This document shows, one piece after another, positions 1 to 64,000 of a DNA stretch of 64,000 nt. How positions within the stretch are numbered: the stretch's first letter is position 1; each line of letters begins with the position of its first letter. A program made the translations under genes and the position numbers. Origin of the DNA: Myrmaecium sp. VS I D KN 1 (taxonomy: Eukaryota; Ascomycota; Dothideomycetes; Valsariales; Valsariaceae); assembly GCA_019775845.1 (NCBI GenBank), contig JADQAV010000015.1, positions 1,054,001 to 1,118,000 of the forward strand, written 5' to 3'. Below the pieces are notes generated by a model, which was not told the origin of the DNA, made no database searches, and saw only the letters and a program-made list of their open reading frames with translations.

Positions 1-2
1 TG

Positions 3-1463
3 AAAGGCCACGAGGATATCATCATCTGCCTCGACATCGACTGGTCGGGCCATTGGCTTGCGACAGGTGCAAAAGACAATACTGCCCGTCTCTGGCGCTT
101 GGACCCGGCCAGCAACTCCTACACCTGCTACGCCACTTTCACCGGTCATGCAGAGTCTCTCGGCGCAATCGCTCTCCCTCACTCCCCTCCTCCGGAGGAT
201 TCCGCAGCCTACACCAACCCACTTGACCACCCGCCGCGCTTCCTCATCACCGGCTCACAAGACAAGACCATCAAACGATGGGACATCCCGAGACCCGGCG
301 TACAAAAGTCGGTTCGTGCAATTTACACTCGTAAGGCTCACGACAAAGACATCAACGCACTGGATACGTCTCCAAACTCGCAACTCTTCGCCTCCGCTTC
401 CCAGGACAGAACGGTGAAGATCTGGTCAAGTGAAACAGGTGAGACGCAAGGCGTTCTCCGCGGCCATCGTAGAGGTGTGTGGACCGTGAAGTTTGCGCCG
501 CTCAATGTGCCCGCCATATCCGGTGGGGCTGCTTCTGGTAGCAGCAGTGGTTCGCGCGGTCTCATTGCCACAGGTTCTGGTGACAAGACGGTTAAGATCT
601 GGAGTCTGAGCGACTACAACTGTCTTCTTACCTTCGAGGGTCATACCAACAGCATCCTGAAGCTCGCTTGGTTACCCTATGCGCCCGTCGATGCGCGCGA
701 CAAGCGCGGCGCCCAGGTCGTCTCCGCCGCAGGCGATGGGCTGGTCAAGGTGTGGGACTGCGCGACGGGCGAGTGCTCGACAACGCTCGACAACCACACG
801 GACCGAGTGTGGGCATTGACCGTGGATCCATCCTCGGGCGCGCTTGTTAGCGGCGGGGGTGACGGGGTGGTGACGTTCTGGAAGGACACGACCAGCGTAA
901 CCATGGAGAAGGCGGCCGAGCAGGAGACGCAGCGAGTCGAGATGGACCAGAAACTGCAGAACTTCGTCTTCGCGGGCAACTACCGAGAAGCGATCACCCT
1001 GGCGCTGCAGCTGAACCAGCCGGGCCGGTTGCTGTCGCTCTTCCAGAGCGTCGTACAGACCGAGACGCCGGAGGAAGGCAGCCTGATGGGCATCAGGGCC
1101 GTGGATGAGGTTCTGGGATCCCTGGCCGACGAACAGCTCTTCGCCCTCCTCCTCCGGATCCGGGATTGGAACACCAACGCCCGCACGGCGCCCGTCGCGC
1201 AGCGAGTGCTGTGGACCGTGGTCAACTCGTACCCGGCGAGTCGGCTGAGCAACCTGAGACCGCGAGGGAAGGTGGGCCCGAAGGGCAGTTTGCGGGAAGT
1301 GCTCGACGCGCTGCGGGCGTACACGGAGCGTCACTACAAGAGAATGGAGGAGCTGGTGGATGAGAGCTATCTGTTAGACTTCACGTTGCGGGAGATGGAC
1401 GAGGTGCTGGGATCCGAGGCCACCGGCGACCTGGAGAAAGAGGTCGTCATGTTGGAATCGTAG
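3..1463 (+). CDS. UTP13: U3 snoRNP WD40 protein Utp13 (3' part)
   Basis: This is the 3' end of a gene that begins before the window; about 486 residues are visible in one open frame ending in TAG at 1461-1463. Six WD40 blades can be read, each with a GH-type start and a closing W or WD (for example SQDRTVKIW and SGDKTVKIW). They are followed by a C-terminal helical region of about 165 residues (starting near METAAEQ-like MEKAAEQETQ) that matches the Utp13 domain. Utp13/TBL3 is a t-UTP/UTP-B component of the nucleolar small-subunit processome that helps process 18S pre-rRNA. The C-terminal domain separates it from generic WD40 proteins. The N-terminal blades lie outside the window. Confidence 0.88.
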   Translation, partial: KGHEDIIICLDIDWSGHWLATGAKDNTARLWRLDPASNSYTCYATFTGHAESLGAIALPHSPPPEDSAAYTNPLDHPPRFLITGSQDKTIKRWDIPRPGVQKSVRAIYTRKAHDKDINALDTSPNSQLFASASQDRTVKIWSSETGETQGVLRGHRRGVWTVKFAPLNVPAISGGAASGSSSGSRGLIATGSGDKTVKIWSLSDYNCLLTFEGHTNSILKLAWLPYAPVDARDKRGAQVVSAAGDGLVKVWDCATGECSTTLDNHTDRVWALTVDPSSGALVSGGGDGVVTFWKDTTSVTMEKAAEQETQRVEMDQKLQNFVFAGNYREAITLALQLNQPGRLLSLFQSVVQTETPEEGSLMGIRAVDEVLGSLADEQLFALLLRIRDWNTNARTAPVAQRVLWTVVNSYPASRLSNLRPRGKVGPKGSLREVLDALRAYTERHYKRMEELVDESYLLDFTLREMDEVLGSEATGDLEKEVVMLES

Positions 1464-1780
1464 AGGGATAGATCGTTCGGGTCTCAGTGTGGCTATCGCA
1501 TCATGGAGTTCGATTGGTTTGGGGAAATCCCCCGGGAAAAGTCTGCAATCCGTAGTCATCAAGCATCGCGGGGGACATTCGGGGCCTGTGCATCGATTTA
1601 TTCATGTATTTTTCTTTTTTTTTTTGGTCTTTCCGGCATGGCAATATTTATCATTACAGTGCACATATACATACACATCTTTCTTCATATTTTTTGTACG
1701 TCCCAGCCCAAATGAAGATCCGTCCATGGCATGTTCCTCCCCAACCATCCTCCCCGCACACGTAGAACGGAGCCTTCCCA
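1464..1780. other. Convergent 3' spacer between UTP13 and ILM1
   Basis: About 317 bp between two converging genes. It contains a T-run at about 1610-1625 and AT-rich stretches that could serve as 3' ends for both transcripts. I see no gene here. Confidence 0.6.
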
Positions 1781-2441
1781 TCAGAGGTGATCTTGCTCCC
1801 TCTTCTGCCTCTCCAAGTATTCGACCGCCCGCTGGCGGCGGTCATCGCGCAGGGCGACGAAGACCCAGAACCAGGAGGATAGCTCGACGAAGGCCCAGGT
1901 GAAGACGAGACTGTTCTGGATTTGAGAGCCGGCGCCAGCCGTGCTCGGGACGTACGTGCCCCCGAGGCCTCCCCGGGTGGTGCCGCTGAACCCGGCGCCT
2001 TTGGTCCCGCTTCCCAACGGGCCGTCCGGCTTGAAGAGGTAGGTGTAGCCGGCGACGGTGAAGAAGACGATCAGACGGATGGGCGTGATGGAGGCCCAGT
2101 ACTCCTCGCTGATGTCGATGCGGAGGGAGGCGGCGGTGAGGTCGCTGAGGCCGAGAAGGATGAAGATGAGGCCGAGGAAGGCGCTGAGGTGGGAGGGCGC
2201 GTTCAAAGCGGTCGTGTGAGGCTGAAGGGATAGGGGCGTTAGTGGGTCAATCGAGTGTGGGATTTGGGGGGAAGGAGGGCATGCCCGGATAGAGAGGACT
2301 TACCAGCTTCATGGCCTCGCCGAAGAGGAAGACCAGGTTCTGCTCCGCAATGGTCCGCGGAGAGGTCAGAAGGTAGTAACCAATGGTGATGTGGAAGATG
2401 CTCAGGGAGCGGATCAGGGTCGAGGCCGAGACAAAACCCAT
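1781..2441 (-). CDS. ILM1: ILM1-family membrane protein
   Basis: Two exons (2304-2441 and 1781-2221) join in phase 0 to give 192 residues; the intron runs from GTAAGT to CAG. The start MGFVSASTLI at 2441 was chosen over an upstream in-frame ATG at 2564 because the upstream part is Pro/Ser-rich and unlike the family. Four hydrophobic segments are visible (around residues 10-30, 55-75, 85-105 and 125-145), followed by a basic tail. Yeast Ilm1 is a roughly 200-residue multi-pass protein tied to mitochondrial DNA maintenance; its biochemical role is not settled. The assignment rests on length, hydrophobic pattern and recalled family similarity. Confidence 0.8.
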
Positions 2442-2866
2442 GGTGTTGGAGTGGATGATGGTCCGGGGAGCTGATTGAAGAAGGGTTGTCGTCGCCCGGA
2501 ACGGGGAAGGTTGTGAGGCAGGCCGAGGTGGATGAGATCTCAAGGTCCACGGTTGCTCGTCCACGCGTTCCGATCAATGGCATCGGCACCGGCACGACTG
2601 CGGGAGATCCCCGACGATCCGGACGGGTTCAGCCGGTGCCTCCGTCTGACATCCGGGCATTCAGGTACAGTACTACCTTAGATCACTGGACTTCACGTTC
2701 CCATATTCCTTCCATCTTGTTCAATTACCGCCTGACCGCGCGATTTAATCAATTCTTTATATCGCTCTTCTCCATTTTCCATTTTTCCACATAACGAGAC
2801 CATCAAGAGGTCATCCTTTCCTCTTTTCTTTCCAGCAAAAGCAGGAAGACCCAAAAAGCGCGAGAC
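2442..2866. promoter_or_regulatory. Divergent promoter region ILM1 / NAT9
   Basis: About 425 bp separate the two divergent start codons. The right half is rich in CT runs and T-tracts typical of fungal leaders. No specific operator motif stands out. Confidence 0.5.
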
Positions 2867-4030
2867 ATGCTACTCAACGAGCACACGGGTATGCGCCTGT
2901 TTTTTTTTCTATTCCCTCTCCCTATCTCCCTATCTCTTCCTCCGACCATACTCCCACACGTCTATGTACGTCCGCATTGTTGGCGTGAGGGAGGATCCAC
3001 CAAAAAATGGCTATGCTTGATTTTCTCCCATGTTCTTCTTTCTCTATCTTACGCCGTAACCAACAGCCCTGCTCACGCCACGACTGCTGCTGGTGCCCTA
3101 TAGCGCCCGGCACGTTCCCCGGTATCATGAATGGATGAAAGACGAGGTAAGATGCCTCCATGCATGAACGAGGCGGAAAGGGAGAGGAGATGCTTGTTCA
3201 TCTTCGCACACGGGCGTAGGGGGAGGGGGGTTTATGTGCGTGTGTATGATGTTATATATGTGTTTTTATGTTGACGAGAGGGCGTGTTCTCCGACCAAAA
3301 CCTAAAGGAACTGCAAACGGCCACCGCCTCGGAGCCCTTGACGTTGGAGGAGGAATACGCGATGCAGCGCAGCTGGCGGCGAGACGCGGACAAGCTCACC
3401 TTCATCGTCTGCGCCGCGCCCCCGGATCCGAACTCGATCCGCCGCCGCGGAGCGGTGGAGCCGGGGGTGGATGACACGGAGGAGTCCATGTTCGGTGACG
3501 TGAATCTTTTCCTGGTAGAGGACGATGAGGAAGAGGAGGAGGAGGGAGTGGAGGAAAAGGATGGGGAAGGAGACGGCGCGGGTGCTGCCCCTAAGGTTGC
3601 GAGATTGATCGGCGAGATCGAGATCATGATCGCGCAGAAGCAACTGCAGGGTCAGGGTTACGGACGCGCTATCCTCGCCGCATTCCTGTGGTACATTCTC
3701 ACCCACCTCGACGACATTGTGGGCGAGTACAGCAAAAGGGACGGGCAACTGAACGGAGTGGGGAAACTCCAGCGGTGCGCGCTGAGGCATCTGCGCGCGA
3801 AGATCGATAGCACCAACACCAGAAGTATCCGGCTGTTCGAAAGCGTGGGGTTCCAACTGGTGTCCGAGACGCCGAACTATTTTGGGGAAGTGGAATTGAG
3901 ATGGCAGATTGAGGGGAAGGATATTGCGAGTCTCACAAATCAACTGCAAGCTGCGATGGTGTCTCGCGCAGGTCCGGCCACCAAAGCTGATCATGAACCG
4001 GAGGTAGTTAGATATGGTTCGAGCGAGTAG
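2867..4030 (+). CDS. NAT9-like GNAT acetyltransferase
   Basis: Three exons (2867-2888, 3067-3146, 3308-4030) give 274 residues. The first two encode MLLNEHTALLTPRLLLVPYS and the block ending HEWMKDE. The third exon was started at 3308 because this yields the family-typical ELQxxTASEPLTLEEEY join. Block ASEPLTLEEEYAMQRSW, an acetyl-CoA loop (GQGYGRAI) and a late SIRLFESVGF motif fit the NAT9 branch of GNAT acetyltransferases. Human NAT9 has been linked to microtubule stability; the substrate here is unknown. Between the first strands and the GEIEIMIA strand lies an acidic insertion (run of D/E near residue 110) absent from the human form. The gene converges on RPT4 with about 90 bp between stop codons. 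Confidence 0.82.
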
Positions 4031-4122
4031 CGGAGCAGCTATATTACATTGTGGTCGAAGCGGTGTCTGTTCACCGCGCCATGCCTTGGTGATGATATTG
4101 CCAACGATCTACAACGTTAACT

Positions 4123-5474
4123 CTACAACTTCTGGTAGTCAAGCTTGCCTTCCAGCTTCTTCGATTCCGCCATTTTGCGGACGGCCTTGCTGAAGTCGTC
4201 TTGGTTGATGGCATCTCGGTAATCCTTGATGGCGAATAGGCCCCTGCACGTTCGTTAGCATGACTGTTCACATAATACCGGGGTTACTTGGATCGTACGC
4301 CTCAGTAACAACGTTGCGCAGGTCCGCGCCGTTGAACCCGTCACTCATCTTGACAATGCTCTCAAAGTCAATTTCCCCTTCCGTCTGAACGCCAGCAGAA
4401 TGGATCTTCAAGATCTCCAATCGGCCAACCTCGTTAGGGAGAGGAATCTCGATCTTCCTATCCAAACGCCCAGCTCTGAGCAGGGCGGGATCGAGCGTAT
4501 CTGGTCGGTTCGTCGCCATGATGATCTTTGTCTTGCCCAAGTAATCGAAGCCGTCCAGTTGGTTCAACAGTTCCATCAACGTCCGCTGGATTTCTCTATC
4601 CGCCGATGTACCCTCTGAAAATCTCCGTCCGCCGATGGCATCGATCTCGTCCATGAAAATGATGCAAGGCTCATGTTCCTTCGCATAACCGAACATTTCA
4701 CGAATTAGTCTGGCGGATTCACCGATGTACTTGTCGACGATAGCGGAAGCAACGACTGCCTCTTGTCAGTGGTCTGTCGAGGGCCATCAGATTTTCTAAC
4801 CTACCCTTCAGGAAGTTGGTTTCCAAACTACTTGCAACAGCACGGGCGAGCAGTGTCTTTCCAGTTCCGGGAGGACCGTACAGAAGAACACCTTTTGGTG
4901 GCTTGATACCGACTCGCAAGAAAAGCTCGGGGTTCTTGAGCGGCAACTCGATAACCTCACGGAGTTCTCGGATCTGTTCGTTCAGACCACCGATGCCACC
5001 AAAGTTGATTTGACCGGGATCTTCCAAGGACATATTGTATACCAGCGGGTCGACCTCACGCGGAAGCATGCGCATTATCGTAAGTGTTGTCATGTCCAGT
5101 GCCACCCGGGTTCCCTGCTTAAGCTTCGACTTGTCGACCTTGGATCTGCAGCCGACGACATAACGGGGACCTGAAGAGGCCTTGACAATGACTGCAGCAG
5201 ATGTCAGCCGCTTGGTAAATCGTAGCACGTCGTGCTAAAAGGACGGGATTTCCTTACACCTCTCCTCGTCCAGTTGCTTGAGGACTTCTCCGATGATCTG
5301 TCCAACACTCTGAAGCGCCTTGATGTTCTCTTCGGAGACATCAAACTCCCGTTGCAAGCCCTTGATCTCCAGCCGCAAGGCCTTCAGCTTTGCCTCCCAT
5401 TCTCTCGATTCCAGCAAGGCTTTCTTGTATTGCTCAAGCGCGTTCTCGCGCTCCGGGTCGACGGTGCCGCTCAT
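4123..5474 (-). CDS. RPT4: 26S proteasome regulatory ATPase Rpt4
   Basis: Four exons (5258-5474, 4805-5191, 4299-4755, 4123-4243) join cleanly to 393 residues, the normal Rpt4 length. An N-terminal coiled coil (residues 5-70) leads to an OB-type region and an AAA+ module. Visible motifs are Walker A (GPPGTGKT), pore-loop KYIGES, Walker B (IIFMDEID) and arginine-finger region [13 protein letters not shown]. The stretch [19 protein letters not shown] and the DYQKL C-terminus without an HbYX motif indicate Rpt4 rather than Rpt1/2/3/5/6. The protein unfolds substrates in the 19S base. Start [10 protein letters not shown] at 5474 was chosen because upstream in-frame sequence is low-complexity. No residue looks missing. 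Confidence 0.93.
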
Positions 5475-5980
5475 GATGTGAACAAGGCGGGAAGACGCTA
5501 CGTGAGGTAAGCGGGTCTGGGACGTTTCGAACGCGATGACGTTGGCGCAGGTCCCGACGAGCGCAGGGGGCGACAGAGCGGTGGGATGTTCAGAGTGATG
5601 CTGGCCCTGATGCAGAAAGAAGGGTGATGGCGTGGTCGTTGGTGAGATAGGAAGCACCTGGCAGAGCTACAATCGCGAACTAATCCGTGCTCGCCTACCT
5701 CATGGCCCCAGTCTAGCGCTGCGCCACTTAGCCGTACCTCAACCACGCTCAACCTCCAACCATATATAATAGGCGGTACGTAGTAATAAAAGAAAGATAA
5801 TTCAGAGAGGAATATATATAAAGACAAATGATTTGATCGAAATACCCTATAGTATTTGACTCTTAATACGTGATATAGTATCTAATCATAAGTATCTTAG
5901 TTACTGTCAAGTTGAATATAGTCATATGATTATATCTTTATATCGACTACTTTCGAGCCTCGTAACTCATAAGATCATAA

Positions 5981-6040
5981 GCGTAGGCTGGAAAGGGCTG
6001 CGGCAGGCGAGAGTTAGTTAATGTACGGGTCCCAGCGGCG
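5981..6040. repeat. Diverged direct repeat, copy 1
   Basis: A roughly 60-bp segment with core AAGGGCTGCGGCA that recurs about 270 bp downstream at 6249-6309 in the same orientation. Differences are mostly transitions, plus a 3-bp indel. Confidence 0.6.
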
Positions 6041-6248
6041 TTCCAGCATGCTCGCTAGGTCGTATCACACCTTTTATATGAATTACTATCTAAGTTGCTG
6101 GGCATTAATACAGTATGATAATTCGATCTAGCGACCATACGAGACCACAGGGTGCCAGCCGAGCGTCAGGAAGGACACCAGTCCAATTATTACTTATGTC
6201 CTAGCAGCCTCACGCCTTACGGAGCAGGTAGCTACCATGAGTAGGCAC

Positions 6249-6309
6249 GCATAGGATGCTGGGAAGGGCTGCGGCAAGTGAGGGTCAGTTAATATACGGC
6301 TCCCGGTGG
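6249..6309. repeat. Diverged direct repeat, copy 2
   Basis: Partner of the segment at 5981-6040. Both share GGGCTGCGGCA and a later GTTAAT-TACGG block. The bias to C/T and G/A differences is what RIP of a duplicated sequence would leave, though the tract is short. Confidence 0.6.
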
Positions 6310-7112
6310 ATGGATATGGCAGTAGAGAAAACGGCCCTGATATCACATATCCTTCAGTACACGTTCCAGGCTGTGGTAGGAGGCCTGCACATGTCCAGCA
6401 AAAGTTGCTAGCGAAACATAAATCAGTATCAACAATTGAATAGAAGGTAAGTATTGACAACCCGGCATCCACAGCATAAAGGCACGAGGCTTGGCGTGTT
6501 TGCGTGTGAGACAAACGTTGAATGGGTGAATACTGAAAATTACAGCAGTACGTGCCTCTCACTCTAGGCTGACCACATAAATTACAGGACGGCAATTGCA
6601 CGGCATTCGGAATGTACACGGCACGGCAGACGAGCAAAGTCCAACCGGCGGGGGCACTGTCCGCGGGCTGCAATCAGGCGCCGATCGGCCCGGTTCTGGT
6701 TGCATCCATGGATCCAGGTCCGGGCCATTGTCAGGGCACTGGACTGCAGTTTCTCCAGCGTTATCTTTGTCCGTAACTCGAATCGATTACCAGTCTCTTG
6801 CTAAGTACTGTAGAATTTTACTCGGAATACGCTGACTGATCAACGAGATCGCCTCCGTCTTCACCTGTCATTCCAACCCCCACCTTCCCATTTGGAGAAT
6901 CTTACACAGAGCTCTTCAGAGTAAACATACATTTAATAATACGGCGTATAAGACTGGTACTATATGGTACATATAATATCATCACGCCTTGAGTGATATA
7001 CCTTGACCGCTGCGGCCCCCCTATTTCTGAGTGTTTGAGGATAACGTTAGGTAGTATGTATGTACATATGTACCTACCGGTAGTCCAGACAATGCCCTCA
7101 GGCTACCCTACG

Positions 7113-7192
7113 CGGTGCTCGGTGCTGATGTTGGCGGTGGTGCTGGCGGTTGCTGGTGGTGCTGGTGGTGCTGGTGGTTGTTGGTGGTGGAA
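7113..7192. repeat. GGTGCT/GGT microsatellite
   Basis: Imperfect tandem GGTGCTGGT-type triplets over about 80 bp in the non-coding region upstream of enolase. Confidence 0.7.
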
Positions 7193-7477
7193 CCTGCCAT
7201 TTTCATGATTTCACTTCACACCATCTCTGCCCAGGCTGGCCCGCCCTAAGCCGTTCCGGGGCAAGGCCAGGCCAGCCCCGCCGAAGAGCTGCCCCTCCAT
7301 CTCCCCAAACGTGAATCATCCCATCCCATTTGTTTTTTCTTGCGACAACGGAACACGAGATATTTTCCCCCTCCCCGTCCTTTATTAACCCCTTCCCAGC
7401 TCCCTCATCTCACCTTCCACCTCCCATCCTCATCAACCCTCCATCCATCCACCCCTCACCTTTCAATTGTGCCACAT

Positions 7478-9331
<1,854 letters not shown>

Positions 9332-10098
9332 AAAAGTTAATGGGTGAATTTGAGGGGATGAAGAATCCGCAGGTTTTACGGATAGCTTAACGGGATGAAC
9401 GAAGGATTAATGAACCATAAACGCTCTGTAGAGGAGCAAAGACCAGGGTAGATAAAAAAAGCTTCAAAAGGCTGAAATACGAACAACTTTACGACCTCTT
9501 CAACATTCAGCTTATGGTCTCTTGTCGTCGCTTTACATTAAAACTCTCAATGTCCTTCACCAGGTGACCACATTCCGACCGACATATTCCAGGTGGATCG
9601 GGCTTGCGATCTGCTGTACCGGCGGACAGTGTCTCAAGGAGGTGACGAAAACCGAGGCCCTCTCCTTTGCGGATGCCAGTAAGTTTTCACAACCTCAGTC
9701 TTCTAGGTGCTAAGGGTTATAGGATATGTGTAAGCTTGTGAACAGATACGCAATAGCAACATTCATAATTTCAACTCCAACACTTGGCCAATTGACCTTT
9801 CCAAATGAAATTGGCTTTACGGTTTATGAGGGTTCCCCTAGGCTGTAATGAGGTGTTTGTGTTGAGGCCAGGAATGGCGCGGCATGCAACATTCCATGTT
9901 CGCAGACGACAACATTGCTTATAAGCAGGAAATCGGCATAGGTGATCCAGCTAGCTGTGCCCAACTTCTGACGATCTTTCTCATCTTAGTTTCAACGATA
10001 TCTTCGCTCTCTATAATCGCCGCTGTCGCTCATTTATTCCTTCTCTCCGACTTCTTTCGCTTTCTCATCCTGCCACTACGGTCTCTTCGCCCTTTAAT
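9332..10098. other. Spacer: enolase 3'UTR and promoter of the GPI protein
   Basis: About 770 bp. The first 150 bp hold A-rich stretches suitable for an mRNA 3' end. The last 150 bp are CT-rich leader sequence. No gene is visible. Confidence 0.55.
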
Positions 10099-10851
10099 AT
10101 GAAATCATCCGCCGCGATCATCTGGGCAGCCGCTGCGGCGGCAGTATCAGCGCAGGTCTCCTACATCACGACCGTCGTCTATGAGGACTGTTCGACGGAC
10201 TCGAATTATGAGGTCACGATCACAAAGGACGTCACCATCACCAGCTGTCCCGCCTGCACGGAAAGACCGACGTCCAGTATCAAGACGCACTCGACGGTCT
10301 ATGTCACGGAGTACGACTACATCTGTACGACGGGCGCCACACCTGTCATCACTCCGACGCAGTATACTGTCACCGAGACGTGCACCGGGCCGACTCCCCA
10401 CTGGCCGGCCATCTCGAGCCCGGGCTACATCCCACCCGGCTTTACGACCACCGTGACCGTCTGCAATCGCTGCGCCGCCCGGCCGACGACCGTCACCTTG
10501 ACGGTGCTGGGCGAAGCCAGTACTACGCCGACTTCGCCGGCTGCGCTGCTGACCCCTCTCCCGCATCCGCCCGCACATCGTCCGGTGTCGTCGCCGCCGA
10601 AGCCGCCCTCCACCTCGATGGTCTATCCGTACCCGGACGGCAACGAGACCACCACGACCGTCCAGGTATGTCCCGGCCATCCGGCCTGTGGCGAGATAGC
10701 CAGCCCGACGACGACCACCGCTCCCCTTGCCCCGATGGCCACCGTCATACCGTTCCTCAACGCTGCGCCCGCGGCTGCTCCCTCGGCTGGATGGCCCGCC
10801 TTCATCGCTGCCGCGATGGGCGCTTTCTGTGGCGCTGTCCTCCTCCTATGA
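10099..10851 (+). CDS. Secreted Ser/Thr-rich protein with GPI-type tail
   Basis: A single-exon frame of 250 residues. Residues 1-19 (MKSSAAIIWAAAAAAVSAQ) form a clear signal peptide. The mature part is rich in Thr, Ser, Val and Pro, with TTV/TVT repeats and paired cysteines (YEDC, TSCPAC, VCNRC, VCPGHPAC). The C-terminus has a small-residue stretch (around NAAPAAAPSAG) followed by a roughly 18-residue hydrophobic tail ending AVLLL, the layout of a GPI-attachment signal. It is probably a cell-wall or plasma-membrane mannoprotein. No catalytic domain is recognised. Confidence 0.78.
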   Translation: MKSSAAIIWAAAAAAVSAQVSYITTVVYEDCSTDSNYEVTITKDVTITSCPACTERPTSSIKTHSTVYVTEYDYICTTGATPVITPTQYTVTETCTGPTPHWPAISSPGYIPPGFTTTVTVCNRCAARPTTVTLTVLGEASTTPTSPAALLTPLPHPPAHRPVSSPPKPPSTSMVYPYPDGNETTTTVQVCPGHPACGEIASPTTTTAPLAPMATVIPFLNAAPAAAPSAGWPAFIAAAMGAFCGAVLLL

Positions 10852-11991
10852 TTGTGAGTTTGTTCCGCTCAACGTCCAGCACATACGCAGATCGCAGCTC
10901 CTCTTCTTTCTTGCTAACCAACCCATTGCAGGATGACTGCCCTGTCCTTTCCGCTCCCCTTCGTCCCTTTCTTCATTCAAGAGATGCCGCTTTCGTTTCC
11001 CCCCAAGCCAGTTTACATGAATTCCCCTCTCACTCTTATCTTCGCTTCTGGACTTTTGTGAGGAAAATATGATAACCGCCCCTAATATCATTTCCGTCCC
11101 CGCCGGCCCCCGTTATTGGTTTCGACCCGTTGATGTGCCTTTGTTTGAACGAGAGGATGGATTCTAAGATGCGTATCTCCCATGATTGTGGTTGTTCTCA
11201 GGCTTTCTTCTTCATCTATCTATCCGGTAGGCACTCGTTCTTTTTTGCGGTGGAGGGTGTCGCCAGAGGAGACCCGACTTGAAAAACAAACAAACAAACA
11301 TAATACAGCCGAACCGTTCTTTGTTCTGCCTCGACATTTCTTTGCGCGTTCCTCGCCCTTAGACAACGTCTCCACGGGGCCGTCCTGCGACGCCGTTCAA
11401 GACTCGCACTTCGGTCGGCTCCCCCCCACCCGCTGCCTTCTGTCTTTCACCGCGCCCTTGCGTCTGTCCACCGTGCCGTCCAACAGAGGAGACCCCTTTA
11501 TCGAAAAGCATTGTTCCTTGACCGGAAAGGACAAAGCGGTATTGACCCCTCCTTAACCCACGCCCTCGGTAGGATCCTCGAAGACCGTCATCTCTTTCCC
11601 TTCGAAGACGGAAGGCTGACCTTTACAAAGCGACAACAACGACGACGACGATTCCCTCCACGCCATTGTCCCGACCACGCCGCCACGACCACCACCGGGA
11701 AGGGGGATGAAAAGCTTACCTTTGTCCTTTCTCTCCAGTCATGAAACCCACGAGATTTCCTTTCACGATGGCGGTCCTTTGTCTGGGAATAACCCTTACC
11801 GTTCGCCCTTCTCGCTGCCTCGCTCGCACCCTCACGCTCTCTCACGCTCACAGATATGTAGTACGGGTCATCGCAGATGACAACCTACCTACCTGTCGAC
11901 GAAACTCCATCCACCGTGTCACGAGCGTCATACCTACCGGATCGATCGAGTCATTTACGTACACCCGAGAGCACGAATAGGAGCAGAAACG
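10852..11991. other. Spacer with long leader region
   Basis: About 1.1 kb without a convincing gene. Several short frames exist, but all are low-complexity, CT-rich and lack homology signs. It probably contains the 3'UTR of the GPI protein and the promoter and leader of the next gene. Confidence 0.5.
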
Positions 11992-14946
11992 ATGAAAGAA
12001 ACTCTGCGAGGGCCGCCCGGGTCGAGGGGCCAGGCAAAGGAGTCATCTCCGGGAGGCGCTTCGAGGAAGTTGGCGGGTTCGCGATCGGGTTCCACGGAGT
12101 CGGCATCGCGAGGAGCTCGGCTTCACCATAGCCCGTCACCCGCCTCGTCCTCGTCGTCATTGAAGGCCGCTGCGGCCGCTGCGACCATTACGCCGCATCG
12201 TCCGGCGCCGGCGCCGCCTGCCCGACGGCTGGATGGGTCACCGAATCGTCATCCCGGCGGTCCCATCCGGACCGCATCTCGTGAGAAGCGTTCTCGCGCC
12301 GCGGGGCCTTCGAGGACGACGTCACCTTCGCACGCCGTGCTAGCTGCGCCGGCCGAGGCATCGCGTACCGCTCATACATATCGCTACCCTTTCAGTGATG
12401 ACGGATCAGAGGATGAAGAGGAGGATGATGGCCCCGGCCGTGCACCGCACGAGATCCGCCGTCTGGCGGATAGCGCTTCGCCCCCACCCCTCCTGAGCTC
12501 CATGGTCTTCGATCCCACATCCCCCGCCAAGGGCCACGCCCGTGCCGCATCTCCGCTGCCCGAGCGCAGGGAAGCTGTCCCACGAGCGCGAACGCCGTGG
12601 AAGGAGCAGAAGGCGGTGCACACCGCGCCGTCCTTCCGGACGCCCGTCGAGCCCGCCAACACCGTTTCCCTCTCCCAGCTGGAAGCTGCATACGCCAACC
12701 AGACGCCTTCCGCCTCCGCCTCCACCCTCGCGCCCCCGTGGCCGCCGGTTCAGGAAACGGCCCGCCTTCCGAGTCCCGCCGCCGACATCGCCTTCCAACC
12801 CGCCACGCCCTTCAACCCCACTCGCCCGCTGTCGCCGGTGAGTGAGATGGACGTGCGCTTGGGATTGGCGCGGCCGGAGGATGTGGTCGATCGACCTCGG
12901 GAGCGAAGGAGGCGATCGAGATGCTGGAGCGCAGGCAGCAGGAATGGCGGCGGTGGTTCGGGATTTCGGGAGTTGATGGAGATCTACCGGATTGGGCCGA
13001 GAGGGGAAGGGGACGTGGCGTGGGAGAAGTTTCGACGGTTCCTGCAGCGGAGGAAAGATCGGAAGCTGTGGAAGGGAATACGGCGGGACGCACAGAGGGA
13101 GAAGGAGGAAGAAAGGCAGCGGGACGAGGTGCTGTTGGGGGAGCGCCGGGCGTTTGCCCAACGCGAGGAAGAGCGGTGGAGAAAGGAGGCGGAGGATGCC
13201 GCCTGGGAAGAGGAATATGCTCTTGCAGCAAGGGAGTCACACGAGGGCGATGACGTCGTCCGTGAGGATGGGCCCGGATACAGCGATGCTGCGCCTCTTG
13301 AAGGTGAAGTTTCGGCTCCTAGCCCGGTGGTTCGGCAAGACTTGCTGTGCCCGGAGCCATTCCAGCGACCGCATCGCAATGGAGAGCTCGCTGCGTCTCC
13401 GAGCATGGACTCTCTGGCGTTGCGGTCGAGAAGCCCATTACCGGCACCAGTGCCAATCGCGCCTGCTCGCAGGCTGCCGCCGTACCACGACATGCCCTCG
13501 CGGGAGACCAGCCCATATGTCCAAGTCGGAGCGCCTCCCATCAGTCTCGAGACGGTCAACGCACGCATGTCACAGGCCTACGACAAGCCGACCGGTAAGG
13601 CACCCGGCCACACGCGCAAGCCCTCCAACGTCCTCAAGCGGCTGAAGGACCTCGCCCTAAGCCACGAGCAAAGGGAGCCGGATCTCCTCGAGGCCATCGG
13701 TAACTGGCGGGCGGGGTCGGAAGTGAAGCATCGCCTCAAGGAGCGCGAGAAGCTAAAGGCCATGATCGGGCTCCCCCAGCCTCCTCACAGCTCAAGCTTT
13801 GCTGATCTCGAGGCCAGGGCGACGACGCAACCGGTGCCCACGGCGGCGGCAGCAGGCGTGTCGGAGACAGGTGGGCCGCCTCGCAAGGTGATCAACCTCG
13901 CGAGGACAAAGCGGTACAGCGCGAGTCGGGACACTCGGTTCACTGACTTTATGCAGCCAATTGCCACGCCGAGCACTGTGCATCTTTCCCCTCCGTTGCC
14001 TGCCCTCGAGGCCGCGCCTCCTCTCCCGGCCCGCTCGGCCCCGACTCCGGAAGAGACTCACATCCGGCCTCCGCTTCCCAACGCCTCCGCCGACAATGCC
14101 TCCCACACCAGCCTCACGAACCTCTTCGCGCGGCTGCGACCTCACCACGAAGGGATGGAAGCGTTTGGGAAGGTGGAGAGCCCCTCCCATCGCCGTGGTG
14201 CCGGCAGCCGTAGCCCTAAGCGTCCGAGCCCTCTGCAGCAGGGTGGCGGCAGCAACAACAACAACAACAGCAGCAGCAGCGGCGGCGGCGGCAACAGCAA
14301 CCTCGGGGTACCTCCGGATCACCGCCACCAACGCGACCGCTCACGGGAGAAGCTCAACATCCTTCCTGCGCTGCTCGTACGGCGGGACTCGGACAAGTCC
14401 TTCTTCTGCCAGGGCGTCCCGAGCTCCAACAGCCCGGAGACGACGCCTGAACTTCCATCGATGACGCAGCAGCAGCAGCAGATCGGGAAGAGGATGGCGG
14501 TGGGCCAGCAGATTCCTGTTGTTCCTGCTTCTCCTCTTCCTCCTCCTCCGCCGCCGCCACCACCGCCACCACCACCGCCACGGCCCGCAAACCGGCTCGA
14601 CACGATGGATTTCCGGGTAACGACGTACGAAAATTTCGGCGGAAATCCCTTTGGGAGAGGTGGTGATGGAGGTGGCGACAGCGGGTGGTTCAGGACCCGG
14701 AGCTTAAGGACGGCGAGTAGCTGTTATGAAGAGACGACAGGGAGGTGGGATGAGGACGAGGAAATGGATGGAGGACGAAGAAGAAGACGAAGCAGTTGCT
14801 ACCCAGCGACGGCGTGGTCATCGTCATCGACGTTCTCGTCGCCGGAGATGCTGGATCGGCGGCCGGCGGGGTTCCGTAGTGAGGACGGCGTGTCGCGGGA
14901 CACGAGGTTTTATGCTTTTTACGATGGAGTGTTAGGGGACGAATGA
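11992..14946 (+). CDS. Large disordered protein of unknown function
   Basis: A single open frame of 984 codons. I do not recognise a family. The N-terminal 270 residues are Ser/Pro/Arg/Ala-rich. Residues about 300-420 form a charged helical block (from RELMEIYRIGP through a long Glu/Arg/Lys coiled-coil-like run). Around 555-610 is a more ordered motif (KPSNVLKRLKDLALSHEQRE, then LLEAIGNWRAGSEVKHRLKE). The C-terminal third has runs of Asn, Ser, Gly, Gln and Pro, including a run of about 15 prolines near residue 855. Length and frame integrity despite GC-rich sequence argue for a real gene. The ordered blocks suggest a scaffold or cortical/cytoskeletal adaptor, but that is a guess. Confidence 0.72.
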   Translation: MKETLRGPPGSRGQAKESSPGGASRKLAGSRSGSTESASRGARLHHSPSPASSSSSLKAAAAAATITPHRPAPAPPARRLDGSPNRHPGGPIRTASREKRSRAAGPSRTTSPSHAVLAAPAEASRTAHTYRYPFSDDGSEDEEEDDGPGRAPHEIRRLADSASPPPLLSSMVFDPTSPAKGHARAASPLPERREAVPRARTPWKEQKAVHTAPSFRTPVEPANTVSLSQLEAAYANQTPSASASTLAPPWPPVQETARLPSPAADIAFQPATPFNPTRPLSPVSEMDVRLGLARPEDVVDRPRERRRRSRCWSAGSRNGGGGSGFRELMEIYRIGPRGEGDVAWEKFRRFLQRRKDRKLWKGIRRDAQREKEEERQRDEVLLGERRAFAQREEERWRKEAEDAAWEEEYALAARESHEGDDVVREDGPGYSDAAPLEGEVSAPSPVVRQDLLCPEPFQRPHRNGELAASPSMDSLALRSRSPLPAPVPIAPARRLPPYHDMPSRETSPYVQVGAPPISLETVNARMSQAYDKPTGKAPGHTRKPSNVLKRLKDLALSHEQREPDLLEAIGNWRAGSEVKHRLKEREKLKAMIGLPQPPHSSSFADLEARATTQPVPTAAAAGVSETGGPPRKVINLARTKRYSASRDTRFTDFMQPIATPSTVHLSPPLPALEAAPPLPARSAPTPEETHIRPPLPNASADNASHTSLTNLFARLRPHHEGMEAFGKVESPSHRRGAGSRSPKRPSPLQQGGGSNNNNNSSSSGGGGNSNLGVPPDHRHQRDRSREKLNILPALLVRRDSDKSFFCQGVPSSNSPETTPELPSMTQQQQQIGKRMAVGQQIPVVPASPLPPPPPPPPPPPPPPRPANRLDTMDFRVTTYENFGGNPFGRGGDGGGDSGWFRTRSLRTASSCYEETTGRWDEDEEMDGGRRRRRSSCYPATAWSSSSTFSSPEMLDRRPAGFRSEDGVSRDTRFYAFYDGVLGDE

Positions 14947-16166
14947 AGGTATTGATGGACGGATGGATGGCTGCATGAAAGAATGGTTGTATGAACATAG
15001 CTGGCTCGTATCAATTAGTTCATTTGTTTTGTTGTCCCAAAGAGGATTATTGTGTGTGTATGCATGTGGAGATGGTGTTCGCCATCGGGCTTTATTGCTC
15101 TTTTTTTCTTCTCGTCTGCGGTGGAGAGAAGCCTCGTGCTGTAACCAGTAGAACTTCCAGTACTAAACCGCCGGATATATCCTGATCCACTCTCTTTTCT
15201 CCATTTGTTTTCTTCATCTCTGTGGACAATATTGAGGGTTCTGAAAAGAGTAAATAGGGAATCGGAATGTTCGAGGTACTATACCTTCCCATTCTTTGTT
15301 CTGTTTCTGTTTCGTTTCATCCCGTGTTCGAACAGATAAAACCGTCAAGGGGACGAGGATCCCTGAAGTGAAGGAAAGAAGGAACATATTGGGATACATG
15401 GATGTAAGCACATACGAACTGTACTGTAAGCAAGTCGATCGGATCTGGTACGTAGTTTCGAGGCTCGTTTCGTTTCGTTCCGTTTCGTTTCTGTCTCTCC
15501 AGTCGGTTAGGACGGACGGAAACCTCATCGTCTCTCTGTGAATTCGGCGAGATCATCACGGAAGGGATGGATTGTGCGTCGTGTATGTGTGTGGGCATAT
15601 GTATCTATATATATAAGGATATGCTGAGAAGATGTACTCCGTAAATGGTATGTTTATGAGCGGCATGCGAGTGAAGATATCGATGGATGACATCAGCAAT
15701 CTGCCTTCCGGTTGTCATCCGTACGTGGAGGTTAGGAGTAGGAGTAGGAGATGGATCTTCATCATCGCCACCATCAGCCTCATCTTCCTCATCGGTGGTG
15801 GTACCGGTATATGTGGGGTGTGTGGGAGAGAGAGTGAGGTCGAGGGAAGGATGTCGTTGGTGGGTGAGGTGGACGGCTTGACGGGTAAGATCAGGCAGCT
15901 AAGCGCCCGGGACGGGGACGGGATCCGGGGTCCTTCGAGGTTCGTGCAGCTGCAGGGACTGACAGCCAGTGGGCAGTGGGAAGGGACAGACTGACAGGGA
16001 CAGGGCTGAATAGTGGACAGTGGAAAGTCCGTCAGTGCTTGCTAGTTAGTAGTCAGCCAATCATGGACGGAAGAGTCGGGTACCTAAGGTGTCCAGCCCC
16101 GGTCCAGTAGGGCGCCAAACTGGTTACTGTGATTGGACAGTTTTATTCAATCCATCCAATCCATCC

Positions 16167-16200
16167 CGTCCATCCCATCCCATCCCATCCCATCCCATCA
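16167..16200. repeat. (CATCC)n microsatellite
   Basis: Tandem CATCC pentamers, about six copies, preceded by looser CCAAT/CATCC units. Confidence 0.8.
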
Positions 16201-16312
16201 CATCGCATCTTCCCTTCCCTCCCCCAGAGAGGGGCAAAGCAGGATGGAGCCGCCGCTCACTCTGTTTGCCGCCCTCTCTGTCCCTCTCTTTGCTCCTCAC
16301 GCGCGCACACTC

Positions 16313-16349
16313 GCACCACCTGCACCACCTGCACCACCTGCACCACCAT
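16313..16349. repeat. CACCTGCAC tandem repeat
   Basis: About four copies of a 9-bp unit (CACCTGCAC) in tandem. Confidence 0.8.
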
Positions 16350-16930
16350 GCACCCACCACTCTCTTCCAGAACACCTCCATCTCCATCTCCATCTTCCCC
16401 TCCCTCCTTCCCTCCTCTCTCTCCTTTGCGAGCTCTTCTTTTACCCGGTTGTCTTTTCTCCATCCGCCTTCGACAGGAGGACCGGATGAGTGTATTGTTG
16501 GATCATTCTTGATTGTCTGTTTGCCTGACTGCCTTGTCCGTCTGCCTGTCTGTCCGTCTGACTGTACCGGACCGTCTCACCTGCGTTCGGCCGTCTTGCC
16601 ACCGTCCGCGGTGGAAGTGAGGGCGAGAAGTGGTTTTGGTAGCAGTAAAGTATAAGACACAGTACAGTACTAGTAGGTCGGTAAGGTGAGGTAGCAGTAA
16701 GCAACCACCCGAACCGCCTCGTGGGCGTCCCGAGTCCTCCCCTCCACATCCACATATCCACAACCACATCCGCATCCCAGCCCGCTGCGAGGGCGTCTAT
16801 TCTCGGACGTCGTGGTCTTCCCTCCCCAACCTATCACCATCCTCCCTCTCCCTTCCAGCCTGTCGTGGGTCGACAAGGGCCTCACTTTTGCCGCCCATAC
16901 ATGATTAGACATCTGGTGCGTTTTTCTTCC

Positions 16931-16955
16931 TCTCTCTCTCTCTCTCTCTCTCTCC
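16931..16955. repeat. (TC)n microsatellite
   Basis: About twelve TC dinucleotides in a pyrimidine-rich leader region. Confidence 0.85.
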
Positions 16956-17287
16956 GGGCTCTGCCACTCGTCTTCCTCTCCTCCATGCCAGGCGCTTAGC
17001 CGGACAAAAGCCTCCTCCTCCCCCCTCCGCTCTCCAGTTCCCTTCCCCTTTCCTCTCCTCGAAAGCCGGTCTTCTCCATCCATTCATCCATCCTTCTCTC
17101 TAAATCCTCTCTGCCCTTGCCTCTCTTTCTCTCCTTCTTCTCTTTTCTCCACTGCGGTAGCTCGAAGCTGGTGTCGCTGGTCTCGTCCACCTTGCTCGCC
17201 GCATCTTTTTTTTGCCTCCTCCTCCATTCTTCCCCCCGTTCATGACCGTCTCACGTCATCCTCGCTCCGTCTGTTCCGCGTCGTAGA

Positions 17288-19033
17288 ATGGCTGCCAACG
17301 GCCAGAAAACAGCCGCAGCAGTCACGGTCAAGCCTCGCATCTCCATCGACTCCGTCGCGCCTTCGTTGAAATCTCCCCGCACCGCCCGCTTCGCTGAAGC
17401 GACCGCCGTCTACTCGCCCATCGACGACGGCCGCTCCCCCTTCGCCGACCCTCCCACCAACCACTACCAGCCGCAGCCCCAGCCCGCCGACACCGGCTTC
17501 ACCTACCTGCAGCCCGGCGTCGAGATGGAGGAGACGGACAGCAAGAAGTACATCCCGCCGCCGCCCATGACGCCCCTCAAGAGCGTCCTCAAGTCCCCCG
17601 GCGCCCCGCCCCGAACGCCGGCCGGCATGGCCAGCATCCTGAGCCCCACCTTTCGAGAGGAGCAGATCCTCGAGAAGCGGGAGGAGCAGACCGAGAAGGA
17701 GCAGGCAAAGGACCTCGTGAGTGATCCTCTCCGGAACCGCTACCCGCATTCCGCATCTCCCCTCCTCCATCGACTAACATCCGGCCCCAGAAAGTCAAGT
17801 TTCGCGTGCGGGTGGCCAAGATCTTCCTCCGCGGCATCAACTTCGCCTGCAGCCTCATCGTCCTCTCCATGCTCGCCGCCTCCTTCTCCGTCTTCAACGC
17901 GACCAAGAACCTCCCGCCCCGGAACAAGCTGACGCCCTGGGCGACGAACACGCAGACCTGGCCGCAGATCGTCGTCCTCGTCATCTCCGTCATCTCCCTG
18001 GTCATGTCCATCGTCATCCTGGCCGCCTACTTCCGCGGTGGCCACAAGCGAGCCGAAAAAGTGGCCGTCTACTACACCGTCTTCACCGTCGCCTTCTTCA
18101 TCCTCAGCATCATCATGTGGGCCGTCGGCGCCGGCATCCTCAATCAGACCAAGGCGACCAGCAACAGTCAAGACATGTGGGGGTGGGCCTGCAAAGACAA
18201 CACCCGCCGAGAACTCTTCCAGGACGATGTCTCGTATGCCTTGGTCTGCCGTCTGCAGGTGAGTTAATTCCCAAAAGAATCCCGGCCTTTCCTTCTGTTT
18301 TGGCTCCGGACTAACGCTTTCCGACCAGGACTGGGCCCTCGTCTGCTGCATCATCGAGGTCGTCATCGAGACGCTCTGCATCATCATCTACGGCATCGTC
18401 TTCTACCGCTTCTGGAGCAAGCGCAAGCTGCGCAAGTCCATGGCCGTCCGCGACCGCGCCCGCTCCGACCTCTACCTCGCCCAGCTGCGCTCCCAATCCG
18501 CGCCCAACACGCCCGGCTTCGGGCCCATGTCCCCTCGCTCCGGCGGCTGGCGACCTCCGCCGGGTCATCCGCTCTACGTCGACCCCTACTCCGCCGCCGA
18601 GCAGGGCCAGGCTGCGTACGAGCACGAAGTCGACACCCCCGTCCAATACCCCCGCGGCTTCGCCTCCCCCAAACCCTTCCAACTCCAACCCCCGCCCATC
18701 AAAATCAACGGCGCCACGCCCAAAGTCGCGCAAGTCGGCTTCGCAACCGCCGACGCATCCGACGACAGCAACGGCAACGGCAAAGCGCCCATCGTCTCCG
18801 TCTCGCCATCCCCTCCTCCTCCTCCTCCCCCATCTGCCCCCCTCGCGTCCCCCGCCCGCTTCGAGGTCGTCCAGGAACACGTCCCGGCCGCGCCGGGCGA
18901 GCGCCAGTACGCCGCCGTCCCCATCCCGGGCTCGTACGCGAGCCCGCTGGCGAGCCCCGGTCCGATGGTGGCGCCGACCTCGTTCGGTCAGGCCGTGAGC
19001 ACGGATGAGCGGGTGCATGTGCAACGGCCGTGA
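17288..19033 (+). CDS. Four-helix (tetraspan-type) membrane protein, fungal
   Basis: Three exons (17288-17716, 17791-18258, 18329-19033), all phase 0, give 533 residues. The N-terminal 150 residues are Pro/Ser-rich and end in a charged helix (EEQILEKREEQTEKEQ). Four transmembrane helices follow: residues about 153-178 (FLRGINFACSLIVLSMLAAS), 196-222, 231-258 and 300-326, the last starting DWALVCCIIE. The C-terminal 200 residues are disordered with poly-Pro. The layout resembles MARVEL-like or SUR7-like cortical proteins with cytosolic tails. No family signature is certain, so the role (membrane organisation) is inference. A long pyrimidine-rich leader precedes it. Confidence 0.8.
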
Positions 19034-19891
19034 GATGGGGTCGGGGATCTGTTCCCTGAGGGAGATGGAAAGGGGAAATTGAAAAAGGGGGTAATTTTTT
19101 GGGGTGTAGATTCGGAGATTGCATGCCCATCTTTTTTTTTTTTTTTTCGTCTTTTTGTCGTCGTTTCGTTCCGTTTGATATCCTGGTGCTTGGCGGGGTC
19201 TTGGTCTTTTGCGCTTCTCTCTTCTTCTTCTTCTCCATCCGTCCGTCCTTCCTTCCCTCCCTTTTTTTGTTTGTTTCTCACCTTTTCTTTTCGAGTGGGA
19301 CCAGATGGTCGTGAGGCGTGTGCTCAGCACGACGTACCAGTTCCTTTGACCGATGTGAAAAGGAAAATTTCAGCTCAGCTCAGCTCAGCCCAATCTCTCT
19401 TCGATGATGATGATGATGACGGGTTGCGTTAATGGATGGGATGGATGGATAGTTGTACAATGTGGATATATATACATGATGATACAGTGTTTACATCCCT
19501 CTCACTCCCACTCCCCCTCCCCCTCCCCTCTCTCTCTCGATCTTCATGTGACGCAATCCATGATCAATCCTCCTTATCTTTGGCATGCTGCGTTTGCTGT
19601 TTGCCGTAGTTCATCCGGGATCACCTCTGATGTTGTCCGTCATGCTCATCACCGCCATCACCACCACGACGGCTGCTGATGGTGATCCGAAAGCACGTCC
19701 CTGTGCCTGTGTATGGGTTGGACATGCTTCCATACCGGTCTTGTGTCTCGCTTCATCCTCCCCGCCCCTTCTTCATCTTCGCGCGTATACGACGTGCTCG
19801 TCCCTTTCTCTCGACACACCCCATGCAGCAGCCCCTCCCCCTTCCATTCCATGCAACGTAATCCTCCACACCTGGACCGGCCCTCCTCTCC
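19034..19891. other. Convergent spacer, membrane protein gene / ATP11
   Basis: About 860 bp between converging genes. It has a T-run at about 19131-19147, a CAGCT pentamer repeat at about 19371-19388 and ATG/GAT triplets near 19404. No gene is seen. Confidence 0.55.
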
Positions 19892-20990
19892 CTACAGGGC
19901 CTTCTCGGCCTCCTCCAGCAGCCGGTCGACGTCAAAACCACCATCGCCGGCGGAGAACTGCTCGAGCAGGCGGCCACGGGCGGGGCTCTCCTGGGCCTGG
20001 ACGCCGTAGAACTTCTGCAGGCACATGAGCAGCCACTTGGCCTCGTCGACGGCGACGCCGCGGCCGGGCACGACCTGGCCCTGGACGAGGACGAGGCCCT
20101 TGGCGGCCACGAGCTCCTGGTGGAAGGAGACGGTCGTGTGCGGGCTGCTGAACTCGCCCCGGAGCTTGTACTCGGCCAGGTGGGTGAAGAGGACGGTGGC
20201 GGTGTCGGCGGCCGGGAAGGTCCACTGGAGGAAGTGGATCTCGGCGCCCTGGGCGCCCTCGCGCGGGAGCGGCAGGACGAACTGTGGGTGCTTGCGCGCC
20301 CGGAGCGCGAGCACCGCCCAGCTCGTCGCGGGCAGCACGGCCGCGAGGGAGGCCTCGTTCGCCGCGTGTCGGAGCCGCCAGAGCACCTCGATCTCCTTCT
20401 GTGGGAGGGTGAGGATCTTGGGGATGTCGAGGAAGGAGGAGAGCGTCTTCACCCCCGGAGGGGCTTTGCTGCTGTTCTTGCTGTCGTTGCTGTTGCCGTT
20501 GCCGGCGGGTTTGGGGGACGGAGGCGGAGTGGGCGGGGCGTGGTGCGGCGGTTGCGGCGTGGCCGGTGGTGATGCATGAGCGGAGGTTGACGGCGTAGGT
20601 GTGGAGGGAGAGGCGGAGGCGGAGGCGGTATCGCTGGTGGGTTTGAGAGGCGCGGTCACACCGGGCACGGCGGCCTGCTTGCGGAGATCCTCGATCTTAT
20701 CCTTGTAGACATTGCGGAGCTCGTTGATGTCGTTAAGGCCTTCTCTGCGGCGAGTTCACGGGTCAGCGGAGGGGGTTCTTAGGCTTGTTCCGCCCGGGCA
20801 CATCTCCGACGTACTGTCTGGCCTTGTTCTCCAGCTTTTCCTTGTACTTGGCCAGCACTCGCTCTTGGGCGCCGCCGTGGGTGGCCAGGAAGCGCACATC
20901 GTGCACCTGAGCCCACCGTCGCTGCGGAGCCCGCAGCGCCGGGCGACAGAGGAGGAATCGACGCAGGGCGGGGGCGCGGACAGCGGCCAT
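19892..20990 (-). CDS. ATP11: F1-ATPase assembly factor Atp11
   Basis: Two exons (20815-20990, 19892-20744) joined across a 69-nt intron give 342 residues. The N-terminus (MAAVRAPALRRFLLCRPALR) is an arginine-rich mitochondrial targeting sequence. A helical stretch (ERVLAKYKEKLENKARQEGL) precedes a Ser/Pro linker, then the ATP11 domain from about residue 170 (LSSFLDIPKI, LWRLRHA, FVLPLPREGAQGAEIHFLQW). Atp11/ATPAF1 is a matrix chaperone that binds free F1 beta subunits until alpha subunits join. The low-complexity linker (residues about 95-160) is longer than in yeast. Confidence 0.87.
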
Positions 20991-22322
20991 GGCGGATGGA
21001 GGACGCAAAGGACCGTGAAGGAGTGAGAGGATCGAGCTTGGGGAGGGTGAGTGAGTGAGGTTATGACGGTTACAAATAGTAGTACTGACCGTCTGTACTG
21101 TTCTGTACAGCGGATGTTTTGTCATGAAAGTAAAATACAGCGGGGCAGCAGGTTGGTATGAATCTTTCGTACGCGCGGCGTACATGTCGTCACGGAACGT
21201 CGCGTCCGCCTAAGCGGATTGGTGCCTGGCAGGACGACCACGGCAGGCTGGGAAAGTCAGGCAAGGCAAATGGCAGGCTGGGGAGCAAGAAAGGCTGGCC
21301 TTCCATTCACAATACCTTACCTAGGTATTTTCCGACCCTCCCTCTTAATACTTAGATACAGTATCTCTCTGTCTATCTCCCCAAGATGAGACGCAGTGGG
21401 AACCAATGAGGAATCAATTAAAGTAAGGAATGAATGTGATTATTACACGTGATGCTCCTCAAAGAAACCAGATGGATTATTCGTCGTAGTAAATACCCAG
21501 AAGCGGTTTCAGTCCTCTCCTCCCGTGATCCCGTCTCTCCCTCTGACCTCCGCTCTGCCCGTGACTTTCCGTCCCGCTGATTTCAGTGCGGCGGAGCTGT
21601 TCCGGTCCGCGTTCGTCACCGCAGGTCCAGCTCGTCCCGCCCGCCAGGAACCCGAAGCCGACCTCCATCAGCCCCTCATGCGGGCGCCTGGCCGCTAGCT
21701 AGTACCTAGCTACTCCGCACCACAAACCACCCGCCAAACCTACCTACTACCCTAACCACTGCCACACGCCCACGGCCACTGCCGCCACGGCCACGGCCAC
21801 GGCTACTAGGTACCACCACCACCACCACCACCACCACCACCACCACTACCACTACCTACTACCTCCACTACCACTACCACTACCACCACCACCTCCGAAC
21901 TCCAACCTCCTCTTCTCTTCTCCACGGCTCCCACCCGCAATATTCCCAGTTACCACAACACTCTTACTCCTCCCGACACTCCTCTCGGTCTATCCTTCAT
22001 CTTCATGCTCACCTGTTACCCGCCATCTCGCTTCCCCGCCAGTCTTCCACTTCGCATTTAACGCCCGCAAATCAGCTACCGCCTATCGCGAATTGCGCCC
22101 TTCGACTACTACCTTCACCTGCACCTGCACCCGCCTCTCGCTATTCTGGATCCTCTCCTGAGCCGCCCTCCGCAAGCCGCGCCGGCGCTCCTCTCGCTAT
22201 TCTCCCGAGGGGCATCAAGATCTCCTACCTGCTGCAGGCCACCGTCTGTCAGGCCCGCAACTGGAGCCCTGGAGCCGCGCACGAGGCCGTCGCTGACGCC
22301 GGCCTCCACCCACCCGTAGGGC
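20991..22322. promoter_or_regulatory. Divergent promoter region ATP11 / ArfGAP
   Basis: About 1.3 kb between divergent starts. It includes TACTGAC/CTGTAC short repeats near 21090, a palindromic TACCTAGGTA at about 21318, CCACGG repeats at about 21770-21802 and an (ACC)n tract. The final 400 bp are pyrimidine-rich leader for the ArfGAP gene. No gene is evident. Confidence 0.5.
21812..21846. repeat. (ACC)n microsatellite
   Basis: About eleven ACC triplets, continuing into imperfect ACCACT units to about 21890. Confidence 0.85.
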
Positions 22323-25300
22323 ATGGGAACTGTGAGCAGCAGGCCTCAAGAGGCTGAAAACATCTACCTCAGGGATCAGAATCGCTGTGCGTGATCTGTT
22401 CTCTTCGTCCACCCCGCCTATGCTTGCTCGCTAACGTCTATCAGTCGCCGTCGCCGGCCTCACCATCACCGATCCCCGCAGGCGCATTCTTTACAACATC
22501 ACTCCGAACAGCTTTCCGGCCTCTCGATACATTGCTAAGAGGGACGTGGGCGATGACAGCGTTATAGAATATGTGCAGGTATGCGTCAGCAGCCTTTGCG
22601 ATCTCAGGCGGGGTTTCGCTAACTCGATCTCTTCAGGATCCGGACGGGAGCCCGTCCTTACCCCCCAATTTCTTGCTTCGACTGTCCAACGACGACGAAC
22701 TCACGTTCAACTTCACCTTCATTGTGCGGCAAACCCCCGCTGACCCGTCCCTCTACAATAATGCAACCGTCGCCCCCACCGGCGCCTCGGTCGATACCCA
22801 AATCCACGGCCTCACCTTCCTTTTCGCCTCCAACCAGAAGGAATTGGAGAACTTGGTCACAAGAGAGTTCCATGCCGACCCGAATATCCATAAAAATCCC
22901 AACGTCCAGCTGATCGGCGACTATTCGACGCTGGGAAACCCGTCCGTGAGCTTTGAGTGGTCGTGGAAGTGGAAACCGCCGAAAACAACAGAAGATAAAG
23001 GGGGAGGGTGGCGTACTAGCTGCACGGTGAGTCTGGCAGACCTTCCCTGGTTGTACGCAGCAGTTCTGACCCCGGTAGTTCGTCGAATATGACCAACGAG
23101 CACATAAACTGGACCCGCTAGCCACATTCTCGTTTTTCGTTCAGAGTGGGTTTGAACACCCTGTTCCTTGACTCGGTCGCGATTGACACCTCCCAGATAC
23201 CCAACGCTCGCTCAATAGCCCTAAAACTTTGTCCCCGCTGCTGGAGCTGCCACCCAGGCTGAGAGTACCTTCATCTCAGTCGATGGACTCCAGGATGAGC
23301 GAGTCCGAGGGGGCCGAACCCTACGACGTCCCGAGATCCCCAGCTATCGAGGCGATCTCCGATTATGGTCTGGGGCTGATCCCAAGTCAATCAACCCTCT
23401 CAAACTCCGTCAAGGTGGACATAGCTTGTCAACGGCCGGCAGAAGATATCAGTCAAGTAGATGACGGGCCACTTTTCCGAGCAACCCTGAAGGCTCTGGA
23501 ACAGAAGACAAGCGTAATGCGAACGCGGTGGAAAAAGGTTTTGAAGAAGGCCGAGGCTGCACTAGACTCTCAACAAAGCTGCAATAATGCTTTCGGCGAG
23601 CTGTTAGATGCCCTGCGGGAAGTCTCGACCACGAATTCCAGCGCTGTCCAGCCAGCAATCGACCATTACTTCGACAAGATCGCCAGGGAGATCCTAACTT
23701 ATGAGAAGCTCAACACCGTCAACTTGCAGAAGATGATCATCGACCCCATAACCAAGCTTTACAACAATGACATCAAAGCTGCCGATGCAAAGAAAAAGGA
23801 CTTCGAAGATGAAAGTAAGGAGTACTACGCCTACCTCAGCAGGTACCTCGGACAACGCCAGGACAGCTTGAAAGACAAGAAGCGCATGGACACGGACGCC
23901 AAGTACCAGACCAAGCGGAGGAATTACGAGCTTAAACGTTTCGACTACTCATCCTTCATGCAAGATTTGAACGGCGGGCGGAAGGACCAGGAGGTCCTGT
24001 CTAACTTGACTCGCTATGCTGACACCCAAGCCAAGAATTATCTTGCTACAGCAAGGAAAATCGAAGCTATGATTCCGCAGCTGGAAGCTCTGAATAACGA
24101 AGTCAAGGCTGCCGACAAAGAATTCCAACTGCAACGGACCGAGCGAGAAGAGAAAAGACGAGCCATCGAGAAAAGTACGAAGCTGTTCAACGAGCCGGAG
24201 CAGCCGCTTCCGACCATTCCGGGACAAACAAACGGCAAGGCCGTCGAAGCGGAGCAAAAACAGCGTGCGAACAGCCTTGCACCAGTCTTTCAAAGTACGA
24301 TTAGCCCACCGCTGGTAGGATCTCCACCATCGAATGGGTTTCTTAGTTCCGCCGGTCAAGCCCCAGCGAGCGCTCCTCCTAGTCAAGCTCCGCAGCCAGC
24401 GGTTAGCCCGAACCCCAATAAGTTCAAAGGGATCAGGGATCTGGAGGACGTGGCGGCTTCCGGAAGCGAGGCTGTTCATGGCCAGCACCGCAAGGAGGGG
24501 CTTCTATGGGCTCTGAGTCGGCCAGGTAGTCATGTCGATCCGAAGGGTCTGAACAAGCAGGCATGGCATAAATTCTGGGTCGTGCTAGATCAAGGGAAGC
24601 TTTCGGAGTACACCAACTGGAAGCAGAAGCTCGACCTTCACATGGACCCTATCGATTTACGAGTTGCTTCTGTAAGGGAAGCCCGAAACGCTGAACGACG
24701 CTTCTGCTTCGAAGTTATCACACCTCATTATACCAGAGTCTATCAGGCTACATCGGAAGAGGATATGAAGACTTGGATTGCCTCCATCAACAACGCCCTG
24801 CAGAGTGCGGTTGAAGGAAAGGGCATGTCGGAGCCCGTCAAGCCAGAGTCCTTGCCCGGCCCTGCACGTCGAGACATAGCGTCTGTGCTCACTGGGAAGA
24901 GCAGCTTGACTTCTTCGAGCAGAAGTACATATAGCAGCTCTTCCAAGGCACCCATGCGCCATGCCACGGTGGGAGATCGTCCCTCGACAAGACATGCCGA
25001 AAACGATGAGGATTCCGCCAAACTGCTCCAACAGATCAGAAGTGCGGATGCTGGCAACATCTATTGTGCAGACTGCGGCTCTGACAGCAAGGTCGAATGG
25101 GTCTCAATTAATCTGGGCATCGTCATCTGCATCGAATGCAGCGGTATCCATCGTTCCCTTGGCACCCACATTTCCAAAGTCCGGTCGTTGACGCTCGACA
25201 CGACGTCCTTCACCCCAGATATTGTCGAGATACTGCTTTCGATCGGTAATCGGGTCAGCAATATGGTGTGGGAGGGAAGGCTTGATCCTGCGCACAAGCC

Positions 25301-26015
25301 GTCGGCCAGCAGCACTCGCGAGCAACGGCTTCGCTTCATTACAGCGAAGTATTCCGAGCGCGCTTTTGTCACACCACTTTCGCCTACCTTGTCACATTAT
25401 GCCACCCCCGACGAAACGTTGCTCGCCAGCATCAAGAAGAATGACATTCAAAATGTCCTGTACGCTCTCGCGCTCCGAGCGAACCCCAATGCCACCGATC
25501 GATCGCGCGCAACTCACGCCGTATATCTGGCCCTGGCTGCCGCAGACCCCGCAGCACCAGGCTCCACCCCGACCTCTTCACCCCTCACAACCCCACGAAC
25601 CGGCTCCCCGGGCACTCCTGCCTCGGGCAGGAAGCCGTTCCCAATCGCGGAACTGCTCCTTCAGAACGGGGCGGAGCTGCCTTCGCAGCCAGCGCCAATC
25701 CCGTTGTCGCCGTCAGCCAAGCTGTATCTCGATCAAAAATCCGAGCAAAGGGCGGGTAAGCGACTTACTGCCGGGGTTGGTACGCTTAGCGGACCACACA
25801 GCAGCGGTCACTATTCATCTTCCAGCGGCTTCTCCTCTAATGGAGCCGTGGTAGGCGGGGCCGACGTTACTGGCGATCAACTTACTGCGCTACCGAGCAT
25901 CAGCTCTTCCGGGAACGGCTCATTCGGCGACAAGAACAAGGAGAAGGAAGCAACGAAGCTCCAGAAAAGGGGTAGCACAGGAGGGAAGTTGACTGATGGA
26001 AAGAGGCTCTTCTGA
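22323..26015 (+). CDS. Csx2-type ArfGAP (BAR-PH-ArfGAP-ankyrin)
   Basis: Five exons (22323-22386, 22445-22578, 22637-23026, 23079-23145, 23197-26015) join in phase to 1157 residues. The N-terminal 220 residues (MGTVSSRPQEAENIYLRDQN and DPDG...SNDDELTF) match the fungal Csx2 family. Then come a BAR region (about 305-530), a PH domain (about 650-760, with KFWVVLDQGKLSEYTNWKQ) and an ArfGAP zinc finger (about 832-950; CADC...CIEC, then SGIHRSLGTHISKVRSL with the catalytic Arg). A degenerate ankyrin-like stretch follows. It probably switches off Arf GTPases on curved membranes in the secretory/endocytic pathway. The small exon at 23079-23145 (67 nt) is needed to keep the frame. Confidence 0.88.
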
Positions 26016-27428
26016 GAGCGCACGGATATCTCCCGAGTGGTCACGGAGCTCTTTTTTTTGGATACCTTCCACATGGGGCCGGACCGAAATCGGATCGGTG
26101 TCCATCCCCGCCCTCTCTTCATTTTGAGGACGATTGGATGAGAATGACCGCTTCACGAGGAGTTCACAGGCGTTCCTTCAGTTTGTTCACTTGGATCCGG
26201 CTGTAATGATGACGAATGTTTTCCTTTCGTTCCTGTTTCCTTCTTGTGGGGCTTTGTTCTGTATGAGGGAGAGAGGGCTTCCATGTTTATCCCTCTTCCC
26301 TCTCTTTGTTCTTTTTGGCATGTCTTGTTCATGTGATTCCTCTTGCATACGAATGTGCCACCACGAGTCGTGGGTTGGTTAACTTTGTTGGCGGAAAGGG
26401 GGACGGGGGCAAGTTTTCTTCTCATAGCTGCGCGGGAGGCCTGCGACGCATTCCTTCTCTATCCTTTCTCTTCTTTAACCCTTTCTTTCCGGGCTGGTTT
26501 GGCGGCTTGCTTGCTTCGATTCATTAACCCTTTCTATTAATCAGCTCTTTCTCCTCCCCCCGTCTTCCTACACTTGTCATCATCGTCATCTTCTTCTCGT
26601 CGTTTGATGTGCTAGGGTTATTTGCATCGTTTTCTTGGCTCATGTAACCGAGACGCACTCCCCCGTCTATCTGCTACTCCTCCTACTTACTATCACGGTG
26701 TTCCATCTATCATTGGTTTGGCAATATAGGGGCTTTCTTTGGTTTATATGGTAAGTTTCTTTTCTATCTTTTCCTTTTCCCATCTTTCCTTGCTTTTCTC
26801 TTTCTCCTCATCTCTTCGGGAAGAGCTGGTGATGAGGGAAGACTTCCCAGAGGGAAACGCAAGGCTGATGAGTTCCCGTCGCCACATTTGGTCCCGGGCC
26901 TCCCCTTCCGTCATATTTTTAAGTGTGTGATGGTAATGTCCAATGGTGTTCCTTTGCGTTATACCTTTTCTTTTCATCCATCTGCTCTTTGGTCTTCCGG
27001 TGACCTCATGTTGCCTCCCCCCATAGCATATGCTGCTCCCAATCCCCTCTTTTTTGCTCCCTCGCACGCGCCGGCGCGGGCGTCTGCCGGTTGACGAAGG
27101 AAGAGAAATATAGGCGGAGGAACTCGAACTGCCCGGCGCGAGATCCGCAGCACCTTCATTCAGAACACTCGAATGCAATTACGATCATCATCGTATTGGC
27201 ACAGATCTTAGTGATTCGTAAGAGAGCTCGAGTTCTATCGTCCAACGCCCTCACGGAACGAGAAGAAATCAAGTGGTGTGACCATTAAGGTTCCTACGCC
27301 CGAATCTACAACAGGTTTTCCCTCTTGACCCTACAAGCTTCCTACGAAAGAAAGTTCTACCTGTCGGATTTCGTGAATCATCAGAGAACAACCCCCAAAA
27401 AATGCTAAAGAAATCATCTAATGGCTGC
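26016..27428. other. Convergent spacer, ArfGAP / MFS transporter
   Basis: About 1.4 kb between converging genes, with T- and CT-rich stretches. Short frames on both strands are low-complexity and not supported as genes. Confidence 0.55.
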
Positions 27429-29553
27429 CTACTTGGTGTCGTGGCTCGAACGCGGCTTCTGGGCCAGGAACCTGAACGGCCAGTCGGCGACCGCGTCGGA
27501 GAGGCGGAAGAAGACGTTGTGGCGAGCGAAGAAGGAGCGGTTTCGTTTGCCGAGAATGTCTGTCGCATCACATGGGTAAGGATCTTGTGTGAATGGATTG
27601 GAAGGAGGGAAAGTCACTGTTCAAATCGAGCTGCCAGAGCGGGCAGAGAGTGGAATGGAGATAAGATAGGGAAACAGTCATCTCAGAAAGAACTTACACA
27701 GAGGTATCGTCAGCAAGCAGACGGCTAACTGGACGCCGAAGACGACCTTGAAGATGCGTGCGATGCCATGCTCGACGAGCCAGTCGTAGCCGCTCCACGT
27801 GAGGCCGAAGCTGAACATGTTCTTGAAGACGAGCATGCAGGTGAAGGCCTCGACGGCCAGGTCGCGGTGGGCGTCGACGACGTACAGCGCGCTCGCCACG
27901 GCGCCGAGGACCATGCCCATGACCTCGCAGCCGAAGAAGAAGTCCGGCCAGAACCAGCCGTAGCGGGTGGTGTTGGCGGCCGTGACGCCGAATCCCCAGA
28001 GGCCGGCGCAGCCGACGACCATCTGCGGCAGTACCAGGATCAACCGGAACTCGGGCTCGTAGACGCCCTTGTTCCAGCGCGTCATGAGCGTGGCGCCCCA
28101 GTCGGAGAGGAGGCCGGACAGGATGAAGCCCAGCAGGGCGCCGACGAAGGCGCCCGTGTACATGTAGCCCGTATCCACCTCGTCGAACCATAGCGGCGGA
28201 CCCAGCATGATGGCCGCCAGGACTACCCCGATGAGAACCGTCCAACCGATGAGGCAGCCCTGGATGAGGCAGGCCCACAGGATGCCTGGATGCAGGAAGA
28301 GCGGGAACGGGCGGAGGAGCAGTCGAAGATACCCTTCGTCGGTCTTGCGGCCATTGAACGGCATCAGGGTTTGCCAGTATGTGCCTTTCTGGGTCTCTCC
28401 GCTCGAACCATAAGGGTGCTCTGCATCACGAAGCCCGGTCGTGCTTGGGCTCGCAGAGGCCGGAGCGGATTTTTCTAGCTCACGAGATTGGCTTCCCAGG
28501 TGAACAGGAGAGGAGCGACCCGTCTCCAACCTGCGCGCTTCGCCAACGGTCCTGTTCCGGGTGCTGGTGTCCGTCTCCCACACTTGGTCTCTTCGAAACG
28601 CCGTCTCCGGCACGAGAAATATTACGGCTGGAAGCAGCATGCCCGAGAAGATGGCCACGAAGTAGAACGTCCACGGCCAGCCAAGCTCATGTGTCATCTT
28701 CCCGACGACGACCGGGGTGAAGAAGGCACCGCCGAACAGCGCCAGGTTCGTCACGGCCATCCGCTTGCCGCGTTGGTGGACGTGGTACAAGTCGCCCACG
28801 GTGGCATTTACGAGCGCCTCGAACGGCGCCAGGCCGACGCCCTGAAAGATGCGCGCCCATAGCAGACTCCTGTAGCTCTTGCCTGACGCGCCGGCCCACG
28901 CGCTTGAGAAGACCAGGATTGTACAGCCGAGGAGGTAGAGGTGCCGCTTGCCCCAGACGCGAGCGGAGGGCACGAAGACGAAGCCAGCGAGGCCGACGCC
29001 GAGGAGGTGGTAGCCGGTGAGCAGCGCGACGGCGGTGAAGTCGGTGCCGAGGTTGAGGGAGAGGGTGAGGGAATTGGCGGCGAGGATGGGCGACAGCGTC
29101 GTGGCGATGACGGAGAGAAGGCTGAGGACGAAGAGGATGAAGTCGCGCCGCCACAGGGGCCAGTTCTGAGCGAGGGACCCGTCAGTGTCCCGCGCCGTCG
29201 ACGGGAGCTATGAAGTAGTATGTGGGGTGGGTGGAGTGGAAGACGAAGTGGGGATAGACGGTGGGGGGGTCGGTGCGTACCAGGGGGTCGTCCGGATCAT
29301 CGGACGGCTGCGGCACGAGGATGATGGTCCCGGTGGCATCATACTTGACACTCGTGTCCGGCGACGACGATTCCGGGCCCGTTTGCTCGATGACGGTCGC
29401 CGTGCCTGTGGAAGGAGAGGAGCGAGGCAAGATAATCGGCCGGCGTCAGAAAAGTCGATCCACGGCGACGGCGACGGCGACAGCGTCGGGGGAAGAGGAC
29501 CGCTTACCAGGGACATGCTCGAGCCGACGGTCGTCCAAGACCCCCAGGCCCAT
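27429..29553 (-). CDS. Major facilitator superfamily transporter (DHA1-like)
   Basis: Four exons (29508-29553, 29281-29405, 27698-29165, 27429-27559) give 589 residues. The start MGLGVLDDRRLEHVPGTATV and the motif NWPLWRRD before TM1 are typical of fungal DHA1-type MFS proteins. About twelve membrane helices are visible in two halves, separated by a cytosolic loop of about 90 residues (around ETDTSTRNRTVGEARRLE). The signature RIFQGVGLAPFEAL lies after TM3 and GKRMAVTNLALFGGAF before TM5. The tail after the last intron (GKRNRSFFARHN) is also family-like. The substrate cannot be told; drugs, polyamines or small organics are known for relatives. It is not in a recognisable gene cluster. Confidence 0.85.
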
Positions 29554-29607
29554 CGTCGGAGCGATTCTCACGGAGGAGGTTGTGACTTAACGATGGTCTG
29601 GAGATCA

Positions 29608-29645
<38 letters not shown>

Positions 29646-30948
29646 ATCAGGTACGAAGAAGGGACAAGTACTGTACTTAGTACATGTCAGTTTGTACTGT
29701 ATGCATGTAGTATTATTGCAGGAGGTTCCTGAGGATGAAGTAAGCAGTCCAAGGCGCAGTGGACGCGTGGAGGAATCAATCGACCTCCTGCATGCCACGA
29801 GGTGCCATGAGGTGCCATCCTACAACATCCCACACCATCCCACACCACACCACGCCACACCACCCACGGCCTAACTGGAACCGGCACAGGAAGAGGGAAG
29901 GATGCTTGGCGGCAACCACGCCATGTTCAATCCTGCGATTCGTAAGGAGCTCTAAGAGTGAAGATGAAGTAACAACATAGGTGTGAACCCCAGACCAAAT
30001 CCGAACTCCAAGCCCCAGCCAAACTGCCCAAGCAAACCAAAACCGACCGGCTTCCACCTTCGTATGGCAAGAGCCCTCCCATCTCACGCCGACAGAACGC
30101 ACATGCTGCGCCAACTGCTGCTCATGATCCGGTCCGACAGGAAACCCATCCATGTGCCCTACCAAGCCAATCTAACCCAGCCCAACCCAGCCCAGCCCAG
30201 CCCGAGTCATTACGAAAAGGAATCTGCTCTCCCGTCCCGAAGTTAACCCCACATGCCTGCTGGCCTTGTGGCATCCATTCTGAGTTCGAGGGAAATCGCA
30301 TTGTCATACGGCGCGGAGAGGAGATATTCAACAGACGGACGATGAATGCATCGGAGAATTCAAAAATGTGACCCGGAAAAGCCGGCCGGACGCAACCGAA
30401 ACGCCCCAGAAGAGAGATGTGGCCCCTCGCATGTAAGTGCGGAGAGGAAAACGAAGAGAGAGGAAATACAGCAAGGCCTTCTCCGCATGGGACATCCGCA
30501 GCGTAAAAGCGTGCGAGCTTGATGTACGTCCCCCCGCAACACCGAATGCGTGCGGTCATGCATAACATCGCCCTTCGACATGTCCTTGGACGTCTTGTTC
30601 TTCGTTCATGCATCCACCCTCCTCCTCTTCATTGCTTGGGTATAATGCTTCCTTGAATCCCTGCTGCACTGTGCCAAAGACAGACGCACACCCAGATAAC
30701 CGAACCTATCCAAAGTTACGCCTTCAAAACGCCGCGGATCGCAAACTCGGTGTGTCAAGAACTTTGAAATGAAAAAAAAAGCGAAAGGGAAGGGTCCGAC
30801 GCCAAAATTTCCCAGTGCCCCTGTGACCCGGAGAAAAAGGAAAAATAAATAATAGTATACTCGCTGATATGGATGTGAAGATGATAGAGAGGTAATACGA
30901 GGAGCGGAGCGTAGAGTTATAGGGAAGCGTTTGCAAAATTGCCCGACA
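29554..30948. other. Spacer upstream of MFS gene and downstream of ATG1
   Basis: About 1.4 kb. It contains a (GA)n tract, TACTGTAC-type palindromes near 29670 and short CCCAG repeats near 30178-30200. No gene is supportable. Confidence 0.55.
29613..29642. repeat. (GA)n microsatellite
   Basis: About fifteen GA dinucleotides in the MFS gene promoter region. Confidence 0.85.
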
Positions 30949-33900
30949 CTATCGCGGGGTTGTGCTGGGAGAAGGCCTGGTTGAGGGAGTATGCGAAGCG
31001 GGGAATGAGACAATAGACGCTCTCTTCTGGAGCTTCTGGACTTCAATCTTCTTTCTTAGAGCCTTGAGGCGGCTCTTCATGCTTTCGATCACTAGTAGCA
31101 GGCATTAGCGCCAGACGTCTCGGCTTGTCGCTCAAGCTGACGACCTAATGTCAGATGGAGCGGTCTGATGGAAGGAGACTCACATTTCAAAACGGACTGC
31201 ATATCCTCATCCTCCAGGCCATTGATGACATCGTCGTTGCGGGATTCTTTCTTCAAAAGTCCGTCGGACAGTTCGTTCTCGTCCGCTCCCACAATAGCTT
31301 CAAGCATACGGATAGCTGTGGCGTAGTTGACTTCGCAACCAGGAAGGTCCTCATTGACAAGCTCGTTGACAGCAGCAGTCCGACTCATCTCGATGGCGCG
31401 ATCATACATGATCTTTTCTGCGGTAACCCCAGAGGTTAGATAAATATTCTCCGCCGAGCCGATACTGGTAGCTGAACCAGAGGACGATGGCTGATTGTTC
31501 GGATGACTGGGGTGATCCAGTGGAAGGCGCCTTTGACTTTCCACCAGTTTGTGGGCGACAAACTGGGCTTTATCGCAGCAATCATTGAAGCGACTCCGGA
31601 CCCATTGGACAACATTAACCATGCGATTCTTGATTTGAACCTGGTTGCCAATCGGGGATGAGGACCGTATTGAGGGAGCTTCTGCGTCGGGTTTTTGTTG
31701 ACGCGACCACCAAGCCGCGGTGATATCCATAGCTTTGCTGAGGATGTCAAGAGACTTGACGTAGAGAACAAGCGCTTCCTCTGATATGGTCAAAACGGCA
31801 TCTAGAGTCAAGTCGTCTTCTTCTTCCGGAGCAGAACTATCCGCCTGAGCCTTATCCGCGCCTCCGATACCAAGACCCTGATCGCTCGGTGGAGCAGGTA
31901 GTAATTGTCGGTACTTCACCTCTGCGAACCCAAAGACGACATGGCTTCTCTGAGCTAACTCTTCAACAATGGCGAGTGTCCTTGAGTCTTCGTCTTTCGA
32001 GCCTGATGATGCTGCCTTTGAGCCATCGTTAACAACCACCAAACTGCTCTGCATGGGATAGGCAGGAAAACCAGCATATCCTTGCGGCGGAGAGGGGCCT
32101 TTCCCATAGGGAGGAGATATATTGAAGCCACGCATAGTAACCATGTTCATTGCCTTGGACAACGCAGAAGATGCGCTGTTCAGGCTCGGTCCATAGCGCC
32201 TTTCATATGAACCGGTGCGCTGATGTAACGTGTCTGCACGTCCGCGATTGACAATCTGGATGGCTCTGGACGATTGAGTTGTCGCACCAGTTACCGAGGT
32301 TGGGGAGCCTTGAGTAGTAGCACGTCGGACCATTGCGGCATGGTGAGGTGAGCTTGGCCGTTCGCGATAAGCATATGGGCTTGCAGCGAGCTCGTCGGCA
32401 AACGCATTGATTTCCACGGTTTTCTTCTCCACCACGACATATTCACGCTCGAAGGCGATATCTTGCGCCGCCCTTTCTCTAGAATCCCGTGCTGCAGCCT
32501 CTTCTGCTCGACGCGGAGCTCTTTCACGATCAAGCTGCTCTCGAGGAACAGCCACGGTGGACGGTTCGGGATGACGTTGACTTCTTCGCCTTTCGAGAGC
32601 TAGGGCAGCACTGCGCTCCTGCGCGGATGCAGGTCGGCTCGGTGCAGTAGCGTGGTTGGTTAGAGCCGGCCGTCTATCCCTCTGAGCAGCCTGAGGCTGC
32701 TCTGGCCCAGGACGGCGTACAGGAGTCGCTCTCGGAGGAGTTTGTGAGTCGCGACGCGGAAGGCTAGGCCTTGAGGTCGGCCGTGGAGATGGAGCGTTAC
32801 CGACAGCTGCCGAATCACGTGGGGATTGACTATACGGATTGCTGGGAGACCGGCACGATTCTTCGGGAAAATTCGCTTGATCCAGCGTGCGACTAGTTAT
32901 TGTAGCAAGTTGGGCTTCTGATGAAGGTGCCGATCCCCTATCATCTCCGACGAGGCCTGGGATGTCCCTACTGATAACAGGGTGTCCAAAAAACTGCTCA
33001 TAACTGATACGCTCGGCAGGCTTCCGCTTCAGAAGACCGCGGATAAGGGACTTCATCTCATCCGTTATTAGTAGGCCTTCAGGGAACTTGATCCTGTCAT
33101 CCTGCTTTTCGATACGTCGCAGGAGCTCCACGTGGTTCTGTGCTCTGAAAGGCGGTTTCGCCACCATCATTTCATGAAGGACAGTGCCAACGGACCAAAG
33201 ATCAGCTTTTGCATCATACTTTTCGTATCTGAGGATTTCCGGTGCCATGTACAGAGGTGAGCCACAGAGAGTCTCAGCAAGTGATGTTTGGGGCAATACG
33301 CGAGCGAAGCCAAAATCAGCAACCTTGAGCATCGGTAGGGATTCGATACCAGCTGCAGGAACCAGGGAGTTGGCATCCACGGCGAATGGCTTCACCTCCG
33401 GATGGCGCTGATAGAACAAGGGCGGCGGATTTAGCAGGAGATTCTGCGGCTTGAGATCACGATGGATGTAGTTCTTGGCCCGCAAGAACTCTATAGCGCT
33501 AGCGATCTGCTTCGCGAAATGCCGAACAATGACTTCGTTCAGGCCGCCGGTTTGGGGGTTGGGATACTTCGAGATCATCGCGGCCGTTGCTGGGTGCTCG
33601 GACAAGGTTGCTCGTTTCTTGATGAAAGCTGATAGATCACCAAGCTCGCAAAACTCCATGACGAGATGCATATGCACCGCTGACTCCTGGCAATCAATAA
33701 GAGCGACGATATGTGGATGATGCAGGCTCCGGAGGATCTTTATCTCCGCCTGCAGATTCTCCTTGAGCTTCTTGTTCAGTTTGTTTAACTGTACTGACTT
33801 GATAGCAACAAGCGTTCGTGTTTTCTAGAAGCGGGAGCACATCAGCAACAGCCCATCAAAGCGGAGTGACTCGGGTATGATCGCGAAGGTCCGGAGGAAG

Positions 33901-34067
33901 ATGACTGGTAGTAGAACTGCAGGCGGACATACCACATGTACACCTCGATAGACCATGGCGAAGCTCCCTTTCCCTATACTCTCCATCTTCTTGAAATTTC
34001 CGATCATGGAATCGCCATCCGGCGGACTCGACCGCCGCGAGCTGTACGGCAAAGCCGGACTCGCCAT
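30949..34067 (-). CDS. ATG1: Autophagy-initiating Ser/Thr kinase Atg1
   Basis: Three exons (33933-34067, 31184-33824, 30949-31091) give 972 residues. The kinase domain starts near residue 24. Visible are the glycine loop GKGSFAMVYRG, VAIK lysine, HRDLKPQN catalytic loop, DFGFA and MAPEIL. The insert between the catalytic loop and DFG (PPPLFYQRHPEVK) is usual for fungal Atg1. A long disordered middle (about 330-620) leads to the C-terminal MIT/EAT region that binds Atg13. The last exon adds IESMKSRLKALRKKIEVQ and a Ser/Pro tail; reading on without this splice would end after a short unlike tail, so I favour the spliced form. Atg1 nucleates the autophagosome assembly site. Confidence 0.92.
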
Positions 34068-37000
34068 GATGTGGTTTGGACCGCAGTCGGGAAGCTAAGA
34101 TAGACCGAAGACCCGGTGGACGTGCGAGTTCTACCAATGATACTGAGGATACAAGGTAGCGGTGAGGCTGTTGAACATGGGTTCTTCACAGACGAGGAGG
34201 TATGACTGTATGGAAGCTAGTGGGCGAAGGGTAGGGTATATAGGCCGACGGACGGGTCGAATGCGTGATGCGTTTGCCGGAGCGGTGGAGCTTCGCGGAC
34301 GACGACCAGGGAATGTGCGGTACTCTGGTGCGGCGATGAGGGTTCCGGGGGGCGACAAGCGCTAAGGGATTCACACGTAGTAGGAGGTGTACGAGGTGGA
34401 GATAAACGAAGGTGCAAGACGATCAGAGGTCAAGGAGTCGCGCCGTCGAGGCTACGAAGAAGATGCGGCGAATGACGGGCAAGCAAGTATCCCGTGCAGC
34501 TGGCCTATCAAGGAAGAGGTGCGACAAACGGTGGAGGTCCGAACCGGGGCGGAGGTGCAGAGGCCCGGCAGGTAGGGATGGTCTGGACGAGCGATGAGAT
34601 GGAGAGATGGAAGGGAAGAATGCTCGGGCGAGGATGACTGGAGGGGAATGGGAGGCGTCGAGAGGTGAGGGCGAGGCGGGGGGGCGTGATGATTCGGATG
34701 ACGAGATAGAGAGGAGGAAGAGGAGGAGAAGAGGTGAGAGGAGGAAAGGAGATGAGGAGCAGGAGAGAGAGAGAGAGAGAGGGAGGGAGAAGGGAGAAGG
34801 GGAGAAGGGAGAGCAAGTGTGGACGAGGTTGGGAGCCTGAGGAAGCTTGGTTTCGGGGCAAGGTTGAGAGTTCACTGGCAGCTGGGTGCAGTGCAGCTGG
34901 GTGCAGTGGACTGGACTGGACTGGACTGGACGCAACTCACGCACCGCACACCACCACCTCCACTGCTCGCCGCAGGGCGGTGGACGTATCGCGCCTTATC
35001 GGACGCTTGGCACGGCCGGGGTTTAGGGGGGGCACGGGCGCAACGGGGGGCGGGCGGCGGTCAGGATAACACCCTAATGGCCACGGTGATGCCCCGAGCT
35101 CACATCCCATCCCATCCCATCGATGGCTTCAGTTCGTCTTATACTTGGAATACCTACATCCGTTAGATCCTCCTGCTGTCTGTACTGGAGAGCAGCGGGC
35201 ACGGCGGGAGAGATTCGTGAGAGTGCAGCGCAACCCGGCAGACCAGCCTAGTACCTACTGTAGCTCTCACGGCTCCACGAAGACTTGCAGCCAGGCCACA
35301 CCGAACGGGCGCGTTCTTTCAACCTACCCAGCTGCCTGATGACTCCTCGCAACAGTCGCAGATGAGCATGCTGCACGAGTGACTAGGTACTGTACCTACC
35401 TTACTCACCTCAGTAGAGATCTAGGACTGACTCCTCGACATACGATTCGGGATCAGATAAGTACATACTGGTACATGCAATAGTATGTAGTAGATCATAA
35501 ATCGTACATAGTAACTTACCGGCTCCAGTCAATACTAGTAGTAGTAAGATAACAAAGTTGTCCACTCCCAATAGTACGGCTTATATACCAACTCAGTCTC
35601 GCGTACATGAAGAACAACTAACCACCTAAGTTAAATAGCACTCTGCCATTGATCAAGTCGTTTTGGAACTTGCGCTACTGCTTCGCCGCGATAAGGCATC
35701 AGCGACAAAACCGGGTCAGGTGTCGAGCAAGCGCTTGAGGGTATTGATTTATGTAAGCGGGCACGCAAGATGACGCGACTCGCTCGACGGTGGATTATGC
35801 CATCCGCGCATAAATCATGGTGATACGGCAAGGCGACAGAATGTTTACGCCTTGTAAGCGACTACTAGTAAGGTATTTAGTAGCTAAAGTTCCACCGTTG
35901 AATCTGTAACTTTAAAGTGCTAGATAATGCATATGGCAAATACAGTACCTAACGGTACTGGCTACTGGTACCTGATACATCGGGATTAAGACTTTCCAAA
36001 TCATCATCATCGATGAAAGACTCACCCGGTGTCATCCAGCCCGGTCAGAGGGATCCGATGAATGACAGAGAAATCGGATCGTCTCCCCGATCAACGTTAA
36101 ATCATCGCAGGAACCTACGCCTTTTTTTTGATCCATCCTGGATCATGGTCATGACCTTCCCTTGAGTATTTAGTACTTACCTACTGACCGCACTCAGTTC
36201 CAGTTCCAATCTCGATGCCGATCCAATCGTCAGGGCAGGGCGTGATGTAAGCAGGCTGAAGGAACGATAAGCGGCCTCCTGGTAGTACACTAGTACTAGT
36301 AAACGGCGGGCGTGCACTTATCATGACCGCGAGCTTTATCGTGGTCGTACGACAGACACCAGGCGGTGATCGTAGGTACATACCCAGTGCCCACTCACAA
36401 GGCTGGCTGGCGAAGGTAAACAACCACTGGCTGCGCTAGGAAGACTGTACATACGGTACTGTACAAGGTACGACAGTCAAACTTATGGGGGAGAGTACCA
36501 CAAACACTATGGCCTCGTCTTCAGTCAAGCGACCGACCTGGATGACGGTGCAGAAGATGATGGATCACCGCACCCGCCCGCCTATGTATGTACAGACTGT
36601 TCGTGCATCTGTACGACTGCCTCCGTCGTCCGTGGTTCGAATGGGTCGGGTGCGGGATGGGCGGGAAACATCGAGAGGGATGGGGACCGGGGCCAGCGAG
36701 CAAGAGAATCTTTCACCCAGACTCCTACAGATACATAAGTATGCTGTAGCTTATCACGCACCGTACATCCGTGATCATGCCGTCCGCATCCCTTTCTTCC
36801 CCTTTCGCAAGTCGACAATGTCCACGATGGTGGTGAGCCACAGGTGCAGTGGTGCAGTGGTGCAGTTGCCCGGTCTTCAGGGTTCACCGGGGCGCGGCCG
36901 TCGAGTCCCCCCCCCTTCCATCCCCCCATGGCCCGCGAATCGTGGGGAAAGCTGGAGGCCCGGGGGGTTCGTGCACCTGCAGTGCCCACCTAGGCTGGTG

Positions 37001-37858
37001 CTTGCCCGCCACTCCGCCATCGGCCGCTTCTTCCCGGCTGCCGATCACCAATGGAACCATCGACAGTATTGTGTGTATAGTAGTAATTGCAGCTTGCCGA
37101 CCCGCCTCATCCGCACCTCCATTGAAGCAAGGCGAGGCGAGGCTCTCCAGCTCTAGCTCTCCCCAATGCCACATCAGTTACCTACTAGGTAGTACCTTAC
37201 AGTGCTTACCTGCCAGTGGTCATTCAAGCAAGGGCTGTCCCATTGGATCTTTCCATATACCCAGGTTCCTGCCGTCTGCCATCTGCCGTCCGCCGCCCGG
37301 AGCGAGCTGTTCTGCGGTCGGTGGTCACCCTGACACCTCGGTGACTGCATCGACAGCTCCCACCCAACCGACAAACCACAGGACGGACGGACAGCACATG
37401 TTGGTTCTCGTGCGTGCGCCCCAGACCGTGGAGAGCAGACATAGCGGGGAAACGAAGTCAAAGAGAAGAGGAGCCAAGTGTTGTTGGCGCATGGTAGGAG
37501 GTACTGACTGCACTGCACTGTATGTATACTGCATGCGTCCTGATCGGGCGAACTTTTGCCAAACATGGCTTCCCCTCCACCCTGGCCCTCAGTCTTCAAA
37601 GTTGCTTGTTGTGCCTGGGCTAGATAACACGACTGCAGTACATGTACTGCTACATAGGTCAGATGCAGTAAACCAGACAGATCGCACTGCAGCGTACAAG
37701 GACTTTTGGATCTCTATGAGCGAGCCACACACATACACACACACAAGAAAAAAAGAAACGAAACGCCGCGCGTCCTCTAAATCGCAATCCAATCCAAGCC
37801 ATTGAACGACCTCACGTCTATCGCTCCCTCTCTTGCCCAACTTCTTCCCTCTCGATGC
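34068..37858. other. 3.8-kb gene-free spacer
   Basis: The longest unannotated stretch apart from the transposon region. 34068-34940 probably includes the ATG1 leader (GA-rich on plus strand). 35380-36480 is enriched in short palindromes built from GTAC and CTAG (for example GGTACTGTACC, TACTAGTA). 36480-37850 is GC-richer with open frames on both strands, but none shows a domain, homology or credible splice structure. I see no tRNA. Confidence 0.55.
34763..34781. repeat. (GA)n microsatellite
   Basis: Short GA-dinucleotide tract in the ATG1 upstream region. Confidence 0.8.
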
Positions 37859-40750
37859 TCATAAGCGGACTCCCCGGACCAATAGCCACAGCGCCACGGG
37901 CACAATCACATTGTCGTTCCCCCCAGTGAGGACCGCCTCCATCAGGCTTGCTCCAGCGGCCGCGACGACCGCCTTACCCGCCGTCTTCGGCATCGCCCTC
38001 ACCACGTCTTCCACGCGCAACCATCCGCTCCCAAGCCCGTCATCATACGCATCTTTCCAGCCTCCCACCCCAAGCCACATCTTCGCCGCAAGCAAGCCGG
38101 CCGCGACCGCGCCTGCGAAGGCGACCGAGCCCTCCAAGCTTTTGCCTCCGGCCCACGGCCACTTCCGCCTTCCGAAGCGCCTGCCGATGAGGCTTGCAGC
38201 CGCATCCCCCATGCCGACACACACCACCCCGGCCACCATCCCCAGATCCCTGGTTTCCACCTCCCACCCGCGGAACGGCGGCGGCGCATCGACGCGGTTC
38301 ACTGCGGCCAGGCTCAGCCACAGCGGGATCGCGCAGCCGATCAGGAGGAAGATGTGGCTGACCACCACCGGGCCGCGAAGATCGCGTCCGTCCACGTACG
38401 GGGTGAGGAAGGAGGCGAGCGGCTTGGAGAGCGGTGGCAGCTGGCTGGCTCGAATGAGGTCGAGAAGGAGGAAGACAGCGAGGACGAGCGAGAACGCCAG
38501 GGCGACGAAACACGGGTCGATCGGGATGGTCGGAAGCATCATCAGCACCATCATGCCGTGAAACACTTTGCGGCGCGTGTCGACCTCAGCAATGGAGGAG
38601 AGACGGAAGACGGTAGTCATGCCGAGGACAAGAACAAGGAGGAAGTATGCGATCAGCAGGAGCCGAGTGTTGCTGGCGCCGAAGACATGGTAGCGGATTC
38701 GATCGGCACGACCCATGACATTATCCGCGGACCGATCAGCAAGCGGAACAAGCGGAATCCAGCCGTCAAGACCATGGCGTACGATCTCGAAACGAAGCCG
38801 TCGAATATCCCCAAAGAGATATCCGATCGCCCACCTGAAGGGCTCAGCACCCTCCAAAGCATGCTTCGATACAAAGGACCGGATCGGGAAGAGGATCAGT
38901 AAGGCCATAACCGCATATGCGTACGCCGCATAGGCCCACTTGCGGAAAGCAGCTTGGGCAGGTGTCAACGAGAGAAAGGTCCGTAGGGAGCTTGACTTGA
39001 TCTTCCTCTGCCGAGTCGACTCTGAAGAGACAGTATCTATGCGATATTGAGCATTCATGACGGGCAAAGTGCTACTTCGCTTTCGGTTGCACGGTGTACC
39101 ATCCAGTCCAGACACAGCAAAGTCCGGTTGCCGGGCCCGTTCCACCGCAGACCGAGGCTCTACAATCTTCGGCGAGGTTTTTTGGGGCGTACCGAGAGGA
39201 TCCACTTTCAGCAAGGATGCCCCTTTGCGTCGTGGGAAGACCAGTTCGGGACTATCCTCATCTGCGTCGCTCTCCAGTGACTGTGGCTTCATCTCCCCGT
39301 TTGCTGCAGTGATTGTTCGGGCCAGTGATTCCCTGAGGGTCCCCAAAAACGTGTTTCTAGTTTTTATCACTCTGGCAGCGCGTCTGAGCCTCCATTTAGG
39401 TATACGAGATAGGGCCACCTCCCAATGGAGGACATGTCCACAGAAGACGAAGAGACCTACACTGCCCATCCACAGTAGGCAGCTCAGTATAGTGGCCTGA
39501 GGGGTCTCGGAGAGCAACAATAAGTTGATCAGGCCTGTAGACAGCAGCTGTAGTTCCGCAGGAAGTAGACTGGTTGTGGTGAGATAATGTAACGGCGGAA
39601 TGAGTGCTCGATGGAGTGCGAAGAGCACGGCGAGCACCTCCGGATCCAAACCCTCCGGCGGAGGAAGCTTGATCATATACGGTTTCGGAGGGAATAGCGT
39701 CGCAGGTACTTCTGTATTCTGCGCAAACACCAAAGGGATGACCGTGATGAGCCAATGCGAAACGGAAATCCCGGGGCCGTGACCGTGGAAGGGTATCAAC
39801 GGTGGTGGAACGGATGCCAGTCCTAAAACACAATTAATCAAGAGAGCGCGAGGGAAGGTCCTAACCAGCGACAATGCGACTATTACTGGAAGAAAAACGG
39901 GGTACAACAAGGGCGCTGGATCGAAGGCCGAAGGGATCCGTAGGCAAGCTCGCGTTCGCTTCTCGGCTGAGCGTGATCTTTGCCAGGCATAATACAAAAG
40001 GCGAACAGGATAGAGGATGACTAGAAAAGTGACTGCAGCAGCATAACTGAGCAATTCTTTCGCGGAGTTGTCAGTACGGAACAAATCAAGTGAGAGTTTC
40101 GGCCGGTGGTTACCTCTGTGCCATTCTGTGACCACCTTCGGGTGCGCGGAACCGAGTACGGTCGCGGCTCCTATGCCAACCAAGAGAGCTAACTCGGTCG
40201 TCCTTCGCACGATCTCCGCCCGTTGTCTTTTGATATACTTCTTCTTAGCGGCCCTCGTCTCATCGTCGGTTGAAGGAGAACCTAGCGGCGAGTCCTTCCG
40301 CATCTTGAAGTATTTCCCGCCGAACTTCCTATCCCACTCCTCGACTTGCGATGGTGTGAGTGAGGGGCTGTCGTCTCCGTGGGTCGCAGAGCCAGGGAGC
40401 CTGAGGCCTTTGCGCGGACGTAGCGGAGGTGCTGGGAGTGCTTTGACCAAACCGTATGCTTCATCGTCCGCCTCCGTCCCGCTCTCGCTCGGTGATTTAT
40501 CCATGATCGCCTTTCCACCGTTGCCCGCCTGCCGTTGGTCACGGAAGGAGGGCACCCGTTCGGGACTCGGAGAGGAGGTTTCGTGCGATCCCGGGGCGCT
40601 GAGATCTGGCGGAGGACGATGGCGACGATATGGATGTGGTGAGCGCGAAAAGAATCGTAAGGCATCTACGTCGGATGACATCCCTTCCCCCTGTCTCCCG
40701 AGTGATCCATCGTCTGCGGGAATAGTGGCCTGGCGCCTGGCGGGTGTCAT
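37859..40750 (-). CDS. SEC59: Dolichol kinase
   Basis: A single exon of 963 codons. The N-terminal 150 residues are disordered and basic/Ser-rich; an in-frame alternative start (MSSDVDALRFF) lies at 40681. About fifteen hydrophobic segments follow. The C-terminal 200 residues carry the dolichol-kinase/CTP-transferase signature: DTRRKVFHGMMVLMM, then GVVCVGMGDAAASLIGRRFG, then KWPWAGGKSLEGSVAF. The enzyme phosphorylates dolichol with CTP on the ER membrane, feeding N-glycosylation, O-mannosylation and GPI anchors. Yeast Sec59 is about 520 residues, so this one is long because of the N-terminal tail and a loop of about 150 residues between membrane segments (around 480-620). Confidence 0.9.
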   Translation of the reverse strand: MTPARRQATIPADDGSLGRQGEGMSSDVDALRFFSRSPHPYRRHRPPPDLSAPGSHETSSPSPERVPSFRDQRQAGNGGKAIMDKSPSESGTEADDEAYGLVKALPAPPLRPRKGLRLPGSATHGDDSPSLTPSQVEEWDRKFGGKYFKMRKDSPLGSPSTDDETRAAKKKYIKRQRAEIVRRTTELALLVGIGAATVLGSAHPKVVTEWHRGNHRPKLSLDLFRTDNSAKELLSYAAAVTFLVILYPVRLLYYAWQRSRSAEKRTRACLRIPSAFDPAPLLYPVFLPVIVALSLVRTFPRALLINCVLGLASVPPPLIPFHGHGPGISVSHWLITVIPLVFAQNTEVPATLFPPKPYMIKLPPPEGLDPEVLAVLFALHRALIPPLHYLTTTSLLPAELQLLSTGLINLLLLSETPQATILSCLLWMGSVGLFVFCGHVLHWEVALSRIPKWRLRRAARVIKTRNTFLGTLRESLARTITAANGEMKPQSLESDADEDSPELVFPRRKGASLLKVDPLGTPQKTSPKIVEPRSAVERARQPDFAVSGLDGTPCNRKRSSTLPVMNAQYRIDTVSSESTRQRKIKSSSLRTFLSLTPAQAAFRKWAYAAYAYAVMALLILFPIRSFVSKHALEGAEPFRWAIGYLFGDIRRLRFEIVRHGLDGWIPLVPLADRSADNVMGRADRIRYHVFGASNTRLLLIAYFLLVLVLGMTTVFRLSSIAEVDTRRKVFHGMMVLMMLPTIPIDPCFVALAFSLVLAVFLLLDLIRASQLPPLSKPLASFLTPYVDGRDLRGPVVVSHIFLLIGCAIPLWLSLAAVNRVDAPPPFRGWEVETRDLGMVAGVVCVGMGDAAASLIGRRFGRRKWPWAGGKSLEGSVAFAGAVAAGLLAAKMWLGVGGWKDAYDDGLGSGWLRVEDVVRAMPKTAGKAVVAAAGASLMEAVLTGGNDNVIVPVALWLLVRGVRL

Positions 40751-41258
40751 TATCTCGTTCAGTGCGGACAGGTACGAGCGGACATGGTGGGTGCGGTGCG
40801 GTGTCGTGGTTGAGGTTTGGAATCAACGCGAGAGCGAGAAGCGAATGTCGATGTATGAGGAAGTGCGCATTCTGAGAAACAACGAGGGAACGGCACTTGG
40901 GTGAATGCCGGAAGAAACGTTTGACAGCTAACGATGGACACGAATTCACATGCGCGGGCCCTGATGGTATGACGTTCCTCTTCTTAGCCTTGCCGAGCGC
41001 CCCTAGATTACGAATACCTCAGAATAGGGGGTGGGTTGCGCGCCACCCTATTCAAACCAAGTAATCATCTAGTTCCACAAATCCCACGTTCGCTGCTTCA
41101 GAAAAGGTAGAGTAAGCCCCATTCGTGCATGCATTGAACCTGTCCTTGTATTGATTTTCAGTGTATTTGCACATGTGGAATTTTCAACGTCCCTTCGGAG
41201 CACCTGTTCTCCCTATGCGAGTAGGTAAATACCTACAGTAGGTCAATACTATCTAGCT
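40751..41258. other. Spacer SEC59 promoter / aminopeptidase 3' end
   Basis: About 510 bp between two minus-strand genes. It serves as SEC59 promoter and aminopeptidase 3' flank. No gene or clear motif is seen. Confidence 0.5.
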
Positions 41259-44200
41259 TCACTGAAGATACCCCTTCTCCTTCAACCATGCCTTCACATC
41301 CTCATTGTCTCTCTCAACCCACTGAGATTTCGCTCTGATGGCATCAAGGCTTTGCGCAAGCGCTTGATCATAACCCTTGTTGTTCTTCTTGGAGAAGAAC
41401 TCCTCGATATCCTTCATCTGGTCCTGAGTAGTAAAGCCGGATGTGCAGATCGAAACAACAGAGCTCAGCATAGAAAGACCAGGAGGAAGCTTCTTGTAGA
41501 GTTCTTCCCAGTTCTCTTTCATCCAAGCCCAGAGTGCGTTGACACCATCCTTGTGCGTACGGAGGCCGCTCAGTGGCAAATAGACATCCTGACCCTTGAC
41601 CTCATCGCTGAGAGGCAAGGATAGGGTCCGTTTGATGAGCTCAGGGGATTTAGCACGACCGATAGCTCGGAGTGCAGTGTTGCGCTCATCTGCTATCTTG
41701 GCTGTGCGGTATTCGTTGAGGATGACGTTGTACTCATCCTCGCCGCCGTAGTTCAGAACAATGGCATACACGCTGGCGCGCAGGTTAGGATGGATGGCCG
41801 ACCGATCGCCAGCTTTGAACTTGGCAAACAGATCAAAAGCTGCCTGCTTGATCTTCTCATCGCCAGCAAGACCTGCACTGCCGAAAAGCAAAGTTTTGAA
41901 CTGCTGCAGAACGTGTCCGTCGTCTTCGCTGAACTCCCAGCCGAGCTCGTGAGCCTTCTTGCCGACAAGGTCAAGCTGGAACTTCTTCAATGCATCCTTA
42001 ATCGATTCGTCCTGGAAAATCCAGGCGGAGCGGACGGTGCCGATACGTGCGCAAATCTCATCCCAGACAACGAACTCTGGCTCGGTTTTAAAGCCATCAA
42101 GCAGCGAGAGGATACCGGAGGATTTCTGATAACCGGAGGCAGCAAGAGCACCAGCATCTGCAATGCTGTTAGTTTTGCTTGAGTTTCCAAAGGTCGGCGC
42201 GTCCGGTACTTACCTGAGATCATGCCTGCTCGATCTTCCACACTCAGAAGCCCTTGCTTGGCAGCCTCTCCCAACTTCTGGAGGCGAGCTGGGGTGTACG
42301 ATGTTCGGTAGATACCAGAATGATCGGCGTTTAGCTTGAAGAAGTCTAGGTCCTTGACTGGGAAGTTCGCCTCTCTGTCATTGAGAACAAGATCTTCATT
42401 CACACCGTCCTTCGTGCGGAGGCCGAGGAAAACCGGATACAGCACCTTATCCTCTTCAGGCTTCACATCAGCCGTGCGCAGGAACCTGTTCTGCTTCACA
42501 TGAATGGAGTTGGCTTTTTCATCTTCCGTAACGGTGACCACAGGATAGCCAACATTCTTTGTCCAGATGTCCATGGTTCTCTCTACGTTTTTTCCGCTAG
42601 CATCGCTTAAAGCTGCCCACAGGTCGCCGGTTTGAGTGTTGCCATAAGCATGCTTTTTGAGGTAACGACGAATACCCTCCATGAACACATCCTCGCCAAG
42701 ATACTTCGAGATCATGCGAAGAACGCAGGAACCCTTAGAGTAGGAAATGGCGTCGAAAATTTGATTGATCTCGTCGGCACGCTTGACAGGCACTTCAATT
42801 GGATGACTACTCCTGAGAGAGTCCAGGGATAACGCGCTCTGCAGGTTATCTGTAACGTATCCTTGCCAAACCTTCCATTCGGGATAGAAAACGTTGCAGG
42901 AGTACCATGACATCCAAGTAGCAAAGCCCTCATTCAGCCACAGACCATCCCAAAAATCCATGGTGACCAAGTTTCCGAACCACTGGTGTGCAAGCTCGTG
43001 CTGTACCACTTCAGCCACCCGTTGCTTAGTGGATGCGCCGCTTGTCTTCTCGTCAAACAACAAGTCAACGACGCGGTACGTCACCAAGCCCCAGTTCTCC
43101 ATGGCTCCGGCGCTGAAGTCGGGAATTGCGACCATGTCCATCTTCGGGAGTGGATACGGGCTGTTGAAAGTCTTCTCGTAGAATTCTAAGGTCCGAGCGG
43201 CCAGGTCCAATGAGAATCTTCCATGTTCGATATCCTTGTCAGGGGTAGCGTAAACGCGAACCGGCACACGGAATTTGTTAGTCTCGATGACATTGAGTTC
43301 ACCCACGATGAAGGCCAAAAGATACGTGGACATAAGCGGGGTTTTGGCGAAGGTAACGGCTTTCTTCTTCCCTCCGGTGATGGTCGACTCAATCTCGGTT
43401 TCCTTCATGGCATCCATGTTGCTCAGGCAGGTCAAATGCTTGTCTGCGATGAGCGTGATAGTGAAATGGGCCTTCAGGGCAGGCTCGTCAAAGCAGGGGA
43501 ACGCCCGCCTGGCATCCGTGGGCTCCATCTGGGTCGTAGCAAGGTAATGCATTTTGCCATCTTTCCCTTCATATGAAGACCTGTAAAAGCCGGCCATGTT
43601 GTCGTTCAGGGTACCCGTGAAAGTCTGGATGAGCGTAGCCTTGCTGCCAGCTGGGATTGTCTCCTTAAAGGAGACTTTAGTAGTCTGCTTGTCCTCATCG
43701 TAGGTAATCTCCGGAGACGAGGCGATAGTGTTTGATCCACTTAGAACCTTGGTGGAGTTGATCTGGAGGTCAAGCGTGTTGAGGGAAATCGAGTGCGTAT
43801 CTTCGACGACATCCAGTCTGGCACGGCATCAGTAACGGGCTGGTGCTACCACGGCAGGAAATACAGCACGTACTCAATGATCACTTTACCCTCATACTTG
43901 AAGGTCTCGAGGTTTGGCTCCAGGGTCAAGTCATAGTGGACCGGCTTAACGTTCTTAGGCAAGACCTCGCGGCCCTTGGAGACATCCACCGAGGCATTCG
44001 CGGCGTCCATGCCGAACTGGTGCCTGCACATTCTCCGTTGATGGGAGCAATAACGTACTGGGTATGAGCGGTGCTTCCCGGGGCGAGAGAGGCGAGAGAG
44101 GCGGGGTGTCTGGAGCTTTATAAGAGGTGACGTGGGGCAGAGAGGTGCGGTAGATGGAGGGACAGCGGAGGCGGAGGCGGAGTTGAAGGCTCGAAGGCGG

Positions 44201-44340
44201 ACTGGGGCAATCGGCCGACTAGTAGCTGCGTACTGGTGAACGGAGGCTGCAGTCCTCAGGGCAGGGCAAACGGTCGCAGCTGGCGCGCCTCCCGCGCCGG
44301 CGATGCCAATGGCCCTTCCGGTGGGCCTGACGTACCGCAT
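41259..44340 (-). CDS. M1 zinc aminopeptidase (Aap1 type)
   Basis: Three exons (43874-44340, 42214-43817, 41259-42157) give 989 residues from ATG 44340, or 886 from ATG 44031 ([12 protein letters not shown]). The core shows the exopeptidase motif GAMENWG, zinc site HELAHQW with downstream NEGFAT, and the substrate-side YRVVDLL region. The C-terminal ERAP1-like helical domain is complete. The family removes neutral/basic N-terminal residues; yeast Aap1 (856 aa) is cytosolic and affects glycogen. The 103-residue N-terminal extension has many Arg, Ala and Ser and no acidic residue, like a mitochondrial presequence, so two starts may give two locations. The conserved part begins at [16 protein letters not shown]. 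Confidence 0.9.
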
Positions 44341-45179
44341 GGGAAGCAGGAGCAGATGATGCGGTCTGAGGCGCGCGGATTGACGCTGCACGCCTAGGAC
44401 ACGGTGAATACTCGACGAGGACGGCCTCCATCGATTTTCTTGGGCGGTCACGCTGGGCTCGGGGCATAAGGTAGGTGCCGGGGCATGCCGGAGCCGCGCG
44501 CGCCGCTGTCCACAAATGGCAAAGTTCGACATGGCTGTAAGCGAGGGCCCGTGAAATCAAAGTCTCCAACTGCTTCTTCTCCATCCCTCACATTCAACAC
44601 GCAAGCCTGTCCTCCCAGGCCTTCCGTTGCACCATGGAGGGTCCGGCTGTCCTTTTGGCGGTTACCTACTGTCTACTTGCCAGACCAAGCCTGCCGCTCG
44701 TTTGAGGCGCTCATTTCTTGTCCCTGGATGAGCTGCTATAGGTTTCGCGGCACAAGTTTTCTAAACTACTAACATCGTGACTCCCATCACCACTGTTGGG
44801 CCCCCTGATCACCGACCCCTGATCGGTACTATGCGCACATCGAGGAGCCGCTCTGCAGGCACAAGGTTACCCAGACCGGTCCATTGATCCCCGTTCCCGT
44901 CCCCGGCGCCTTCGCTGCTGCACCTCGCCAAGATGGGGGCTGACAGCAATGACCCTGTTCAAGAGGTGGAAGTAAAATTCACTTTACGTGTTGATGACCG
45001 CGATTTTGCTATACTTCACAACAACATCAATCTGTGAATTCTCTTAAAGTTTAGTTGGTGCTGTCCCGCAGCTTGTCTTATCCTGCTAAGACCTCCGCTT
45101 GCTCGAATAACCCAAACAACGCCAATGTGGAGGACCCAAGACCCAAAGAGTGCCATTCAGACGATTCCTCTCAAAGCAA
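44341..45179. other. Spacer upstream of the aminopeptidase
   Basis: About 840 bp with the aminopeptidase promoter. The frame from 44340 stays open up to 44532, but I see no reason to extend the protein. No other gene is seen. Confidence 0.5.
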
Positions 45180-45598
45180 CTAGGCAGTGATACTCACCAC
45201 TGGAGGTTGATAATCTTTCACGAGTGCTTCACTCACCATAGCAATACCTCCCGTAACCATCATCCCGAGTATAGGAGTGACAACATCGACCCGGGGCGAT
45301 CCTAATCCCTCGAAAATCACGGCAGAAGCGCTCGACGCGCGACCTGGTACTGAACTGCTGCTGTTGATGCTGGAGCTGTTTGAGAAAGAGTTCCCGGTCG
45401 TGGAGGACAGAGGCGCAAATATGGCAACTGAGTTAGTAGTCGTGTAGTTCGTCCTTGTCGGAAGGACGGCTGCGGTACTCCTACACGGCAATCAGTACTC
45501 GAACTCGGTTAAGAATCCGGAGGTGAGGCTGGGACTTACGGAGCAGCTACAGCAGCGGTGGCAAAGGCGAAGAGCGTAGTCAGGATGGTAAGCTGCAT
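45180..45598 (-). CDS. Small secreted Ser/Thr-rich protein
   Basis: Two exons (45540-45598, 45180-45480) joined GTAAGT to GTAG give 119 residues. The first exon is exactly a signal peptide (MQLTILTTLFAFATAAVAA). The mature part is rich in Ser, Asn and Thr with likely O-glycosylation (NSSSINSSSS), then a moderately hydrophobic segment (VVTPILGMMVTGGIAMV) about 15 residues before the end. The tail is not a classical GPI signal. A further GTGAGT donor just before the stop means an extra 3' exon is possible. I do not recognise a family. The matching of a signal peptide to a splice junction supports a real gene. Confidence 0.55.
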
Positions 45599-47214
45599 TG
45601 CGCACACCTGATACTTGTTTGTTAGACTGTAGAGGGGGTGATTTCTCACCTTAGCAGGCTCAGATCTTGAGGGGTGTGCGTAGATGTGCGTTGTGAAGGT
45701 TCTGAGAGGGTCAGGGCTTGGAGGGGAAGCTGTGATGATGTCGTGAAGGTAGCAGAGCGGCAGGTCGTGATGTGAGAGAGTACAGTACAGTGATCAGCTT
45801 GAAACTAAGGGAGAATTTGATTTCTGGGTGCTGGCTGAAGGCGTTCCAATGGTGAATATATTGATCTATCTGCCCGCTGGGCAAAGCCTTCCACTCTCTA
45901 TGGATGACACCTTCTCTGCCTCCCAAGGTTGCCATAGCAGAAGGGCAAGCTGAACAATAGCTCGGAAGCTGTGCGTCATCGTCTTTCTTTTATGGTCATA
46001 AGTTATACTGATCATCATTTTAATCACAGAGCGTTTCTCCGGGCAGGTGCCAGGGAGCGGACGCTATGTTCATAGCTCTTTGGCAAGACCGACGTTTAAC
46101 GTGCTGCTTGCTCTGGCTGACGGGAAACCCCTCAATAACTAGGTAAGTACTTACTGTAGCTATCTATACTGAGGCTACTAGTAGCAAGAGATGTACGAGA
46201 TTACGCTGTACAGCGGCTGTGCCAGGAGACTATAAGGTAGCTTACTTATTGCCCTATTGGGACGCTTGAAGGGCTATCGTTTATTTTAACGTACGGGGCT
46301 GTCAGGGCAACTGCACACCTGGCAGCTATGTACTGTATGTATGTACGCAGGCATGCAGGGCCTCGCCTTTACTAAGCGAAACAGTCTGCAGCTTGACGTC
46401 GATGGGAAGGCTTGCACGACTGCACCTTGTAATTAGTAACGTTACTCCGGATCATGGCGGTGATAGCGGCTTTAATCCCGCCGATCGATGCGCGGTTTTG
46501 GGCTGCTGGAGGAGGACCTCATAGAGCTGTTTCCGCTTCTATCGCCCGCCTCTGCAGTCAGAAGTCGTTCCGGGGTACCTCATATAAGTCTGCGTGCCCA
46601 AAGCGATGTGCCTGCAGTCGTTATTCCTCTGGTAGACCTCAAATATACATCTAGTAAGCGTTTATCTTACTTGTCGAATGTTGCAGCGACAGTCTGTTCC
46701 AGTTACGATTTGATCGTGCATGTCCGATATCGATGGGTGGCTTTCGAAGGGACCAGCAAGCCTGGCCTGCCCTAAGTGCAGACAGATGAGGACTGTCGAT
46801 GTGGCGGACAGGTCTAGTACAAACTCGGCCCCTCTCATGTATGCCACTGATGCGGATGCGGCGAATTGAGTAGTTATTGGAGAAACATCCGACGACAAAC
46901 CTCGACAGTCTTAAAAACCAATTAGTACAGGGAAAACATCACTGCTACGACATGGAAGGTCTTGTGGAGGCCAGCCTCGCTATACTCTGAGAGCTTATAG
47001 TACTGCTCGGGGTTAAAGGAAAAGGTTGTCCTAGATTGGACTATCGTGGGAAAGAAACAGATCCCTGAGCGGTATGCCTGGAGGCTTTAGAGGCCAAGAT
47101 AGCAAAGCCCTAGTCTCCCTCTTACGATTCCAAGCTTGCCGTGAATTCATTATGCCATTGTACCTGTTGCGCCGTCCCGATAATCCGCACAATAGTAATA
47201 CACATACAACTGCT
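45599..47214. other. 1.6-kb spacer without a gene
   Basis: Contains scattered TACTTACTGTAG / CTACTAGTAG palindromes near 46140-46190 and no conserved frame. The right end is the 3' flank of the uS13m gene. Confidence 0.5.
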
Positions 47215-47746
47215 TTAACGCACTCTGTGCAGCCTGTTCAACTTCTTCGCTGTGGCGATCTGATGACAATCGTGTTAGCCATGTCTAGCGGTGATGCAAA
47301 CGTCAGCAATATGAGCGGAATGTTCACCTGTGTCCTTGTGTTCTGGCCTCTGACGGGCAAGCCCATGGCATGCCGCTTGCCTCGGTATGTCCCCATATCT
47401 CTTAACCGCCTGATGTTGTCTAGCACTGATCTCCTCAAGTCGTTCTCGATCTTCATCTCGGACATTGTCGCATTTAGGTCAAGGATGGTGGAATTGGCGA
47501 GCTCGCCAACTTTAGCCGCTGGGTTTATATAGAATTTCGCCATAAGACGCTTTGAAACTGCCGGACCGATGCCATAGAAGCTCTCAAGGGCCGCCTGCAG
47601 GATGAGTTCGGTCAACGTCTATTGTGGATGAACTGCGGTAGAGGATTTATACTTTGACAAGCTTCGCTTCCGCGAAAGGAGCGCCGAATATGAAGACCTT
47701 GGCAGTGTCAGTCGCGAAACGAGTACACGAGGTTTGAGCTTACCAT
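47215..47746 (-). CDS. SWS2: Mitochondrial ribosomal protein uS13m (Sws2)
   Basis: Four coding exons (47744-47746, 47653-47697, 47328-47594, 47215-47259) give 119 residues. The first coding exon is only the ATG; splicing GTAAGC...CCAAG places [15 protein letters not shown] next, which is how fungal uS13m proteins begin (MVFI-G). The S13 signature follows: [21 protein letters not shown], then [29 protein letters not shown] and [15 protein letters not shown]. The protein sits in the head of the mitoribosomal small subunit. All exon joins are phase 0. It is divergent from the cyclophilin gene with 269 bp between starts. Confidence 0.9.
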
Positions 47747-48015
47747 TCTAGTGTGCGCAAACTGCGGGATTGAGCTTGCAACGAAATTGCTTGCGGCGAG
47801 TTGCCTCGGGCAAGGTTCGTCTGCTCCGAACGCCGCAACCCCGGAACAGATCCTATCATCACGTGATACGGCTTGGCAGCCCTCGCTGAGCACTAGTACA
47901 CTTGGGACACCGTTTCACTGAGTGGCGGGTCCCTGAGATCAGATTGAGGGGTACAGTAGGAGTAGCAAGTGACCATTACCTTTCTCCCATCTTTCTTCAC
48001 TTCACAATCGCAACA
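47747..48015. promoter_or_regulatory. Shared promoter uS13m / cyclophilin B
   Basis: Only 269 bp between the divergent start codons, so both core promoters must lie here or overlap. Confidence 0.6.
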
Positions 48016-48905
48016 ATGTTGTCCCTTCAGAGGGTTGTCATTTCGGCGCTCGTCATCCTCACTTTCACCTTCCTCTTCTTTGCCCAAGCTTCGGAGGCAG
48101 CAAAAGGTCCCAAGATCACCAATAAGGTAAGCTGTCATGCGCTTGCCATCTTGTTAGGTTTTTACACTAACTAGTGTGCAGGTCTATTTCGACATCACCC
48201 ATGGCGATGAACCGATCGGACGTATTGTGATGGGCTTATATGGCAAGACTGTGCCTAAGGTACGCGATGGACCATGATGTTTTAGCATTTAACGTGTATT
48301 TGCTAACTATCCTAGACTACCGAGAATTTCAGGTGCGCAAGCTTACCGCCGATTCTGTTGTATATCTCTAATTCAAGATAGGGCTTTGTCTACCGGTGAG
48401 AAAGGATTTGGGTACGAGGGATCTACGTTTCACCGCGTTATCAAGAACTTCATGATCCAAGGGGGCGACTTTACCAAGGGAGACGGTGTGTATACTGAAA
48501 CGGAAAAGTAACTTTTCCATGCAGCTAACGATCGTCAGGAACCGGCGGAAAGTCCATCTATGGCAACAAATTCCCAGATGAGAACTTCAAACTCAAGCAT
48601 AGCAAGAAAGGCTTGCTGAGTAAGTGAATCTTACGCTTAGTGTCGATTGCTGGCTAACAAATAATGCAGGCATGGCCAATGCTGGCAAAGACACCAACGG
48701 AAGCCAGTTTTTCATTACAACTGCCATAACCTCCTGGCTTGATGGCCGCCATGTCGTCTTCGGGGAGGTCCTTGAAGGCTATGACGTGGTAGAAAAGATC
48801 GAGAACGTCCAAAAAGGTCCTAACGATAAGCCTCTTAAGGCCGTCAAGATAGTGAAGAGCGGCGAGCTGGAGGTTCCACCAGAAGGTATCCACATTGAGC
48901 TGTAA
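48016..48905 (+). CDS. cypB: ER cyclophilin B (peptidyl-prolyl isomerase)
   Basis: Six exons (48016-48126, 48182-48259, 48316-48332, 48382-48485, 48539-48619, 48670-48905) give 208 residues; the third is only 17 nt. A signal peptide ([20 protein letters not shown] and on to about residue 26) precedes a full cyclophilin fold with [32 protein letters not shown] (catalytic Arg), [16 protein letters not shown] and [14 protein letters not shown] (the Trp that binds cyclosporin). This form ends GIHIEL, resembling ER-retrieval signals (HDEL, and HEEL reported for Aspergillus niger CypB). It folds proline-containing secretory proteins. A GT donor at 48886 inside the last codons allows a second form with a different tail (48979-49199). 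Confidence 0.9.
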
Positions 48906-48978
48906 ATGCGCAGAAAACCTTCCCCCACTCGGAATCGCTGATTCTTGAATTGATACTTCAAAGATACTTACGGCGCAG

Positions 48979-49199
48979 CTGAGTCTGCTGTCGAAGAAGA
49001 CACCGTAGATAGCACAATTTTGGCCACTACGCCGAAGCAGCCGGCCGAATCTGCAGTATCCACTGGAGAAGGTCTATCGATATCGAAGAAGCTGTTTCTC
49101 TGCGGAACCATCATCGGCGCCTGTGTCTTGTTTTTACGGACCCGGAAGGATTATCAGGGTGTTTACAGGATTGAGGAGAAAGGATCCTCGATGGCATAA
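48979..49199 (+). CDS. cypB: Alternative last exon of cyclophilin B (membrane tail)
   Basis: If the segment 48886-48978 (GTATCC...GCGCAG, 93 nt) is removed, the frame passes from VPPE into A and 72 further codons, giving 275 residues. The new tail is acidic/Ser-Thr-rich (ESAVEEDTVDSTIL), then has a hydrophobic helix (KKLFLCGTIIGACVLFL) followed by RTRKDYQ, and ends GSSMA. An open frame with a lysine-bounded membrane helix, in phase with a canonical splice pair, is unlikely by chance. It would replace the HIEL ending with a C-terminal membrane anchor. Confidence 0.6.
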
Positions 49200-50218
49200 A
49201 TGCAATTGAACATCTCTAGCTGCTTGTAGATTCGACCTGTGCTGCTACTATGTGGTGAACTGTACAAATATGCTTCGTGCCCAACACCTATCTCGACGTG
49301 ATAAACAATGTTGTGAACCCGGAGCAGTGGACTCCACCTGTGGGTTTGCATCGTCACATCTCTTGGTTTGCTTGCAAAACATCCTTCCTACTGCTCGCAA
49401 TCTGTATCAGAACCGGTCAAAAGCTGTTCAGCAAGCGAACGAAAGCCGTCTTCATCATTCACCATCTTTAAGAAAGCTCTGAAGATAGCATCCAGAAGAT
49501 GTGAGAAACACACAATGTCAGAAAGATTTCGTGTAGCTGCACATCAGACGCAAACACGTTATGGTAAGGCAGTGACAAGGTTGTCACTCTACTTGCTGTA
49601 GCCGAGGTCAGACTATTGAAAGAATACGACAAAGTCTTAGGTACCTTATGATTGAGGTTGCGAGTACTATGTATACGTAGTTCGCCTCTCATGTGATTGC
49701 CTCCAATCAATCCTAGAATATTCGGACGGAAAATCGGGGTAATGGATTTGTGATCTAGCCCGCCCGAACCCCAAAACGCCTAAAGCCTATTCCAGACACG
49801 GCTTAGTAACAGAGGCAAAAATCCAACCTGCCGAGACGACAAAAATCAATCACGGTCGCCAAACCTCCACCACTTCTACAACAACCCTTTTCTTTCCTAC
49901 AAGGAAAACCCTTCATCAAACCGATATCAACTGTGCTCTTTTTGCGAAGGCTTCTCTTCGTTTTCTTTCTCCTTTACGCAGTCGTTACGGGAAGATAGAG
50001 GTAATTGCGTCCTCACTTCTCCCATCACCGATTGTTTCAACCGCGCCTCCGCGTCCATCACGACTTCGGATCTCCTGTTTCTCCTACAGAAAAGCTTTTG
50101 CCACTCCTTCCGACGTTTAGGAGTGATCAAGGAGAATCCTAACCGTTAATTCATCGTCCTACCGATAGACAACACGATACATATTCTCGACAAACCAACT
50201 GCAACACTATCCTTCACC
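49200..50218. other. Spacer cyclophilin B / DED1
   Basis: About 1 kb. The left part is the cyclophilin 3' flank. The right 300 bp are rich in CAAC/CTTTTC tracts and form the DED1 leader. No gene is seen. Confidence 0.5.
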
Positions 50219-52370
<2,152 letters not shown>

Positions 52371-53603
52371 ATGTCCGTCAGGCTGATTCCTCGGACCTCC
52401 AATATGCTGTTGACGAGGTCCGACTATGCCTGTTTCTTGCAGGTGCCTCATCTTCCTTCTCCTTTGTACCACGGTTTTCTGTTTTCCATACTCGGCAGAT
52501 CGGACGATTTCCGGAACTTGCTCTTTCATACCCCCGGTCAGCATATAGATAGCGTTGAGGATTCTTTTTCTGCGCATTCCCCTCTACCATTCCGCTCTGG
52601 GCGGCTAAGGGATTCCCGCTTTTACGAGGCGTTGCCTTGTAGGCCGCACTTTTAGTTGAAGTTGCGCCTGGCCTATCAAACCTCTTTTATCAGAGGGGAT
52701 GCGTTACGAACATTTACGTCTACGGCCCTTAACTGCTGCTTGGGGGGCCACTTCACATAGATCTCGTTTCTCCGGCTTTCGGGCTGCCGAGCTTCCTGCT
52801 TTTCATTGTCTGCGTTCTCACAAAAGCGATCTGTCCCCTTTCGTCAGCACATCTCGAACAAAAATCATTTGGTTTGTCTGGGAGGATCAAGCCGGAAGGT
52901 ACCCTTCTTCCTGGGTGGACGATGTTACGATGTTCCGACGCTATACCCGGCGTTCTTTTAAGGCGCCATCAGTGCCTTTTCATACCATTGGGCGGTAGAT
53001 ACCCTAGCATCGAGAATCCTCGAGCATTGGGTGAGTGCCGGTGCTGATAGCTTTGGCGCATCATCTCTTTTTCGAGCGTCATGACTCTGGTGGACGGGTC
53101 AAAAAAAAGTTTCTTTGTGGTTCTTGCTTCTCCAAAGGACTGGCTAGATAGAGCATCTCCATCATATGCGAGAGCATGGCTTTCCTTTCAATATGCTCCT
53201 AACTACCCATCAGTGTGCCTATCGAGTTCGTGAACCGTTGCTTATTATCAGGATACTTGGCTAGAATTTATTGCCAGTCCAATTTCTGCTCTTATCCATT
53301 TCAAATTGAGTCTCTGATATCCTTTGTTGTTTCATCTGCAATTACAGATGTCGGGATATTATTGTGAAACACGCAACTCATTAGAGACGGACATGTAACT
53401 AAATACCACGCCATGAAGCAGAAGTTAGTTTACGACGGGACTTAAAGTGATCAGACTTTAGTCTGGTTCAATGGCCAATGGCTGGCGTGCTGCTTGCTGT
53501 TGCTGATGGGAGACATTGAATCTCTGTCCAGCCTAATCCAAAGCCGATCTGAAGCCGTTGCCGTGCTATTTCTCTTTAGCAACACCTGCTTTATAGTAAA
53601 GTA
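52371..53603. other. Spacer between DED1 and the transposon relic
   Basis: About 1.2 kb, including the DED1 3'UTR. Normal base composition up to about 53600, where AT content jumps. Short open frames are not supported as genes. Confidence 0.55.
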
Positions 53604-53637
53604 TAAAGTAGCGTACTAGGAAGCGGGGTACCCCGGG
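53604..53637 (+). repeat. Left terminal inverted repeat
   Basis: 34 bp beginning TAAAGTAGCGTAC and ending GGGTACCCCGGG. It matches the reverse complement of 55945-55978 with four mismatches. Confidence 0.8.
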
Positions 53638-53725
53638 TAGCGTGTTATTTTAACCTTACTATCTATTATCGTCTACTACTAATATTTATATATAAATTAA
53701 TATAAGAAGTATTAGATAGAATAAA

Positions 53726-53809
53726 TATATATACTTCTATTCTAATATATCTAAATTTTCTAATAAGTATATATACTTCTATTCTAATATATCTAAATTT
53801 TCTAATAAG
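53726..53809. repeat. Perfect 42-bp tandem duplication
   Basis: Two identical adjacent copies (53726-53767, 53768-53809) starting TATATATACTTCT and ending CTAATAAG. The identity contrasts with the decayed surroundings. Confidence 0.9.
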
Positions 53810-53876
53810 AAGCGCGTTTAGATAGCTATTACTACTATAAATTATAATATTAAGCTATCCCTACGCGTAGTTATGA

Positions 53877-54155
53877 AATTATTATATTATATTATATTAT
53901 ATTATATTATANNNNNNNNNNNNNNNNNNNNNNNNNNNNNNNNNNNNNNNNNNNNNNNNNNNNNNNNNNNNNNNNNNNNNNNNNNNNNNNNNNNNNNNNN
54001 NNNNNNNNNNNNNNNNNNNNNNNNNNNNNNNNNNNNNNNNNNNNNNNNNNNNNNNNNNNNNNNNNNTATATTATATTATATTATATTATATTATATTATA
54101 TTATATTATATTATATTATACTATATTATATTATATTATATTATATTATATTATA
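53877..54155. repeat. (ATTAT)n satellite spanning an assembly gap
   Basis: Pentamer ATTAT/TATAT repeats on both sides of a run of 155 N. The same repeat enters and leaves the gap, so the missing sequence is probably more of it and its true length is unknown. Confidence 0.9.
53912..54066. other. Assembly gap (N run)
   Basis: 155 undetermined bases. Confidence 1.
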
Positions 54156-54840
54156 GGCCGACTTAATTAAATTACTACTTATTATTATTAATAGAAATTA
54201 TTAAGACTATAAAAAAAGTATCTCGTTAATATTATATATAAATTAGATACCTAGTAGTAGCTTATAATATATAATTATTTTAGAGAGCTTACTAGTATTA
54301 TTTATAATAAAGAAGTAGAGAGATACTAGCTAGAGAGATTTATTAAAAGATATTAGCTATTTATTTAAATAGGACGTCTTCTTAATATATCTAGAGCCTA
54401 TTAATATAATACTAAGATAATTATTAAGTAGTTTAGCTTAATAGAATTTATTAAGCGACGCTACGCCGTTCGATTAACTAATATATATAATATAAATAAG
54501 AAAAGTATTATATTTAGTATTAGAAAAGCTATTAGAGTAATTATACTAATATATAAAAAGAGCTAGAAGCCTATTTATCGCTAGCCTAATAATAAGGAGT
54601 TAGTTATAACTTTAGAAATAGTCTTTACTAATTTAATATATATACTATCTATAATTATTTTTAAGAGTATTATAGAGAAGACTATATAAAGCTACTAGTT
54701 TCTTTAGGAAGTAGATTTTAGAGGCTAATACCTTATAATTTTTTAACGTAATTAGATAGACCGTAAGACTAATATTAAGTAACTTAAATACTTTAAAAAG
54801 GATATATCTATACCTAAATAAAGGCTCCTAATATTTAATA

Positions 54841-54888
54841 ATTACTCCTCTTATATTACTCCTCTTATATTACTCCTCTTATATTACT
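54841..54888. repeat. 14-bp tandem repeat
   Basis: About three and a half copies of TTATATTACTCCTC within the AT-rich relic. Confidence 0.85.
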
Positions 54889-55944
54889 AGTAAGTTTATC
54901 TATTTTATATATATCTATTATATTTAATAAATCTACTATAGCTTTTAAATATAAGCCTATTTAGGTCCCTTTAGAGCTTCTACGCTTGCGGCGTTAACTA
55001 TATATAATACTAGGGCGTCTAGGTAATTAATAAAGCTTAAAGAAGTAAGCTTTATATAAAGGCTTACTAAGCTATATTTATAAAGAATAATAATACTAGT
55101 ATCTAGAGAGCTATAGGCCTACTACCTTATAACTTATTTAAGATATTAAAACGCCTTCCTAATAGTAGTAGTACTAGTCTAATTAAGGGTATAAAGTATT
55201 TATAGAGGCTATAGGAGGCTATAAAGTAATAAGTAATACTACTAGTTTACTACTACTAGGGGCTAGGATACCTATTAACGCTATAGAAGCTAAGGCCCTT
55301 AAAAAGAGCCTTAAGAGTTTATAAATTAACCGCCCTAATAAACTCTTTAAGGATAAAAAGTAATATTATATTAACTAGCTTATATATTTTACTATTAATA
55401 TTAATATTAATTAATACCTTAGAAAGTACTATATTAATATTATATAGAAGAAGGAGGAGATATATAAGAATAAGTATCTTATTTCCTCTAGTTAATATAT
55501 TATTATTAAGAGTATTAATAAGCTTTAGAAATAAAAGAATAATACTAAGGTAGCTAAAGAAGCTAGAAAAAAGATAAAAAAACTATATAATAATAACTAA
55601 TAGTCTTATAAACGTAACGGCGATAAAGAGAAGAAAATTTTATCTATTAATATATAATTATAATATTATAAGGCCTATATAGATCTATTTATATAGATAG
55701 ACGACGTAGAAGAGCTCTTCTTATAATTTATTAGTAATATTAGTAGCTCTTAGGGCGCTTATATAGGCTAATAGATTAATAGTAATAATAATATTATAAT
55801 AATAATAATATAATAGGAATAGTATTAAAATATATATCTCTTATTTATATAGCTCTAGTCCTAATATATACCCTTTTTATATAAGAAATAGCTGCCTTTT
55901 AGGCTATTAATAATACGTGGTAAAGTGAGCTTTTTAACGCGTTT

Positions 55945-55978
55945 CCCGGGGTACCCGGCTTGCTGGTACGCCACTTTA
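55945..55978 (-). repeat. Right terminal inverted repeat
   Basis: On the minus strand it reads TAAAGTGGCGTAC and continues to GGGTACCCCGGG. Partner of 53604-53637. Confidence 0.8.
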
Positions 55979-56372
55979 TAGACGTGATTCAGCGCTGTAA
56001 CTATAACGTATTTTCTAATTCTTCCTATATAGATTCGAAGCGCTTATTCTATACTCTAATTAATCAGATTTCTGCTAATAGGTACGCGTGTTTAAGTGGC
56101 TTTTTCGCAGGTTCTTCTGCAAAGGCCGTGCTAGGGTGATAGGTACCCTCCCACATTCCCGATCCGGCTCCCGAGCTCGAATCAACACGTTCCCCGGATC
56201 TTTTGAACTCCCGACCATCCCAACCTTCAAGTAGCTTCGCCATCTAGGTTCTTCCCAGCTCCGTTCACGTCCCACACCTGTCATATCTCTCAGCTGTGAC
56301 GCTGTTTGTCCTCCTGTGGGCGATGCGACAACCGTAACAAGGCGCGAAACTCTGCTGAAGTCAAGGGCGACC
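55979..56372. promoter_or_regulatory. Spacer and IES1 promoter
   Basis: About 390 bp from the transposon relic to the IES1 start. Its first 100 bp are still rather AT-rich and the rest is normal. The IES1 promoter must lie here or reach into the relic. Confidence 0.5.
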
Positions 56373-58757
56373 ATGGACTCAACCGCCGCGCACACAGCTC
56401 CCCTCGGACGATCCGAAGAACCAGACTCACGGAGCAGTCTAAGGCACATCTTGGCCAACGACACCCCTGCAGAGGAAGCTACGACTACCGGCCCCCCGTC
56501 AGTCACTACGCAGATGGATGAGCCAGATAGATCTGCGGAGATCGCTTATGACCCTTCGCAAGACGACAAACCGAGCAAAGCTACTTTGTCGAAAGGACAA
56601 GGAGAGGGGCCTATGTATACCTCTACCACTGCTACCACCCGAAGGAATGCGAATGGCAGCGTTTCATCAGTATACTCCGGCAACAAGATACGCCATCTTA
56701 AGAAAGACGACGGTATCCCTCTTTGGCGGAAGGACATTCAGTACGATTTCCTACGCGCTGTGTTCGAAGATGATAAGCGTGTCTTCCATATATTCAATCC
56801 TGCCCCTGGGCAGGATCCCGACGAATTACATACATTCGCAGACATTTACCTCGATGCTATGGCAAAGAGTAGCAAATGCAGCAAGATCCTGAAGGACAAG
56901 CTATTGACAGAACGGCCCGCGGCCGTTAACATGGCCATGGTATGTCTTTTGGTCAATGTCGGACGAATGAATACCACTCTCAATTGTGAGTAGAATCTCG
57001 TCGTCAACAAACCCTACTACTAACAACGATCCAGTTTTTCCAGAAATGCGCGCACAGCTTAGGACATATCATTCAATTCCATCTCTTCAAGCTCGCCAAG
57101 ACCCTAACGCTTACAAGCAGCTTCAGGATGCTCCTCGACTCAAGTCCATATTGAAGGGTGCAACAGAAGACAGCGAGCAGCCAAGCACGATTGAGGACAT
57201 AAAGAAGGCCCCGGTGCCGCGGACAAACCCAGTCAATCTTATCTTCGTGCTTGCTCAATACGCCCCAAAAATATCGGAGATACACTTCTTCCCCCCAAGA
57301 GATTTCTTTGACCTTGTAATGCGGAGCGCTTTGAGCAGTCAGAGCCGGGCTCAAGCTTTTCTATGGTTAATGTGGTGGTACCTGGAAAGTGATTTCACTA
57401 AAGAAGCTGCCCTCAACAACCCTTATGGCCCTGGTCAATATGGATCGGAAGGTGATCCTACCGATGGGATGCCTATAAAATGCCCTCCATTCAAACATTT
57501 GAGTCCGGAGGAAATGGAGCTTGAGAACGTTGATACGGAGGAAGAAAAGATCTTTGGCGAAGTGAAACGCAAAGAACGTATAGGTTCGTTAACTTAACTA
57601 GCCCACCATAAATTACCGTGCTAACATATGTATGCAGCTATTCTTGCTAGTGATATGGCTCCCGTCGTTACGGGACCGAAACGCACAGCCAAAAAGGGGT
57701 TTAATAATAATCCAGTCTTCTCAGTACTTGCAGATGACGGACTCTCAACGCCTTCGCGGGACAATCACTCTCCAATTCCTCATGGTAAGTTGTTCGCCTA
57801 GCTTCACGGCCTATACGACGCTGACGGTGGGCAGGCTCTGTTCGCAGCGGTCGCCTCAGAGGGCATGCGAAAAGCTTGGGGGGGGACTACGCGTCCGACA
57901 CTGACCGCACGCGCTCTGCGAGCCCGCCGGGCATGCATGGTACGAGCTTCACGAAGACTACTCCCAACATGCGTATCAATACTCTGTTGAATGACGAAAC
58001 CCCCGCGGCGTCAACGCCCTTTCAAAAAGGACCCGGCCGTGGTAACTGGTCCAGAAATCGCACGGGCGGAGCTGGCAGCGGCCGTTCCTATAGATCAAGG
58101 TATGATTGCTTCTTGCAGATCGCTGCACATATGGGTCGCTCATTCATTGCCAGTGGCCCTCACGGCTTTTATTTGCCCTTGAGTGGCGCAGATCCTGCGC
58201 ACAAACGGACGCGCCCACTCACTGCGCACCAAGTTGCCGTTGAAAGATATCGCAAGGAGAGAGTAGACTTTATCCTTGATCGTAAGCTCCGGGACGACTT
58301 CAAAATAGCGAAACGAAGACGAATGAGGCAGGGCGCGCTGGGTCGCGCATGGCTACGTCTCAGAGCAATGCCCGACGATTATGATACCGACGAGGAGATC
58401 AGCGCTCTGGATGGACAAGAACTGGTTGTTAAGCCTGTGCCGCCGTCTTTTGCTGGCCTCTTACCGACAGGAGCTGAGGAAGATGATTTTGGAGAGGAAG
58501 CAGCATTCCGGGCTCAGATGATGCGGAGAGCGGCACGAAGACTTGAGCGCTGGGAAAGCGGGAGTGTACCCTTGAAGCGGAAGAAGAAAGATGCCAGCAA
58601 AGCAGGACTCGTATGGGTCAACAATACAGCAGACAGCGAACGCGAGCAGGAAGGGGGGGAAGAGGAGATTGATGACGCAGACCGCGAAATGGCTGATGTT
58701 GACGGCGAAGATACTGACGAGGACGTCGAAGACGATACGGAAATGGTGAACGCCTGA
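56373..58757 (+). CDS. IES1: INO80 chromatin-remodelling subunit Ies1
   Basis: Four exons (56373-56985, 57035-57583, 57638-57784, 57835-58757) join in phase to 743 residues. The conserved core includes IRHLKKDDGIPLWRKDIQYD, FADIYLDAMAKSSKCSKIL, AMVCLLVNVGRMNTTLNF, FPEMRAQLRTYHSIPSLQ and LWLMWWYLESDF, which I recognise as the fungal Ies1 family. The C-terminal part has a basic helix (FKIAKRRRMRQGALGRAW) and an acidic tail of Asp/Glu. Ies1 belongs to the fungal-specific part of the INO80 nucleosome-remodelling complex in the nucleus. A second in-frame upstream stretch lacks an ATG with family support. It lies about 400 bp from the transposon relic. Confidence 0.84.
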
Positions 58758-59863
58758 CGCTGAAGTCACATCTAGCGCTGGCCCCGCCTCCATCCTGTAT
58801 GATTTGTTTGTGCTGTCTCTGGACTATGGGTTATGCAGTGTGACCGGGCTTGTACCACTCAGTGGCATCGGAGTATGGGGTCCACATGGCTAGGGTTGTT
58901 ACGGGATGGAGATCATCTTTGACGAACATGGCACGTACACATTGGAGTTACGGACTGTTGGACACAAGTTAGGCGTATCGAATTAGATGGATTGATTTCT
59001 TGCCTACGCCATGAAGCTCTCCGGATTCACTATGGAGCGCCTCAATCGTGGGTCTTCTCGAAGGCGGGCTCGTCGCCTGAGGGAAGCAATATTGGTTCCT
59101 TTGTATCAGAATATTACTACTCGGGAAGCTAAGTGTCTGCTATGTGTCGACTTCACTTGCTCGGCTAGGGATGTGCGAAGCTGAGCCATACATTTGACAG
59201 TTTCGCGATACTGTACAGGTCAAACGCAAGCATACTGCACTCCAGACAGGTATTACATGTTCACACGGTACCGTTAGACCTGACTGAAAAGTATTTGCAA
59301 CGATTGTGCAGCGCGGACGAACTGAGGATCATATGTTGGTTACGTAGTGTATTCTGTCTCGGTTTGTAATTTGCCTGATATCTCGACCTTCCAAGCTATT
59401 TGCGGTACTACGCAGCCGTTTCCGCGCTTTCAAGTCCATAACGCGCCCATGGATCCGGATCGTGGTGCCTTTTAATGATTCACTTGTGCAATTTGAACTC
59501 GGCGTATGGACTGTATATTCGCTCTGATGCTTCCGCCACGTACGTAGACTTCTTTAACACGAACACTAATAAATCTCGTAAGACTGACGTACCTGCCCAT
59601 CACACATAGGGAGTCACGGAGTGTCAGTTGCCTAGGAATAAGCTGGTACGGAACCCCATTTGAGGGAAGGAAGGGAGGCATAAGAAGTACTGGCAGGTCT
59701 GGTAGTAGGGGCCTGCAGATATACCACAGTGAATGGAATGAAGTAGGAGGTATTCTAAACACTCATGCAATTTCAGTCATCCAGTGCGCACCGGTGCGTC
59801 TCATTCAAAGCATCCTTGAAGAAGAAAGAAAGTAAGGGAAAAAGGAACTGGAATGCAAAAAAC
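58758..59863. other. Spacer between IES1 and U6
   Basis: About 1.1 kb with the IES1 3'UTR. No gene or structured RNA is recognised. Confidence 0.5.
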
Positions 59864-59870
59864 AAAAAAA
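59864..59870 (-). terminator. Pol III terminator of U6
   Basis: Seven consecutive T on the transcribed (minus) strand directly after the U6 3' end. Confidence 0.9.
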
Positions 59871-59965
59871 CTGGTAGCTTCTCTTTGATTGAGCGTGTCA
59901 TCCTTAGTGCAGGGGCCATGCTAATCTTCTCTGTATCGTTTCAAATTGACCAAATGCCCGAAGGC
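59866..59965 (-). ncRNA. U6 spliceosomal snRNA
   Basis: On the minus strand a 5' hairpin (GCCTTCGGGC) leads to ATTTGGTCAATTTG, then the ACAGAGA box in GAAACGATACAGAGAAGATT, the AGC triad in TTAGCATGG, and the internal stem-loop CCCCTGCACTAAGGATGACA. It ends at a T-run. All elements that pair with U4, U2 and the 5' splice site are present and there is no intron. U6 forms the catalytic core of the spliceosome and is made by RNA polymerase III. The 5' end is set at the hairpin and the 3' end in the T-run, so each may be off by a few bases. Confidence 0.97.
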
Positions 59966-59984
59966 GAAAGAGAAGCCCTCTTCT

Positions 59985-59998
59985 CAATATATAAAGGG
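59985..59998 (-). promoter_or_regulatory. TATA box of U6
   Basis: CCCTTTATATATTG on the minus strand, centred about 25 nt upstream of the U6 5' end, the usual place for a pol III type 3-like TATA element. Confidence 0.8.
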
Positions 59999-60730
59999 TA
60001 CTTCGGTTGGGGTCGCTGCAACCCCACGAAAATCTTGTTCCTGCCCAGATTCGAACGGTGACAGACGCGAACATCCTGGCGTCCTCAGGCAGCTTCCAAA
60101 ACCATCCTACTGTATCCGATATCCGGAACTGCAAATGCATACTACGGTGTGATAGCTTTCGAATATCTGAAAGGAAACTGTGCTTAGCACAATGTCCTAG
60201 CCTATGTCACAAAGGCAGCAGCGACATGACTGTGAGACGGAGCGAACGGATGGCGCGATTACCAGATGCTGCTCGGCATACGATCTCTGCGAGATGGTGA
60301 TTTCGCTCTACTATTACCATTTAGTTTTAGAAAGCCAATGCAATAGCCCTACCAGTTCAAGATACTGTTGCAAGATTGCAAGATGCCGGCCCGTAAAGAG
60401 CGTTACTGCACTTTCAATCGTTAGCGGCGTATTGCACATTGGTGAAGCGGCATATGAGCGAACCATCTCTACACTTACCAAGGTGAGCGCGCTCTGCCAT
60501 AATAGCGGAGGTAGATTTCCTGGAAGATTCCATCCAACGTTCTCGATGAACAGCTTCAGCGAAGATGAGGAGCTTCCCAATCCCTAACTTACCCCTCCGT
60601 TTTTCGATCTTCGTAGGCAGGCGTGCCAGCTCACCGCCTCGGCAGAATATCTGAACAGAAGTTTTTCGATGAGCAAGAAGGCAAGGGCAAGGGCGGTAGT
60701 AGACAACAACAGAATCCACGATTAGTCGAA
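59999..60730. other. Spacer U6 promoter / MRI1 promoter
   Basis: About 730 bp between the divergent U6 and MRI1 genes. A B-box-like motif lies near U6. No protein gene is supported. Confidence 0.5.
60046..60060 (-). promoter_or_regulatory. B-box-like element upstream of U6
   Basis: CGTTCGAATCT on the minus strand, close to the B-box consensus GGTTCGANTCC, about 80-95 nt upstream of the U6 start and in the same orientation. I could not fold a tRNA around it, so it may be a TFIIIC site serving U6. Confidence 0.4.
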
Positions 60731-61958
60731 ATGGTCCTCCAGGCAATCAAGTATACGCGCGGAGAACTTCAGATACTGGACCAGCTCCAGCTGCCGCACA
60801 CCGAACGCTACGATCACATTCATTCCAGCAAAGATGCCTGGCATGCCATCAAAGATATGCGAACCCGAGGGGCACCGGCCATCGCGATTGTAGCTGCTCT
60901 TGGCTTAGCCGTTGAGCTCGAGAACATGAAGCTGTCGGATGTAGCGGAAGAAGTCGCTGTGTTCATCTTCGAGAACCTGGACTACCTCGTCACTAGTCGG
61001 CCTACTGCAGTGAACTTGGCGGATGCTGCTCGCAAACTCAGAAAAGTCGTGGAGTCATCTGCGGCTCAAGAAGGGGCTACTGGTCAAATGGTTAGGGACG
61101 CCTACCTGACAGCGGCAGAGCAAATGCTTGTGGATGACGTGGAGGATAATAAGGCAATTGGCAGACACGGAGCGGAGTGGATACAGCAGAACACAGAGGC
61201 GGGGAAGTTTGGTCAGGTCAGCGTACTGACGCACTGTAATACCGGGTGAGATTCATGGAATCGATTTAAGTACGAGAAGCTAACTTTCTAGGTCTCTCGC
61301 TACTGCCGGTTATGGAACCGCTTTGGGCGTCATTCGAAGTCTCCACGCCAAAGGCATCTTGAAACATGCTTTCTGCACGGAGACAAGGCCATACAATCAA
61401 GGTTCTAGGCTCACTGCCTTCGAACTGGTCCACGACCAAATACCTTCGACTTTGATCACCGACTCTATGGCGGCCGCGCTACTCTGCTTGAAGGGATCAT
61501 CGGAGCGTATCGCAGCGATCGTCGTAGGAGCTGATCGGGTTGCCGCAAACGGCGACACCGCCAACAAGATTGGTACATATTCGCTTGCTATTGCTGCCAA
61601 GTACCATGGGGTCAGGTTTCTCGTAGCTGCACCGCGGACAACCATCGATTTGAGCACCCAGTCCGGTAAGGATATCGTCATTGAAGAGCGACCAGGGAAG
61701 GAGGTCACCCTTGTCAAAGGCCCACGGTTCGACGGAGCGGCGTTGGACTTAGAGGTTGTGGAGACAGTCAGTATTGCGGCAAAGGGGATCGATGTTTGGA
61801 ATCCAGCTTTCGATGTGACGCCAGCGGAGCTGATAGACGGCATAATTTCGGAAGTTGGTGTTGCTGAGAAGGATTCCAATGGCGTATTCCACTTGGATGA
61901 GCTATTCGAGAAGGATGCTTCTCACAAGAGAGAGCCGTCCAAGCTTGGTGAGACGTAA
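60731..61958 (+). CDS. MRI1: Methylthioribose-1-phosphate isomerase
   Basis: Two exons (60731-61245, 61292-61958) give 393 residues. The start [20 protein letters not shown] is family-typical; upstream in-frame sequence is not. The enzyme turns methylthioribose-1-phosphate into methylthioribulose-1-phosphate in the cytosolic methionine salvage pathway. Visible are [39 protein letters not shown], the catalytic Cys in [18 protein letters not shown], the catalytic Asp in [20 protein letters not shown], and [20 protein letters not shown] at the C-terminus. These separate it from eIF2B subunits, which share the fold. No defect is visible. Confidence 0.95.
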
Positions 61959-62151
61959 CGCATCTCAGTCGGATTGTATATACATCGTTGGGGTGTATAT
62001 GGCCGAACGATAGCGGTGATATAGATCCACGTGAACGAGCAGCCTTGTGTCCGACCGGCAATGTAATTTGCCCAACGATCAATGTCATTCATCGCGATTG
62101 CCTCTTTGCAATGGCATCGATTTCTGCGTAACACCGCCCGGTGTGGTTGAT

Positions 62152-62433
62152 CTACTCCTGAGCCTGTCCGGCACCTCGGATGTCGTGATTGGATTGGCCC
62201 GATGTAGCCCGCTCATCCTCCTCCGCTTTTGCCAGCATCTCTTCGATTTTGCGTTCTAGAGCCGTAAGGTGATTCTCTAGCGCTGTCGCAGTCTGCTCGC
62301 CCCGGGCAAGATCTCTGAATGCCTGGAAAAGCAGGTTAGAATCATCCAACAAGAGACGACGAACTGCACCTGTACTCACCTGGGCTAAATCCGTTTCCTG
62401 CGATGGATTTCCGTTGGCTTGCCCGTTCATCAT
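62152..62433 (-). CDS. Small helical protein of unknown function
   Basis: Two exons (62380-62433, 62152-62322) give 74 residues, MMNGQANGNPSQETDLAQ followed by AFRDLARGEQTATALENHLT and a Glu/Lys-rich helix (ALERKIEEMLAKAEED). The intron (62323-62379) is 57 nt, has GTGAGT and TTTCCAG ends, contains no stop and is a multiple of three, so retention would give 93 residues. The middle forms an amphipathic coiled coil. I do not recognise a family; length and shape would suit a small subunit of a complex. It shares a 311-bp promoter region with PAN1. Confidence 0.55.
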   Translation of the reverse strand: MMNGQANGNPSQETDLAQVSTGAVRRLLLDDSNLLFQAFRDLARGEQTATALENHLTALERKIEEMLAKAEEDERATSGQSNHDIRGAGQAQE

Positions 62434-62744
62434 GAGGGCTGTTGCGCTGAGATGATCTGGAAAGCGAAGTGAGATGGTCCACGGGCGGTGCCCGTTAGTC
62501 GGAGTCGGGTGTTTACGCAACTGCGGACCAATTGGGCAGGGATGACGATCCTCCCATTCGCCTGGCTCCCGGCCCAAGCTCTCGACTTGACTTCCGGGCA
62601 ACCACTGCAACACCACCTTTCCCTCTCCCAAACCTCCTCCGCCTCACCCCCTAGGCCTTTACATCGCTGCACTGCATATCTGCGGATCTTCAACCCCGGC
62701 TACGACCAGGAAGTGCCCTAAACGGGCCTTTATACGCGTGAATC
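62434..62744. promoter_or_regulatory. Divergent promoter, small protein / PAN1
   Basis: 311 bp between divergent starts. Pyrimidine-rich toward PAN1. No specific motif is assigned. Confidence 0.5.
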
Positions 62745-64000
62745 ATGTACTCTGGTTCCAGCTCCTTTCTAGGGGGCGCGAACAGCAGCCGGACTGGGCA
62801 GCAACCTCAGTATGGCCAGCCGACCTTCCAGCAGCAAGGAGGCTTTGCTCCGCAACCCACAGGCTTTGGAGCGGCACCTCTTCAACAGCAGTACACTGGA
62901 TTCCCGGGCCAACAGCCCCCTTTTGCACCTCAGCAACAATCTCAGCTCACCGGCTTTCCCGGCCAACAAGCGCAATCCTTCCAGCAACCGCAGGCACAAC
63001 AGCCTTTCCAGACGGGACAAACGAGCCTTGCGCCTCCGCCTCCGTCTCCGCAGTTACCCCAGCCTACTGGCATGACCTCAACCCAGATAGCGAGCTCGTT
63101 TATGTCTTCAAGCCCCGCGCTGCCGCCGCAGCAGCATCACAAGTCCTCCAGCGGGTCAAAGATTCCTACTATACGTTTATCCTTCATAACCGTACAAGAC
63201 CAAGCGAAGTTTGAGCAACTTTTTAAGTCTGCAACCGGCGGAGAACAGGCTTTATCGGGAGAGAAGGCTAAAGATATCCTCATGAGATCCAGATTGCCTG
63301 GAGAAGCCCTCTCGCACATCTGGTAAATTCTCTACACTCCGCAGCGCCGAGAGCCTTGAACTAATCCAGTTGCAGGACCCTGTCCGATACTACCAAGTCA
63401 GGACAGTTGCTATTTCCAGAGTTCGCACTCGCCATGTACCTATGTAACCTCAAGTTGACTGGCAAGGATCTTCCTCAGCAATTGCCTGAGCGAATCCTGA
63501 ACGAGGTTTCTAGTATGGTAGACATAATATCTTTCGGGGTGCCCGACGATAAGCCTGCACCTCCACCTCGTACAAATGTCCCCAATTTCAGTGAGCACTC
63601 GCAGAATACAACGCAAACACCGTCCATCCAACAGCCGCAACCGCAGGCTTCGAATACGCAGTTACTCTCTACGCTTGCAACACAACCCACTGGATTAGCG
63701 CCTCAGATGACCGGCTTTCCCGGGCAGCAGAGCTTCCAACCCCAACCCACAGGCTTACAACCACAGCAAACCGGTTTTGCGTCTCTGCCGCAGACTACTG
63801 GATATTCTGGGCCACGACCGCCTATTCCTCCCATGCCAACCGGCTTCGGCTCGAACCTGGCGCCTCAACCGACTGGCATGATGGCTCCGCTGAATGCCCA
63901 GCCGACTGGACGCCCAGGCCAATGGGGTCTTGTCAACACCCCTGCCTCAGGGCTGCCCAATATTCAGGCGTTGCAACAACAGATGATGCCGCAGGTCGGG
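62745..64000 (+). CDS. PAN1: Endocytic scaffold Pan1 (5' part)
   Basis: Exon 1 (62745-63322) and exon 2 (63376 to beyond the window end) are joined across a 53-nt intron; 401 residues are visible. The start [20 protein letters not shown] is typical of fungal Pan1. After a Gln/Pro/Gly-rich stretch comes the first EH domain ([19 protein letters not shown], then [34 protein letters not shown] and [10 protein letters not shown]). Exon 2 then carries several LxxQxTG motifs, the sites phosphorylated by Prk1/Ark1-type kinases in yeast Pan1. Pan1 links clathrin-coat adaptors to Arp2/3-driven actin at endocytic patches. The second EH domain and C-terminal acidic part lie outside the window. Confidence 0.92.

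Follow-up and report, generated by a model that had tools for sequence, protein, structure and literature searches.

The cyclophilin B locus and its two reading frames

The window, the whole 64,000-nucleotide stretch of Myrmaecium sp. VS I D KN 1 DNA that was analysed, carries a cyclophilin B gene (cypB) on the + strand at 48016-49199. Five introns, 49-56 nt long, interrupt it, and a sixth is optional. A complete cyclophilin domain is present (PF00160, 171.6 bits against a cut-off of 21.7, profile positions 1-157 of 159), and the N-terminus, read from the sequence by eye, is hydrophobic and a candidate ER signal. The full-length, best-covered homologues of the gene are fungal (best 120 of 7992 listed), and its core is 88% identical to that of the nearest listed relative (P0046). 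Upstream, on the minus strand at 47238-47618, lies what we take by eye to be a gene resembling ribosomal protein S13. The features of cypB are as follows.

48016-48126, + strand: exon 1, with the start codon, the candidate hydrophobic N-terminal signal and the start of the core (gene model; signal by eye)
48182-48259, + strand: exon 2 (gene model)
48316-48332, + strand: exon 3 (gene model)
48382-48485, + strand: exon 4 (gene model)
48539-48619, + strand: exon 5 (gene model)
48670-48885, + strand: shared part of exon 6, with the end of the cyclophilin domain, ...SGELEVPPE and the first base of the split codon (gene model, domain search)
48885-48905, + strand: GIHIEL-stop, an ER-retrieval-type tag read only with the last intron kept (letters, gene model, relatives)
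48886-48887, + strand: donor, G/GTATCC, with C at +5 (intron comparison within the gene)
48938-48942, + strand: CTGAT, the sole CTRAY branch-like motif of the last intron (motif scan)
48962-48963, + strand: acceptor 1 (CAAAG), giving a 78-nt intron and the tail start DTYGAAESA, compare DLYGAAEPA in relatives such as P0010
48977-48978, + strand: acceptor 2 (GCAG), giving a 93-nt intron and the tail start AESA, 15 nt beyond acceptor 1 and in frame with it
48964-49199, + strand: tail exon, with an acidic linker, a hydrophobic stretch and the short end EEKGSSMA-stop (gene model, profile, hydropathy; a single place in the genome)
49092-49136, + strand: hydrophobic stretch LFLCGTIIGACVLFL between KK and RTRK, a putative membrane helix (hydropathy alone)

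With the last intron kept, the gene encodes a 208-residue protein that ends in PPEGIHIEL, with the stop at 48903-48905. With it removed, the product has 275-280 residues, one hydrophobic stretch and a short tail. The elements from which the sequence-only reading had built its case are all present: the unspliced ending GIHIEL matches letter for letter, the GT within the Gly codon stands at 48886-48887 and splits that codon in phase 1, and the GCAG said to open a 73-codon frame lies at 48975-48978. Splicing to 48978 gives a 73-residue tail with its stop at 49199 and a protein of 275 residues in total. The tail contains a 17-residue window of mean hydropathy 2.0 with KK before it. Its linker has a net charge of -5; the charges of the 12 residues that follow the hydrophobic window sum to 0, because that window includes the first R and the T of RTRK; the positive flank of this tail therefore rests on the RTRK at the window's edge.

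The tail and its acceptors

Two full-length searches (best 120 of 7992 and best 120 of 7995) gave 222 distinct homologues, and all counts given here describe this listed sample, not all fungi. A retrieval-type tag ends 59 of them, a tail 142, and 21 have neither; by name or C-terminus 19 of these 21 look like other organisms or other cyclophilins, and P0044 and P0045 are cut short. The listed tailed forms come from seven Pezizomycotina classes (Dothideomycetes, Eurotiomycetes, Lecanoromycetes, Leotiomycetes, Sordariomycetes, Candelariomycetes and Sareomycetes), and the named tagged forms from three (Dothideomycetes, Eurotiomycetes and Sordariomycetes). Classes were assigned through seven species, one per class; for three classes the species checked has the tagged form, and the tailed one belongs to a congener (Exophiala, Alternaria, Colletotrichum).

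Nine long models (P0026, P0099, P0121, P0151, P0153, P0157, P0165, P0179 and P0186), all Sordariomycetes by name, join cyclophilin B to a Trm112-like end, with PF03966 listed for eight of them. These ends are probably neighbouring genes fused by annotation, a hint of a conserved neighbourhood there; a tblastn search of the window with the last 130 residues of P0026 (E<=1e-3) found no Trm112 gene. The nine models were excluded from the tail profile and the hydropathy counts (142 reduced to 133, with 132 in the profile).

The sequence-only reading had proposed that the downstream frame encodes a membrane anchor. An alternative is that the tagged form alone matters and that the membrane frame arose by chance or survives as a relic. 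Derkx and Madrid reportedly described in 2001 an Aspergillus niger cyclophilin B (CypB) with an HEEL retention signal, and it is by this signal that the protein is known, which favours the alternative. So does the result for residues 190-275 used alone as a query, for which none of 54 candidates reached E<=0.001; the link between the window tail and its relatives thus runs through full-length matches. Lack of conservation of the frame in relatives was the second of the two refuting conditions set beforehand, and the frame is conserved. A profile of 132 relatives' tails, run against 1287 six-frame segments of the window, matched the window tail frame at E 6.2e-16, with the next best segment at 0.68. 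The same profile scored the window tail at 54.8 bits, against 7.4 bits for the best of 2000 tail shuffles. The window tail is absent from this profile, and the relatives in it were retrieved via the window's own full protein and a Colletotrichum match. A hydrophobic 17-residue window (mean hydropathy of at least 1.6) occurs in 133/133 listed tails tested, and 104 of the 133 end in [EDQ]K[STNM][MLIVFA][AV]. The 12 residues after the hydrophobic window are net positive in 86% of the 133; the linker varies, with a mean charge of -6. Given the profile match and these shared features, a chance or relic frame is very improbable.

The point at which the tail begins differs from that first proposed. 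A second in-frame acceptor, the AG at 48962-48963, lies 15 nt upstream of 48978 and adds DTYGA to the tail, and the score of 54.8 bits is obtained with these residues, against 46.8 bits without them. The tail start from 48963, DTYGAAESAVEEDTVDST, aligns with DLYGAAEPAIPGDELDIT of P0010 and similar proteins; Tyr stands at tail position 3 in 41/140 listed tailed relatives and Gly at position 4 in 93/140. By this comparison acceptor 48963 fits the relatives better than 48978. Tail starts are annotated further down in Alternaria conjuncta (P0009) and Didymella keratinophila (P0008) and longer in their kin P0010 and P0036, so both acceptors may be used. The motif alone favours neither (CAAAG at 48963, GCAG at 48978). 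The A of CTGAT is 22 nt from the acceptor end at 48963 and 37 nt from that at 48978; the distance is 9-12 nt in the other five introns. Acceptor 48978 thus stands as an in-frame site that opens the tail; as the sole acceptor it gives way to 48963, or to the use of both.

One gene or two, and the standing of the tagged form

Tagged and tailed forms stand in the databases as separate entries, as would two paralogous genes, one tagged and one membrane-anchored. Identical cores with different ends were found in three pairs: Alternaria incomplexa P0097 and A. conjuncta P0009 (193/193), P0070 (tag, jgi) and P0039 (tail, merc; 202/202), and P0219 and Lasiosphaeria hispida P0145 (193/193). At least 95% core identity to some tailed form is seen in 19 of the 59 listed tagged forms. 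On a tree of the cores the two forms are intermixed, with 43 changes of form and 21 mixed against 41 same-form cherries. Shuffled labels gave 44-58 changes (mean 51), and the observed 43 falls just below this range, a slight clustering of the forms that leans towards paralogy; two old paralogues would need about one change. Built quickly with FastTree, the tree has 19 starred branches among its 194 inner ones and was used for the mixing of forms alone. The identical cores and the mixing on the core tree indicate that tag and tail are ends of one gene.

The genome agrees with this. Across its 25.66 Mb (66 contigs), searched for gene copies, the cypB exons and the tail find their own locus at 84-99%, except for exon 3, whose shortness prevents a match of its own. 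Among the 20 matches, those to other cyclophilins have 40-70% identity and all stop at or before residue 225, short of the hydrophobic stretch. The tail has one place in its own genome and the tag pattern has one genome match. With a single locus for core and tail, identical cores across forms and 43 changes on the core tree, we reject the two-paralogue idea as extremely improbable.

The reverse of the chance-frame idea is that the membrane form alone functions, that unspliced tagged mRNA is noise and that tagged entries are mis-annotated. According to excerpts of PMC3597508, 92% of alternative splicing in Aspergillus oryzae is intron retention, and unspliced mRNAs are often non-functional. 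The tag borne by the cypB intron has been kept in a way that noise is not: 56 of the 59 listed tagged relatives have a standard-length tag of the form G[IT][HRK][AVM][ED]L, in P0073 an insertion precedes the final GIHVEL, and P0068 and P0085 read GIQLE and then finish in NDKDEL and DKKDEL, respectively. Many entries of either form are predicted genes, and the ending given may be the choice of a single program. Among the listed forms, 27 tagged and 6 tailed ones come solely from sources (jgi, lgn, ena, merc) that look read-assembled, which we take to be transcript assemblies; the longest contigs behind these 33 forms measure 0.9-2.8 kb, given for all except P0039 in a list copied by hand. The 27 tagged forms among them have the whole upstream frame intact. 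None of the five upstream introns in the window is a multiple of three in length, and each would break the frame, so the intact read-assembled proteins probably derive from spliced mRNA in which the last intron alone was kept. The noise explanation is in our estimate highly unlikely, and we judge both isoforms to be real and old. Fungal contigs were also sought among viral records (17 pattern matches, 0 relatives) and among prokaryote genomes (53 loci, all titled prokaryotes or prokaryotic MAGs, which were left unused).

The shared junction and a proposed splice switch

The donor follows the first G of the Gly codon in phase 1, and the junction residue of tailed forms must therefore be GNN-coded (V, A, D, E or G). 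It is so in 140/140 listed tailed forms in register (D 53, G 51, E 22, A 11, V 3), compared with 21% at the position after the junction. Two of the 142 tailed rows are out of register; by eye the junction residue is D in P0150, and a shift is seen in P0038. Among 44 tails under half identical over 12 residues the junction is GNN-coded in 44/44; the eleven positions that follow average 54%. Gene-finding programs placed these introns, so the GNN junction shows agreement on position, not expression. At the same point all 59 listed tagged forms read GI or GT. In those of standard length the G is present in 56/56 and is followed by I in 54 and T in 2.

The donor itself departs from the others of the gene: the +5 base is G in 5/5 other cypB donors and C in the last one. 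Ile follows the split Gly in 57/59 listed tagged relatives, and Ile codons cannot put G at +5; the donor would thus be kept weak by the tag. Excerpts of PMC3925392 state that splice sites are weaker in retained fungal introns. An RNA structure that hides the donor was also considered and was rejected, as the predicted structure at the intron is ordinary (z 0.45).

In the immunoglobulin heavy chain, an upstream poly(A) site and splicing compete, and the outcome decides between a secreted soluble form and a membrane form. As in that gene, the cypB donor lies in the terminal coding exon and splicing swaps a soluble tail for a membrane exon; unlike in that gene, the soluble form carries an ER-retrieval-type tag. 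The same layout, with the donor in the last codons of the terminal coding exon and a membrane exon downstream, would suit a short form produced by cleavage and polyadenylation within the last intron, not by its retention. By eye there is no AATAAA in 48886-48978, another difference from the immunoglobulin gene, and the intron has just 78-93 nt. Fungal poly(A) signals are loose. On balance we consider intronic polyadenylation unlikely.

Our preferred reading, to which we assign a probability of about three in four, is that one ER cyclophilin B gene has two forms, a soluble tagged one (intron kept) and a type I membrane-anchored one (intron removed). Much of the splice switch of the sequence-only reading survives in it: one gene has two possible C-termini, a retrieval-type tag or a membrane-type tail, set by one intron, and the acceptor is amended. 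With the last intron kept, translation would stop within the intron after GIHIEL and yield an isomerase that is soluble in the lumen and bears a retrieval tag of the KDEL type. Since no later intron is seen, the tagged mRNA would have no exon junction past the stop to mark it for decay. With the intron removed, at 48963 or 48978, the acidic linker, a single membrane helix and a short tail would take the tag's place, and the putative N-terminal signal, lumenal domain and basic flank suggest a type I membrane-anchored isomerase. The donor would be written into the tag: split Gly and Ile make G/GTATH, where Ile bars a +5 G and would leave the intron easy to keep, and the weak donor may set the ratio of the two forms. 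Both mRNAs would be made in Myrmaecium sp. VS I D KN 1, with lumenal and membrane localisation of their products, respectively. A broader proposal is more tentative, and we put it at somewhat less than an even chance: across leotiomyceta, the ER-retrieval tag would overlie a weak 5' splice site (G/GTATH), and splicing efficiency, since before the classes parted and perhaps by ER load, would have set the shares found in the lumen and in the membrane (either close to the translocon or at a later point of the secretory pathway).

The closest fungal parallel is PTC7 of the Saccharomycetaceae, where excerpts of PMC3597508 place the spliced form in mitochondria and the intron-kept form in the nuclear envelope. 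In PTC7, likewise a fungal gene, retention or removal of one intron yields two working proteins at separate sites; the arrangement is conserved across species, and one of the proteins has a membrane helix. For cypB this is proposed, the two frames being read from the sequence. The helix of PTC7, near the N-terminus, is encoded by the retained intron, which contains no stop; in cypB, by contrast, the retained intron carries a tag and stop for the C-terminus, and the helix would be gained by splicing. Gene, compartment and lineage also differ. The same excerpts describe splicing that gives two working proteins as much rarer in fungi than in animals, say that their authors knew of no such S. cerevisiae gene besides PTC7, and mention a few other fungal genes that send one protein to several locations by alternative splicing.

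Among cyclophilins, the fungal ER cyclophilin B proteins (A. niger CypB; Group G of Pemberton 2006, PMC1618848, in excerpt) resemble the Myrmaecium protein in their cyclophilin domain, in a signal peptide (a candidate one in Myrmaecium) and, when it is unspliced, in the HEEL-like end; the excerpted text mentions neither a membrane form nor a second C-terminus for Group G. S. cerevisiae Cpr4, as described there, is also an ER cyclophilin with a putative transmembrane domain, but it belongs to the separate Group H of Saccharomycotina only and is not an alternative end of a cyclophilin B gene. A search of full-text literature, with most subscription journals outside its scope, found no description of a two-ended cyclophilin B. 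If the proposed switch is real, it would be a case that spans several filamentous-fungal classes, acts on an ER foldase and has tag and splice site on the same bases. It would also permit a direct test of whether membrane placement of an ER isomerase matters. The role of human cyclophilin B, it has been proposed, is defined by where an N-terminal membrane anchor localises it (PMC13084196, in excerpt). Users of the databases should also be aware that the two different C-termini found there probably belong to a single gene.

The tag itself varies within limits. Third from its end stands A, V or M in the 56 standard-length tags and I in the window (48894-48896), never an acidic residue, unlike in HDEL. 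HIEL is thus not canonical, with a hydrophobic residue (A, V, M or I) at that position, and appears to fit the KDEL-type family loosely. The two proteins with a canonical KDEL, P0068 and P0085 (one of them from Paraphaeosphaeria minitans), look as if a weaker H-x-E-L tag had been upgraded, and their ends suggest selection for ER retrieval.
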